The position numbers and the translations under genes were made by a program. Shown piece by piece: positions 1 to 48,145 of a stretch of 48,145 nucleotides of DNA (position 1 is its first letter; each line of letters opens with the position of its first letter). This DNA is from Bacillota bacterium (GTDB taxonomy: Bacteria; Bacillota; DTU025): NCBI GenBank assembly GCA_019136685.1, contig JAGVTS010000165.1:1-48145 (forward strand). The letters run 5' to 3'. The notes under the pieces were generated by a model. That model had not been told where the DNA came from. It saw only the letters and a program-made list of their open reading frames with translations, and did not search any database.

Positions 1-85
1 CCCAGGGCTAACCCATTGACTAGCTGCTGTATAACCATACTGACATCCAGGCCGCCAGACAAAGATGATCACCTCTACTACGAAA

Positions 86-113
86 GCAGGGGGGCGGCGA
101 AGTGCCCCCCTGC
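86..113 (-). terminator. Hairpin after the binding-protein gene
   Basis: A perfect 10-bp inverted repeat, GCAGGGGGGC (86-95) and GCCCCCCTGC (104-113), with an 8-base loop, lies 55 bp beyond the stop of the minus-strand binding-protein gene. There is no real T-run after it on the minus strand, so it may act as a weak terminator or an RNA-stabilising 3' hairpin. The partner permease genes, if any, would lie outside the window beyond this hairpin. Confidence 0.6.
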
Positions 114-168
114 CCGTCGCTTCCGGATGGCTGCTATCGTTCGGATCTAAGCGTTCGAAGTCGCCGGA

Positions 169-1308
169 TCACGGATTAACCGTCGCCTTGTAGGCGAACT
201 TGCCGTTTTTCACCTCGAGGATGACCGCAGGCTTGATCGGGTTGCGGTTCTCATCGAAGGCCATCTTGCCGGAAACTCCATGCGCGTCCTTTGTCGCGGC
301 GAGTGCGTCGCGGAGGGCGTTCCTGTCGAGCTTGCCGACCTTCTTTATCGAGGCATTCAACGCGCTCTCGGCAATGGCGCACGCATCCCAGGTCAGCGCT
401 GCAAGCGCGTCCGGGACGTCCTTGTAAGCAGCCTGATAGTCTCTTACGAAGGCAACAGCCACAGGGTCAGTTGAACCGGGCAAGTAGTGGTTGCTGAAGA
501 ACCCGCCTTCAATGGAATCGCCTGCGATAGGTATCAGCTCCGACGAATCCCATCCATCGGCACCCAGGAAGACAGCTTTCTTGATGCCAAGCTGCCGGGC
601 CTGCCTGGTGATGAGGCCAACCGTATTGTAGTAGTCGGGAAGCCACAGTACGTCCGGGTCGGCCCGCTTGATCTTGGTGAGCTGCGCGGAGAAGTCGGAT
701 TCGCCGACGCCGTATGTCTCGCTCACTATCACCTTACCGCCGCCTGCCTCGAAGAACTTCTGGAAGTTCTCTGCGAGTCCCTTGGTGTAGTCATTGCCGA
801 TGTCGTAGAGCATCGCAGCGGTCTTGGCCTTGAGGGTCTCGAGGGCGAATTTGCCCATAACCTGGCCCTGGAATGGATCGATGAAACAGGCTCTGAAGAC
901 GTAGTTGCCGACGGCGGTTACCGCCTGGTCGGTGGCGGTCGGAGTAAGAACCGGCACCTTGCTGGCCTGGCCGATCGGCGCGCCGGCGTTGGCGCACTTG
1001 CTGGTCACGGGTCCCATAATCATAAGTACCTTACTCTGGTTGATCAGTTTCGACACTGCGTTGGCGGTTTCGGACGGCACGCCTTTGTCGTCCTCCACGA
1101 TTATCTTGACCTTGCGGCCCTGGATGCCGCCACGGCTGTTGACCTGCTTCTCCCAGAGGAGAGCAGCGTTCCTCACGGACATTCCGAAAGTCGCAACGTC
1201 GCCGGTGACCGGCGTAACTAGGCCGATCACAATCTCCTCGGCTCCCAGCGCAACAGCGCTCAGAAAAAGCAGGACCGAGACCACCAATACTAGGGACCTT
1301 CTCAACAA
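169..1308 (-). CDS. Branched-chain amino acid-type ABC transporter substrate-binding protein
   Basis: This is a periplasmic-binding-fold protein of the LivJ/LivK type (Peripla_BP_6), which captures a ligand outside the membrane for a HAAT-family ABC importer. After a hydrophobic signal segment of about 20 residues, ending near ALGAEE, comes the typical start of the mature domain, IVIGLVTPVTGD, and then the GGIQGRKVKIIVEDDKG segment. The start is taken as TTG at 1308: GAGGAGGAGAGG lies just upstream, and a consensus promoter at 1391-1419 places the RNA start near 1384. The ATG at 1425, which would give 418 residues, is therefore upstream of the transcript. The product is about 379 residues, normal for the family. 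No permease or ATPase genes are visible, so the ligand is unknown; amino acids are typical but other small acids are possible. Confidence 0.9.
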   Translation of the reverse strand: MLRRSLVLVVSVLLFLSAVALGAEEIVIGLVTPVTGDVATFGMSVRNAALLWEKQVNSRGGIQGRKVKIIVEDDKGVPSETANAVSKLINQSKVLMIMGPVTSKCANAGAPIGQASKVPVLTPTATDQAVTAVGNYVFRACFIDPFQGQVMGKFALETLKAKTAAMLYDIGNDYTKGLAENFQKFFEAGGGKVIVSETYGVGESDFSAQLTKIKRADPDVLWLPDYYNTVGLITRQARQLGIKKAVFLGADGWDSSELIPIAGDSIEGGFFSNHYLPGSTDPVAVAFVRDYQAAYKDVPDALAALTWDACAIAESALNASIKKVGKLDRNALRDALAATKDAHGVSGKMAFDENRNPIKPAVILEVKNGKFAYKATVNP

Positions 1309-1390
1309 CTGCCTCTCCTCCTCACTGACAAGTGTGCCAGCGGTGCAGACCGGGCATACCCCCGCCCGCGCCCCCTGGGTATTGAGCAGA

Positions 1391-1419
1391 ATTATACAGG
1401 CGCAGCGGATGGGTGTCAA
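1391..1419 (-). promoter_or_regulatory. Consensus sigma-A promoter for the binding-protein gene
   Basis: On the minus strand TTGACA (1419-1414) is followed by a 17-bp spacer and TATAAT (1396-1391), a full match to the sigma-A consensus. It predicts an RNA start near 1384 and a leader of about 75 nt before the TTG start at 1308. It lies just beyond the stop of the upstream M28 peptidase gene. Confidence 0.85.
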
Positions 1420-1451
1420 GGGCAAAAACCGGATCTTGGGCTAAAAGGAGA

Positions 1452-2894
1452 TCAGTATGTGCATGCATACGCCGCAATCAGCCTCACAATCTCCACGACT
1501 CTCTCGATATCGATCTGGTCAGGAGTGTCGAACGGGCCGTGATACACTGAACAGAACCCAGAATCAGTCAGGTCAATGGCCTCGATGCCCGCAAGTGCGA
1601 AGTACGCATGGTCAGATGCGCAGCTGCTCCCCATCTCTGCCTCGATCTCAAGCCTGCCCGACAGCCTATGCAGGTCGTGTACCGTTCTTGTCGTCATTGC
1701 GGAAAACTCGTTGATCATCAACGGTCCCGGCTCCAGGGCTCCCACGCAGTCTATGTTGATCATGATCGCTCCATCTAGTGGATAGCACGGATTGCGCGCA
1801 TAATAGGCGGAACCCTGCATTTCCTGCTCCTCGCCGTTGAAAGCGATGAACACAACCGAATTGGGCTGGGGCTCAGCGCTTGACGTGAGAACTCTTGCAA
1901 CCTCCAGCATGGCGGCTATGCCTGATGCATTGTCGAGTGCTCCCGGGTTGTATGTGCCATTCATATTGCTCCCAACATGGTCAAGATGCGCCCCGATTAT
2001 CGTGTGCCCGTCCTCCGGGGCCACGGCCGACCCCCGCAGCAGGCCCACAACGTTGGCAGCACCCACCTGCTCGATGGTGAAGTCTGCGGAAAGCCGAACC
2101 AGCATGCCTTCATTCCTGGCCCGCAAAAGCTCTGCAAATGTGAGGACATCGCACGAGAAGATCATCGGCCATGCCCATCCCTCAGAGGAGTCGTCGGCAT
2201 CATCATCAGCCTCATCCTCTACATCCCAGATCGAGAGCTGAACCGGGAAGTATCCGGATGAGGAGATGTCGGTCTCCAGCACCAGCCCCCGAAAGGATCC
2301 GCAAGCCTCCCGGTCGGGCGATGAGAGCCAGGTCGTTATGGTCCACATGTCCGCCATACTCTGCGCGATGTATTCCGGAACCAAGACTATTGACCGCCTC
2401 TCAATACTGTCCAGCTCACTGACGCTATGCAATACGACTCCGGGAGCCGTCACTCTCCCCTTCATAGTTGATCCCGGACAGGTTCTCACAGTGAACTGTG
2501 TAACGTAGGTGAATCGAGTGACCATCTCCCCGCGCTCATCCACGATCTCGAGCGTCGGAGCGTTGTGGATAAGCCTGTTCGGCTGCACGTAGTGCTGTAG
2601 GTAGCCGACTAGTCCGTCGGGGCACTCCAGCCCGAGCTCTCTGAACCTGTCCGCCACGTATGCAACCGCTGCCCAGTTTCCGTCCGTTCCGGCTAGGCGG
2701 CCGTCGTATCGCGGCGATGCAAGCTCACGTATGGTCGACATGATGCTCGCCGCATCGACCTCGAACGTCGGCACTGGCACAGAAGTTGCAGCGCTCATCG
2801 AGCATGGGGCTGCGATCCACCCGATGCAGATCGTTACTGCCATGGCCAGAACGACAGTGTCGCGTGGTCGGGTCACACGGTCCCGCGTAGGCAT
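1452..2894 (-). CDS. M28 family zinc aminopeptidase, exported
   Basis: The C-terminal half is an M28 co-catalytic zinc peptidase, a family that removes N-terminal residues from peptides. Counting from the ATG at 2894, visible metal-site motifs are HLDHVG (His about 303), GALDNASG (Asp about 321), NGEE (catalytic Glu about 355 and ligand Glu about 356), NIDCVG (Asp about 382) and a late VYHGPFDT (His about 452). An N-terminal hydrophobic segment (about residues 12-32) suggests export or membrane anchoring. A stretch near residues 225-240 is very rich in Asp and Glu. The ATG at 2894 follows GGGGGGAG at good spacing and puts the signal segment at the N terminus; the longer reading frame to 3071 adds 59 residues of non-typical sequence. 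The peptidase could feed amino acids to the neighbouring binding-protein system, but this is only contextual. Confidence 0.88.
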   Translation of the reverse strand: MPTRDRVTRPRDTVVLAMAVTICIGWIAAPCSMSAATSVPVPTFEVDAASIMSTIRELASPRYDGRLAGTDGNWAAVAYVADRFRELGLECPDGLVGYLQHYVQPNRLIHNAPTLEIVDERGEMVTRFTYVTQFTVRTCPGSTMKGRVTAPGVVLHSVSELDSIERRSIVLVPEYIAQSMADMWTITTWLSSPDREACGSFRGLVLETDISSSGYFPVQLSIWDVEDEADDDADDSSEGWAWPMIFSCDVLTFAELLRARNEGMLVRLSADFTIEQVGAANVVGLLRGSAVAPEDGHTIIGAHLDHVGSNMNGTYNPGALDNASGIAAMLEVARVLTSSAEPQPNSVVFIAFNGEEQEMQGSAYYARNPCYPLDGAIMINIDCVGALEPGPLMINEFSAMTTRTVHDLHRLSGRLEIEAEMGSSCASDHAYFALAGIEAIDLTDSGFCSVYHGPFDTPDQIDIERVVEIVRLIAAYACTY

Positions 2895-3158
2895 CGGCCA
2901 CTCCCCCCAGCTTGCGATTGGCTTGTCACACCGCAGCATTCCCGCAGAAAGGCATTCGTTGAAACGCGAATTGCTCCTGCATACCATATCTGGGTCGATG
3001 ATCTTATTGCTCGCTATCTTGTAGGCATCATATTGCCTGTTTCTGGGCATCAATTCCCGCACACTCCTCAAGGCGATTTCTGCTACAATTGATCTGCAGA
3101 CGGCTGGGCGCCAAGTCTGGTCCCGCCTAAGCTAGCGCCGACTTCGGCAGGATGCGGG

Positions 3159-4001
3159 GTGACCGCCATCAGATCCGGCTTCTCCATCGGGGAGATCTCA
3201 CAGCTATTTGGCCTATCCGTACAGTCTCTCAGGCACTACGACAAGCTGGGCCTGCTGAAACCCGCGCATGTCGACCCCGAGAGCAACTACAGGTACTACT
3301 CCCGTGAGCAGTTCCTTTTCATCAGGTTCATCAGGTATTTCAAGGCACTCGGCATGCCGCTGAAGGACATTCAGGCCGTGTTGGCACGCGACATGTCGTC
3401 TGAGGTCATACTTGAGCTGGTACGTGACCAATCGTCGGCAATCGATAGGAAGATAGCAGAGCTCGTTGACCTAAGAACAGCCGTGGATTCGTTCACGGAG
3501 AGGCTAAGTAAGGCGATGACCCATCAGCCCGGGCAGGTGTTTGTCCAGCAGCGAAGCGAGCGGACAGTGATCGCCTATGACTACGCAATGAGCTCGACGA
3601 ACGACCTCGCCCTCGGCATGCGACAGGTCCTGATGGACGTGGAGAGGACCTATGGCTTCCTCACCTACGAGCCGGCCGTCCTAGCGTCATATGACGACTT
3701 CGTGAGGACCGGGATAGTCCGCCTCAAGCAGATCATAGTTGAGTTTGGCCATCCCATCGACGCATTCGAAGAAGGCGGCCGAGTCGGCAGAGTGACGACC
3801 TTCCCCGAAGGCACGTATGCCTCGGTGGTCTACGAGGACGCCTTCGATGCAAGCCCGTCCTACTACGGTAAGCTCGTGCAGTTCATAGCCGATGCGCATC
3901 TTGAGGCGAGAAGCGACTTCATGCATTCCATGGTGGCGTCATACGTCGACGACGGCGGCACAGGCAAATCCCTCCACGAAGTATCGGTCCTCGTCCGCTA
4001 G
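3159..4001 (+). CDS. MerR family transcriptional regulator with ligand-binding domain
   Basis: The N terminus is a MerR winged-helix DNA-binding domain: a helix-turn-helix over about residues 8-30 (FSIGEISQLFGLS), then RHYDKLGLLKP and the wing motif YRYYS. A coiled-coil linker follows at about 85-120. The C-terminal half (about 125-280) looks like the GyrI-like/BmrR-type effector domain found in multidrug-sensing regulators. Translation starts at GTG 3159; TACAAT at 3084-3089 is a possible -10 box. The MATE pump gene starts 79 bp downstream behind a promoter with the 19-bp spacer that MerR activators untwist. The likely role is drug- or metabolite-induced activation of that pump, as for BmrR and Bmr. 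The inducer is unknown. Confidence 0.92.
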   Translation: MTAIRSGFSIGEISQLFGLSVQSLRHYDKLGLLKPAHVDPESNYRYYSREQFLFIRFIRYFKALGMPLKDIQAVLARDMSSEVILELVRDQSSAIDRKIAELVDLRTAVDSFTERLSKAMTHQPGQVFVQQRSERTVIAYDYAMSSTNDLALGMRQVLMDVERTYGFLTYEPAVLASYDDFVRTGIVRLKQIIVEFGHPIDAFEEGGRVGRVTTFPEGTYASVVYEDAFDASPSYYGKLVQFIADAHLEARSDFMHSMVASYVDDGGTGKSLHEVSVLVR

Positions 4002-4022
4002 GCATCCCGCTCCCTAGTATTC

Positions 4023-4053
4023 TTGACTCTATACCTGTCATAGACTGTATACT
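4023..4053 (+). promoter_or_regulatory. MerR-type promoter with 19-bp spacer
   Basis: TTGACT (4023-4028) and TATACT (4048-4053) are separated by 19 bp instead of 17, the hallmark of promoters activated by MerR-family proteins. An imperfect dyad covers the spacer: TATAC (4030-4034) and GTATA (4047-4051), and inside it CTAT (4029-4032) and ATAG (4040-4043). The promoter is 27 bp upstream of the MATE start codon and 22 bp after the regulator's stop. Regulation by the adjacent MerR protein is inferred. Confidence 0.75.
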
Positions 4054-4080
4054 CCTTATTAGCTTATAAGGAGATCTTTC

Positions 4081-5487
4081 ATGATACTGAGGAGATTCGC
4101 AAGATACGTTGTTCCATCGGTTGTAGGATCGGCGGTCACATCACTCTATCTGGTCGTTGACGGCGTGTTCATAGCCAGGGGCGTCGGAGAGACCGGCGTC
4201 GCCGCAGTGACTCTGGTCCTGCCGCTTACGATGGCCTTCGTCGCCATAAGCATGGTCTTCTCTGTGGGCGGGGCCAGCCTGGTATCCATCAGCCTCGGGT
4301 CGGACGACCCGGACCGTGCAGTTAGCATCTTCCGCCAGTCTGTGTGCGCACTCATGATCATCGGCGCCGTGTTCAGCCTTGTGGGCGCCGCCTTCGCGGA
4401 CGATATAGCAGTCGCGCTGGGAGCGACAGGCAGGCTCAGGTTGCCGGCGACAGAGTACATGAAGTACTACATGATGTTCACAGTCCCCGTCTTGCTAGCC
4501 ATGGCCCTGAGCACTTTCATCAGGCACGACGGTTCGCCGCGGCTGTCCATGCGGTCCATGCTGTGGGGAGCGATAACCAACATTCTGCTGGACTACGTGT
4601 TCGTATTTCCGCTCAAGATGGGCCTCAAGGGCGCAGCCATCGCCACAGGGCTCGGCCAGCTCGTCACCGTGCTCGCGTGTATGAGGCACTTTGTGGAGCG
4701 TCGAGGTGTCCTCACAATCGGCGGCGTCAGGATCCGGGCGCGAGACATCAAAGAAATAGTGCTTCTGGGCATTCCGTCATTTCTCGCAGAGGTCTCGTAT
4801 TCGGTGTTGATGTACATGCACAACATCGAAATCGCCGGTCGCGTCGGCGAAATCGGAGTGACGGCGTACGGCGTGGTCAACTACATCAATAACCTGGCGT
4901 ACATGGCACTACTCGGCATATGTCAGGGCATCCAGCCACTGATGAGCTATTACTACGGCTGCGGGAAGCCCGAGGAGAGCAGGAAGTATCGCAGGCTGGG
5001 CATCCGGGCGTCAATGGTGGTATCAGTCTCGTTCCTGGTGATCTGCTTCGTCTTGGGCAAGCCCATAATCGGGGTATTCGCGTCTTCACCGGGCGTGGTC
5101 AGTCTGACCTATACGATACTGAACTATACCAACGTAGCCTACATCATGCTAGGCATGAACCTGACATACCAGGCGTACCTGCAGTCGGTCTACATGCCCA
5201 GGCGGGCGAATATCATCTGCCTGCTGAGGGGCTTTGTGTTCGTCAAGGTCGGCCTAGCGGCGCTGCCCCGGCTGCTGGGCAATGCGGGGATATGGGCCAC
5301 AATGATACTCTCGGAGGGGCTGACCCTCGTAGTTGCGGCGTGGGCCGGCGCAGCCCGCCATCGCGACCTCGCTCGCGCAGTCGATGCTGACTGCACACCG
5401 CATGCTAGCGAAAGAGGGAGATCATCCACTTCGCCGCGCTGTCCATCCAGACCGCGGGATTTGGAGTCTCGACCCCAATCAGCATGA
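4081..5487 (+). CDS. MATE family multidrug efflux transporter
   Basis: This is a polytopic membrane protein of the MATE family, which exports cationic drugs or metabolites using a sodium or proton gradient. The opening helices (VVPSVVGSAVTSLYLVVDGVFIARGVGE) and the repeat of the pattern in the second half (about residues 230-260) match the two six-helix bundles of the family. The ATG at 4081 is preceded by AAGGAG (4068-4073). The gene lies directly behind a MerR regulator and a MerR-type promoter. The last 40 or so residues are hydrophilic, rich in Ser, Arg and Pro, and unlike a usual MATE tail. They overlap the 3' end of the convergent germination operon by 83 bp, as if the original stop was lost and translation runs into antisense sequence. 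Confidence 0.93.
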   Translation: MILRRFARYVVPSVVGSAVTSLYLVVDGVFIARGVGETGVAAVTLVLPLTMAFVAISMVFSVGGASLVSISLGSDDPDRAVSIFRQSVCALMIIGAVFSLVGAAFADDIAVALGATGRLRLPATEYMKYYMMFTVPVLLAMALSTFIRHDGSPRLSMRSMLWGAITNILLDYVFVFPLKMGLKGAAIATGLGQLVTVLACMRHFVERRGVLTIGGVRIRARDIKEIVLLGIPSFLAEVSYSVLMYMHNIEIAGRVGEIGVTAYGVVNYINNLAYMALLGICQGIQPLMSYYYGCGKPEESRKYRRLGIRASMVVSVSFLVICFVLGKPIIGVFASSPGVVSLTYTILNYTNVAYIMLGMNLTYQAYLQSVYMPRRANIICLLRGFVFVKVGLAALPRLLGNAGIWATMILSEGLTLVVAAWAGAARHRDLARAVDADCTPHASERGRSSTSPRCPSRPRDLESRPQSA

Positions 5488-5623
5488 GCAGCCCTAGTGC
5501 GAAGGCGAGCCCGGCCACACAGAAGAACACAACCAGCTCCCGCCAGAACTTGCTTCTGATGAGGGCCGGAACCTCATGGAGGCATACGGCCGCGAACACA
5601 AGTATCAGAGCAAGCACACTCAT
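5405..5623 (-). CDS. Small two-helix membrane protein, candidate D subunit of germinant receptor
   Basis: This 72-residue protein has two hydrophobic helices (about residues 2-21 and 30-50) joined by a short charged loop, RSKFWRE. It is the last gene of the germination operon, and its ATG overlaps the gerC stop by 4 bp. Some GerA-type receptor operons of Bacillus carry a fourth gene for a small two-helix protein (GerKD and GerUD types) that modulates receptor activity. Size, topology and position fit that class, but sequence identity cannot be confirmed by reading alone. Its 3' end overlaps the convergent MATE gene by 83 bp. Confidence 0.7.
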   Translation of the reverse strand: MSVLALILVFAAVCLHEVPALIRSKFWRELVVFFCVAGLAFALGLLMLIGVETPNPAVWMDSAAKWMISLFR

Positions 5624-6915
5624 CTGCCCTCACCTGCACCGCCCATCTCCTCCAGCTTCACGCTGCGCACTTTCAGGCCGCTTCGGACTATCTTGGCGGA
5701 GACCTCGATCTCCGGCTCCATGTGGGCGAATACCTCGTACCACCTGTCCTTCACTTGCTTCCACACTTTGGGGTTAGTGCGATATACCTCTCTCCCGAAG
5801 CCGAATATGTCGGCTCGGAGTTCCTGAGCCTTGCTGATAGCAGCCATGACCTCGTCCCTGATGGCCTCCTCCAATCGCCGCTCCATGAACGTCCACAGCT
5901 CGGAGTCGCCGTATGAGTCGATGTATGGCTGTACATCCGCGATGTTCGCCTCCGCACTGATCTTCACTACGATCCCGATGTTGCGGCCGTCATCAGTGAT
6001 CTTCGGCTTGAACGCGCCTTTGGCCCTGATGATCTCGAGCCCAATAAGGGACGCCTGGGGATCCGGCTCAATGCTGCGCTGTGTCGCGTCCACCACGAGG
6101 ATTCCCGACGTGACCTTTCCGACCACCCAGTTGTAGCCCCTCGCCTCACGCCCATCCAACCAACCCACGAGCTTATCGCTTCGGAACACTGCAGCGCCTG
6201 AAAGCCTGGCCGCGGCCTTCACCTCTTCGCGGGCAACATCGCCGGTGATCTCGTATGGAGATGTGTACGGGATGACCTCAACACGGAGGGCTATGGGGTC
6301 GATTCCTTCAGAAGCCAGGGCAACTGTGAAATCGTTGATCGAGGCAACCGCAACAGTAGAGAGCCTGCCGGACACATTCGACACTATCCCCCTCCCCGCC
6401 TCGCTCGGAGTCCGCTCCAGCTCGAACTCGGTCTGAAGCAGATCCCACGCTCGTCCATCCTTGACCACGCCAACGAGGGCCCGTCGCCGGGTCTCCTGGT
6501 CGCGTTCCAGCAAGTCAAGTACCCTTGTAACGCCGCCTTTGGCGTATTCCTCGCCAATCAAAAACCATCTGTTATGGGGCCAGCAGAGGATGCGCGGGGA
6601 GACTTCGCTCAGGTTGCGTATGCATTCCAGGAGAGTGCGTCCGGTCGCGCTAACCACCCAGAACGGCCTTTCCTGGGTCTGACTCCGCTCCCCAGCGACT
6701 ATGGCGGAGGGCTTCGTGATCTGGGCCGTGAACTGCATGCGCGGCCTGGGATCGCCATCGACGTCCGGACTATCCCAGTGCGTCGCACCCAGCGACGTGT
6801 CTACCCCAACGGCTACCACAAACCCAAGGGTCTCGATTTCCCTGCGACTCCAGCACCCCGCAGAAACAGAGAGGAAAACCCCGAGGGCTACGATGGCGAC
6901 TGCCCGTCGTGTCAT
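5620..6915 (-). CDS. Spore germination receptor lipoprotein, Ger(x)C family
   Basis: This is the C subunit of a GerA-type nutrient germinant receptor, a lipoprotein on the outer face of the spore inner membrane. The N terminus has a signal segment ending in VSAGC (Cys about 21), followed by WSRREIETLGFVVAVGVD, the conserved Ger(x)C opening. The length of 431 residues is slightly above typical. The ATG at 6915 overlaps the gerB stop (ATGA) and the stop overlaps the next small gene, so translation is probably coupled. The germinant (amino acid or sugar) cannot be read from sequence. Confidence 0.93.
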   Translation of the reverse strand: MTRRAVAIVALGVFLSVSAGCWSRREIETLGFVVAVGVDTSLGATHWDSPDVDGDPRPRMQFTAQITKPSAIVAGERSQTQERPFWVVSATGRTLLECIRNLSEVSPRILCWPHNRWFLIGEEYAKGGVTRVLDLLERDQETRRRALVGVVKDGRAWDLLQTEFELERTPSEAGRGIVSNVSGRLSTVAVASINDFTVALASEGIDPIALRVEVIPYTSPYEITGDVAREEVKAAARLSGAAVFRSDKLVGWLDGREARGYNWVVGKVTSGILVVDATQRSIEPDPQASLIGLEIIRAKGAFKPKITDDGRNIGIVVKISAEANIADVQPYIDSYGDSELWTFMERRLEEAIRDEVMAAISKAQELRADIFGFGREVYRTNPKVWKQVKDRWYEVFAHMEPEIEVSAKIVRSGLKVRSVKLEEMGGAGEGR

Positions 6916-8030
6916 CCAATCTCACCCCGACGGCCCGCATCGCCGCTCGTCCGTCGCCGCAACCATCTGGCGGCTGTGAGGACGACCAGGATGACCAGGA
7001 TGAAAACTGACGTAACCAGACCTCCTCTGATGGCTGTGCCTGCTCTGTCGAAGCTGCCGATATCCGGCCACATCCTTATTCCCAGGAACACAGCCAATCC
7101 GCCAAGGGGATAGACCAACGGCTCAAAGCATCTCAGGCCGAGCAGGTGTGCGCTGGCGGCGGCAGCAGCCCAGAATATTGTAGCCAGTGCTAGACCAATA
7201 CCGAATGTCCACGAAACCACCGTAATCAGCTCCAGCCTTTCGACAACCCCCCCGATACTCACCATCCGAGTCAGGCTGAGGGCGGGCAGTTCCAATGCCG
7301 TGCTGATTGGCCCGAATACAGCTGTAGCGACGACTATCAGGAGAGTCAGTACAGCGCCGCTCACCAGTGCCGACCAGATTGTCCCCTGCATTAGCCCACG
7401 GCCGCTTATAGTGGACGGCGCTATCATCATGAGAACCGCCATATCAAGGAAGAGGGAGACTGCGGTGGCTGTGGGGAGCGCCAGCGGGCGCAACCCTTCA
7501 GGGAGCAGAGGAAGGAGGTTCCTGAGATGTACTACATCCAAGGGCAAGGTCAAGGTGAATAACATCGATACGAAAGCAAGGAAAGCCATGAGCTCCGCCA
7601 TCATGGCAATCAGCCTGATGCCGCGTCGGGCTATGCCGGCGCTGACTAAGGCTGTCAACGCCATGAAGACTACGATCGGTGTCTGAGGCATGGTGCCGGT
7701 CACGTATGCTTCGCTTACGGAGCGAAGTTCAAAGGCGGCGAGAATCAGCCAGTACAGGACGAAGAGCCATCCCACAGCCGAACCGATAATCACCCCAAGA
7801 AGACGGCGAGAGATCCGGACGACGTCATCCAGTCCTTCTGATCTGCAGAGCGCAGCCATCCATGCAAGCAGCGGCAACGAGATCACAGTGCTTGCAATGC
7901 CGGCAATCCACAACCCCTGGGGAGAGGGCATGCCTATTACGCTTGGCAAGGTCAACGTCATCGGCGCAACCCTTACGAGGAGGAGAATCGACCCCAGTTG
8001 CCTTGCTGTTGTCTTGTGAGATATCGTCAT
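6912..8030 (-). CDS. Spore germination permease subunit, GerB family
   Basis: This is the B subunit of the germinant receptor, a ten-helix membrane protein of the amino acid-polyamine-organocation transporter superfamily that binds the germinant. The 372-residue sequence is hydrophobic throughout, starting with the GerB-like segment TTARQLGSILLLVRVAPMTL and ending in a basic cytoplasmic tail, ARWLRRRTSGDAGRR. It overlaps gerA (8027-8030) and gerC (6912-6915) by 4 bp each. It is normal in length and shows no visible damage. Confidence 0.93.
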   Translation of the reverse strand: MTISHKTTARQLGSILLLVRVAPMTLTLPSVIGMPSPQGLWIAGIASTVISLPLLAWMAALCRSEGLDDVVRISRRLLGVIIGSAVGWLFVLYWLILAAFELRSVSEAYVTGTMPQTPIVVFMALTALVSAGIARRGIRLIAMMAELMAFLAFVSMLFTLTLPLDVVHLRNLLPLLPEGLRPLALPTATAVSLFLDMAVLMMIAPSTISGRGLMQGTIWSALVSGAVLTLLIVVATAVFGPISTALELPALSLTRMVSIGGVVERLELITVVSWTFGIGLALATIFWAAAAASAHLLGLRCFEPLVYPLGGLAVFLGIRMWPDIGSFDRAGTAIRGGLVTSVFILVILVVLTAARWLRRRTSGDAGRRGEIG

Positions 8031-9616
8031 GACTCGGCCCCGCCATCCTTGCTAGAAGAGTCTTCGCCAAGTCTCGTGTAGTTGTACGAGGCTGTCGAGC
8101 GAGGACGTTGCTTCATCTTCCACCATGGAGCCCGGACGAAAGTGTCTTTGAGATCGGAGTCGATAACCGGCGCAATTGGCGACATGTAAGGCACGCCGAA
8201 CGACTCCAGCGCCGTTAGGTGGGCATACAAGGCGAGCGCGCCTACGGCTATTCCAAAGAAGCCCAGCGATGCCCCAAGAGCAAGGAACGCGAATCGCAGC
8301 AGCCTAATGCTTATGGCCAAGCTGAACGCGGGGGTGCCCAACGACGCAATGCCGGTGGCGGACACGACAATCACCATGATGGGGGAGACGAGGCCTGCGC
8401 GGATGGCTGCGTCGCCCAGCACCAGCACTCCGACTATGCTTATGGCCGGACCTATGACCCGGGGCAGCCTTATTCCAGCCTCCCTCACTAGTTCGAACAT
8501 TACCTCCATGATCAGCGCTTCGACGAACGCGGGAAAAGGTATGCCCTCCCTTTGGGCAGCGATGCTCAGTATCAGCGGGGTTGGAAGCATCTCCTGATGG
8601 AATGTGGTCACCGCAACATACACAGAGGGGAGCAGAAGCGACACACCCAGCGCGAGCAGTCTGGTAAACCTGATCAGGGTGCCTGAGTAAAACAGCTCGA
8701 AGTAGTCCTCCGGAGTCGTGAGGTACATCATGAAAGTAGCTGGCGCCAGCAGCACAAAAGGAGTGCCGTCTACGATGATGGCTATTCTCCCGTCAAGCAG
8801 AGCGCCGACGATTCTATCAGGTCGCTCTGTTCGGGCAATAGTGGGGAAAGGCGAGAGCGGAGCATCCCTGATGAGCTCCTCCAGCTGCCCCGATTCCTGT
8901 ATTGAGTCAACATCGACCCTATCGAGCCTGGATCTCACCTCTTGTATGACGCTCGGCCGGGCTATGTCCCGGATGTACACCATCGCCACGAGAGTCCGCG
9001 TTACCCTACCCAGCCGGCGCTCCTCGATATGCAAGCGGGGATCGGCAATTCGTCTCCTCAGCATCGAAGTGTTGGTTCTGAGCGATTCGACAAACCCTTC
9101 TTTGGGGCCGCGGACTGCCGCCTCGGTGCTAGGCTCCTCCGGGCTTCGCTGCGCCCATCCCTGTACGGCGCATGCAAGGGCCGTGCAGGCTGAGTCTATC
9201 AGCACCACACACAATCCTTCGGCCACGGCCAGCGCAACCCTATGCGCATCGGCAATCCGATCAACATCCGTGACCGATAATAAGGCATCACACAGCCTGT
9301 CCAACACCTCCGACGGCGAAGCAAGGTTCTCCGTCATGAGGGTGACAGGACGGATTATGCATTGAGCCACAAGGTTCTTGTCCACCAGACCTTCGAGATG
9401 AACCACGGCAGCCGAAACTGAACCGGATCTCCCCGCTCGAAGGCGGCGGACCACAAGGTCGCTGCTGCCCCCAAAGGCATGAACGATGCCTTCAATGTTC
9501 GCTTCCAGGTCAGGGGTGAGTTGGGTAGCATCAGGCTGGCCGGAAACGCGACCCGCGCCCTGGTCCCTCCGACGCGATATCTGCCTCATCAGCCTCATCA
9601 CTAACCTCATCAGCAA
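8027..9616 (-). CDS. Spore germination receptor subunit, GerA family
   Basis: This is the A subunit of the germinant receptor. A soluble N-terminal region (about residues 30-290) with the family pattern FGGSSDLVVRR is followed by several membrane helices (about 290-470) and a C-terminal soluble tail ending near the PWWKMKQRPR segment. The family motif around LIRDAPLSPFPTIARTERPD and ALLDGRIAIIVDGTPFVLL is clear. The start may be TTG 9616 (better spaced from AGGGTGG) or ATG 9610. The first codons contain three near repeats of GATGAGG. The gene heads a four-gene operon expressed, in other spore formers, in the forespore under sigma-G. Confidence 0.94.
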   Translation of the reverse strand: MLMRLVMRLMRQISRRRDQGAGRVSGQPDATQLTPDLEANIEGIVHAFGGSSDLVVRRLRAGRSGSVSAAVVHLEGLVDKNLVAQCIIRPVTLMTENLASPSEVLDRLCDALLSVTDVDRIADAHRVALAVAEGLCVVLIDSACTALACAVQGWAQRSPEEPSTEAAVRGPKEGFVESLRTNTSMLRRRIADPRLHIEERRLGRVTRTLVAMVYIRDIARPSVIQEVRSRLDRVDVDSIQESGQLEELIRDAPLSPFPTIARTERPDRIVGALLDGRIAIIVDGTPFVLLAPATFMMYLTTPEDYFELFYSGTLIRFTRLLALGVSLLLPSVYVAVTTFHQEMLPTPLILSIAAQREGIPFPAFVEALIMEVMFELVREAGIRLPRVIGPAISIVGVLVLGDAAIRAGLVSPIMVIVVSATGIASLGTPAFSLAISIRLLRFAFLALGASLGFFGIAVGALALYAHLTALESFGVPYMSPIAPVIDSDLKDTFVRAPWWKMKQRPRSTASYNYTRLGEDSSSKDGGAES

Positions 9617-9646
9617 CCATTTCCCACCCTGCTAGTTTATCCCTCG

Positions 9647-9677
9647 TATTCTCCCTCGCTATCGATAAGGGTATTCA
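9647..9677 (-). promoter_or_regulatory. Possible sigma-G-type promoter for the germination operon
   Basis: On the minus strand TGAATA (9677-9672) resembles the sigma-G -35 element. After 18 bp comes GAGAATA (9653-9647), a partial match to the CATnnTA -10 element. Forespore expression is expected for gerA operons, but the -10 match is weak and no sigma-A alternative was convincing. The rest of the 112-bp gap to the GH4 gene shows no clear terminator. Confidence 0.35.
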
Positions 9678-9728
9678 GGCCTAACCCTGCAACCGCTGTA
9701 GACGGTAATTGGCTTGCGCCATGGCCAG

Positions 9729-11000
9729 TCAAAACAAGCCCAGCCTTCCTCCGGTGATCAACTCGTCCAGCGCCCGCTCGGCAACGCCTACATCGCGCAC
9801 CAGCGGATTCGTAGCAAGTGCCAGAAGAGCTAAGTCGCGTGAGCGCTCGACAGCCGCGCGCACGGTGAGCTCCTCGTAAGCCTTGACCTGCTGCATCAGG
9901 CCGCGTATCTCAAGTTCGATCTCGCCGACGGGCCGCGGATGCGCGCCTTCGGAATCCACCGAGCAGGGCAGTTCCATCACAGCGCTCGCCGCGAAGCCAT
10001 TCACTGCGCCTGATTGAGGAACATCCACAACCTGCGTCCGGGCATCGTCACTGTGTATCGAAGACATCACGTCCACCGCAGCCAGGCTGTAGTGAGCCCC
10101 GCCCCGCCGGCCCAGCGCTTCGGGTTTTTCCGCAAGACGCGGATCGCGATATGCTTCGAGCAGTTCCGCTTCGATCTCCATGACTGCCTCAGCGCGAGTC
10201 TTTTCGGCCGCCCGCTGTTCCGTGATGACTTCCCGCTCGCTGTAGAAGTACCTAAGGTACGGAGACGGGATCATTCGGAGGGATGACAACAGGCGCAATG
10301 CTGTCGGAGCTGCAGACCCTTCCAGGACCCGCTTCGTCACGTCGCGCCCTCGCCAGAAGACCTTGCGTATCCAGGATAGGTGGTTCAGGCCGACATAATC
10401 CAGGTCAATCTCGTCGACCCGCGCCCCTAGCTGTTCAGCTACGGCGATCTTCATGTTGATGGGCACGTTGCACAGGCCAATTGTCTTGGCCCTGCCATAC
10501 CTGCAGGCCGCCTCGGTGACTATGCCCGACGGGTTAGTGAAGTTGATCAGCCATGCCCCCGGCGCGACGCGCTCAATCGCCTCGCATATCTTGAGCATCT
10601 CCGGAATCGTGCGCATGGCCTTGGCAAACCCCGCAAGACCCGTAGTCTCCTGCCCGATCAGACCATGCCGCACAGCCAGCACCGTATCGAGATGACGCCA
10701 TATCTGCCCGCCCACTCGGATCTGGGTGATCACAAAGTCGGCGCCGTTGAGCGCATCATCAAGATCCTGGTGTAGCTCGACTGAGAGGCTCGATAGGTGA
10801 TCCTGCCTGCCCAGGCCACCCGAACACGCTGATACCGCCATGCGTTGCACGAATCCACCAACAATCGCCAGTCGCTCAGGATCGATGTCCATGAGGCTGA
10901 TGCGATCCACAGGGAATTCCGTCCGGCGCGCGATGATCCCATCTATCAGTTCGGGCGTGTAGGTGCTCCCAGCGCCTATTACCGCAAGCTTAGGGCTCAT
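9729..11000 (-). CDS. GH4 family NAD-dependent phospho-glycosidase (6-phospho-beta-glucosidase type)
   Basis: GH4 enzymes cleave glycosides by an NAD+- and Mn2+-dependent oxidation-elimination mechanism. The N terminus has the nucleotide-binding motif VIGAGSTYTPEL (residues 7-18). NPSG (about 156-159), the metal-binding Cys of GLCNVP (Cys 177) and NHLSW (His 207) are all present. The pattern is closest to 6-phospho-beta-glucosidases (LicH/CelF/BglT). It is the last gene of the amino-sugar operon, with its ATG overlapping the stop of the upstream kinase gene. Because the operon has an ABC importer and a kinase but no PTS, the 6-phosphate would have to be added by that kinase. The exact aglycone and sugar (glucose or GlcNAc) are not determined. 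Confidence 0.88.
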   Translation of the reverse strand: MSPKLAVIGAGSTYTPELIDGIIARRTEFPVDRISLMDIDPERLAIVGGFVQRMAVSACSGGLGRQDHLSSLSVELHQDLDDALNGADFVITQIRVGGQIWRHLDTVLAVRHGLIGQETTGLAGFAKAMRTIPEMLKICEAIERVAPGAWLINFTNPSGIVTEAACRYGRAKTIGLCNVPINMKIAVAEQLGARVDEIDLDYVGLNHLSWIRKVFWRGRDVTKRVLEGSAAPTALRLLSSLRMIPSPYLRYFYSEREVITEQRAAEKTRAEAVMEIEAELLEAYRDPRLAEKPEALGRRGGAHYSLAAVDVMSSIHSDDARTQVVDVPQSGAVNGFAASAVMELPCSVDSEGAHPRPVGEIELEIRGLMQQVKAYEELTVRAAVERSRDLALLALATNPLVRDVGVAERALDELITGGRLGLF

Positions 11001-12043
11001 TCATGTCCCTCCGTCTCCCCTGCGCAATGCTCCTTAAGCTGGTTGTAACTGCCACTCAGTGCCTCGATCCATGCCCTCGTGACCTGGATACCAACAAGGC
11101 GCGCCGCCCTCGCCACCGACCCAAGCGCCGGCGGCTGCGCCAATGTGATCATCCTGGCGAAGGGATACTCACGCAGTACCACTGCAGCCGCAGCGTCTCG
11201 GATTATGGGATTGGGGTTGATTACCACACCCCCTGTAAGCACAACCGGGACACAGGCGCTGAGAGGGTACAGTCTCCTCAAAGCCGCCAGGGCGGACAGT
11301 CCCAGCTCCTGCCCGCAATCAGCTAGTATCTTGATTGCCGCCTCGTCGCGGCGCTCGGCCGCCTCTACTACCAGAGGCACTAAGCTCGCTGGGCTGAGTT
11401 GCCTCTTCCCGGCCTGTATCACGTCTGCAAGCTCCATCAGGCTCTGCAGGCCCAGATGCGCCCGAAACATCCCTGTAAGCGCAGTATGAGGCCCACGGCC
11501 ATCCTCACAGCGCACAGCAGCAGCGAGAGCCCGAATCCCGATCTCGCTTCCCCCTGCCGCATCTCCGAAAGCCCGCCCGAGCCCGCCAATCTGCACCCTG
11601 GCCCGGCCGGGAGGCGGGCCGACGCCTACACAATTAGTGCCTGTGCCGCATATGGCGACAATCCCGCATCCATCGTCCGATGCCAGCGCTAGAGCAGCCA
11701 GCGCATCGTTATCCACTTCCCACAGATCGCATCGGGCGTCGCTCGCCATCACCTCTCCCACATAGCCGCGAATGACCTGGAAATCGTGCGACCTGTCCGC
11801 CCCGGCAACAGCAAGATAGGCAGCTAAGCAGCGCCCAGAATCGCACCCCGATGCCCGGGCCGCCCCCCTTACAAGCCCAGCGATACACTCGCGAAGACTA
11901 TCGTGCGCCCGATCCACCCCGATCGTCTGGTAGTTGCCCGGGCCCGAGCGGCACACCGCGATCACCTCGCCCGCTGGAGTAGCCGCAACCCCCAGTGTCT
12001 TGCTGCCCCCGGCGTCCAGCCCTACTACGTAATCAGTCCGCAT
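10997..12043 (-). CDS. BadF/BadG/BcrA/BcrD-type sugar kinase, N-acetylglucosamine kinase-like
   Basis: This is an ASKHA-fold kinase. The phosphate-1 motif GLDAGGSKT lies at about residues 8-16, the acidic DNDA segment at about 110, the second glycine motif ICGTGTNCVG at about 130, and GGLGRAFGDAAGGSEIG at about 150-167. This is the arrangement of eukaryotic-type GlcNAc kinase and of the clostridial MurK kinase for MurNAc and GlcNAc. It acts in the cytoplasm on imported amino sugars or disaccharides. The start is ATG 12043 after GGTGG; a GTG three codons upstream is an alternative. Its neighbours NagZ and GH4 suggest that it phosphorylates a NagZ product or the disaccharide itself. Confidence 0.85.
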   Translation of the reverse strand: MRTDYVVGLDAGGSKTLGVAATPAGEVIAVCRSGPGNYQTIGVDRAHDSLRECIAGLVRGAARASGCDSGRCLAAYLAVAGADRSHDFQVIRGYVGEVMASDARCDLWEVDNDALAALALASDDGCGIVAICGTGTNCVGVGPPPGRARVQIGGLGRAFGDAAGGSEIGIRALAAAVRCEDGRGPHTALTGMFRAHLGLQSLMELADVIQAGKRQLSPASLVPLVVEAAERRDEAAIKILADCGQELGLSALAALRRLYPLSACVPVVLTGGVVINPNPIIRDAAAAVVLREYPFARMITLAQPPALGSVARAARLVGIQVTRAWIEALSGSYNQLKEHCAGETEGHE

Positions 12044-12078
12044 GTCAGCCACCCACCAAACGACCGATCACCGCTCTT

Positions 12079-12912
12079 CTATCCCTTGACGGCCCCAGCC
12101 GATACTCCCTTGGTGATCTGGTTGCGGAATATGGCATAGAAGATCAACATAGGCAGCATCCCAACGGCCAGTGCGGCAAACTGCTTGCCGTAGTCGGAGG
12201 AAAGCGCGCCCGAGAACTTCAGGATCCCGACGGGCAGCGATTTCAGCGAAGCCTTGGATGTCAAGACATTGACCAGCATGAACTCATTCCATACGCCCGT
12301 AACGTTCAGTATCGCGAGCGTAGTGGCTACCGGCTTGGCCATGGGGGCGATAATTGAGGCGAAAATCCTCGGATAGCTGGCGCCGTCGATCCTGGCCGAC
12401 TCTACCAGCGAGTCGGGTATGGACTTGATGTATTCAGTACACAAGTAAATGCCCTTTGGCATGCCCATGCCGATGTAGGGAAGGAGTATGCCGATTCTTG
12501 TGTCGGTAAGACCCGCCGCGTTCGCCATAAGGAAGAGCGGTATCAACACTGCCTCCGCCGATAGGAGAATACCTATCACGAAACTGCCATGCAGGAATGG
12601 AGTTGCTCTCGATTTGATCTTCGCAAACGCGAACCCGGCCGATAGCGAAAGCAGTACGACTGCTAAGGTGGACCCGACCGTGTATATGATGCTGTTGATG
12701 AAGAGGTGACCAAACCCGCCGATCTTCCATGCAAGCGGATAGTTCGTCAGTATCCAGCGCCGCGGAAGCCCGAGCCGGTTAACCTGGAACTCCTGAGTAG
12801 TCTTGAACGAGCTCATGATCAGCCAGAACACGGGGTATAGAGTCATGAAGGTGAATATCAGGAGTACCGAATACAGAAGCACACGTGCCGGCAGCGATGT
12901 CTCTCGTTTCAT
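12079..12912 (-). CDS. CUT1 sugar ABC transporter permease, MalG type
   Basis: This inner-membrane permease of 277 residues has six predicted helices. The EAA loop ESARIDGASYPRIFASIIAP, which docks the ATPase, lies at about residues 185-205, and the C terminus ends in the family-typical AGAVKG. It forms a heterodimer with the MalF-type protein just upstream, overlapping it by 4 bp (12909-12912). Together with the binding protein at 14038-15360 it should import an oligosaccharide, probably amino-sugar-containing from the NagZ context. No ATPase gene is present in the operon. Confidence 0.93.
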   Translation of the reverse strand: MKRETSLPARVLLYSVLLIFTFMTLYPVFWLIMSSFKTTQEFQVNRLGLPRRWILTNYPLAWKIGGFGHLFINSIIYTVGSTLAVVLLSLSAGFAFAKIKSRATPFLHGSFVIGILLSAEAVLIPLFLMANAAGLTDTRIGILLPYIGMGMPKGIYLCTEYIKSIPDSLVESARIDGASYPRIFASIIAPMAKPVATTLAILNVTGVWNEFMLVNVLTSKASLKSLPVGILKFSGALSSDYGKQFAALAVGMLPMLIFYAIFRNQITKGVSAGAVKG

Positions 12913-13895
12913 TCCTCTCTGCCCCCTGCCCGATTTTCAACGAACTTCAGCAGCGCAATCAGCACGAGGCTCAGCGCCACTATGAATGTGGAAATCGCAT
13001 TTGCAAGCCCATAATCAGGCGCCCCCCGAAACGCGGCGTCGTACATGTACAGCGAAAGCACAGAAGTCCTTCTCGCCGGGTTGCCCGCAGTCATTGCGAA
13101 TATCAGCGAGAAGCTCTGTAGTGATCCCGAGATTGCCAGAATCGCCGAGGTAACGACTACGCCGGAAAGCGCAGGAAGAATAACATATCGAAGGGCCTGC
13201 CATTCGGTGGCGCCGTCGATCTTCGCGGCCTCTATGACCTCGGGGTCAATCTTCTGTAGATTGGCCAGAAAGATAATCAGGTAAGTGCCGGTGTACATCC
13301 AGAGAATTACTATGAGCACTGGTATCATGGCTGTTCTCGGGTTGATAAAGAGAGTGTTTTCCCACATGGGGTTGAGCTGTTGCATAATCTCGGTGATCGG
13401 ACCATACGGGGAGAAGATCGACTGCCACAGGATCCCGACGACGATGGTCGAGATGACCGTGGGGACATATATCATGCTCTGGAAGAAGTCCCTCAGGCCC
13501 ACAAGCCTGCGGCTGAGCACGTAGGCAAGGATGAACCCCAGCGGGATCTGGCCAAATACCGAGACCAGGATGATGAGCATGTTGTTCTTGAGGGAAACTG
13601 AGAAGAATGGATCACGCAGCATTTTGATATAGTTGGACAGCCCGATGAACTTAACGGGATTCATGCTGCTCCATAGAGGTCCGCCGTTGTAGTTCGTCAA
13701 GCTCAAGCCCACCGAAAAGAAAGCCGGGAAAGCCATCACGGCCCAGTACACCAGTACGGCGGGCATCACCAGTAGGGCGTAGGCCCAGCGTTCTTCGTGT
13801 TTAGCCCCGCTCACCTTCGTCGGCTTCATGCTCCCCGGGCTGACTACGCCCGTGGCTCCCGGCCCCAGGCCAACCCCTGCCGCGCTAGCCTTCAC
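12909..13895 (-). CDS. CUT1 sugar ABC transporter permease, MalF type
   Basis: This is the MalF-type permease partner, with six helices and the EAA loop EAAKIDGATEWQALRYVILP at about residues 220-240. The start is set at GTG 13895 because GGAGGTGG sits 6 bases upstream. The open frame to 14003 has no ribosome site and adds a low-complexity Arg/Trp-rich stretch. Before the first helix is a cytoplasmic stretch of about 35 residues, KASAAGVGLG to HEER. Ten or more genes of this type form CUT1 importers in Bacillota that share one ATPase. Confidence 0.92.
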   Translation of the reverse strand: MKASAAGVGLGPGATGVVSPGSMKPTKVSGAKHEERWAYALLVMPAVLVYWAVMAFPAFFSVGLSLTNYNGGPLWSSMNPVKFIGLSNYIKMLRDPFFSVSLKNNMLIILVSVFGQIPLGFILAYVLSRRLVGLRDFFQSMIYVPTVISTIVVGILWQSIFSPYGPITEIMQQLNPMWENTLFINPRTAMIPVLIVILWMYTGTYLIIFLANLQKIDPEVIEAAKIDGATEWQALRYVILPALSGVVVTSAILAISGSLQSFSLIFAMTAGNPARRTSVLSLYMYDAAFRGAPDYGLANAISTFIVALSLVLIALLKFVENRAGGREE

Positions 13896-14037
13896 AAGAC
13901 TCCACCTCCGTAGTCGCCTCTGAGACCCGCACCCGGGCCACGGGGTGCGGCGAAGCCCCTCGGCGATTGCCCGCATCAGGAGCTTCGCCGCATCTACCCT
14001 CACGTCCCTAGTTACAGTTGCGCTATCCCCAGGATGC

Positions 14038-15360
14038 CTACTTCTGCGCAGCCTTCCAGGCGTCGTATGCCTTCTGAGTGTTCGCGGCTACCTGCTCGGG
14101 AGTGGCAAGGCCTAGGCCTATCTCCTGCAAACCGACGTTGATAGGCAAGTAAACACTGGCCTCGAGCACGTTGTCGAGCACATACGTCCCGCCGTACTCG
14201 CCATAGAACTTCGCCCTGGTCTGGGCGAGCGGTTCCAGCCTATCGGAGGTCACGCCCTTCCTCGATGGGAATGCCGCGCCGGTCTCCAAGCGCTCCCTCT
14301 GAACCTCGGGCGAGTTGAGCCACATGATCAGCTTCCATGCGGCCTTCTCCTTTTCGGAACCGGCCGGTATGTTCGCGTTCATTCCGAAGCCAACGCCCAC
14401 CACCGAAGAGGAGGTGCGGTGGTTGATCTCTCCGGGGATCTCCGGGAACACGGTCATCACGATGCCCTTCTGCTGCTCCGGCGGTATGAGCGCCTGCCCG
14501 GTGGTGATATCGGTCAGGAAATTGCCCACCTTCCAGTCGCCGTCGATCATGAACACAGCCTTACCTGATGCGAACAAGCCATTGACCTCGTTGTAGGGTG
14601 TCTGAAGCGACTTGGCGCTCAGCACTCCGTCGGTGTAGAGCTGCTTATAGAACTTGAGGGTGTTCACAAAAGGAGCATCGGTGAATTTGGCAGTACCCTC
14701 GATCAACTTGTCGACGTAAGCATCGCCCAGCATTCTTCCGACGATCATACTGTACAGGCAGGACTGCATAACCCAGTCATCCTGAGCGCCCATGAGGATT
14801 GCGTCCTTGCCTGCTGCCTTGATCTTCGGCACCATCGCCTTGAGCTCTTCGTAAGTCTTGGGAATTGTCAAGCCCAGATCCTTGAGCAACTTCTGGTTGG
14901 CGAAAAGCACATGGGTTAGGGTGATTCCTATTGGGAGTTCGGCCAGGTATCCGGCTGCCTGCGGCGCCAATGCCGCCTCGGAAAACTCGGACCGAGCTTC
15001 TCCGAGAAGTGGCGCAAGATCCTTGACCAGCTTCTTGGTGTGAAGGGTGCTGGAACGTCCGCCCGGCCACATGTAGATGACATCGGGCAGTTGGCCGGTA
15101 GCAGCATAGATCTCCGTCTTCTGATGGAACGGCTCGTTGAAGAGGTCCTCACGCACAACCTTGATATCGGGGTTCGCCTTGTCGAACGCCTCCCACACCT
15201 CAGTGAGCTCTCGTTGCGCCCCCGGGCTGGTGGCATCGAAGTAGTAGAGAACCCTGAGGACTATGGGGTCCGCCGCCGCGGCAGACGCTCCTACAAGGAA
15301 GAGCGAGACCAGGAGCGTGAATGCCGCTACCACTCTGAGGACAGACTTGCCGAAAGACAT
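14038..15360 (-). CDS. Sugar ABC transporter substrate-binding protein (CUT1)
   Basis: This is an extracellular solute-binding protein of family 1 (MalE-like), about 440 residues. The ATG at 15360 follows AGGGGG and opens a clean signal peptide with hydrophobic residues to about 28 and cleavage near ASAAAA-DP. Family features include FDKANPDIKVV, GQLPDVIYMWPGG and the late VMTVFPEIPG region. It lacks the lipobox common in Gram-positive binding proteins, so how it stays at the cell surface is not obvious. It is encoded between NagZ and the two permeases; the ligand is inferred to be a GlcNAc-containing oligosaccharide or a wall fragment. Confidence 0.92.
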   Translation of the reverse strand: MSFGKSVLRVVAAFTLLVSLFLVGASAAAADPIVLRVLYYFDATSPGAQRELTEVWEAFDKANPDIKVVREDLFNEPFHQKTEIYAATGQLPDVIYMWPGGRSSTLHTKKLVKDLAPLLGEARSEFSEAALAPQAAGYLAELPIGITLTHVLFANQKLLKDLGLTIPKTYEELKAMVPKIKAAGKDAILMGAQDDWVMQSCLYSMIVGRMLGDAYVDKLIEGTAKFTDAPFVNTLKFYKQLYTDGVLSAKSLQTPYNEVNGLFASGKAVFMIDGDWKVGNFLTDITTGQALIPPEQQKGIVMTVFPEIPGEINHRTSSSVVGVGFGMNANIPAGSEKEKAAWKLIMWLNSPEVQRERLETGAAFPSRKGVTSDRLEPLAQTRAKFYGEYGGTYVLDNVLEASVYLPINVGLQEIGLGLATPEQVAANTQKAYDAWKAAQK

Positions 15361-15418
15361 GTTATTACCCCCTACACATGATCTTTGGACCACGCAGCGT
15401 CATGTTGCTCCAGAGCCA

Positions 15419-17095
15419 TCACATCCTGACAGGCATCACCCCCTTGGGGCCGGCCTCGCCGGCCAGCACCCGCGAGAGTGCGGCGAGTACTATCGACTCG
15501 GTACTGTAGATAAAGAACGCCGGAGCCCTGCGCGCGAGCGCCGCCTGCACAGCCCGGATCTCGCGCGGCTCTCTCACGCTTACCAGCACAAAAACCCGGC
15601 CTAATTCGTCGGCCTTCGCCTCAATCGCCGCCGCCAGCGCCGCCTGCGCGGCCTGCGCTGAAGTCGTGCCGCCGTTGCGCACTACCAGGGCCACCCTTAC
15701 GCGGCACTCGCCTGACCCGCTCCGGCACAGGTTGCGGTTGCCGCTTGCTGCAACTACCTGCGACACTACATGATGGATCTCGTCGGCATCCGGGTTCATG
15801 GAGCAGCGGACCATGGCGCAGTGGATGCCGTACCGCTCGAGTTCATGCCTGAGGGGAGATATGTCAGTTGCATCTTCCGCGAAGGTTATCCGACCCATCT
15901 CGGGCGTCACGAGGACGATGGGCCCATAACCAGAAACCGGCGTCGGCTCGGACCACTGCTCTGATGACTGCTCAGATATCGATCCCGGAGCTGCCTCTCC
16001 GGCCACGTAGGTGACTACCCGCCGTCCTAGCAGTTCCCAGGTCCAGCGTGTGGCAAACTCAGGGAACGGGCCCCCCGCAGCATTCGCCCCTCTGCCCTGT
16101 TTCCACCGGCGAACTCGCTCGGCAGACTGCTCAAGTCTCGAAGCGCTGAGCCTGCCGCAGCGGACTGCGTCACGGATCGCAGCGAATGCGGCCTCCTGTA
16201 GGGCGCGGGTGTGACTCACCAAGGCCATGTCGCAGCCGGCTTCGATGGCCATTACCGCGGCCTCAGGCACTGACGCGACAGGACGTACTCCGCCCATTTC
16301 GAGGCAGTCGGTGAGTACTACCCCATCGAAGCCCATCTTTCCTCTGAGCAACCCGGTTATCACATCGCGAGAAAGCGAGGCCGGACGCGTTTCATCGATG
16401 GCAGTGAACTTGACGTGCGTGACCATGACGGCTGTACCCGGCCAGTTGACGGCCTGGATGAATGGGAGCAAGTCCTGCCCTGCAAGATCCTCCACCGACA
16501 TCCGGCACTCAGGCATCGAAACATGCGAGTCGTCCGGCGAACCACCATGCCCCGGAAAATGCTTCACCGTGAACAGTACCCCGGCCTCGGCCAATCCCCG
16601 CGCATACTCCCTGCCGAATTTCGCGACACGATTAGGATCGTCGCCGAAAGACCGAGTGCCCACTGCGGGGTTTAGCGGTTCGCGCGCGAGGTCAAGGACA
16701 GGCGCGAAGTTCATGTTGATGCCGAGGGATCGAAGGTCGCATCCCGTGACGTATCCGGCGTACCTAGCCGCCTCAGGATCCCCCGTCGCAGCTAAGCCCA
16801 TGTTGCCCGGCAAGGACGACGCAATACCCCTGAGCGGCGACAGGCTGCCACCCTCCTGGTCAACACCGATGAGCGGCGTTCGGCAGGCCGGATTGCGCGC
16901 TCGGGTTACCTCGCAGAGCCCTTCGGTCAGCGCTTTCACTTGGGTTGCGCTCCCCGCGTTCCTGCCGAACAGTATGAACCCGCCTGAAGGGCACCTGAGA
17001 TAGTGATCCTCGAAATCGGCGTCCAGTTCCAGCCCTTCGAATCCGGTGATGAGAACCTGGCCGATCAAGACATCCAGTTCCGATAACACACTCAT
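15419..17095 (-). CDS. nagZ: Beta-N-acetylhexosaminidase, GH3 NagZ family
   Basis: NagZ removes terminal beta-GlcNAc from wall muropeptides or chito-oligosaccharides. From ATG 17095 the visible signature is KHFPGHGGSPDDSH at residues 178-191, which holds the Asp-His dyad special to NagZ, and LTDCLEMGG with the nucleophile Asp at about 263. A C-terminal alpha/beta domain (about 370-558) resembles the second domain of Bacillus NagZ. There is no signal peptide, so it acts in the cytoplasm after import by the adjacent ABC system. The open frame extends to 17359, but that part overlaps the ROK gene, and AGAGG sits 8 bases before the chosen ATG. Confidence 0.92.
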   Translation of the reverse strand: MSVLSELDVLIGQVLITGFEGLELDADFEDHYLRCPSGGFILFGRNAGSATQVKALTEGLCEVTRARNPACRTPLIGVDQEGGSLSPLRGIASSLPGNMGLAATGDPEAARYAGYVTGCDLRSLGINMNFAPVLDLAREPLNPAVGTRSFGDDPNRVAKFGREYARGLAEAGVLFTVKHFPGHGGSPDDSHVSMPECRMSVEDLAGQDLLPFIQAVNWPGTAVMVTHVKFTAIDETRPASLSRDVITGLLRGKMGFDGVVLTDCLEMGGVRPVASVPEAAVMAIEAGCDMALVSHTRALQEAAFAAIRDAVRCGRLSASRLEQSAERVRRWKQGRGANAAGGPFPEFATRWTWELLGRRVVTYVAGEAAPGSISEQSSEQWSEPTPVSGYGPIVLVTPEMGRITFAEDATDISPLRHELERYGIHCAMVRCSMNPDADEIHHVVSQVVAASGNRNLCRSGSGECRVRVALVVRNGGTTSAQAAQAALAAAIEAKADELGRVFVLVSVREPREIRAVQAALARRAPAFFIYSTESIVLAALSRVLAGEAGPKGVMPVRM

Positions 17096-17181
17096 GTCGA
17101 TACCTCTCGAAATCTTTATGTCATACTGCAAAGAAGTGGACGCACTGAGTTGTTTGCGGGCCGTCAGAACACTCCACATCG

Positions 17182-18360
17182 CTATATCGGCGGAGTGAAC
17201 CATCTGTTGATCACTGTTCCCGCAGCACCCAGAACGTCCGAGTCCTCGCCCAGCGCTGAGCTTCGCACTGCGAAAGCTCGGTCGAGCCCACTGCGGTCGA
17301 GTATCTCGATGGCCTTCGCCTGCACCGGCTGGACCAATGAGGCGCCCAGTTCGCCCCACAGGCCCCCTATTACTACAAGATCGAGGTCAAGCAGCGTAGC
17401 AGCCATCGCCACTGCAGTACCAATGGCCCCCGCCGCCTCGCTCACCATCGACAGAGCCGCACGGTCGCCGGCTGCCGCATAGGCGAAGAAATCGCGAACT
17501 CCGTCGAGATGGGTTCCCGTCCGGGACTCGTACCGCCTCAGCAGGCGCTGACCATACAGATATGTCTCGAGGCAGCCATGCTGGCCGCATACGCACTCGT
17601 ACCCGTCTTTGACTAGAGGGACATGGCCGATCTCACCCGCCATTCCCCGCGCCCCAGTCATCAGCGCTCGTCCGCACACTATTCCGGCTCCAACGCCGGT
17701 GTCGGTTTTGAGGTACATGAAGCTCGACACATCGCCGGCGCACCCGAACCAGAACTCGGCAAGCGCGGCGGCATTGGCGTCATTTTCGACCACTACCCGA
17801 AAACCCAATGCCCGCTCCAACAATTCGCGGATCCGTACATCTTGCCACCCAAGATTAACCGAACGCAGTAGTACGCCAGATTCCGAGTTAACGATGCCCG
17901 ATATCGCCAGGCCGATTCCGAGGACATGCTTGCGGTCTATTTCGTTCAGTGTAATGAGGAGTTCGAACTCTCTCGCGATTTCCGACACTACGTCAGACGG
18001 TTGCAGCGAGTACGGGTTGAACGTGCGTTTGTCGAGCACCTTTCCTTTGAGATCGCACACAGCCAACGTTACACGGTCGCGGATCAGCTGAATCCCGATA
18101 ATGTAGAGCCTGTCGTAGCTGAGCCTGAAGATCACAGGCTTGCGACCGCCGGTCGATTCGGCGATCTCGTGCTCTGCAACCACGCCCTGACGAACCAGCT
18201 CAGAGACTATTCGAGTGACCGTAGCCGGGCTCATCCGCGTGATCTCCGCGATCCTCGCCTTCGAACATGCGCCTTCCCGATACAGCGTCTGCAAAACTGA
18301 GACCACGTTGAACGACCTTATCAGGCTAGTGCTAGACAGCGACCGCCTCGGCCTTCGCAT
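17182..18360 (-). CDS. ROK family transcriptional repressor
   Basis: This protein has an N-terminal winged helix (about residues 12-70; SKARIAEITRMSPATVTRIV is the helix-turn-helix) joined to a ROK sugar-binding domain. ROK features are VVENDANAAALAEFW, TDTGVGAG, GEIGHVPL and the zinc motif CVCGQHGCLE. It is of the NagC/XylR type, which releases DNA on binding a sugar or sugar phosphate. The start is ATG 18360 after GAGGGG; the frame to 18423 lies upstream of the predicted RNA start. It is the first gene of the seven-gene operon and probably represses it autogenously. No operator was identified. Confidence 0.92.
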   Translation of the reverse strand: MRRPRRSLSSTSLIRSFNVVSVLQTLYREGACSKARIAEITRMSPATVTRIVSELVRQGVVAEHEIAESTGGRKPVIFRLSYDRLYIIGIQLIRDRVTLAVCDLKGKVLDKRTFNPYSLQPSDVVSEIAREFELLITLNEIDRKHVLGIGLAISGIVNSESGVLLRSVNLGWQDVRIRELLERALGFRVVVENDANAAALAEFWFGCAGDVSSFMYLKTDTGVGAGIVCGRALMTGARGMAGEIGHVPLVKDGYECVCGQHGCLETYLYGQRLLRRYESRTGTHLDGVRDFFAYAAAGDRAALSMVSEAAGAIGTAVAMAATLLDLDLVVIGGLWGELGASLVQPVQAKAIEILDRSGLDRAFAVRSSALGEDSDVLGAAGTVINRWFTPPI

Positions 18361-18421
18361 AGGGCGCCCCTCTTTCAACTCTCGTTTCAACTTCCGTTCA
18401 GTGTGCAAATATCTCAATGCC

Positions 18422-18450
18422 ATGATAGCTCACGGCGTTGGCGTTGTCAA
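18422..18450 (-). promoter_or_regulatory. Sigma-A promoter of the ROK-NagZ operon
   Basis: On the minus strand TTGACA (18450-18445) and TATCAT (18427-18422) are 17 bp apart. The RNA would start near 18415, 55 nt before the ROK start codon. It probably drives all genes down to 9729, because gaps in the operon are short or overlapping. Confidence 0.75.
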
Positions 18451-18468
18451 CGCTTCGGCCCATCTCGA

Positions 18469-18498
18469 TTGCCCAACAGTCCCATGCTCTGCTACACT
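18469..18498 (+). promoter_or_regulatory. Probable promoter of the peroxiredoxin gene
   Basis: TTGCCC (18469-18474) and TACACT (18493-18498) are 18 bp apart on the plus strand, 42 bp before the peroxiredoxin ATG. It is divergent from, and close to, the ROK promoter. Confidence 0.45.
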
Positions 18499-18540
18499 AC
18501 CGTTAGGACACCGCTAGCATACAGAGGGGGCAATGCGCAC

Positions 18541-18990
18541 ATGGGCAAGCTCGGTATCAGACACCCCGCTCCGGACGTCCGAGATCAGAAGCTCATAGTA
18601 TACTTCTACCCGAAAGACAACACCTCCGGCTGTACCCGTGAGGCCGAAGGTTTCCGTGACCTGCATGACAAGATCGTCGCAGCCGGCGCTCGTGTAGTCG
18701 GAGTCAGTAAAGACTCAATATCATCACACGCCAAGTCTCACAGCAAGCTACAACTGCCTTTCGATCTCCTGAGCGACCCCGAACACAGGGTTCTCGACGC
18801 ATATGGGGCCTGGGGAACCAAAACGATGTACGGCAAGACATCCGAGGGGACAATGCGGTCCACTGTGATAGTAGATGAAGAGGGTCGCGTAGCCGCCGTC
18901 TTGGCCAGAGTGAAACCCGACGGCCACGCTCAAGAGGTGCTGGCGGCGCTGGCGTCTCTCTCTGACTATAGCCAACCAAGCCCACAATGA
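18541..18990 (+). CDS. bcp: Bcp/PrxQ-type peroxiredoxin, shortened N terminus
   Basis: Thiol peroxidases of this family reduce peroxides in the cytoplasm. The active-site segment YFYPKDNTSGCTREAEGF carries the peroxidatic Cys at position 31, where the usual motif is TPGC. The resolving Cys five residues on, present in many relatives, is replaced by Glu. The later family features LLSDPEHRVLDAYGAWG and the GKTSEGTMRSTVIVDEEG segment are intact. About 17 residues normally found between APDF and the YFYPKD strand (the LPDQDG...L..F.G part) are missing, which gives a 149-residue protein. The ATG at 18541 follows AGAGGGGG. Whether the short form folds and works is uncertain. Confidence 0.85.
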   Translation: MGKLGIRHPAPDVRDQKLIVYFYPKDNTSGCTREAEGFRDLHDKIVAAGARVVGVSKDSISSHAKSHSKLQLPFDLLSDPEHRVLDAYGAWGTKTMYGKTSEGTMRSTVIVDEEGRVAAVLARVKPDGHAQEVLAALASLSDYSQPSPQ

Positions 18991-19011
18991 AATGAACCCA
19001 GTTCCATCTGT

Positions 19012-19546
19012 GCATTACCCGTATCCATGGGTATTCCTGGGCGTCACGTTCTCCTGTGGTGCGCTCTAGCGTGGTTCTGGGGCATCGTGTCCATTTCTGA
19101 GCAGCTTCTTTGGGCAACCGGTTCAGATCCTGCCTGGTTTGGCAGGCGATAATTGTCCGAACTCGCGCCGGCAACGGCGCCTTCCTTTTCTGGCGCCCAG
19201 GCCTCGGCAAATCCGCAGGTAAAGGCGAGTGACATAATATGGTCATACGCACACGCCTTCCCGGTCTCCCCGGAAAGGCCCCGGAGACGGGTTTTAGACC
19301 CCTAACAATTCCCAAATTCTCTGGGCCCCGGCTCCTGCCCGTCAGAACCGGGCACATTCTAAACAGCCCTCGCAGAAAACCGGCCGTTTTCCTTACAGGT
19401 TCGCTAACTCCCTGCTAAACGCGGTTTTGCCCAAAGGCCTGCGTAAAGCGGCCACCAACAACTGGCGTCTCCGAACGTAGGCAGAGCCCGGCGTGTGTTC
19501 GCCCAATCAGCAAGACTTGCATCCTTTCCAGTCATGTGGGTAATGC
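19012..19546. repeat. Non-autonomous element copy A with terminal inverted repeats
   Basis: This non-coding stretch between the peroxiredoxin and flavoprotein genes is a diverged direct copy of 22495-23034. Its ends are a perfect 9-bp inverted repeat, GCATTACCC (19012-19020) and GGGTAATGC (19538-19546). Well-kept blocks shared by both copies include TATTCCTGGGCG near the left end, GGTTCTGGGGCATC, and TCCCTGCTAAACGCGGTTTTG near 19410. Minus-strand reading frames share short peptide stretches such as SDNxRL and MPQN with copy B, but no intact protein is seen. It looks like a MITE or a decayed insertion sequence. The rest of the 634-bp gap holds only a small GCGTTT-AAACGC hairpin (19561-19578) after the element. 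Confidence 0.7.
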
Positions 19547-19624
19547 GTAGAGTCAGATAGGCGTTTCGCAGCAAACGCGCAGCCTACGACGCATATACAT
19601 TGCCCACTATCGAGGCCGAAGTGT

Positions 19625-20194
19625 TCATTCCCACATTGGTTGCCTATAGCCGCGCAACGCCTGCCCCAGGCTGAACGCCTCCTGCATGGCCTGGGCGTTC
19701 GACGCCGCGTCGCCAGGGTCGGATGCTGACACGCCCAGTACCCCCACCAGCTCAATGCCGAGGTAGTCCAGGGCACGTCGGAACATGCCCACGACATGCT
19801 CAGGCGTGTCGGGGTCAGTATCGGCATATGCGGTGACAACCACAGCTTTCTTGCCCCGAAGCTTCTCGGCGGCGTCTCCCTCGGCGATGGCATACCACCT
19901 ATCGATAAAGGCCTTCATCTGCGCCGATACGCCCCAGAAGTACACGGGAGTCCCTAACACGAGCACATCGCTCTCAAGAAGCTCTGGGTACAGAGATTGC
20001 ATATCGTCCTTCTGGATACACTCTCCGGTGCGTCTGCACGACGAACACGCCCGGCACGGAGCTATGTTGAGGCGACAGAGATCCACAACATGGCATTCGG
20101 CTCCTTCGCTGCCGACTCCCCGCAAGACCTCGTCCGCCAGCGCCCGCGTGTTCCCATTCACCCTCGGACTCCCACAAAAGGCTGTGACTCGCAT
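19625..20194 (-). CDS. Iron-sulfur flavoprotein (Isf-like), NADPH-dependent FMN reductase family
   Basis: This 189-residue flavodoxin-fold protein has the FMN phosphate-binding motif GSPRVNGNTRAL at about residues 8-19 and the second loop TPVYFWGVSAQMKAFIDRW at about 81-99. Between them is a compact cysteine motif, C-x2-C-x2-C-x5-C (Cys 47, 50, 53, 59). This spacing is the one that binds a 4Fe-4S cluster in methanogen Isf and related anaerobe proteins. It probably moves electrons in the cytoplasm, perhaps in oxygen or peroxide defence or reduction of small organics. The ATG at 20194 follows AGGGGG. It lies between the two repeat copies. Confidence 0.85.
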   Translation of the reverse strand: MRVTAFCGSPRVNGNTRALADEVLRGVGSEGAECHVVDLCRLNIAPCRACSSCRRTGECIQKDDMQSLYPELLESDVLVLGTPVYFWGVSAQMKAFIDRWYAIAEGDAAEKLRGKKAVVVTAYADTDPDTPEHVVGMFRRALDYLGIELVGVLGVSASDPGDAASNAQAMQEAFSLGQALRGYRQPMWE

Positions 20195-20400
20195 ATGACC
20201 AACCCCCTATCACAACGCTGTCTGCTTGTAGCCGGTGTCTTTCCTATCAGATAGCATACCATGTGTCTCCAACTAGTGTTGCATCCGAAGTCCCAGTCGA
20301 CACGGGCAATGAAGGCCTCCAACGGTCTACATGGCCGGCATCCTGTCTTCGGCATATCCGCCACTGTCGCGTATCTTGCGCGGTTGTCGCCTCTGGGTGC

Positions 20401-21348
20401 TCATAGATGAGGAACAGTCCCTACGCACTCCTTCAGGCATTCCAGGATGAACCCGGCGGCATCGTTGAGCCCGTTCGAGGAGCCTGCAAAACACTCGAGG
20501 AGCTTGGGAACATAAATGAACCCCATGCTCGCGTGGCCTGCCGCCGCTCTTGCGGCTTCGGCCGGGCAGTCGCCGCACTCAGCCCATATGGTGGCCGCCC
20601 TCACTAGGCTCTCCTCCCACACGCGTCGCCACGAGGCAGGGCTGTCATCCCAGGCGTAACCCATGCGGATCATCGAATCGCGCACCGGCGCGAACAGGCT
20701 GTGAAGCGCCTCGTGCACTATCGACCCGAAGTCCGGTCGGGCGAGGATCAGGTAGGTTGCGTCCTGAGCCACGACTCCATCTGCGATCTGCCGTGCCTGC
20801 AGCGGATTCGGTATGATGACCAGCTTCGGCATCCGATCGCTAGGGATTCCGATACGGACAAGGGTAGCCGATGCCTCTTCCCCTACTGCCTGGTAGAGGG
20901 GGATAGCCGGGGCGACAACGTCGGCATAGGACGTCCAAAGGAACTCAAACCACGGCTCGGTCGTGACCTGCCTGATCACCGCGGGCAGGCCCATCAGCCA
21001 TTCGATGGTGCCCGGATCCCGGTGTGCGGGATCCACAGGCATGGCCTCCATGATGCCTCTGACACGTACGGGATCGGGATAACCCCGGCTGCACGCCAAA
21101 GATAACTCCATCACAGCGGCAACCAGCATGTACGCCCGGGGCCAGTATGGGTTGGCCTCGCAAGTGGCCGCCCGAGCGTTTCGGAAGTAGTCAAGTACAT
21201 GGGCCGGCCAAGGCGCCTCGAGGATTGCGTGTACCACTGCGGCTATCTCATCACCGGGATCGATCTGTGCAATGTCGTACCCGCCGGCGGTTAGCCCTGC
21301 ATATACTGCGAATACTCTCTGATCCGGCTGTACCGTGCACGTGTTCAA
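20401..21348 (-). CDS. HExxH-containing protein of unknown function
   Basis: I do not recognise the family. The 315-residue protein starts at TTG 21348, six bases after GGAGGG, and its start overlaps the TGA of the upstream transporter as TTGA, so translation is probably coupled. It has a zinc-protease-like motif HEALH at about residues 212-216 with a Trp-Glu-Glu pair about 30 residues later, which would fit a gluzincin third ligand. There is no signal peptide or membrane helix. The N-terminal part is rich in Ala and Tyr and helical in character. A cytoplasmic metallopeptidase or metal-dependent hydrolase is plausible but unproven. Confidence 0.7.
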   Translation of the reverse strand: MNTCTVQPDQRVFAVYAGLTAGGYDIAQIDPGDEIAAVVHAILEAPWPAHVLDYFRNARAATCEANPYWPRAYMLVAAVMELSLACSRGYPDPVRVRGIMEAMPVDPAHRDPGTIEWLMGLPAVIRQVTTEPWFEFLWTSYADVVAPAIPLYQAVGEEASATLVRIGIPSDRMPKLVIIPNPLQARQIADGVVAQDATYLILARPDFGSIVHEALHSLFAPVRDSMIRMGYAWDDSPASWRRVWEESLVRAATIWAECGDCPAEAARAAAGHASMGFIYVPKLLECFAGSSNGLNDAAGFILECLKECVGTVPHL

Positions 21349-22283
21349 TGAGATCCCTCCACCGAGATCACATCGCCGGGGGGCGGCGGACTCGCCCGAA
21401 GATTCAGAATACCCACGCCGCCCAGAACCAACAGCGCGCCAACGAGCTGCCATCCGGCCAGTCTCTCGCCGAGCAGCAGGAAGCCGAGGATGCTCGCCGT
21501 TACCGGCTCCATCATGCAGACCACTGTTGCGCGGCTCGCCTCTATATACTCAAGCGATTTGACGTAGAGGCCATATGACAAGAGCGTCGGCCCGAGGGCC
21601 AAGCCCAGCATGAGCATCCAGCCTTCGAACGGGACCGTTGCCAGTTGGGCAAGTTTGGGCCCTGACATCAGCGCCAGAAGGATCGTTCCGAAACCGAACG
21701 CATAGAGGACTGTGGTCCACGAACCGTACTTGGGCAGGGTACGCTTGCTGAGCAGTGTGTAGCCTGCGTACGTCAGTGCCGACGCTATGCCGAACAGCAC
21801 TCCCGCGCGATCCTGCGCGAGAACCCGCGCCTCTAGCCCGCCAGCCACCAAGAAACCCCCAATGAGAACGACGCCCAGCGCGGCCAACCCACGCCGGGTG
21901 ATCCCCTCTCCGAAGAACGCAACGGCGCCCGCCGTCACGAAAACCGGCGCAGTGTACAGCAGAATCGAAGCGACCGACGACGACGTGCGCTTCAGCGTCT
22001 CGAAGTACACCCAGTATTCCAGGGCAATCCCGACTACTCCAACGTAAGCGAAATCGATTATGTCGCGCCGCTCCACCTTAAGCAACCCGGGAGAACGAAA
22101 CAGCATGATAGCCAACAGAGCCACGAATGCAATCCCGGCACGCATGGTCACCAGAACGAGCGGATCTAGGTTGTACTTGTAGATGGCGTTCGCGAAAACA
22201 CCAAGAGTGCCCCAAACAATCGCGGCAGTCAGGGCCATAAGGATGCCGTATTTCGGGTTGGCCGTAGCTACGGAACGCTGCAT
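21345..22283 (-). CDS. EamA/DMT superfamily transporter
   Basis: This is a ten-helix drug/metabolite transporter with two EamA repeats (about residues 12-140 and 158-298). The repeat signature WGTLGVFANAIYKY is at the start, and the late segment TVVCMMEPVTASILGFLLLGERLAGWQLVGALLVLGG is typical. Relatives export or import amino acids, sugars or other metabolites; the substrate is not evident. ATG 22283 is chosen; TTG 22319 is an in-frame alternative and neither has a strong ribosome site. It is coupled to the HExxH gene by a TTGA overlap. Confidence 0.88.
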   Translation of the reverse strand: MQRSVATANPKYGILMALTAAIVWGTLGVFANAIYKYNLDPLVLVTMRAGIAFVALLAIMLFRSPGLLKVERRDIIDFAYVGVVGIALEYWVYFETLKRTSSSVASILLYTAPVFVTAGAVAFFGEGITRRGLAALGVVLIGGFLVAGGLEARVLAQDRAGVLFGIASALTYAGYTLLSKRTLPKYGSWTTVLYAFGFGTILLALMSGPKLAQLATVPFEGWMLMLGLALGPTLLSYGLYVKSLEYIEASRATVVCMMEPVTASILGFLLLGERLAGWQLVGALLVLGGVGILNLRASPPPPGDVISVEGSH

Positions 22284-22494
22284 CTCTGCGATCAACTCAC
22301 ATGCACGATCCTGAGGCAATGCTACTTGTCATGGTACTACGCGCAGATCTAGGGCGCAAGGTCAACCCCTCTCCCGTCTACCCCGTCTCCGTCTATGGGA
22401 AGCCGATGCGGGGTGAACACATCGCGCCAGGGAGTAGGCAATGCATGCGCGCCGTACGCTGCACGTTCGTTGCGAACCGCACATCTAGCTCTCT
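22284..22494. other. Upstream region of the EamA gene
   Basis: This is the first part of a gene-free stretch of about 1 kb (22284-23314). It should hold the promoter of the EamA-HExxH pair, but no convincing -35/-10 pair was found; TTGACC near 22360 has no -10 at a normal distance. The stretch continues with repeat copy B (22495-23034) and then the GH65 upstream region with its operator (23177-23190). Confidence 0.5.
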
Positions 22495-23034
22495 GTATTA
22501 CCTATGCCCATGGTTATTCCTGGGCGCGACGTTCTCCTGTGGCGGGCCCTGACGGGGTTCTGGGGCATCCTGTCCATTTCTAAACACCCTTTTCTGGCAT
22601 CCTGTTCAGACCGGGCCTGGTTTAGCAGGCGCTGATTGTCTGAATTCGCGCTGGCGACGGCGCCTCCTTTTTTTGTAATCACATCGCGGCTGAATCCGCA
22701 GGTAGAGGGGTTTGGCGCAATCTGCGTATGCGCCTCTATCCTCCGAATATGTCCGGGACGGCCTCAGCCAGCCGCACGTTCTCCATAAAACCCCAAAACA
22801 TCTCTGGTATTTCCTCCTCCCAGTGAAAACCGGGCACTTCCTGAGCAGGTCGTCCGAGAAACCGGGCATATTCCTTACAGGCTCGCAAACTCCCTGCTAA
22901 ACGCGGTTTTGTTGAAAGGCCTGCGCAACTCGACCACCGTCAACTAGCGTTCCCGAGTGTAGGCAAGTCCCCGGTGGGTGTTCGGTCAACGAGCACGGCT
23001 TGCATCCTTGCCAGCTGTGCTACTAGTACCTGGA
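22495..23034. repeat. Non-autonomous element copy B (diverged)
   Basis: This is a direct-orientation copy of the element at 19012-19546, with clear matches along its length: GTATTACCT at the left end, TATTCCTGGGCG, GGTTCTGGGGCATC, and TCCCTGCTAAACGCGGTTTTG near 22890. The right-hand inverted repeat has decayed. The middle is the most diverged part. No intact gene is seen inside. The position, 3 kb from copy A in the same orientation, brackets three genes. Confidence 0.65.
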
Positions 23035-23176
23035 ATAAACGCGGGTGGCTTTTCGGCCGTACCTACGGAATTGTCAACGCCAGCCGTAGAATATAGTTAA
23101 TCTTTAGATGTAATGCACTTTTCCCCCAATCAGTTGTGATTACGGCATGGTAGTTCCATCGCACTCGAAGCAACTG

Positions 23177-23190
23177 CTTAAACGTTTGAG
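23177..23190. promoter_or_regulatory. LacI-type operator upstream of the HAD-GH65 gene
   Basis: CTTAAACGTTTGAG is a near-palindrome with the central CG typical of LacI/GalR operators. It shares the core CTTAAACGTT with sites at 30872-30885 and 32014-32027 near the LacI gene. It lies 124 bp before the GH65 start codon. A matching promoter was not clear around it. Confidence 0.65.
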
Positions 23191-23314
23191 AAGATTCTGC
23201 CGCGTCTGCAGGAATCATGTCCCCGGTACAGAATTAGACACGTGCTAGGATTCACTTTTACGATTAAGCTGCTGCAGGCCGTCTGCTGGGCAGCGCACTC
23301 ACGGAGGGCTACAT

Positions 23315-26300
23315 ATGAGGACTAACACTCAAGGTGAGGCGCCAGTTCATGCGCTCCATTCGCGCCGCTTCAAGATGATCATCTTCGATTGGGACGGAAC
23401 TGCAGTCGCCTCTCGTACCCATCCGGCCGACGGCATAATCTGGAGGTCGGAAGCCCTTCTTGATAGAGGAGTCTGGCTTGCGGCCGTCACCGGCACCAAC
23501 TTCGCCAACCTAAGCAGCCAGTTTGCGAGCAGACTGAACCCGAGCGTGCGGCAACGGGCTCTGTTTTGCACAAACCGGGGCTCCGAGGTCTACGGCTCAA
23601 GCGCAGACGGCCAGCACGCGCTGAGGCTGCACGCCCGCATAGCGACTGAGGCTGAGGATGAAGCAATGGATCGAGCGGCCCGCCGGATCCAGCACGAGTT
23701 GCGTGAGCAGTACGGACTGGAAACCCAGATCATCCACGGACGCATGAACCGGCGCAAGCTCGACCTGATCCCCCTGCCCCAGTGGGCGGACCCACTCAAA
23801 GAACAACTGCCCGCCCTGCACAGGGCCGTAGAGGCGCGGCTCGCTTTCTGCGGGGTGTCGGGAGGGCTCGCCGAGATAGTGGCCCGAACTCGCGCGATGT
23901 GCGCGGACGAGGGCATCGATGCCCGGATCACTACTGATGTGAAACACGTAGAACTTGGGCTAACCGACAAGTCGGATTCGGTGCGCTACCTGATTGAGCA
24001 GGTGGCAGCGATGAACGCCATCGGCGCCTCAGAGATCCTGATACTGGGCGATGAGTTTGGTCCAATCGGAGGGGTGGAGGGTAGCGACTACAAGCTGCTC
24101 ATCCCCGCAGTGCGCGATTCTCTCTGCATAAGCGTCGGCAGCGAACCCTGCGGGGTCCCGGCAGGCGTCGCCCACCTCGGAGGGGGCGCCGACACCTTCA
24201 CCGCTATTCTGGAGGCGCAGATGCGCGCGTGGAGAAATGAGCCTCCCGACTCGCCCACCACGCTGTCATTCCCTCTCTCGTTCTGCCGGCCCACGGATCC
24301 GTGGCAGCTACGTGAAAGCGGCGACTGCAACGCCGGCGTTTCAGTTCTTGACCGCGAAACCATGTTCACACTGGGAAATGGCTACATGGCCACTCGCGGA
24401 TCACATGAAGACGGTCTGCTGGCAGGCGGCTCAGCCACCTTCATCGCGGGAGTCTTCGACTGTGACCCCGCCCCCGATGAAGTCACCGAACTGGTATCCA
24501 TGCCGGACTGGCTGCCCGTTGAGGTCTTGCTGGACGGGCAGACTGCACTGTCGCCGTTTGAGCCTTCTTGTGCACGAGAAGCCCCCCGGAGCTGTCACTA
24601 CGACCGGTCTTGCGACCTTGCGCAGGCGTGCATCCGTCGTACGGTCCGCCTCCGAAACCGCGCCGGGTGCGTCCTCCGCATCGAGAGCCGGCGGTTCGTG
24701 TCGCTTGCCGATCGACATCTGGCCTGCATGAGATACGAGGTAGTCATGGAGGCCGGCGCCGGCGAAGTGCAGCTCAACTCGTTCATCGATGGGGATGTGA
24801 CTAACCGCGATTCGGGGGCGCGGCATCTGGACATCCTAGGCGTGCATGCGCCAAGACGGCACGGCGCTTCACCTGGCATTGCAGGGGTCGATGCCTGTAC
24901 TATCAACTCTCATATCCCGATCGCGGTCGCGCTGGCCTCGACGGCCTTCGTCGAATCCGCCAATTCCGACCCCGACCCTGCCGACTCAGAGCAGTGCGCT
25001 GCATCGCGGCGGCCTCTAGAGCCGAGCCCGCTCCAAAGACATCATGCCGCAGGCCACAAGTTTAGGGCCTATCTGAGGCCGGGCGACCGACTAGTCCTCG
25101 AAAAGTTCGCTGTGTACCGAACCGGCCGCGACGTCAGAACCGCATTCGCGGGACCAGAACCCGCATCTGGCGAGGCGTCGCCTGCATCACTCCCGCCATC
25201 AGGTATATCGCCCCTGCTGGGCGCAGCATGTAGATCGGCTGAAGCAGCCGCCCGAGTCGGATACGACCTGCTCTTTGCAGCGCACGTCCGCGAGTGGGCC
25301 GCCCGCTGGAGTCGGTGCGATGTGCGGATATGGGGGCCTGATCGCGACCAGCTCGGCATCAGGTTCGCCATTTTCCACATGCTTCTGTGCGCCCCCGATA
25401 CCGACGACCGGGTAAGTATCGGCGCCAAGGGATTGCACGGCGAGGGCTATCGCGGCCATGTGTTCTGGGACACCGAAGTGTTCGTGCATCCATTCTTCTG
25501 CGCAGTCTTTCCAGCCACAGCCCGGAACCTGCTGATGTACCGTTACCACACCCTTCCCGGCGCACGGCGCAAGGCCGCCGGGCGCGGATATCGAGGAGCG
25601 ATGTTCGCATGGGAAAGCGCCGACTCCGGTGATGAAACCACTCCGGCCTGGACAAAACCCGACCCTGCCACAGGTAGGCGCATCCGGATCTGGTGCGGCG
25701 ACACCGAGGACCATATCACCGCGGATGTCGCCCACGCCGTGTGGACCTACTGGCAATGGACAGGCGATGATGAGTTCTTCCGAGACTATGGAGCCGAAAT
25801 CGTCATCGAGGCCGGACGCTTCTGGGCCAGCCGCGCCACCTGGAATGAGCAGGAGAGCCGGTACGAGTATCTGCGCGTCATCGGCCCGGACGAGTATCAC
25901 GAAAACATCGACAACAACGCGTTCACCAACTACATGGCCAAATGGACCATTGAGGCCGCGCTGTCGGCATCGGAGTGGCTGGCGACGAACCATCCGTCCA
26001 CCTGGAGAGATCTTTCGGGCCGACTCGACCTGACCCGGGGCGAGCAGGACGAAATGCGCCGTGTCGCGCAGGCCGTCTACCTGCCGCTGCCCGACCCAGG
26101 CACAGGAGTCATTGAACAATTCGACGGATTCTGGGATCTTGAGGACATCACCGGAGGCATCCAGGATCTGATTGACGCCGGGCGCCCGGCAGACATGGCG
26201 CTGATACAGGACATGGCTCGCCATCGCAGGCTTCTCAAGCAGGCAGATGTGGTAATGCTCGCCAAGCTCCTGCCCGACCTGTTCGACAGGGACACATGGG

Positions 26301-26677
26301 CGGCCAACTACGACTACTACTCTGCCCGCACCGCCCACGGTTCATCGCTGAGCCCATCGGCTCATGCACTGGTCGCGGCGAGGCTGGGACGGGACGATCA
26401 GGCATACCGGCACTTCCAGCGTAGCCTCGCCCTCGACCTTTGCGATTCCATGGGCAACCTGGGAGACGGAATCCACATGGCTAACCTCGGAGGGATATGG
26501 CAAGCTGCAGTGTTCGGATTTGCAGGGGCCCGACTTGACGCGCAGGCTGAGCATGGCATTCGCGTGGCGCCCCTGCTGCCGGACGCTTGGGACAGGCTGG
26601 AGGCCTCAATAGTGGTGCGGGGAAGACGGGCTAGGCTGGCCGTCACCAGGCGCCGAACCGAGCTGACGTGGGAATAA
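23315..26677 (+). CDS. HAD phosphatase-like domain fused to GH65 disaccharide phosphorylase
   Basis: This 1120-residue two-part enzyme begins with a HAD domain (about residues 1-310) with the DWDGT nucleophile motif (Asp 25, Asp 27) and the late acidic motif GDEFG (Asp 246, Glu 247); it looks like the Cof/sucrose- or trehalose-phosphatase type. The rest is a GH65 glycoside phosphorylase: DPWQLRESG opens it, LGNGYMATRGSHEDG follows, then VFWDTEVFVHPFF and the catalytic motif GPDEYHE (Glu about 860). GH65 enzymes split trehalose, kojibiose, nigerose or maltose with phosphate to give beta-glucose 1-phosphate. A similar fusion is known in mycobacterial OtsB1. The ATG follows GGAGGG. A LacI operator upstream ties it to the convergent ABC importer. 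It has no signal peptide, so it is cytoplasmic; the disaccharide is undetermined. Confidence 0.9.
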   Translation: MRTNTQGEAPVHALHSRRFKMIIFDWDGTAVASRTHPADGIIWRSEALLDRGVWLAAVTGTNFANLSSQFASRLNPSVRQRALFCTNRGSEVYGSSADGQHALRLHARIATEAEDEAMDRAARRIQHELREQYGLETQIIHGRMNRRKLDLIPLPQWADPLKEQLPALHRAVEARLAFCGVSGGLAEIVARTRAMCADEGIDARITTDVKHVELGLTDKSDSVRYLIEQVAAMNAIGASEILILGDEFGPIGGVEGSDYKLLIPAVRDSLCISVGSEPCGVPAGVAHLGGGADTFTAILEAQMRAWRNEPPDSPTTLSFPLSFCRPTDPWQLRESGDCNAGVSVLDRETMFTLGNGYMATRGSHEDGLLAGGSATFIAGVFDCDPAPDEVTELVSMPDWLPVEVLLDGQTALSPFEPSCAREAPRSCHYDRSCDLAQACIRRTVRLRNRAGCVLRIESRRFVSLADRHLACMRYEVVMEAGAGEVQLNSFIDGDVTNRDSGARHLDILGVHAPRRHGASPGIAGVDACTINSHIPIAVALASTAFVESANSDPDPADSEQCAASRRPLEPSPLQRHHAAGHKFRAYLRPGDRLVLEKFAVYRTGRDVRTAFAGPEPASGEASPASLPPSGISPLLGAACRSAEAAARVGYDLLFAAHVREWAARWSRCDVRIWGPDRDQLGIRFAIFHMLLCAPDTDDRVSIGAKGLHGEGYRGHVFWDTEVFVHPFFCAVFPATARNLLMYRYHTLPGARRKAAGRGYRGAMFAWESADSGDETTPAWTKPDPATGRRIRIWCGDTEDHITADVAHAVWTYWQWTGDDEFFRDYGAEIVIEAGRFWASRATWNEQESRYEYLRVIGPDEYHENIDNNAFTNYMAKWTIEAALSASEWLATNHPSTWRDLSGRLDLTRGEQDEMRRVAQAVYLPLPDPGTGVIEQFDGFWDLEDITGGIQDLIDAGRPADMALIQDMARHRRLLKQADVVMLAKLLPDLFDRDTWAANYDYYSARTAHGSSLSPSAHALVAARLGRDDQAYRHFQRSLALDLCDSMGNLGDGIHMANLGGIWQAAVFGFAGARLDAQAEHGIRVAPLLPDAWDRLEASIVVRGRRARLAVTRRRTELTWE

Positions 26678-26700
26678 GCGGCGCGGCTGCTCGGGCGGAG

Positions 26701-28107
26701 CTAACCCTTTATTCCTGAGAAACTAATGCCCTCAACGAAGTACCTCTGGAAGACGATGAACATGACGACTATCGGCAGGGCCGACATGACGGTGCCGGCG
26801 AGCATCGGCCCCCAGTCGAAGGCAACTGCGTAAGTGGTTCTGAAGCTCAGTAGACCCAGCGTCAGGGTGTACTTGTCAGGAGGCGAGGTAAGTATCACGA
26901 GAGGCCAGAAGAACTCGTTCCACGTTCCCTGAAAGGTGAGGATCGCCAGGGCGCCCAGGGCCGGGCCGGCCAGGGGCAGCATAATGCGAGAGTAGGTCTT
27001 AAGGACAGACGCCCCGTCGATGCGCGCAGACTCCTCCAGTTCCGTCGGGAGTCCCTCAAAGAACTGCTTCATTATGAACACCGCGCTCCCGCCCACCATC
27101 GTCGACACTACATACCCGGTCCACGTGTTGATCAGCGAACCGCCTCCGAAGAGCCGAGTCAGCCCGAATATGCCGTCCCGGAGGACCAGGTAGTTGGAGA
27201 CGAACGTCACCTGCCCGGGAATCATCATCGAAAAAAGGACCAGGTTGAACAGGGCGTTCCTGCCGAAGAACTTCAGTCTTGCCAGGGCATAGCCAGCCAT
27301 CGACGCTACTACCAGGGTTGTAACGACTTTGATCCCGGCAAGCATGAACGAGTTGCGGATCCACGCGACGAAGAGGTTCTTGCCCGTGGCGCGGCTGTAG
27401 TTCTCACGGAAGACTCTATGGTAGTTGTAGAATACGTAGGGAATCACGCCGGACGTAACGTTGTTCCAGCTCTGAACCCTCCCCAGACGTTCGATCCTGT
27501 TGGGCGCGAGAGTGGCCCGGACGAACCTCTGGTACATGGGCACTTCGATGTCAAGGGGAAGCTTGCCGTATACCATGTCGCTACCTACATGCCTTATGTC
27601 GAACTCATACGTGACTCGCACTACACCCTCGGTCGTCGTCCGCCCGACCTCACGGACCTCACTGACGACAGCGTCGTCTGCAGCGAACGGCTCGGCGATG
27701 ATGGCGGCCGGCCCGGCGCCGGGCACCCGCCGCGGCACCCTTACAATGGGTGTTCCCGGCTCGCCGCCCTCGTCCACTTCGTAGGTGATGGAGAACGGAA
27801 CTACGGCGCCGGGCGCGAATTGCCCGAAGAACGCAGTCCCTCCCCCGGCCAAGCCGAGCCTCGCAGCCGAGACCCAGTTAGCCGGCGAAAGCTGCGGCGA
27901 TCCCAGCCGCGGAGGCCATTCGACAGGGTTATCTTTCAAGCTCGACAGCATGGCAAACGCCATCGGGCCCACAAAGAGCAGCGAAAAGCCGAGAAGCAGG
28001 ACGTATACGGCCGCAGCCTTCGCCCATCGGCGCCTGGCCGCAAGCTTCCTTCGGTTCTCGGCCCCAGCGCGCCGATCCTGTTCAGCCATGCCCTCATCCA
28101 GTCTCAT
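26701..28107 (-). CDS. CUT1 sugar ABC transporter permease, MalG type with large extracytoplasmic insert
   Basis: The C-terminal part is a normal MalG-type permease, with the EAA loop ESARIDGASVLKTYSRIMLP and the C-terminal end GISFSGIKG. The protein is 468 residues instead of about 280. Between helix 1 (about residues 30-55) and the usual second helix (around NSFMLAGIKVV) lies about 150 extra residues, hydrophilic and beta-rich (for example VPFSITYEVDEGG and VRVTYEFDIRH), which should face outside. A MalG with such a domain is unusual; the E. coli counterpart insert is in MalF. The start is ATG 28107 after GAGGTG; ATG 28125 is an alternative. It is the last gene of the importer operon and convergent with GH65, 23 bp away. 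Confidence 0.9.
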   Translation of the reverse strand: MRLDEGMAEQDRRAGAENRRKLAARRRWAKAAAVYVLLLGFSLLFVGPMAFAMLSSLKDNPVEWPPRLGSPQLSPANWVSAARLGLAGGGTAFFGQFAPGAVVPFSITYEVDEGGEPGTPIVRVPRRVPGAGPAAIIAEPFAADDAVVSEVREVGRTTTEGVVRVTYEFDIRHVGSDMVYGKLPLDIEVPMYQRFVRATLAPNRIERLGRVQSWNNVTSGVIPYVFYNYHRVFRENYSRATGKNLFVAWIRNSFMLAGIKVVTTLVVASMAGYALARLKFFGRNALFNLVLFSMMIPGQVTFVSNYLVLRDGIFGLTRLFGGGSLINTWTGYVVSTMVGGSAVFIMKQFFEGLPTELEESARIDGASVLKTYSRIMLPLAGPALGALAILTFQGTWNEFFWPLVILTSPPDKYTLTLGLLSFRTTYAVAFDWGPMLAGTVMSALPIVVMFIVFQRYFVEGISFSGIKG

Positions 28108-28128
28108 CGCTCGCACCTCGCCCATGGA

Positions 28129-29241
28129 TCATGATCTCGTGATCCGTTTCTGCAAAGACACCAGCACCATTGTGAAGACGGCCAGCACTATCGCCGCTGC
28201 AGACGCGGCGCCGATTCTCGGCACTGCCGAGCCCGGAAAGGCGTTGCTGTAGATGAAGTAGGCCAGGGTGATCACGGACTCCCTCGGGGCCTGCTCGCCG
28301 ACGATGGCCACCTGGTCGAACATCTGCAGGGTGCTTATCAAGCCCATGCTAAGGACCAGGTACGTGACGTTTCGCAGGCCGGGCAGGGTTATGTGGCGAA
28401 ACGCCGCCGCCGGGGCGGCGCCGTCCACCGCGGCAGCCTCATAGAGCTCCCTGGGAATGTCCTGCAGGCCCGCAAGGAACAGCAGCATCATCGTGGGAGC
28501 CGTGGTCCAGGTGTTGAGCATCATGATCGCTGCCAGCGGCCTCGGAACGGCCAGCGATCCTGCCCACCCGGGCACAGTCTGCCTCGTATTGAGCCACACC
28601 GTCCTGACGATTTCCACATTTGGGTTGGGCCCGATGATGCGCGCAGCCTGAAGCGCCAACACCAGCACAAAAGAGAACACGGCCGACATCAGGAGAAACG
28701 CCGGTTCGAACCATGACGCAGGCCATCCTCCTGCGCGATCGCGCAGAACCAAGAGGACCTGGATGACGACAAGGCATGCGATGAAGACTCCTATTGGCGC
28801 ACGATACTCAATGAACTTGGTGGTCAGGTAGTTGATTACCCCGCCCCGTTGGAACAACCACATGAAGATGAGGGTAATGACCACGCTCGATGTGACGCTG
28901 GGCATGTAGTAGGCCGCCCTGAAGAACCTTATCCCGCGCACCCTGGAGTTCATCACCACAGCCAGGATGAGCGCCAGGCACGTCTGGGCCAACGTTACGA
29001 TAACGGCAAACTGGAGTGAGTTCCTGAGCGCCCGGCCGAACTGGACATTCCTGACGAGGTCCACGTAATTTTGCAGGCCTACCCATCTGGGGCTAGCGAA
29101 CAAGTTGTACTCAGTGAAGCTGAAGTAGAAGGTCCGCGCAAACGCGTAACCGAAGAATGCGGTTATGTGGAAGATGAAAGGCGCCAGCAGGATGTATGGC
29201 GCAGCCTTCTCCCAGGCGCGGGAGACCCCATGTGCCCTCAC
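28129..29241 (-). CDS. CUT1 sugar ABC transporter permease, MalF type with extra helices
   Basis: This MalF-type permease has the EAA loop EAAAVDGAAPAAAFRHITLP at about residues 270-290. It has an added segment of about 90 residues between the third helix (VVITLIFMWLF) and the next core helix, with two further hydrophobic stretches (IGVFIACLVVIQVLLVL and AFLLMSAVFSFVLVLALQ) and a soluble part. That predicts eight helices rather than six. The start is GTG 29241, nine bases after AAAGGAGG; the frame to 29301 adds a Pro/Arg-rich stretch without a ribosome site. It partners the enlarged MalG-type protein directly downstream. Confidence 0.9.
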   Translation of the reverse strand: MRAHGVSRAWEKAAPYILLAPFIFHITAFFGYAFARTFYFSFTEYNLFASPRWVGLQNYVDLVRNVQFGRALRNSLQFAVIVTLAQTCLALILAVVMNSRVRGIRFFRAAYYMPSVTSSVVITLIFMWLFQRGGVINYLTTKFIEYRAPIGVFIACLVVIQVLLVLRDRAGGWPASWFEPAFLLMSAVFSFVLVLALQAARIIGPNPNVEIVRTVWLNTRQTVPGWAGSLAVPRPLAAIMMLNTWTTAPTMMLLFLAGLQDIPRELYEAAAVDGAAPAAAFRHITLPGLRNVTYLVLSMGLISTLQMFDQVAIVGEQAPRESVITLAYFIYSNAFPGSAVPRIGAASAAAIVLAVFTMVLVSLQKRITRS

Positions 29242-29343
29242 TGGCCTGCGCCTCCTTTCGCTCAAGCTGTGAACAGGCGGCCGGGGAGGGCCCCGCTGCA
29301 TCGCCGGGGCCCATCCCCAAAGCCCGCGCCGCCGCTCACCGCC

Positions 29344-30606
29344 TTACTTCATGAGCTCATCCAGACGCTTCTGAGCTTCCTTCAACGCAACATCGACGGT
29401 CTGCTCGCCGCTCATGACCGCCGAGAGCACCTGGTTGATTGGAGTCATCCAGTCATCGCCGTACGCAGCGAACTCGAATGGGAACACGTTGCCGTCGGAT
29501 GCGCCGCGGAACACGATGTAGTTCGCGGCAGCCTCTTTGTCCGCACTCTTGAAGTACGGATTGTCGATCAAGGCCTGCCTCGACGGAAGGGCCAATCCTC
29601 GCTCGAGCACCCACTGCTGGGCCTCGGGGCTCGTCAAAAGCTCCAACACTTGGAATGCCTCTTGCTTATGCTTGGACTGCGCGTTCATCGACCACGAAAC
29701 GGTGAATATGAGGTTTCCGCGCTGCCCCGTGCGGGGGTTCTTCGGCAGCAGGGTGGCACCGTAGTTCAGGTTAGGCGACTGATCGCGCAGGAACCCAATA
29801 ATCCACGCGCCCTCGAGGCACGCAGCGACTTTCTCCGCTGCGAACGCCCCTCCGCCCCAGCCCTGGCCGATGTCGGCGGGCATTATGCCCACGCCCTTTT
29901 TGGCAAGGCCGGTGTAGAACTCGAAGCCTTCACGGAACTGGGAACCTATCACATTTGACTTGCCTTTGGCATCGAACACCGAGAAGCCGGCCGCGTATGC
30001 AAATGGGCCCATTCGGGCGTATTCAGGCGCCAGGGCGATTCCGTACACCCCGGGCAGGCCGGCCTGTACTTTGCGGAGTTTGTCGGTCAAGGTGTTCCAG
30101 TCATCGCTTTCGTCGGGGTATGGCACCTTGGCGACGTCGAACATGTCGCGGTTGTAGAACAGCGCGAGTGTATTGAAGTCCTTGGGAATGCCGTAAACCT
30201 TGCCGTTGTAGGTGAATGCGTTGAGCAGCGAGGTCGTGATGTCGGTCGTCTTGAGCATCTTGGACTTGGCTATGTACGAGTCGAGAGGCTCAACCGCGCC
30301 GGACGAGAACAACCCGCGAGACCAGAAAATATCCACATAGAACAGATCGGGTCCTGTTCCGGCTGACAGCGAGTTTACCAGCCATCTGTCGTAACCATCA
30401 GCAATCGGTTCGTACACTGCCTTGACGCCCTTCAACTTGGGCTGCACGAATTTGGCGATAAGCTCCTCAACTATCGCGAGGTCGACTCCACCGAACCCGG
30501 CTATCCTCACCTGCACGTCCGCGCCGGCCGCGCCGGTGCACATGGCGACGGCCAACGTCAATACGATAGCCGTCAGTAGCGTCACTACACGCTTCACGCG
30601 CTTCAT
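29344..30606 (-). CDS. Sugar ABC transporter substrate-binding protein (CUT1)
   Basis: This is a family 1 extracellular solute-binding protein of 420 residues. A signal peptide (hydrophobic to about residue 27, AAGADV) is followed by VQVRIAGFGGVDLAIVEELIAKF, and later GTGPDLFYVDIFWSRGLF and GIPKDFNTLALFYNRDMF, all family-typical. ATG 30606 is preceded by AGGAGG. It is the first gene of the three-gene importer and lies behind a LacI operator at 30872-30885. The ligand is inferred to be the disaccharide handled by the HAD-GH65 enzyme, such as trehalose or kojibiose. Confidence 0.92.
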   Translation of the reverse strand: MKRVKRVVTLLTAIVLTLAVAMCTGAAGADVQVRIAGFGGVDLAIVEELIAKFVQPKLKGVKAVYEPIADGYDRWLVNSLSAGTGPDLFYVDIFWSRGLFSSGAVEPLDSYIAKSKMLKTTDITTSLLNAFTYNGKVYGIPKDFNTLALFYNRDMFDVAKVPYPDESDDWNTLTDKLRKVQAGLPGVYGIALAPEYARMGPFAYAAGFSVFDAKGKSNVIGSQFREGFEFYTGLAKKGVGIMPADIGQGWGGGAFAAEKVAACLEGAWIIGFLRDQSPNLNYGATLLPKNPRTGQRGNLIFTVSWSMNAQSKHKQEAFQVLELLTSPEAQQWVLERGLALPSRQALIDNPYFKSADKEAAANYIVFRGASDGNVFPFEFAAYGDDWMTPINQVLSAVMSGEQTVDVALKEAQKRLDELMK

Positions 30607-30951
30607 ACCGGTTCAACCTCCTGTTCATTTCGTGTTCCCTGAGTACGCCCCTTGCAAAACCCCAGCGTCCGAAGACGTCAACTAGGTCGCTACCTCCCCG
30701 TCCCTTACTCCCCCCTCATTCCTGGATGCACTCAACACCATCTTCACATTCACGCTCATTGCCGGACAGGCCTGAATCGATTAAGAGGAGCCCAGCTTGT
30801 GGTATGTTCGCCTCACCGCAGCACGCGTTCTGTCAAGACCAAGGTTACCGGGCTCACCCGCCGTGCGCTTACTTAAACGTTAAACCTCGATGTGCTATTC
30901 TACGCGTGCCCCGCTATTCCTTCTTCACAGATCCGCAATATTACGAGAACT
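30607..30951. other. Regulatory gap between LacI regulator and importer operon
   Basis: This 345-bp gene-free stretch holds the promoter of the importer. The best control element is the LacI-type site with an upstream -10 box (30872-30902). The leader from there to the start codon would be about 280 nt, long enough for additional RNA structure, but I found no riboswitch I could name. A TTGACA on the minus strand at 30836-30831 has no -10 at a usable distance. Confidence 0.6.
30872..30902 (-). promoter_or_regulatory. LacI operator with -10 box, importer operon
   Basis: On the minus strand TAGAAT (30902-30897) is followed after 11 bp by the operator GTTTAACGTTTAAG (30885-30872). The same TAGAAT, 11-bp gap and identical operator occur at 32044-32014 before the LacI gene, so the block is shared and functional spacing is kept. 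A repressor bound here would cover the transcription start. The -35 region is poor. Confidence 0.72.
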
Positions 30952-31986
30952 TCATCGCTTCTGCAGCGGCGGGCATGTCGTTCCTCTCACCACGAGAGTG
31001 GCCTTGAGGAGGACACGAGAAGGTGGTTGGAGTCTGGAGCAGGCATCAGCGAGAACCCGGCCCGCTGTCTCGCCCAGTTCGTACCTGGGCTGGCTGACGG
31101 TCGTGAGAGGAGGACTAGTGACCGAAGCCAGATCAATGTCGTCGAATCCCACAATCGAAAGGTCTCGGGGCACAGCTAGGCCCATGTCGGAAGCGGCCTT
31201 CATTGCGCCTGTGGCCATGAGGTCTGACGCGCAGAAGACCGCGGTGATATCGCTCGAGCGCTGCACGAGTTCGCGAAGGGCCCGCTCGGCACCCTCGGAC
31301 GTGAAGTCCCCCAAAGCCACCAGCGAGGGATCGTAGTCGAGGCTTCGGTCCAGCAAGGCGGCCTTGTACCCCTGAAGACGCTCATGACTGACCATGGCCT
31401 CGCCGTAACCGTTGATGAAACCAATGCGCGTGTGGCCCAGGTCCGCAAGGTGCCTTACAGCGTCGTACGCCCCTGCGACGTTGTCAATCCCGATTGAGTG
31501 CGTGTTTCGTCCCATCAAGGCCATGTCCAGCACGGCTATGGGAAAAGGAGACGATTTGAGCAAGGGAAGCCAGGGGTCGTCAAGCCTGAGCCCCATGAAA
31601 AAGGCGCCTTCGACCGAACGGCGACGGCATAGATCAAGGTAGGACGGTTCACCTTCGCCGGGAGGACGGGTAGCGCTGAAGACCATGAGGTCGTACCCTC
31701 TGGATGTGAGCTCATCCAGTATTCCGGTGATGATCTGCCCTGAGAAGGGGTGAGAGAAGCCCTCGCCCTTGACTCTTCCCAACACGAAAAGGCCCATCAC
31801 CCCGCTGCGTTGGGTAACGAGGCTTCTAGCGGCGAAGTTCGGCTGGTAGTTCAGTTCCCTCGCAATTTCGATAATCCGGTTACGCGTTTCCTCGCCTATG
31901 TCGTCATATCCGTTAAGCGCCCTCGAGACCGCGGTTATCGACACCTTCGCCTTCGCGGCTATGTCCTTCAACGTGGCTCGCTCCAT
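30952..31986 (-). CDS. LacI family transcriptional regulator (disaccharide regulon)
   Basis: The N-terminal helix-turn-helix LKDIAAKAKVSITAVSRALNG (about residues 5-25) and hinge helix (FAARSLVTQRS) are followed by a periplasmic-binding-like sugar domain (about 60-344) with the family motif GFDDIDLA. It is a cytoplasmic repressor that releases DNA when a sugar ligand binds. It sits upstream of the importer operon, and the shared palindrome lies before its own gene, before the importer and before the HAD-GH65 gene. It therefore probably controls all three, including itself. Confidence 0.93.
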   Translation of the reverse strand: MERATLKDIAAKAKVSITAVSRALNGYDDIGEETRNRIIEIARELNYQPNFAARSLVTQRSGVMGLFVLGRVKGEGFSHPFSGQIITGILDELTSRGYDLMVFSATRPPGEGEPSYLDLCRRRSVEGAFFMGLRLDDPWLPLLKSSPFPIAVLDMALMGRNTHSIGIDNVAGAYDAVRHLADLGHTRIGFINGYGEAMVSHERLQGYKAALLDRSLDYDPSLVALGDFTSEGAERALRELVQRSSDITAVFCASDLMATGAMKAASDMGLAVPRDLSIVGFDDIDLASVTSPPLTTVSQPRYELGETAGRVLADACSRLQPPSRVLLKATLVVRGTTCPPLQKR

Positions 31987-32013
31987 GTGATCACATCTCC
32001 CTGCACGCGCCGC

Positions 32014-32044
32014 CTTAAACGTTAAACCATCATATCCTATTCTA
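32014..32044 (-). promoter_or_regulatory. LacI operator with -10 box, regulator gene
   Basis: TAGAAT (32044-32039), an 11-bp gap and GTTTAACGTTTAAG (32027-32014) repeat the arrangement found before the importer operon. It lies 28-58 bp upstream of the LacI start codon and overlaps the stop codon of the upstream glycosidase gene, which indicates a separate promoter with autoregulation. Confidence 0.72.
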
Positions 32045-33931
32045 CTCCGCCGCCGTGATTCCTCCTGGCCGTTCCACTCCGAGCACTATCGCGCCGTTGG
32101 CCGGCGCCTGCGCTTCGTGGGTATCGATATCAATGCCGTGGGTGTGTATTCGGACCTCGCGGGGTTGGCACGAGTAGTTGACAAGCAAGACGACCTCGTC
32201 GCCGCCCGGGTCTTCGCTCTTCAGCAGAGTTGCGGATACATCAGGCGAGTCGGTCCACACAGGCTCGCGCCACTCAGAGAGCTCCACCACCGCCCGGTAC
32301 ACTTCCTCAGGCCTCATTCTCTCATACACGCCGTAGTCATCCGACAAGGAAAGCTCTAGTGCGAAGTCGCAGAATATGGCGCGCCCGCGCCCACTCCTCG
32401 CTGCGACTATGGCGGGCTCGCCCTCCACCGGACCGCCGCCCCGCCCGTCTTCGTTCAGCCCCTCCTGGCTGCACACATGCTCCCACAGAACCTGCGCGCC
32501 GCGCGGTTCGACCACCAAGCGCCTGCCTGTTGCGTGCCTCAGGCGTAACGAGCCGAGGCGCCGAATCTCGACTGGTTGCCCAGCCCCTTCGATGGTCGGA
32601 TACCTCACGTCCACGCCGAACAAGTCGCCCATTCCGTCCAGGGCCGCACCGTCATACGACATGTACAACGTGCCGCCGCCTTCTACGAATCTGACGAGCC
32701 TGTTCCAGTCGGTAGTGTTCACCCCTCTACGCTGCGGAACGCACGGCATGAACACCAGCTTGAACCGGCTCAAGTCATCGTCAAGGGTGATGACGCGCGG
32801 GTTAAGACCAGCGCGCCGCGCGAGCACGTATGAGTTGAACAGGGCTCTGAAATTGCGTGCCGGCGTGACGGCAGGATCGCTGTTGTCGTAGTAATGGCGA
32901 GGCACTATGATCGCCGCCCCGGGCTCAGATGGTCGCATCACGCCGCCGCCCAGGCGCTCCAGTGTTCCGCAAAACTCGTGCATGGCCCGGCCTGCTCCTT
33001 TGAGTTGCCCGTCAACATCTGCAAGGCCGAAACCCACCTCGAACGGCGTCGTGTCGTAGGGCAAGCGGTCGCCCACCGCAAAGTCGCCGTAGCACCATCC
33101 CATCGCGCCTATAACACCCTCTGAGAGTAGGGCATGTAGCGTGGCGCGGTAGTACCCTTCGATGACGTCTTCGGCGCACATCTGGCTGGTAGCTCCGAAC
33201 TCCTCGAAAAGCACATCGGCTCCTTGGCCCAGCGCCCGCGTGAGTGCGGCGCAAAACGGAACGAAATACGTGTTCCTCACCCCATCCAGGCGCTCCGGGC
33301 ACGAATCGGCGTACAGGGGATACGCATGCATGCAGAGGAAGTCCAGGCATTCGGACAGGTCGTCCATGCGGAATCCGCAATCCTCGGTAAGGCTGGTGAT
33401 GTGAGTGCCGGCCGTGACCGGATGCTCCGGGTCATGCGACTTCAGCTCGGACGCGAGAGTGTGGATCCAGAGCCAACCTGAATGCCTGTCTCGTGGGCGC
33501 GCGAATATGTCCTGCTCGTTCGCCAGATCCCAACACAGAATCCTGGTATCGCTTCGATACCTTTGGGCGAAATACCTCACCAGCCTGACCTGAGCCCTGA
33601 GCATCTCCGGGTCAGAATAGGGGTCGCGCCCGCCTCTCCACGGCACGTCCCAGTTCTCTCCGCTCATGTGCCCGCAGAAGAAAGTGGGAATGACCCTCAC
33701 TCCTGCCTCATCCGCCATGACTAGCAACTCGTCGAACCGACCAACCATCGCCTCATCGATGACTTCGGGCGCGGGTTGGAAATCCGCCCACTTCAGAAAG
33801 ACTCTGACCGCGTTCATACCCATGCGCGCAATCGCGCGCATGTCCTCCGCGATCTCTTCGCGGTCGAATTCGGTCCACATCTGCACTCCATGGCCTCGCG
33901 GCCAGTAGTTGACGCCGGTTATGAATCTCAT
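32042..33931 (-). CDS. Clan GH-A glycoside hydrolase (GH5-like), cytoplasmic
   Basis: This 629-residue protein begins with a (beta/alpha)8 barrel. Clan GH-A residues are visible: the acid/base Glu in WDLANEQD (Glu 139) and the nucleophile Glu in VLFEEFG (Glu 244). The N-terminal GVNYWPRGHGVQMW and MGMNAVRVFLKWADFQP fit GH5 mannanases and related enzymes. A second domain (about 330-530) with RNFRALFNSYVLARRAGLNP and GGTLYMSYDG resembles the trimerisation domain of GH42 beta-galactosidases, and a short C-terminal beta domain follows. It has no signal peptide, so it should cut imported oligosaccharides; a mannosidase or mannanase role is inferred from the GH130 gene in the same operon. The ATG overlaps the preceding stop by 4 bp. 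Confidence 0.85.
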   Translation of the reverse strand: MRFITGVNYWPRGHGVQMWTEFDREEIAEDMRAIARMGMNAVRVFLKWADFQPAPEVIDEAMVGRFDELLVMADEAGVRVIPTFFCGHMSGENWDVPWRGGRDPYSDPEMLRAQVRLVRYFAQRYRSDTRILCWDLANEQDIFARPRDRHSGWLWIHTLASELKSHDPEHPVTAGTHITSLTEDCGFRMDDLSECLDFLCMHAYPLYADSCPERLDGVRNTYFVPFCAALTRALGQGADVLFEEFGATSQMCAEDVIEGYYRATLHALLSEGVIGAMGWCYGDFAVGDRLPYDTTPFEVGFGLADVDGQLKGAGRAMHEFCGTLERLGGGVMRPSEPGAAIIVPRHYYDNSDPAVTPARNFRALFNSYVLARRAGLNPRVITLDDDLSRFKLVFMPCVPQRRGVNTTDWNRLVRFVEGGGTLYMSYDGAALDGMGDLFGVDVRYPTIEGAGQPVEIRRLGSLRLRHATGRRLVVEPRGAQVLWEHVCSQEGLNEDGRGGGPVEGEPAIVAARSGRGRAIFCDFALELSLSDDYGVYERMRPEEVYRAVVELSEWREPVWTDSPDVSATLLKSEDPGGDEVVLLVNYSCQPREVRIHTHGIDIDTHEAQAPANGAIVLGVERPGGITAAE

Positions 33932-34845
33932 CTTCGTCCATCCTCTGCGTTAATGCTGCTATGGATCCCCTCGACCGCGTCGATATCCTGTGCGCCCCGA
34001 AAAAACCCCACACGCCACGTGCCCCCCGGATACACGCCCCAGCCTACGGCGGACCCGCCCGGCTTCCACCAGTTGTGCACAATCACGTAGCTGGACTCGA
34101 GATTCCCGTACCATCGGTTGGCAGCGAGCAGCGTGGAGCCTTCCCGAAACGCTGCGGCCACTCCAATGTCGGGTCCGTACCACAGTATCCACCGCGGAAA
34201 CCCCTGCACATCGAGGTTCACCCGGCGAGCTTCTTCTGAATCACCGTACCAGGGGACATCGACATTCAGCGCCCAGCCTGCTTCCTGCAGTCCGGCAATA
34301 TCGTCCAGTAGACGCCAGGTTACAGTCATGTCGAAAAAGTCATCATGGAACTGGAACGCCCAATCCGCGCGGACAGGAACAACATGGCCGGTGTTGGTGG
34401 GGAGAAAGCCCACGAACTCTATACCGCGCAGCGCCAGGAGAACCCGACCGTCTTCTTCCTCGCGCACCTCAGCCCGCACCGGCTTACCGGGCTTGTAAGT
34501 TCCCCACCCTCCTACGCCCAGCCAGAGCGATGACGGCTTGCCCACGTAGGCCAGGAGTTCACGGAACTCACCGTCGCCATCGAGGTCGGCGGAGAGGTAG
34601 TCGATGAACACCGGGTCGAGTGAGATTCCTATGCCGTATGTGTCCGACTGGTACTCGAAATAGGGCTCGGTATATGCAGCTCCCGGCTGGGCCTCAGTCG
34701 CCGCGGACACAGGAACCCAAGGGCAGACCAGAGCCCAGAGTGTACAGGCCGCGAGTGCAACGCAGAACGTGCGCCCGAGGACTTGGATGAGGGGCGCAAC
34801 TTGCGCCGCGCCCCGATCCGAATCCACTGGATGAGTCTTTAGCAT
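33928..34845 (-). CDS. Exported protein of unknown function in mannoside operon
   Basis: This 305-residue protein is not recognised. After a basic start, a hydrophobic segment (about residues 20-48) acts as a signal or anchor. The mature part is rich in Trp, Tyr and Gly and in beta-strand-type sequence. It contains DLDGDGEF (about residue 90), a DxDxDG calcium-binding-type loop, and aromatic clusters such as DVPWYGDSEE and FPRWILWYGPD. Such surface-aromatic beta proteins are often carbohydrate-active or carbohydrate-binding. It sits between a glycosidase (4-bp overlap) and another exported unknown (2-bp gap), so it belongs to the operon. Confidence 0.75.
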   Translation of the reverse strand: MLKTHPVDSDRGAAQVAPLIQVLGRTFCVALAACTLWALVCPWVPVSAATEAQPGAAYTEPYFEYQSDTYGIGISLDPVFIDYLSADLDGDGEFRELLAYVGKPSSLWLGVGGWGTYKPGKPVRAEVREEEDGRVLLALRGIEFVGFLPTNTGHVVPVRADWAFQFHDDFFDMTVTWRLLDDIAGLQEAGWALNVDVPWYGDSEEARRVNLDVQGFPRWILWYGPDIGVAAAFREGSTLLAANRWYGNLESSYVIVHNWWKPGGSAVGWGVYPGGTWRVGFFRGAQDIDAVEGIHSSINAEDGRR

Positions 34846-34847
34846 AG

Positions 34848-36224
34848 CTACTTGATCACCACGCCGGCAAGTTCGGCATATCTATTCTCAAGATACCGAA
34901 TGGCCGACGAGGCATCCGCCGCTTCATACAGCAGATAGTAGTTGACCCGCTCCACTGTGTCGCCTGGGATCATGTGAACAGGCCAGTCACCCTCATTCAT
35001 GTCAGGGATGATGTCGACCTTGATGCCGCTCTTCGTGCGGAAATCCACGATCTCGCCTGCGATCCAGCGGAAGGGGCCGGTTCTCCACTCGCCCTCAAGA
35101 TGCCAGTGATCCATCTTGAGCTTATCGACCAGGTCGGCGGGTACCTCCGGCACGTCCATGAGGCATTCAGCCACGCCTGCTCCGAGAGCCGCCGAGAAGT
35201 TGGTGCGCCACCGCTCAGGGCTGCAGAACAGGTACGACGCTCCCCACCATGCCGGCTTGGGACCGCGGGAATCGGCGAATGTTATGTAGGGCTGTCCGTC
35301 CACTCGGGTGATCGCGCCGAGCTCAGCCCAGTATTCCTCGGACGTCATCCCGAGCTCGTCCGCCCAGTCAGTCCAGCGGAAGACGGGCAGGATATGCCGG
35401 GCATCCTCAACATCGCCCATCACGCCGCCGCACATCGTAAAGAGCTTGGTCAGGTCGGAGTAGCCCGCCGTGACAAGGCGGTTGTTCACCCTTACCTCGC
35501 CGGTCTTGTATATTGAGACTACTATCGATTGGCGCAACCCCGGGAAGAGATCAGACGCCGTCTGGGCCACAACCGTAGCGCGAACGGCGCCTGCCGGCAG
35601 CGCGCCGTATTTGACTATCCTGACGGGCTCCTCAAACGTGGTCTTCTCCTCGTGACGGTCTAGGTTCTCGTCGTACCAGTAGGTGCTGTAGGGGAAACCC
35701 GCATACCTGATCATGCCGATATCGCGCGCATATTTGTGCTCCACGCCCTTGAAGCTGACCAGATCCACCGTGGCGTACTGGCTCACATTCGCGATCAGCA
35801 GCCCATCCAGGGCACGGATAACGAACCCGCCCTTCTCCGCCGGCGCCACCTCAAAGGCCGAATCGAAAGAGGGCTTCGATTCGGGCGCCTCGTCCGACAC
35901 GACGATCTTCACCGGCCCTGCAGCCAGAAATGCCAGTTCATCGACGCGAGACACGCCGCCTGACAGGTCCACATCGTCCAACTGGAACGGGATCAGGTTG
36001 CCTGCCGAGTCCTCTACTCTTAGCGAATCCCAATTGGCCGCGAAGTCCACTCCGATGGCCTCCCGGACCTGGTTCATTGTGAACGACACGGGCACGGGAA
36101 CACCCGTAACCGACTGGACATCGATCACTGCCGACTTGGTAGCTGCCGACGCCCCAGTTGCCATTGCGATCACAACTATCGCCACTGTCAGCGCCAGCAG
36201 AAAACCCTTAGTCCTGGTTCTCAT
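34848..36224 (-). CDS. Exported protein of unknown function, possible carbohydrate-active
   Basis: This 458-residue protein starts at ATG 36224 (GTG one codon earlier is possible) after AAGGAGG. It has a clear signal peptide with cleavage near ASA-ATK. The N-terminal 130 residues look like a beta-sandwich (VPVPVSFTMNQVREAIGVDF, then LRVEDSAGNLIPFQLDDVDL). The remainder is mixed and rich in Trp and Tyr, for example DHWHLEGEWRTGPFRW. No catalytic motif was recognised. Its position among exported and intracellular sugar enzymes suggests work on polysaccharide outside the cell. Confidence 0.78.
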   Translation of the reverse strand: MRTRTKGFLLALTVAIVVIAMATGASAATKSAVIDVQSVTGVPVPVSFTMNQVREAIGVDFAANWDSLRVEDSAGNLIPFQLDDVDLSGGVSRVDELAFLAAGPVKIVVSDEAPESKPSFDSAFEVAPAEKGGFVIRALDGLLIANVSQYATVDLVSFKGVEHKYARDIGMIRYAGFPYSTYWYDENLDRHEEKTTFEEPVRIVKYGALPAGAVRATVVAQTASDLFPGLRQSIVVSIYKTGEVRVNNRLVTAGYSDLTKLFTMCGGVMGDVEDARHILPVFRWTDWADELGMTSEEYWAELGAITRVDGQPYITFADSRGPKPAWWGASYLFCSPERWRTNFSAALGAGVAECLMDVPEVPADLVDKLKMDHWHLEGEWRTGPFRWIAGEIVDFRTKSGIKVDIIPDMNEGDWPVHMIPGDTVERVNYYLLYEAADASSAIRYLENRYAELAGVVIK

Positions 36225-36287
36225 CACGAATTCTCCTCCTTGTCGCCATATTCGGTATGCTTCCGGTTGTAGTACCAGTTCTCGCTG

Positions 36288-38369
36288 TTATCTCCACTCC
36301 ACCAAGGTATAGCCGAAAGGCTCCATCGGCAGGTCCAATAGAGCCGTCTCTGCCCCTGACGCCACCGGGCTAGACAGCTGGGCCTCACGCACAAGCTCGC
36401 CCTGGGCGTCATAGCAACAGGCCCGGAACTGGATCGCAGATGCCGGGCTCGTCTTTCTGATGTCTACGTTGATCGGTTTGGTCACAGCCTGCCCGGCAAA
36501 GCTCCTGGCAAGCAGAACATTCTGATAGCCGGGCCCGGTCATGTGCCTCCACTCCACCAAGGGCTGGAACACCAGGGCATCGATGGACGCGTTCAGGCTC
36601 TTGCTCGCGCCGGCGAACTTCACGTTCACACTGTGCCGTCCGGCAGATAGCCGCACGGAGTCACTCAGTTTTTCCATGACGAAGTACTTGGTATCAGGCG
36701 AACCGCTCGCGTCTACGATGATGGGTTCGCCATCGTCTATCGATACGGCCAGGCTCACCTGGCCCGGGGCCACGGCCTGCCGCTCATAAACGACATAGGG
36801 GATGAACTCATCGTCCTCCGGAACCGAGAAGTTCAGCCTGAAGCTGTCGCCGGACCTCGCCGTCACGTAGAACTCGCCGCTTGGGATGCCCTCCCCCGTC
36901 CAGCTAGCCCACATCTTGCGCGGCCTGCCTGATGTGGGCTTGTCGAACGATTCCGCCTCCACGACTCTGAAGGGATAACGGGCCCGCGTTCCGAGGCTCA
37001 TGTATTCGCACGCCTTTGGCACGCCCGCAAGCTCAATTAGGGTCGTCACCGCCTCAATGGTGGATTCTGCCCCTGCGTTGAAACTCACGCCTATGCCGCG
37101 CTCCGGCCCGGGCGGGTCTATGCCATCCCAACCGCGGCCGGTGGCGGCGTCGTACATGGGATGCCCGGTCACGTTGTTGCCCAGAAACCACGAGCCGGAT
37201 ATGCCCGCCAACTTCGCGTAGATCTCGCGGCCTGTGGCGCGATACAGCTCCAGAAGGCCGGTGGTGACGGTTTGACAACCATAGGAAAGCTGGACGTAGG
37301 TAAGAGGGGCGGGCCCCAAGTGGGCGAACAGGCCGATAGAAGCCAGCATGTGAGTGACGAAGCCGTTCGCAGCACGCTCCGCCGACTGCACCCACTCCGG
37401 GTTTCCGAGCACCCTGCCGGCCATGCCGAGCGCGCGGATCTGGTGATAGCCCCAACCGTGCCAATGGCTGATCGACCCTCCCCACGGCATGTGGGCCCCG
37501 AATGGGAATTCATCGGCCGTACCCATCTGGAACTGGGCGATTCCATCGGCGAACATCCGTATCATCTCTGCGACATGAGGGTCGGGGCGCGCCTGATATA
37601 GTTCACACAAGGCCATCACCACGACTCCAGACGCATCCGCGCCGTCGCCCACGAACCAGGCGGGGATGGTGGCGCCGTGTAGAGTCTTGTACTGCCCGAA
37701 CAGAGCAGGATCTCCATCGGTGAGGAAAGCATGCACCGCCTTAAGTGACGGCCCGATGAGCGCCTCGAGGCGCTCGGCATAACCGGAATCCGGCTCTGCC
37801 CGGCCAAATACCCGCACTCCGCGGGCCAAGGCCCACATGGCCCGAGCCGTCCACCAGTTGACGCCCTGCTCGCTGGTAGAGCCCTTGAGATTGCGAGCGC
37901 CGCTTTCCAGGATGAAGTTGTAGAAATGCCCTTCAGGCGTCCGCATGTATTCGATGAAGCTGAACGCGTCTTTCGACATATCGAGGTCGTGCGGATTGCC
38001 GGTGCGTTCATAGTCTGCAAGGTACGCCAGCGCAGCGCGGGCAACATCATCCACACAGCTCACGCCCTCGCTGGCGGCCTCAACGTACTTGTACTTGGCA
38101 CTTCTGTCGCCGCTCACCGTTGGCTCGCAGTATACCCACCATATGGGGACGACGGTTCCGTCTGATAGACTGATCTCGTCTCTGAGATAGTCGAGGTGAG
38201 AGAGGTTGATCATCTCGCCAACCGCCCGGCACGCGTCGACCGCCAACGGTTGGCCGGTGGCTGGCGGTGATGCCGTCTGTGCAGAAATGCCGCACAGAAC
38301 TACGGTTGCCGCCACTAGGACGATACACGCGGTCAACCTCAGCGCGCGTGAATTTCCCATGATACGCAT
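36288..38369 (-). CDS. Exported (alpha/alpha)-barrel-type glycosidase-like protein with C-terminal beta domain
   Basis: This exported protein of about 693 residues has its ATG at 38369, eight bases after GGAGG, with a signal peptide to about residue 30. Residues 50-460 show repeated paired-helix patterns typical of six-hairpin glycosidases: SCVDDVARAALAYLADY, GVNWWTARAMWALARG, GWGYHQIRALGMAGRVLG and TTGLLELYRATGREIYAKLAG. The last 230 residues look like a carbohydrate-binding beta-sandwich (VVEAESFDKP at its start is CBM35-like, followed by ITVDASGSPDT-like strands). The exact GH family and catalytic residues could not be assigned. It may trim a polysaccharide outside the cell and supply the importer upstream. 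Confidence 0.72.
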   Translation of the reverse strand: MRIMGNSRALRLTACIVLVAATVVLCGISAQTASPPATGQPLAVDACRAVGEMINLSHLDYLRDEISLSDGTVVPIWWVYCEPTVSGDRSAKYKYVEAASEGVSCVDDVARAALAYLADYERTGNPHDLDMSKDAFSFIEYMRTPEGHFYNFILESGARNLKGSTSEQGVNWWTARAMWALARGVRVFGRAEPDSGYAERLEALIGPSLKAVHAFLTDGDPALFGQYKTLHGATIPAWFVGDGADASGVVVMALCELYQARPDPHVAEMIRMFADGIAQFQMGTADEFPFGAHMPWGGSISHWHGWGYHQIRALGMAGRVLGNPEWVQSAERAANGFVTHMLASIGLFAHLGPAPLTYVQLSYGCQTVTTGLLELYRATGREIYAKLAGISGSWFLGNNVTGHPMYDAATGRGWDGIDPPGPERGIGVSFNAGAESTIEAVTTLIELAGVPKACEYMSLGTRARYPFRVVEAESFDKPTSGRPRKMWASWTGEGIPSGEFYVTARSGDSFRLNFSVPEDDEFIPYVVYERQAVAPGQVSLAVSIDDGEPIIVDASGSPDTKYFVMEKLSDSVRLSAGRHSVNVKFAGASKSLNASIDALVFQPLVEWRHMTGPGYQNVLLARSFAGQAVTKPINVDIRKTSPASAIQFRACCYDAQGELVREAQLSSPVASGAETALLDLPMEPFGYTLVEWR

Positions 38370-38387
38370 CGTTTGATCCTCCAACCC

Positions 38388-39691
38388 CTAGTAGTCGCTG
38401 AGTATCTCGTTAACCTTCTCCTCGGCGATCTCCATGGCGGAAACCGCCGATTCCTGGCCGAGCACCGCGCAGTACTGGTACTCCTGAGCGATGGCGTCAT
38501 ACACCTCCACCAGCGGCCGAACGTTGTCGGCGCCGCATGTAAACTTAGCCTGGCTGACGAATCTCGCCAGCATTGGCTGCTTACGCAGCAGCGACGCATA
38601 GGCGGGCGATGCCTCGAGATTCCGCCGGTACGGTATCTGACTCGTCATCTCCAGGAAGAGGGCGTCATTCTCCTCGCTCAGGACGAACTTCACGAATTCC
38701 CAGGCTTCCTTCGGGTGCTTGCTCGTCGCGAAGATCCCGATGTTCTTGGGGTCGCCATAGGTCCACACCTCCCGGCTGCGGAAACCATCAGGCGCCGCTT
38801 CATCGACTCGTAGAAAGGCATCGCAAACGGCCCTGTTATCACAGTTGCCACCTTCTGCTGCAGGAACACATCGCCGGGAAAAGCCGACTTGGGAGCGTAA
38901 CCCCGCCGGAACAGGTCCGACAGGAATTGCATCACGGCAACTCCGGCGCTGTTGTTGAAGGCCGCCCTGTTGCTCTCGATCAGTGTTCGCCCACCGCTCG
39001 CTGCGGCGTACAGTGTGTAGAAGTCGAAGAACCTCTGCCACCATATGGGCTCTATGTTCAGGTAGATCATCCACTGATCCGTCCTGCCGTCGCGGTTCGT
39101 GTCGCGCGTGAGCTTCGCCGCCGCCGCCAGAAAGCCGCTGTAAGTAGCCAAGGATGCAGGGTCGACGCCCGCGGCACGCAGCATTCCAGCATTGTAGGCC
39201 AGCATCAGGGGGTTAGACTTCCACGGCGCCTGGTAATAGTGGCCGTCGGACGACCTGTACTGCTCCAGGATTCCGTCCGGCAGACGTTCGCGCATGAAAC
39301 TAGCGAAGTCCGGGAGGCTATCCATACGGTACAGCCCGCCCGCCGCTACGAACTGGGTCACGACGCCGGGGTATATGTTGGCGCACACATCCGGCGTCGT
39401 GCGCGCTGCGATCGCCGCGAGCAAGGCTTCCTCTGTGGATCTCGATGCAGGAAGCGGTTGCAGCTTCACTTTTATGTCGGACCTCGCAGAGTTCCATTTG
39501 TCCACCACCACGCGTGCGAACTCGATCTCGTACGGGTTAGACGAACACCAGAACTCCAACTGCACTGGGCCTCGCGTCCCGGCCGCCGCACGCGCGGCCG
39601 CCTCAGGCGGCAAACCCACAAGGAGCAGACACGCCGCCGCGAGAGCCAGGATCCGGGATACGAACGCGAAACGCCGCCTGTTCATCGCCAT
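38388..39691 (-). pseudogene. Broken tandem copy of the sugar-binding protein gene
   Basis: This gene is a close paralogue of the next one upstream (39700-41004), sharing LPASRSTEE and ANIYPG and the C-terminal GDPKNI and HPKEAWEFVKF segments. The N-terminal frame, from ATG 39691 after TAGGAG, reads through a signal peptide to MPFYESMK near 38803. The matching C-terminal half continues in another frame from APDGF near 38790 to the stop at 38388. Compared with the intact copy about 13-15 residues are missing at the junction, so a small deletion caused the frameshift. The product would be truncated, which makes this a pseudogene unless the junction is a sequencing error. Confidence 0.82.
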
Positions 39692-39699
39692 TGATGCTC

Positions 39700-41004
39700 C
39701 TACCACCCTGCCAGAATGTCGCGAACCGCTTGAGCTGCGTCGCGCACCGCCATCTTGGGCGCCTTCTTCCCCTGCACGCATGAAAGGTCATACTGCTTGG
39801 ATATAGCGTCGAATACTTCGATAAGGTACTTGCTGTCGTCCACCCCGCGAGTGTAGACGCCCTGTTCCACGAACGTGGCCATCAGGGGGTTCTTCTTGAA
39901 GTAATCTGCGAACATCGGGTCCTGTGCGAGGTCGCGACGGTACGGCGGTTGGCTCGTTATCTCCAGCCACAGCAAGTCGTTCTCGCGAGACATGATGAAC
40001 TTCACAAACTCCCATGCTTCCAGCGGATGCTTGCTTCTTGCGAATATGGCTATGTTCTTGGGGTCGCCGAATGTTATCACCGGCCCCTGCATGCCATCGG
40101 GAACAGGAATCGGGATGAAGTCGTACTCGAAGCCCTCGGGCGCGTTCTGGTCGTAGTAGGGTACTGACCATGGGCCGGTGATTGTGGAGCCGATCTTGCC
40201 GTTCAGGAATGCGTCTCCGATCATCGCGCCCTTTGGGCACAGGCCCTTCTTGAAGATCGTCTGCAGGAATGTGAATACCTGTACAGCCGCATCGTTTTCG
40301 AAGTCCACCCGGCCCGCGGCGCTGAGCAGGGTCTTGCCGCCGCTCGCCCCGATATAGAGCGTGTAAAAGTCGAATAGCCGCTGCCACCAGGTGACATCAA
40401 CCGTGGGCGCGTACAGCCACTGATCCGGCCGCCCGTCGCCGTCCAGGTCCTTCACCATTGTTTCAGCAGCCGCCAAGAAGCCGCTGTAAGTCGCGAGCGA
40501 CTTCGGGTCGATTCCGTTAGCCCGTAGCAGCTTGACGTTGTATGCAAGCATTATGGGGTTACCCTTCCAGGGGATCTGATACACGTGCCCGTCCCTGTAG
40601 GTGAAAGCATCGACTACGTCCTTCGGAGTGCGGGCGTACACGAAGTCGTAGAACCCAGGCAGGGTGTCGTGAGGATACAGCCCCTTGCCCGCGATATACT
40701 GCGAGATCGCTCCCGGGTAGATATTGGCGCAGATATCGGGAGTCGTACCCGCCGCTATGGCTGCGAGCAGCACTTCCTCGGTGGACCTCGATGCCGGAAG
40801 GGGTTCCATCTTCACCTGAATCTCGGGGTGGGCATCGTTCCACGCCTTCACGATGATCTTGGCGAACTCGATCTCCTGTGGATTGGACGATGGCCAGAAC
40901 GACAGCGTGACAGGGGCTTTCGCGCCTATCGCTCCAACCGACAACACGCATACCAGCGTGACAGCTAAAAACGCAACCATTGTCGACCTGAGGTTCCTTC
41001 GCAT
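39700..41004 (-). CDS. Sugar ABC transporter substrate-binding protein (CUT1)
   Basis: This intact family 1 solute-binding protein has 434 residues, with a signal peptide (hydrophobic to about residue 28, GAIGAKAP) and the typical VTLSFWPSSNPQEIEFAKII, GTTPDICANIYPG and SKHPLEAWEFVKFIMS segments. A DLDGDGRPDQW stretch (about residue 190) looks like a calcium loop. ATG 41004 follows GGAGGG. It serves the permeases encoded just upstream; ligand likely a beta-mannoside from the GH130 context. A decayed copy follows 8 bp downstream. Confidence 0.92.
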   Translation of the reverse strand: MRRNLRSTMVAFLAVTLVCVLSVGAIGAKAPVTLSFWPSSNPQEIEFAKIIVKAWNDAHPEIQVKMEPLPASRSTEEVLLAAIAAGTTPDICANIYPGAISQYIAGKGLYPHDTLPGFYDFVYARTPKDVVDAFTYRDGHVYQIPWKGNPIMLAYNVKLLRANGIDPKSLATYSGFLAAAETMVKDLDGDGRPDQWLYAPTVDVTWWQRLFDFYTLYIGASGGKTLLSAAGRVDFENDAAVQVFTFLQTIFKKGLCPKGAMIGDAFLNGKIGSTITGPWSVPYYDQNAPEGFEYDFIPIPVPDGMQGPVITFGDPKNIAIFARSKHPLEAWEFVKFIMSRENDLLWLEITSQPPYRRDLAQDPMFADYFKKNPLMATFVEQGVYTRGVDDSKYLIEVFDAISKQYDLSCVQGKKAPKMAVRDAAQAVRDILAGW

Positions 41005-41119
41005 TCTCTCATCCCTCCGGTAGATTTTGTGTCCTTAGAACCTCGCCCGTTCGCTGCCGATCCTGCGGGAGCAGCCCACCGGCGCCGCCTCCTTCTCCGC
41101 TCCGCCTCATCCATTCGCT

Positions 41120-41938
41120 CTATCCTTTGATGCCCGACAGAGCCAGGCTTTCGATGAAGTAGCGCTGGAAGAAGAGGTACGCAACAACGACCGGGAGAGC
41201 CAACATCATGGCAGCGGCCATTTCCGCCGCCACCTGCGCACCCGCAAGCCCGCCTACATGGAACAAGGTGACCATCTGGGGCATTGTCATCATGCTCCAT
41301 CTCCTGATGACAATGAGCGGCCAGAGCACCTCATTCCATGAACCTATGAACGTGATGATGCCTACAGTGATCAACACCGGCTTTGAAAGCGGCCAGAATA
41401 TCTGGAACAGAATCCGATAGTCGGAGCATCCGTCGATTCTTGCCGCATCGATCAGGTCTTGAGGAAGCGCCTTGAAGAACTGCCTGAATACGATGATTCC
41501 CATGTTGCTTACCATCGCCGGGATGATCAGGGCGCGGTAGCTATCGGTCCATCCGAGCCTGACCACCAAGATGTACAATGGTATCAGCAGCAATTGACCC
41601 GGTATCATCATTGTGAGCAGCACCAGGTTGAATATGGAGTCGCGCCCCACAAACCTCAGCCTCGCCAGGGCATAGCCCACCATTGAGCTGAGCACGAGCA
41701 CCGACGCAGTCGAGGTAATCGACACTAGCCCTGAGTTGAACAGAGCTCTCGCGATGGGTATCTGCTTGAAGACTGCGCTGTAGCCCCGCAGGGAGAAGTT
41801 CTCGGATACGAGCGCCAGGGTTCCGATTTCGTTCTCAGGTTTGAGCGATGCCGAGGCCATCCACAGAAATGGATAGATGAAGGTGAGAGCGGCGATGGTC
41901 AGCAATATGTAGCCCAGCACTTTTGTTAGGGTTCGCAT
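41120..41938 (-). CDS. CUT1 sugar ABC transporter permease, MalG type
   Basis: This normal-length (272 residues) six-helix permease has the EAA loop DAARIDGCSDYRILFQIFWP at about residues 165-185 and ends in ALSGIKG, as typical MalG proteins do. The ATG at 41938 follows GGGAGG. It pairs with the MalF-type protein upstream. A 115-bp gap separates it from the binding-protein gene and contains only a modest GC-rich hairpin. Confidence 0.93.
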   Translation of the reverse strand: MRTLTKVLGYILLTIAALTFIYPFLWMASASLKPENEIGTLALVSENFSLRGYSAVFKQIPIARALFNSGLVSITSTASVLVLSSMVGYALARLRFVGRDSIFNLVLLTMMIPGQLLLIPLYILVVRLGWTDSYRALIIPAMVSNMGIIVFRQFFKALPQDLIDAARIDGCSDYRILFQIFWPLSKPVLITVGIITFIGSWNEVLWPLIVIRRWSMMTMPQMVTLFHVGGLAGAQVAAEMAAAMMLALPVVVAYLFFQRYFIESLALSGIKG

Positions 41939-41958
41939 TCATCACACCTCCCGCCTCG

Positions 41959-42891
41959 TCACGCCGGTTGATCGGTGTCGAGCAACCGGCGCTGGATGAA
42001 CGTGACCAGGAATATCATGATGGCCAGCGCAAATCCTATGGTAGCCGCATAGCCCATCCTGAGGAACTGGAATGCCTGCTTGTAGAGGTAGAGTACCACC
42101 GACAGAGTGCTCTCCGCCGGGCCGCCCCCGGTCATCACGAAAGGCTCGATGAAGAGACTGAATCCGCCGATTGTAGAGAGTATTACTACCAGCAGCATGA
42201 CCGGCTGCAGCAAGGGAAGCGTGATGCGCCAAAACTGCTGATACCGGTTGGCCCCGTCGATGCTTGCCGCCTCATACAGCTCGGGCGGCACGTTCTGCAG
42301 CCCGGCCAGGAACAAGACAATGTAGAACCCCATGTTCTTCCATGTAGCCATTATGGCGATTGAGTAGATGGCCCAGGCCGGGTCGGTGAGCCACGGCACG
42401 GGCTGCATCCCGATGCGAGTGAGGATCAGATTGAGTATGCCGGCGTCAGTGGAGTAGAGCTGCTGCCATAGGATCGTGACAACTGCTCCGGATATGACGA
42501 ACGGCAGGAAGAACGCTCCCCGGAAAAAGGACCTGAACTTGATGGGACCATTGAGAATGACTGCGATCAGGAGCGACAGGACGATTTGCAGTGGAATATG
42601 AAGGGCCAGAAACCTGAGCGTGTTGATGACTGCGGTCCAAAACGTCGCGTCTCGAAATAGCCTCTGGATATTCCTGATGCCGATGAACTCCATCGGGGTC
42701 ACGATGTCCCATCTGCAAAACACCAGAACAAACGCGAATATCAGCGGGTATGCCGTGAAGAGCAGAAAATGGAGGACGTAGGGCAGCACCATCACGTATC
42801 CCGTCTTGTCGCTCATCCGGTATTGTTCCGCAAGCCGGCCGAAGAGCGGTTGCCGCCCTCGGACGGGATCAATCTCCGCGATTTCCGGCAC
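41959..42891 (-). CDS. CUT1 sugar ABC transporter permease, MalF type
   Basis: This six-helix permease of about 310 residues has the EAA loop EAASIDGANRYQQFWRITLP at about residues 210-230 and the family GGGPAESTLSVVLYLYKQAF segment. GGAGG lies six bases before GTG 42891, which is taken as the start in preference to GTG 42900, which overlaps that ribosome site. It follows the LacI gene by 22 bp in the mannoside operon. Confidence 0.92.
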   Translation of the reverse strand: MPEIAEIDPVRGRQPLFGRLAEQYRMSDKTGYVMVLPYVLHFLLFTAYPLIFAFVLVFCRWDIVTPMEFIGIRNIQRLFRDATFWTAVINTLRFLALHIPLQIVLSLLIAVILNGPIKFRSFFRGAFFLPFVISGAVVTILWQQLYSTDAGILNLILTRIGMQPVPWLTDPAWAIYSIAIMATWKNMGFYIVLFLAGLQNVPPELYEAASIDGANRYQQFWRITLPLLQPVMLLVVILSTIGGFSLFIEPFVMTGGGPAESTLSVVLYLYKQAFQFLRMGYAATIGFALAIMIFLVTFIQRRLLDTDQPA

Positions 42892-42913
42892 ACGTATCAC
42901 CTCCGGCGCAGAA

Positions 42914-43951
42914 TCACTCTTGCTGTGTTGGCCCAGTGGACCCGCGCACGATCAGCTCAGTGCAGACCGATATCTTGTATGGAGCGTAGCTAGAGCCGCC
43001 GTCTATCAGCTCTGAAAGCAGCCTCGCTGCATGGCGGCCAAGATCCGTTTTGTCGACTCGAACAGTAGTCAACGGAGGGCTGGTGTGAGCCGCCGCCTCC
43101 ACGTCATCGAACCCCACAATCGACACGTCCAAAGGAACAGCAAGCCCGAGACTGAGTGCGGCCTTCATCACTCCAAGGGCCATTGGGTCGTTGGCGGCGA
43201 AGATGGCCGTCGGCCTCTTCGACCTGCTCATGAGGCGCGTCGCAGCATCGAATCCGCCTTCCACGCTGAAGCTGGACACATCGTCATAGATGACCGACAG
43301 CTCCTGCCGGACCGGTAGTTCATGCGCCTCCATGGCCTGCCTGTAACCTTGATACCTCTCGAACAGAGAGCTGTGGGTCAGTGGACCCGACACGAACCCG
43401 ATGTCCTCGTGACCTAGGCCTATCAGGTGCTCTACCGCCTCCCGCGCTCCAGCCGTGTTGTCAGTCATCACGCACGGCACTTTGGGGGAGATGATGTTGT
43501 TGTCTACCAGCACGAGCGGAATCTCGAGCGACACGATGCGGTCGATGTACTCACGATCTACGTCGCACCCGGCGAGTATCAGGCCGTCCACCCGCCGCCC
43601 CGATGCAAACCCGCGTATCGCGGCCATATCTTCATCCCGCTCGCCCAGGGTTGAGAAGAACACCTGGTATCCACCTTGCCTGAGGCTTTCCTCGACGCCC
43701 ACCATTACGAGGCCGTAAAACGGATCCGACACCAGTGACCGGAGGCGCCTGTTGAACATGATGCCGATGGTGTTGCTCCGCCGCCTGGAGGCCGCCTGAC
43801 CTGAGCTCGTCGGGTACTCAAGCTCTCGGGCAACGTCGAAAACCCGCTGCCTCGTCTGCTCGCTGATACGTCCCTTCCTGTTCAGGACTCTCGATACAGT
43901 CGACACCGACACACCGGCTCTTCTAGCTACGTCCTCAATCGTTACACCCAT
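42914..43951 (-). CDS. LacI family transcriptional regulator (mannoside operon)
   Basis: The helix-turn-helix TIEDVARRAGVSVSTVSRVLN (residues 4-24) and the LacI-type sugar domain with GFDDVEAAAH are clear. The protein has 345 residues. It is encoded between the GH130 gene and the transporter genes, 57 bp after GH130. Repeated GCGCAAA-type words upstream of both its own gene and GH130 are candidate binding sites. It probably represses the operon until a mannose-type sugar is present. Confidence 0.93.
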   Translation of the reverse strand: MGVTIEDVARRAGVSVSTVSRVLNRKGRISEQTRQRVFDVARELEYPTSSGQAASRRRSNTIGIMFNRRLRSLVSDPFYGLVMVGVEESLRQGGYQVFFSTLGERDEDMAAIRGFASGRRVDGLILAGCDVDREYIDRIVSLEIPLVLVDNNIISPKVPCVMTDNTAGAREAVEHLIGLGHEDIGFVSGPLTHSSLFERYQGYRQAMEAHELPVRQELSVIYDDVSSFSVEGGFDAATRLMSRSKRPTAIFAANDPMALGVMKAALSLGLAVPLDVSIVGFDDVEAAAHTSPPLTTVRVDKTDLGRHAARLLSELIDGGSSYAPYKISVCTELIVRGSTGPTQQE

Positions 43952-43987
43952 CTCAAAGCGTCACCTGCAATTCCGCGATTTGCTCAT

Positions 43988-44000
43988 GATTTTGCGCATC
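43988..44000. promoter_or_regulatory. Candidate operator of the second LacI regulator
   Basis: GATTTTGCGCATC, 37 bp before the LacI start codon, shares TTTTGCGC with sites upstream of GH130 (44955-45037). It overlaps the 57-bp gap before the regulator gene and may serve autoregulation. The motif is short and its palindrome incomplete. Confidence 0.35.
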
Positions 44001-44008
44001 GACTTGCA

Positions 44009-44917
44009 CTATTTCGCACTACCTGGGGCAAAATCTGCGAGATTAGCCGCAGCGACCCCTATCGAGGTGTCGGCGGCGCCGTAGTACACGTATGCCACGC
44101 CATCTGCCACCACTTGCCCACAGCTGAATACCACGTTGGGAACCCAGCCCACTCGCTCCCACTCCAGCTCCGGCTCGAGTATAGGCTCGCTCTGTCGGTA
44201 GATGACCTTCGTGGGATCCATCGGGTCGAGGAGAGCCCAGCCCAGTCTGTACGCGTTGGACGGATCTACGCCATGGTAGATCAGAGCCCAGCCGTCCGCT
44301 GTCCTAAATGGCGGCCCCGCGATGCCGATGCGCTCAGATTCCCACGAATCCGACACCGTCTTCATCACGATCGTATGATCCGTCCAGTTCACAAGGTCGT
44401 CGGAGAACGCCATCCATATGTGTGGCCACCTGCGATGGAACATGGCATACCGTCCATTCACCTTGGCTGGAAAGAGCGACGCGTCTTTGTTGGGCTCGTC
44501 CAGCACCACGCCACAGCGCGACCAGTTCACGAGATCTTCTGAGCTTGCCATGGATATTCGATAATCCCCATCGAAACGGGCGCCATAGGCCGTGTACATC
44601 ATGTAGAACGCAGCCTCGCCATCCACCTGCACAATCCGAGGATCCTCCACGCCACGCAGTTCCTGCTGGCCCTCGCCCTGGAATACCGGCGTGTCATGCC
44701 GCACGAAATCCACTCCATCAAGGCTGACCGCGTGGCCCATGCACGATATGTAGTCGCCGAACCTATCGTGGCTAGGCAGGTCGCAAGCGCGATAGATCAG
44801 ATGAAAGACTCCGTCATTGCAGACAGCGGCGCAGTTGAACACTGCCGACCGCTCCCATCCATGTTCCGGCAGGGGGCGCAGAATGGGCCGGCCAGAGAGA
44901 CGCTCGAGTCGCACCAT
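44009..44917 (-). CDS. GH130 family beta-mannoside phosphorylase or hydrolase
   Basis: This 302-residue five-bladed beta-propeller enzyme has the GH130 catalytic motif GVEDPRI (Asp 92) plus NKDASLFPAKVNGRYAMFHR and IYHGVDPSNAYRLGWALLD, all typical. GH130 enzymes split beta-1,4- or beta-1,2-mannosides, mostly with phosphate to give alpha-mannose 1-phosphate, in the cytoplasm. The ATG follows GGAGG at 7 bases. It is the first gene of the long operon running down to 32042. The subfamily (linkage, phosphorylase or hydrolase) cannot be settled by eye. Confidence 0.9.
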   Translation of the reverse strand: MVRLERLSGRPILRPLPEHGWERSAVFNCAAVCNDGVFHLIYRACDLPSHDRFGDYISCMGHAVSLDGVDFVRHDTPVFQGEGQQELRGVEDPRIVQVDGEAAFYMMYTAYGARFDGDYRISMASSEDLVNWSRCGVVLDEPNKDASLFPAKVNGRYAMFHRRWPHIWMAFSDDLVNWTDHTIVMKTVSDSWESERIGIAGPPFRTADGWALIYHGVDPSNAYRLGWALLDPMDPTKVIYRQSEPILEPELEWERVGWVPNVVFSCGQVVADGVAYVYYGAADTSIGVAAANLADFAPGSAK

Positions 44918-44954
44918 TTCCAGACCTCCATCAATGCTATGTTCTTGGTGGGCA

Positions 44955-45037
44955 ATTGCGCAGTGCTGTTTGCGCTGTTTTGCGCTACGTACTTTCTACA
45001 TCGAACCTGGATTTCCTCCTTTCTCGGTTTTTTGCGC
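44955..45037. promoter_or_regulatory. Cluster of TTGCGC repeats before the mannoside operon
   Basis: TTGCGC occurs at 44955-44960, 44969-44974, 44979-44984 and 45032-45037, the middle two exactly 10 bp apart and so on one face of the helix. The same word occurs at 43992-43997 before the LacI gene. They are candidate binding half-sites for the operon's LacI regulator; no clean promoter was identified among them. Confidence 0.4.
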
Positions 45038-45216
45038 ACGCATTGTCGGAGCGGCCCCAGACACCAGCGGAGGCAAGCCGAGAAGTAACGCAGTAATCGA
45101 TAGTAGACGCGACGGCAAGTATCCGAAGAACCATAGCGCGCCTATGCCGACAGCGACATGACGATTCACTACAACCACAGTCGCTGCTGCACTGCCCGGC
45201 CGCTACCGCGTCGCGG

Positions 45217-45245
45217 TTGATCCGAACAGATGTTCGTGGTAGAAT
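45217..45245 (+). promoter_or_regulatory. SOS promoter: LexA box inside a sigma-A promoter
   Basis: TTGATC (45217-45222) and TAGAAT (45240-45245) are 17 bp apart. The spacer begins with CGAACAGATGTTCG (45223-45236), a perfect CGAAC-N4-GTTCG palindrome, which is the Gram-positive LexA (DinR/Cheo) box. LexA bound here would block polymerase. The RNA would start near 45252, ahead of the DNA glycosylase gene. Confidence 0.85.
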
Positions 45246-45315
45246 CTCTGGGAGAAACGGCCCGAGATTGGGCTGTCCGTAATGTCCGGTCATGTTGCGG
45301 GAAAGGCGTGTGTAC

Positions 45316-46545
45316 TTGAAAATGGGAAGATTGCGTCTCACGAAAAGCCAGGCCCGCCAGTTCATTCTGGCCCATCAGGGGCTGTGGCCTCCGCGTTGCA
45401 TGGCGGGCAAACGCGGTGTGCTTCAGCACATCGACCGCGTCGGCTGCATTCAGTTCGATCCTCTGGACATTGTGGGCCACAACTCGGAATTGGTGCTTCA
45501 AGCACGCATTTTGGGTTTCCGTCGTGCAATGCTGCGGGAATTGCTGTATGACAAACGGCAGCTCATAGATGGTTACGACAAGATGATGTCGATCTACTCT
45601 GTCAACGACTGGCCTCACTTCCGCCGCGATCGGGAATCAGCCGCGCGCAGCTTGGCCGATGGCGCGGAGCCGATCAGGTCTATCCTTCCACAGGTCCGCA
45701 AGGACATAATGGACCGCGGTCCCCTATCTTCAATCGATCTTGACTACAATGATCGCGTGCGATGGCCATGGGGCCCTGCACGTCTATCGCGGGCTGCACT
45801 GGAGAGCATGTACTTCTGCGGAGAACTGGTAGTGCATCACAGGGTACATACGCGCAGGGTGTACGACCTCGCGGTCCGCCATCTCCCGCAGGATCTTCTC
45901 TCGGCGCCCGACCCGAACGTAGACGAAGAAGAGTATCGCGACTGGCGTGTGCTGCGGCGCATCGGAGGAATCGGCTTGCTATGGGAAAGGTCAAGCGATG
46001 CCTGGCTGGGCATACCTGGGGTGCGATCCAAGGAGCGGCGGGAATCGCTTGAGCGGCTGCTCACGCAGGGGAAGGTCACTCGGGTTAGCGTGGACGGTGT
46101 TGCTCCTGCGCTTTACTTAAGGACCGACGACGAGAGTACCCTCTACTCCACGCTCAGCGACAGGACCCAGGCACCGCGTGCAGCAATACTCGCGCCTCTT
46201 GACAATCTCCTCTGGGATCGAAAGCTTGTCGCCGAGCTATTCGACTTTGACTACCGCTGGGAAGTGTACAAACCGGCCCCGCTGCGAGACTATGGCTACT
46301 ACGTGCTCCCTATCCTGTATGGAGACAGATTCGTGGCGCGGTTTGAGCCGGGGCGCGACAAGGCGAGCGGCGCAGTGGTAGTGCGGAACTGGTGGTGGGA
46401 ATCGGGAATCACCCTCTCGGACGAGATGCGTGTTGCCCTGATAGACTGCTTTAGGGAATTCCTAGCTTATCTTGAGGCCAACAGTCTCATAATCGACAGT
46501 CAGGCAGCGAAACGGGCGGACCTGGGTTGGCTCCGGCCGGACTAA
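45316..46545 (+). CDS. YcaQ-type winged-helix DNA glycosylase (HTH_42 family)
   Basis: The protein of about 409 residues belongs to the YcaQ/AlkX family of winged-helix DNA glycosylases, which unhook interstrand crosslinks and remove bulky alkylated bases. The catalytic Gln-x-Asp motif is present in the CIQFDPLD segment (about residues 46-48). The conserved LLWDRK and FDFDYRWEVYKPA segments near the C-terminal third are typical (about 310-335). The start is uncertain: TTG 45316 has AAAGG at fair spacing, ATG 45322 and ATG 45292 are alternatives. Its promoter carries a LexA box, so it is probably induced by DNA damage, which fits a crosslink-repair role. Confidence 0.9.
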   Translation: MKMGRLRLTKSQARQFILAHQGLWPPRCMAGKRGVLQHIDRVGCIQFDPLDIVGHNSELVLQARILGFRRAMLRELLYDKRQLIDGYDKMMSIYSVNDWPHFRRDRESAARSLADGAEPIRSILPQVRKDIMDRGPLSSIDLDYNDRVRWPWGPARLSRAALESMYFCGELVVHHRVHTRRVYDLAVRHLPQDLLSAPDPNVDEEEYRDWRVLRRIGGIGLLWERSSDAWLGIPGVRSKERRESLERLLTQGKVTRVSVDGVAPALYLRTDDESTLYSTLSDRTQAPRAAILAPLDNLLWDRKLVAELFDFDYRWEVYKPAPLRDYGYYVLPILYGDRFVARFEPGRDKASGAVVVRNWWWESGITLSDEMRVALIDCFREFLAYLEANSLIIDSQAAKRADLGWLRPD

Positions 46546-46549
46546 GCAA

Positions 46550-46577
46550 GTGCCCCCCAGCGAGGGCCGGGGGGCAC
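46550..46577. terminator. Hairpin between convergent genes
   Basis: A perfect 9-bp stem, GTGCCCCCC (46550-46558) and GGGGGGCAC (46569-46577), with a 10-base loop lies between the glycosylase stop (46545) and the stop of the convergent small exported protein (46603). There is no T-run on either side, so it may be a shared 3' hairpin rather than a classical terminator. It resembles the hairpin at 86-113. Confidence 0.6.
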
Positions 46578-46602
46578 CCAGAACCAGCGTGCAATCTCAC
46601 AT

Positions 46603-47076
46603 CTACAGGCCCACGTAAAAGTACAGATCGTACATTTCCTGGTAGTCGTAGAGGACGATGATGCGATACCATCCGTCACGCCATCCGCCTGTAGAAAGAT
46701 CGAAATTTGACTCGCCGGGCTCGAGGAAAACCCAGCCGGCATCTGATTCGGAACCCTGCATCTCGAAATCCCACGTGTCCGAGGCGGCATCCTCAGAGTC
46801 GAGGTGCGTGACCTTGACGAACAGCGGAGCGCCCTCATAGATCCCAAATGTGTTCATCCATAGCGCTATGTAGGGCACTCCCGAGAAGAACGTTCGCGTG
46901 ATGTCGATGGGCTGACCTGTGTCCTCGTCAACGTCCTCAGCTGTGACGATGTTTCCGATAGCGGGGATGAACAAGCCCACGTCAGACTGGTCAACAGCAG
47001 CACGCGCTAGCCCCGGGAATATTGCAAGGACCAAGGTCATCGTCAGCAATAGCGCAACAGCTGATCTCTTCCTCAT
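46603..47076 (-). CDS. Small exported protein of unknown function
   Basis: The 157-residue product starts at ATG 47076, six bases after GGGGAG; the frame to 47094 lacks a ribosome site. A signal peptide runs to about residue 26 with cleavage near ARA-AVDQ. The mature part is acidic and rich in Asp and Tyr, with a likely beta-sandwich pattern (WDFEMQGSESDAGWVFLEPGE and GWYRIIVLYDYQEMYDLYFYV). No family was recognised. It follows purC by 53 bp on the same strand and may be co-transcribed. Confidence 0.75.
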   Translation of the reverse strand: MRKRSAVALLLTMTLVLAIFPGLARAAVDQSDVGLFIPAIGNIVTAEDVDEDTGQPIDITRTFFSGVPYIALWMNTFGIYEGAPLFVKVTHLDSEDAASDTWDFEMQGSESDAGWVFLEPGESNFDLSTGGWRDGWYRIIVLYDYQEMYDLYFYVGL

Positions 47077-47129
47077 TGGGATCTCCCCTTTCAACCTGAG
47101 AGTTGAGGCAGATAGGACGGTGGAGGTGT

Positions 47130-47807
47130 CTATGCCTGACCGAGAAGGGCCTCAGCCAACTCGGTCTGCAACATGATTCGCCCGTGGCGGGCGACCCGCA
47201 TACTGTCGCCGGACACTTCGTCAATGATCATGGTTCGGCCGTCGACCTCGCCAAATTCGTACTTGATGTCGATCAGCTCCAGCCCCTGCTCGTTCAAATG
47301 CCCCGCAATCAGCGATGTCGCCCGGCGCGCTGTGGCTTTCATGTAGTCGATGGCCTCTCTGGACACGATATTCAAAGCGACCAGGGCATCCTCTGTAATC
47401 AGGGGGTCGCCCCGCTCATCGTCCTTCAGCGTGAACTCAACCAGCGATTGAAGAGGGTCGCCTTCACGGACGTAGCCGCCGTAACGACGCACGAAGCTGC
47501 CCCAGGCTTTCACACGACAGATTACCTCAAGCTTAAAGGAGCGTGCCAGCCTGGCGATGATTGTGTTTGTGTCGGGCCCGGCGCCGACGAAGTGTGTGGG
47601 TATTCCGGCTTCATGCAGAAGCTCGAAGAAACGCAACGTCAGCCTGAAAGAGGAGCGCCCCTTCCCAGCGACTTCTCCTATTACCTCATTGGCGCCGGAA
47701 TCAATCCTATCGCCCACGCCTGTTACCGCGTCTTTGAAACGAAGCAAAACGTTGCCGTCATCTCGCAGGAATACGTCTTTCGTCTTCCCCGCGTATATCT
47801 TGTGCAT
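47130..47807 (-). CDS. purC: Phosphoribosylaminoimidazole-succinocarboxamide synthase
   Basis: PurC joins CAIR and aspartate using ATP in purine biosynthesis, in the cytoplasm. The N-terminal glycine loop AGKTKDVF (about residues 6-13), VTGVGDRIDSGA, and the C-terminal DIKYEFGEVDGRTMIIDEVSGD motif are diagnostic. The length of 225 residues is normal. The ATG at 47807 follows AGGAGG by 7 bases; the TTG at 47813 is too close to that site. A TAGAAT at about 47890 may be the -10 box. It stands apart from other purine genes. Confidence 0.94.
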   Translation of the reverse strand: MHKIYAGKTKDVFLRDDGNVLLRFKDAVTGVGDRIDSGANEVIGEVAGKGRSSFRLTLRFFELLHEAGIPTHFVGAGPDTNTIIARLARSFKLEVICRVKAWGSFVRRYGGYVREGDPLQSLVEFTLKDDERGDPLITEDALVALNIVSREAIDYMKATARRATSLIAGHLNEQGLELIDIKYEFGEVDGRTMIIDEVSGDSMRVARHGRIMLQTELAEALLGQA

Positions 47808-48044
47808 GGTCAATCCTCCTGATGCAGTGCGAAGTCTGTGTACAGTGCTCCCACGCGATCCTCAGTTGATGCAACATCCTGATAGCTAATTCTACACTGC
47901 CGGGCCGAATGTTGCCATCCGGACCTGCCGAATCGGCCACTGTTTTCTCGGGCATCAACCGCCGGCCGCCGCATATGGTGCCCTATGAGTGCGTTCAGTA
48001 CTCTACCTAGGATCCCTGAGTCTTGAGGAAGGGAAGTGCTCACC

Positions 48045-48145
48045 ATGATGCGGCGCAGAAGCCTGTATGCTACCGTGTTGATCGCCCTGTCGCTCGTAGT
48101 CCTGGCCGTCTCCCCCGCTCTCGCGGACTGTACAAGCGTTATTGT
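48045..48145 (+). CDS. Start of an exported protein, possibly a C69 dipeptidase (cut by window end)
   Basis: Only 33 codons are in the window. ATG 48045 or 48048 follows GAGGAAGGGAAG. The peptide has an Arg-rich start and a hydrophobic signal segment ending in ALA-D, followed by CTSVIV. A Cys followed by Thr/Ser and two aliphatic residues right after the signal is the usual start of C69-family dipeptidases, whose N-terminal Cys is the nucleophile. The rest of the gene is needed to confirm this. Confidence 0.5.
   Translation, partial: MMRRRSLYATVLIALSLVVLAVSPALADCTSVI

Follow-up and report, generated by a model that had tools for sequence, protein, structure and literature searches.

It is very probable that the gene alkX, located in the 48,145-nt stretch of DNA analysed here (the window), codes for a DNA glycosylase of the AlkX/YcaQ-like kind and is part of its host's LexA regulon. 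The initial annotation had proposed that this gene is under direct LexA control, and the proposal is strongly supported by the predicted operator, its position in the promoter, its conservation and the motif apparently used by the organism's own LexA. Binding of LexA to the site and induction of alkX by DNA damage are what we infer from these sequence features. The predicted operator is a perfect palindrome, the sole exact match to the palindrome in the window, and it does occupy, as first described, most of the 17-nt spacer of a TTGATC / TAGAAT promoter (Table 1). A search for sigma-70-like sites in 44900-46700 found this one promoter, 0.9 being expected by chance. The source genome (G000) is a draft of 2.89 Mb in 254 contigs.

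Table 1 Features of the alkX locus in window coordinates.
Feature	Position	Strand	Remarks
-35-like hexamer TTGATC	45217-45222	+	From promoter scan; aligned with TTGACC in G007 and G002
LexA (SOS) box CGAACAGATGTTCG (predicted)	45223-45236	strand-symmetric	Perfect palindrome; fills most of the promoter spacer
-10-like hexamer TAGAAT	45240-45245	+	TG just 5' of the hexamer
Probable ribosome-binding site GGAAAGG	45300-45306	+	Conserved in G007 and G002
alkX/ycaQ-type DNA glycosylase gene (AlkZ-like, PF06224)	45316-46545	+	Catalytic QFD motif
GC-rich inverted repeat GTGCCCCCCAGC ... GGGGGGCACC	46551-46580		Just past the stop codon; read directly

The open reading frame ends at 46545 and the gene is intact. 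The most likely start is TTG at 45316 or ATG at 45322 rather than the first ATG of the frame (45292), because these two codons lie behind the GGAAAGG sequence that is conserved in the same-genus and same-family comparison. The inverted repeat past the stop codon is a possible transcription end; it has no T run and was not listed by the terminator scan. The next gene downstream (46603-47094) is on the opposite strand, which suggests that alkX stands alone, and the gene looks monocistronic. Further downstream, 47130-47813 on the minus strand encodes a SAICAR synthetase-like protein of 227 aa, which scored 114 bits against the NCBIfam purC cut-off of 190 bits, and the same-genus genome G007 has a similar gene downstream of its alkX too. 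Upstream of alkX, the minus-strand gene at 44009-44917 encodes a beta-1,2-mannobiose phosphorylase (NCBIfam equivalog, above cut-off). It adjoins genes for a LacI-type regulator and a probable sugar-transport permease, and the region is perhaps a cluster for beta-mannoside use.

The alkX product matched one Pfam family, AlkZ-like PF06224, scoring 181 bits (cut-off 25.9) over profile positions 1-315 of 329; alkX is the only PF06224 gene in the genome. None of the NCBIfam models matched the alkX product. In the PDB, the best fold match of the AlphaFold2 model (pLDDT 93.5, pTM 0.91) is 9zd6, an AlkX/YcaQ protein bound to DNA (E 8e-26, TM 0.76), followed by AlkZ 5uuj (E 1.4e-10). By sequence, too, the PDB contains one match, the 9zd6 protein, which we take to be probably the one from Thermobifida fusca treated in PMC13303869. 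All 30 sequences of a clade alignment have Gln44 and Asp46, and the Q-F-D motif of the window's protein aligns with the Q-I-D motif of both 9zd6 AlkX and E. coli YcaQ. In the phylogenetic tree, which includes only two YQL references, has long branches and has an uncertain root, E. coli YcaQ and 9zd6 AlkX are on their own branch (SH-aLRT 95), separate from the clade of the window's protein (97). These observations identify the protein as a member of the AlkZ-like family that is AlkX-like by modelled fold and motif and appears to fall in a separate clade. The original designation as a YcaQ-type gene agrees with the Gln and Asp of the motif and with the AlkX-like modelled fold, and in this tree the clade appears to be apart from that of E. 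coli YcaQ and 9zd6 AlkX.

The fold and the catalytic residues suggest that the enzyme unhooks DNA crosslinks. It is also conceivable that LexA control is real and that the enzyme is not a crosslink unhooker: as a member of a sister clade of YcaQ/AlkX, it might act only on alkyl monoadducts, or on another lesion. Besides the separation of the two branches in the tree, this reading is favored by the identity to the closest characterised enzymes, which is only about 27%, and by the residue between Gln and Asp: the window's protein has Phe at this position, and most clade members have Phe or Tyr, where the definition of the YQL subfamily asks for an aliphatic residue (Gln-x-Asp with x aliphatic, PMC9040887). 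We nevertheless consider it unlikely, with a probability that is far from negligible, as the clade keeps the catalytic Gln and Asp without exception and the fold best matches an AlkX-DNA complex. No report of a tested substrate for this clade was found in the literature searched.

Regarding the regulator, just one protein of the genome has a LexA DNA-binding domain. Read against LexA proteins in general, its sequence shows an intact DNA-binding helix-turn-helix, an Ala-Gly site for self-cleavage, and the regions with the Ser and the Lys. The single lexA gene is divergent from a yneA-like LysM-domain gene, and four boxes of the same type as the alkX box are located between them (CGAACGCGTGTTTG, CGAACAACCGTTCG, AGAACATATGTTCC and CAAACATGTGTTCT). 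Similar boxes are found 5' of lexA in five other family members. In the source genome, GAACATATGTTC is located at the promoter of a divergent Y-family polymerase-like gene (L140, contig C63, 5176), whose product has an IMS domain and a weak C-terminal match. The boxes at the lexA and Y-family polymerase promoters point to the classic Gram-positive GAAC-N4-GTTC as the operator in this organism, which is also given as the LexA consensus of B. subtilis (PMC4234289). The initial annotation had asked whether LexA of this organism might use another motif, and the lexA promoter gave the same one. Its comparison with the SOS promoters of Bacillus is right for the operator, which is that of the B. subtilis consensus; the host itself is no Bacillus, but an uncultured bacterium within Bacillota.

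A shared operator would also allow a different repressor, such as a LexA-like protein from a mobile element or an XRE regulator, to bind the alkX box, and phage LexA-like regulators can indeed use this kind of box; one study reportedly deals with a phage-encoded LexA homologue. We regard this as very improbable here, given that the genome has a single LexA DNA-binding domain and that the lexA promoter itself bears the motif. LexA as the predicted repressor does not imply a textbook SOS regulon, because recA (L018, contig C3, 32989) has no LexA box within about 380 nt upstream. The recA gene closely follows another gene, and recA itself may be outside SOS control in this organism.

Boxes were also observed at other loci of the source genome. 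Contig C176 encodes a second, typical Y-family polymerase; close to it, a tandem box (6156-6180) precedes a DUF72 gene. On contig C214 (L153, about 82328), GAACAGATGTTC lies just 5' of a small gene pair, after a TATGAT-like promoter sequence. Read by eye, the pair encodes a short probable antitoxin and a PIN-like (VapC-type) protein, and it is a possible SOS-controlled toxin-antitoxin pair. On contig C205 (L009, 12172-12215), two LexA boxes are found 5' of a small gene whose product weakly matches an RNase H-like family (RVT_3), CGAACATATGTTCG inside TTGACA...TTATTG and GAACACTTGTTC 31 nt further; this small gene is a candidate SOS gene.

A search for the box before orthologues had been suggested as a check at the outset, and the box was found in the family and more widely. 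Within the family, all four alkX orthologues have the box in spite of differing upstream genes, those at 77, 62 and 51% identity bearing CGAACAGGCGTTCT, AGAACATATGTTCT and CGAACACATGTTCG, respectively. In a four-way alignment, the box, the TG and the -10 hexamer are in register in all four and the invariant columns cluster there, while much of the remaining promoter has diverged.

Beyond the family, a first set combined homologues from a scan of named genomes with those from 398 Bacillota genomes (65 with the family), resulting in 79 non-redundant genes. An exact GAAC-N4-GTTC was present within 250 nt upstream of 14 of the 79 genes, compared with 0.2 expected from Markov shuffles, and the reversed control pattern was present in 0/79. 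In 12 genes (9 exact and 3 near-exact), the box is located between the -35 and the -10 in nearly the same register, the -35 being weak in G006. In Paenibacillus humicus, P. herberti and P. pasadenensis, the box is located directly after the -10 instead. Both layouts suit a repressor. A second set was collected from Paenibacillaceae, in which 207 of 400 genomes have a homologue, and 90 upstream regions were analysed, drawn from the higher-scoring homologues. Within 300 nt upstream, 44 of the 90 have an exact box, 11 have a near box and 35 have none, while 0.3 exact boxes were expected and the control gave 0; this set is non-random, shares descent (many close species of one genus) and partly overlaps the first, and the ratio is not a census. 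The excess of boxes in this set is not in doubt.

On the homologue tree, genes with an exact or near box are clustered, and 9 changes are needed to account for their distribution. Two homologues with near-boxes (L068 and L087) are located outside the alkX clade of the window, which suggests that LexA control of this glycosylase family may have arisen more than once. The upstream regions fetched for homologues from Dehalococcoidales and other Chloroflexota, Spirochaetes and Synergistaceae contain no box. With the Chloroflexota homologues and 35 of the 90 Paenibacillaceae genes lacking it, the predicted LexA control appears patchy. The initial annotation had placed this control in the lineage of the window; the box is present there, and the predicted control is more widespread, recurring in Bacillota including Paenibacillus.

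We note that the bare palindrome is not rare in the genome. The exact palindrome occurs 10 times genome-wide versus 6 times for the reversed control pattern, and the shorter GAAC-N4-GTTC occurs 62 times versus 75 for the control; many copies of the palindrome fall within genes. We dropped this genome-wide count as proof of LexA control as the enrichment is not clear, and the case for LexA control rests on other evidence. The alkX box stands out by its position in the promoter and its conservation before orthologues, both far beyond chance. These counts, and the fact that the window had been scanned looking for such features, are the grounds on which one could see the palindrome in the spacer as a coincidence with no regulatory role. 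Box conservation already contradicts such a coincidence, which we hold to be highly unlikely: the box keeps its register before the orthologues of the family and in several further families of Bacillota, and the exact boxes in both wider sets far outnumber those expected, with no control pattern in either. Finally, as the palindrome has no orientation of its own and lies between divergently transcribed genes, a true LexA site could be thought to serve the upstream beta-1,2-mannobiose phosphorylase gene, a barely credible reading that we rejected on position and conservation, as the box lies more than 300 nt from that gene and within a plus-strand promoter, and as the upstream sequence differs in G002 and G006 while the box is still present, which indicates that the box goes with alkX.

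Direct repression of alkX by LexA would work as follows. In an undamaged cell, a LexA dimer on CGAACAGATGTTCG, between the -35 and the -10, would bar RNA polymerase from the promoter. DNA damage would activate RecA, LexA would cleave itself, and the alkX promoter would open. The enzyme would then cut the N-glycosidic bond of alkylated or crosslinked guanines, by which interstrand crosslinks would be unhooked and abasic sites would be left for base-excision repair. If this is true, unhooking by a damage-induced glycosylase would give these bacteria an inducible route of crosslink repair in addition to UvrABC, and glycosylase unhooking would be placed within the inducible damage response. Across Bacillota, we think it likely that a distinct AlkX-like clade regularly belongs to the SOS regulon, which has so far gone unrecognised, and that the box was gained or lost repeatedly and occurs in two promoter layouts. 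For Bacillota including the named Paenibacillus species, a concrete mechanism is thereby predicted, namely direct LexA repression of alkX.

In the open-licence literature that we searched, we found no report of LexA control of the AlkZ-like/YcaQ/COG3214 family, and an earlier report elsewhere is possible. The one published SOS test of a YcaQ gene found in this literature is in E. coli, and it is negative: in RT-qPCR, ycaQ was not induced by mechlorethamine or MMS, while lexA and uvrA were induced by mechlorethamine in the same study (PMC7367128). PF06224 had no match in B. subtilis in a control search; as this species serves as the standard SOS model of the phylum, the lack of a match may explain why LexA control of the family was missed. 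Our search for literature on the Paenibacillus SOS regulon returned nothing useful, a LexA paper on S. venezuelae does not mention glycosylases, and neither does an in silico study of the regulon of C. difficile. A transcriptome paper on M. smegmatis names ycaQ in passing only. In Myxococcus, MXAN_6210, annotated as 'winged helix DNA-binding domain-containing', is described in the literature as raised by mitomycin C, and its product might belong to the AlkZ-like glycosylase family.

Several known systems can be compared with the alkX locus. The LexA/SOS regulon of Bacillus and Clostridium has the same GAAC-N4-GTTC operator and the same lexA-yneA arrangement, but an AlkZ-like glycosylase is not found in the regulon literature examined. 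Acinetobacter baumannii is not known to have a canonical LexA, and induction of alkX there must work otherwise. Mechlorethamine, a crosslinking agent, induces its alkX gene, which parallels the damage response predicted for ours, and acid stress induces it as well (Kunkle 2024, as cited in PMC13303869); the authors of the citing paper propose species-specific regulation of AlkX, the mechanism not being named in the passages concerned (PMC13303869). AlkZ of Streptomyces sahachiroi (5uuj) and the AZL self-resistance glycosylases share the superfamily fold. They have a QxQ or HxQ motif and are encoded in or near antibiotic gene clusters (PMC9040887), whereas the protein described here has QxD and the examined neighbours of its gene are not of the antibiotic-cluster type. 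The 9zd6 AlkX is the best match in fold and appears to belong to a different clade. E. coli YcaQ, a glycosylase acting on interstrand crosslinks (PMC7367128), is in the same Pfam family and is collinear with the window's protein over 380 residues, with 27% identity and the QxD motif; the E. coli gene follows msbA-lpxK and is constitutive, whereas alkX appears to stand alone under a LexA box.
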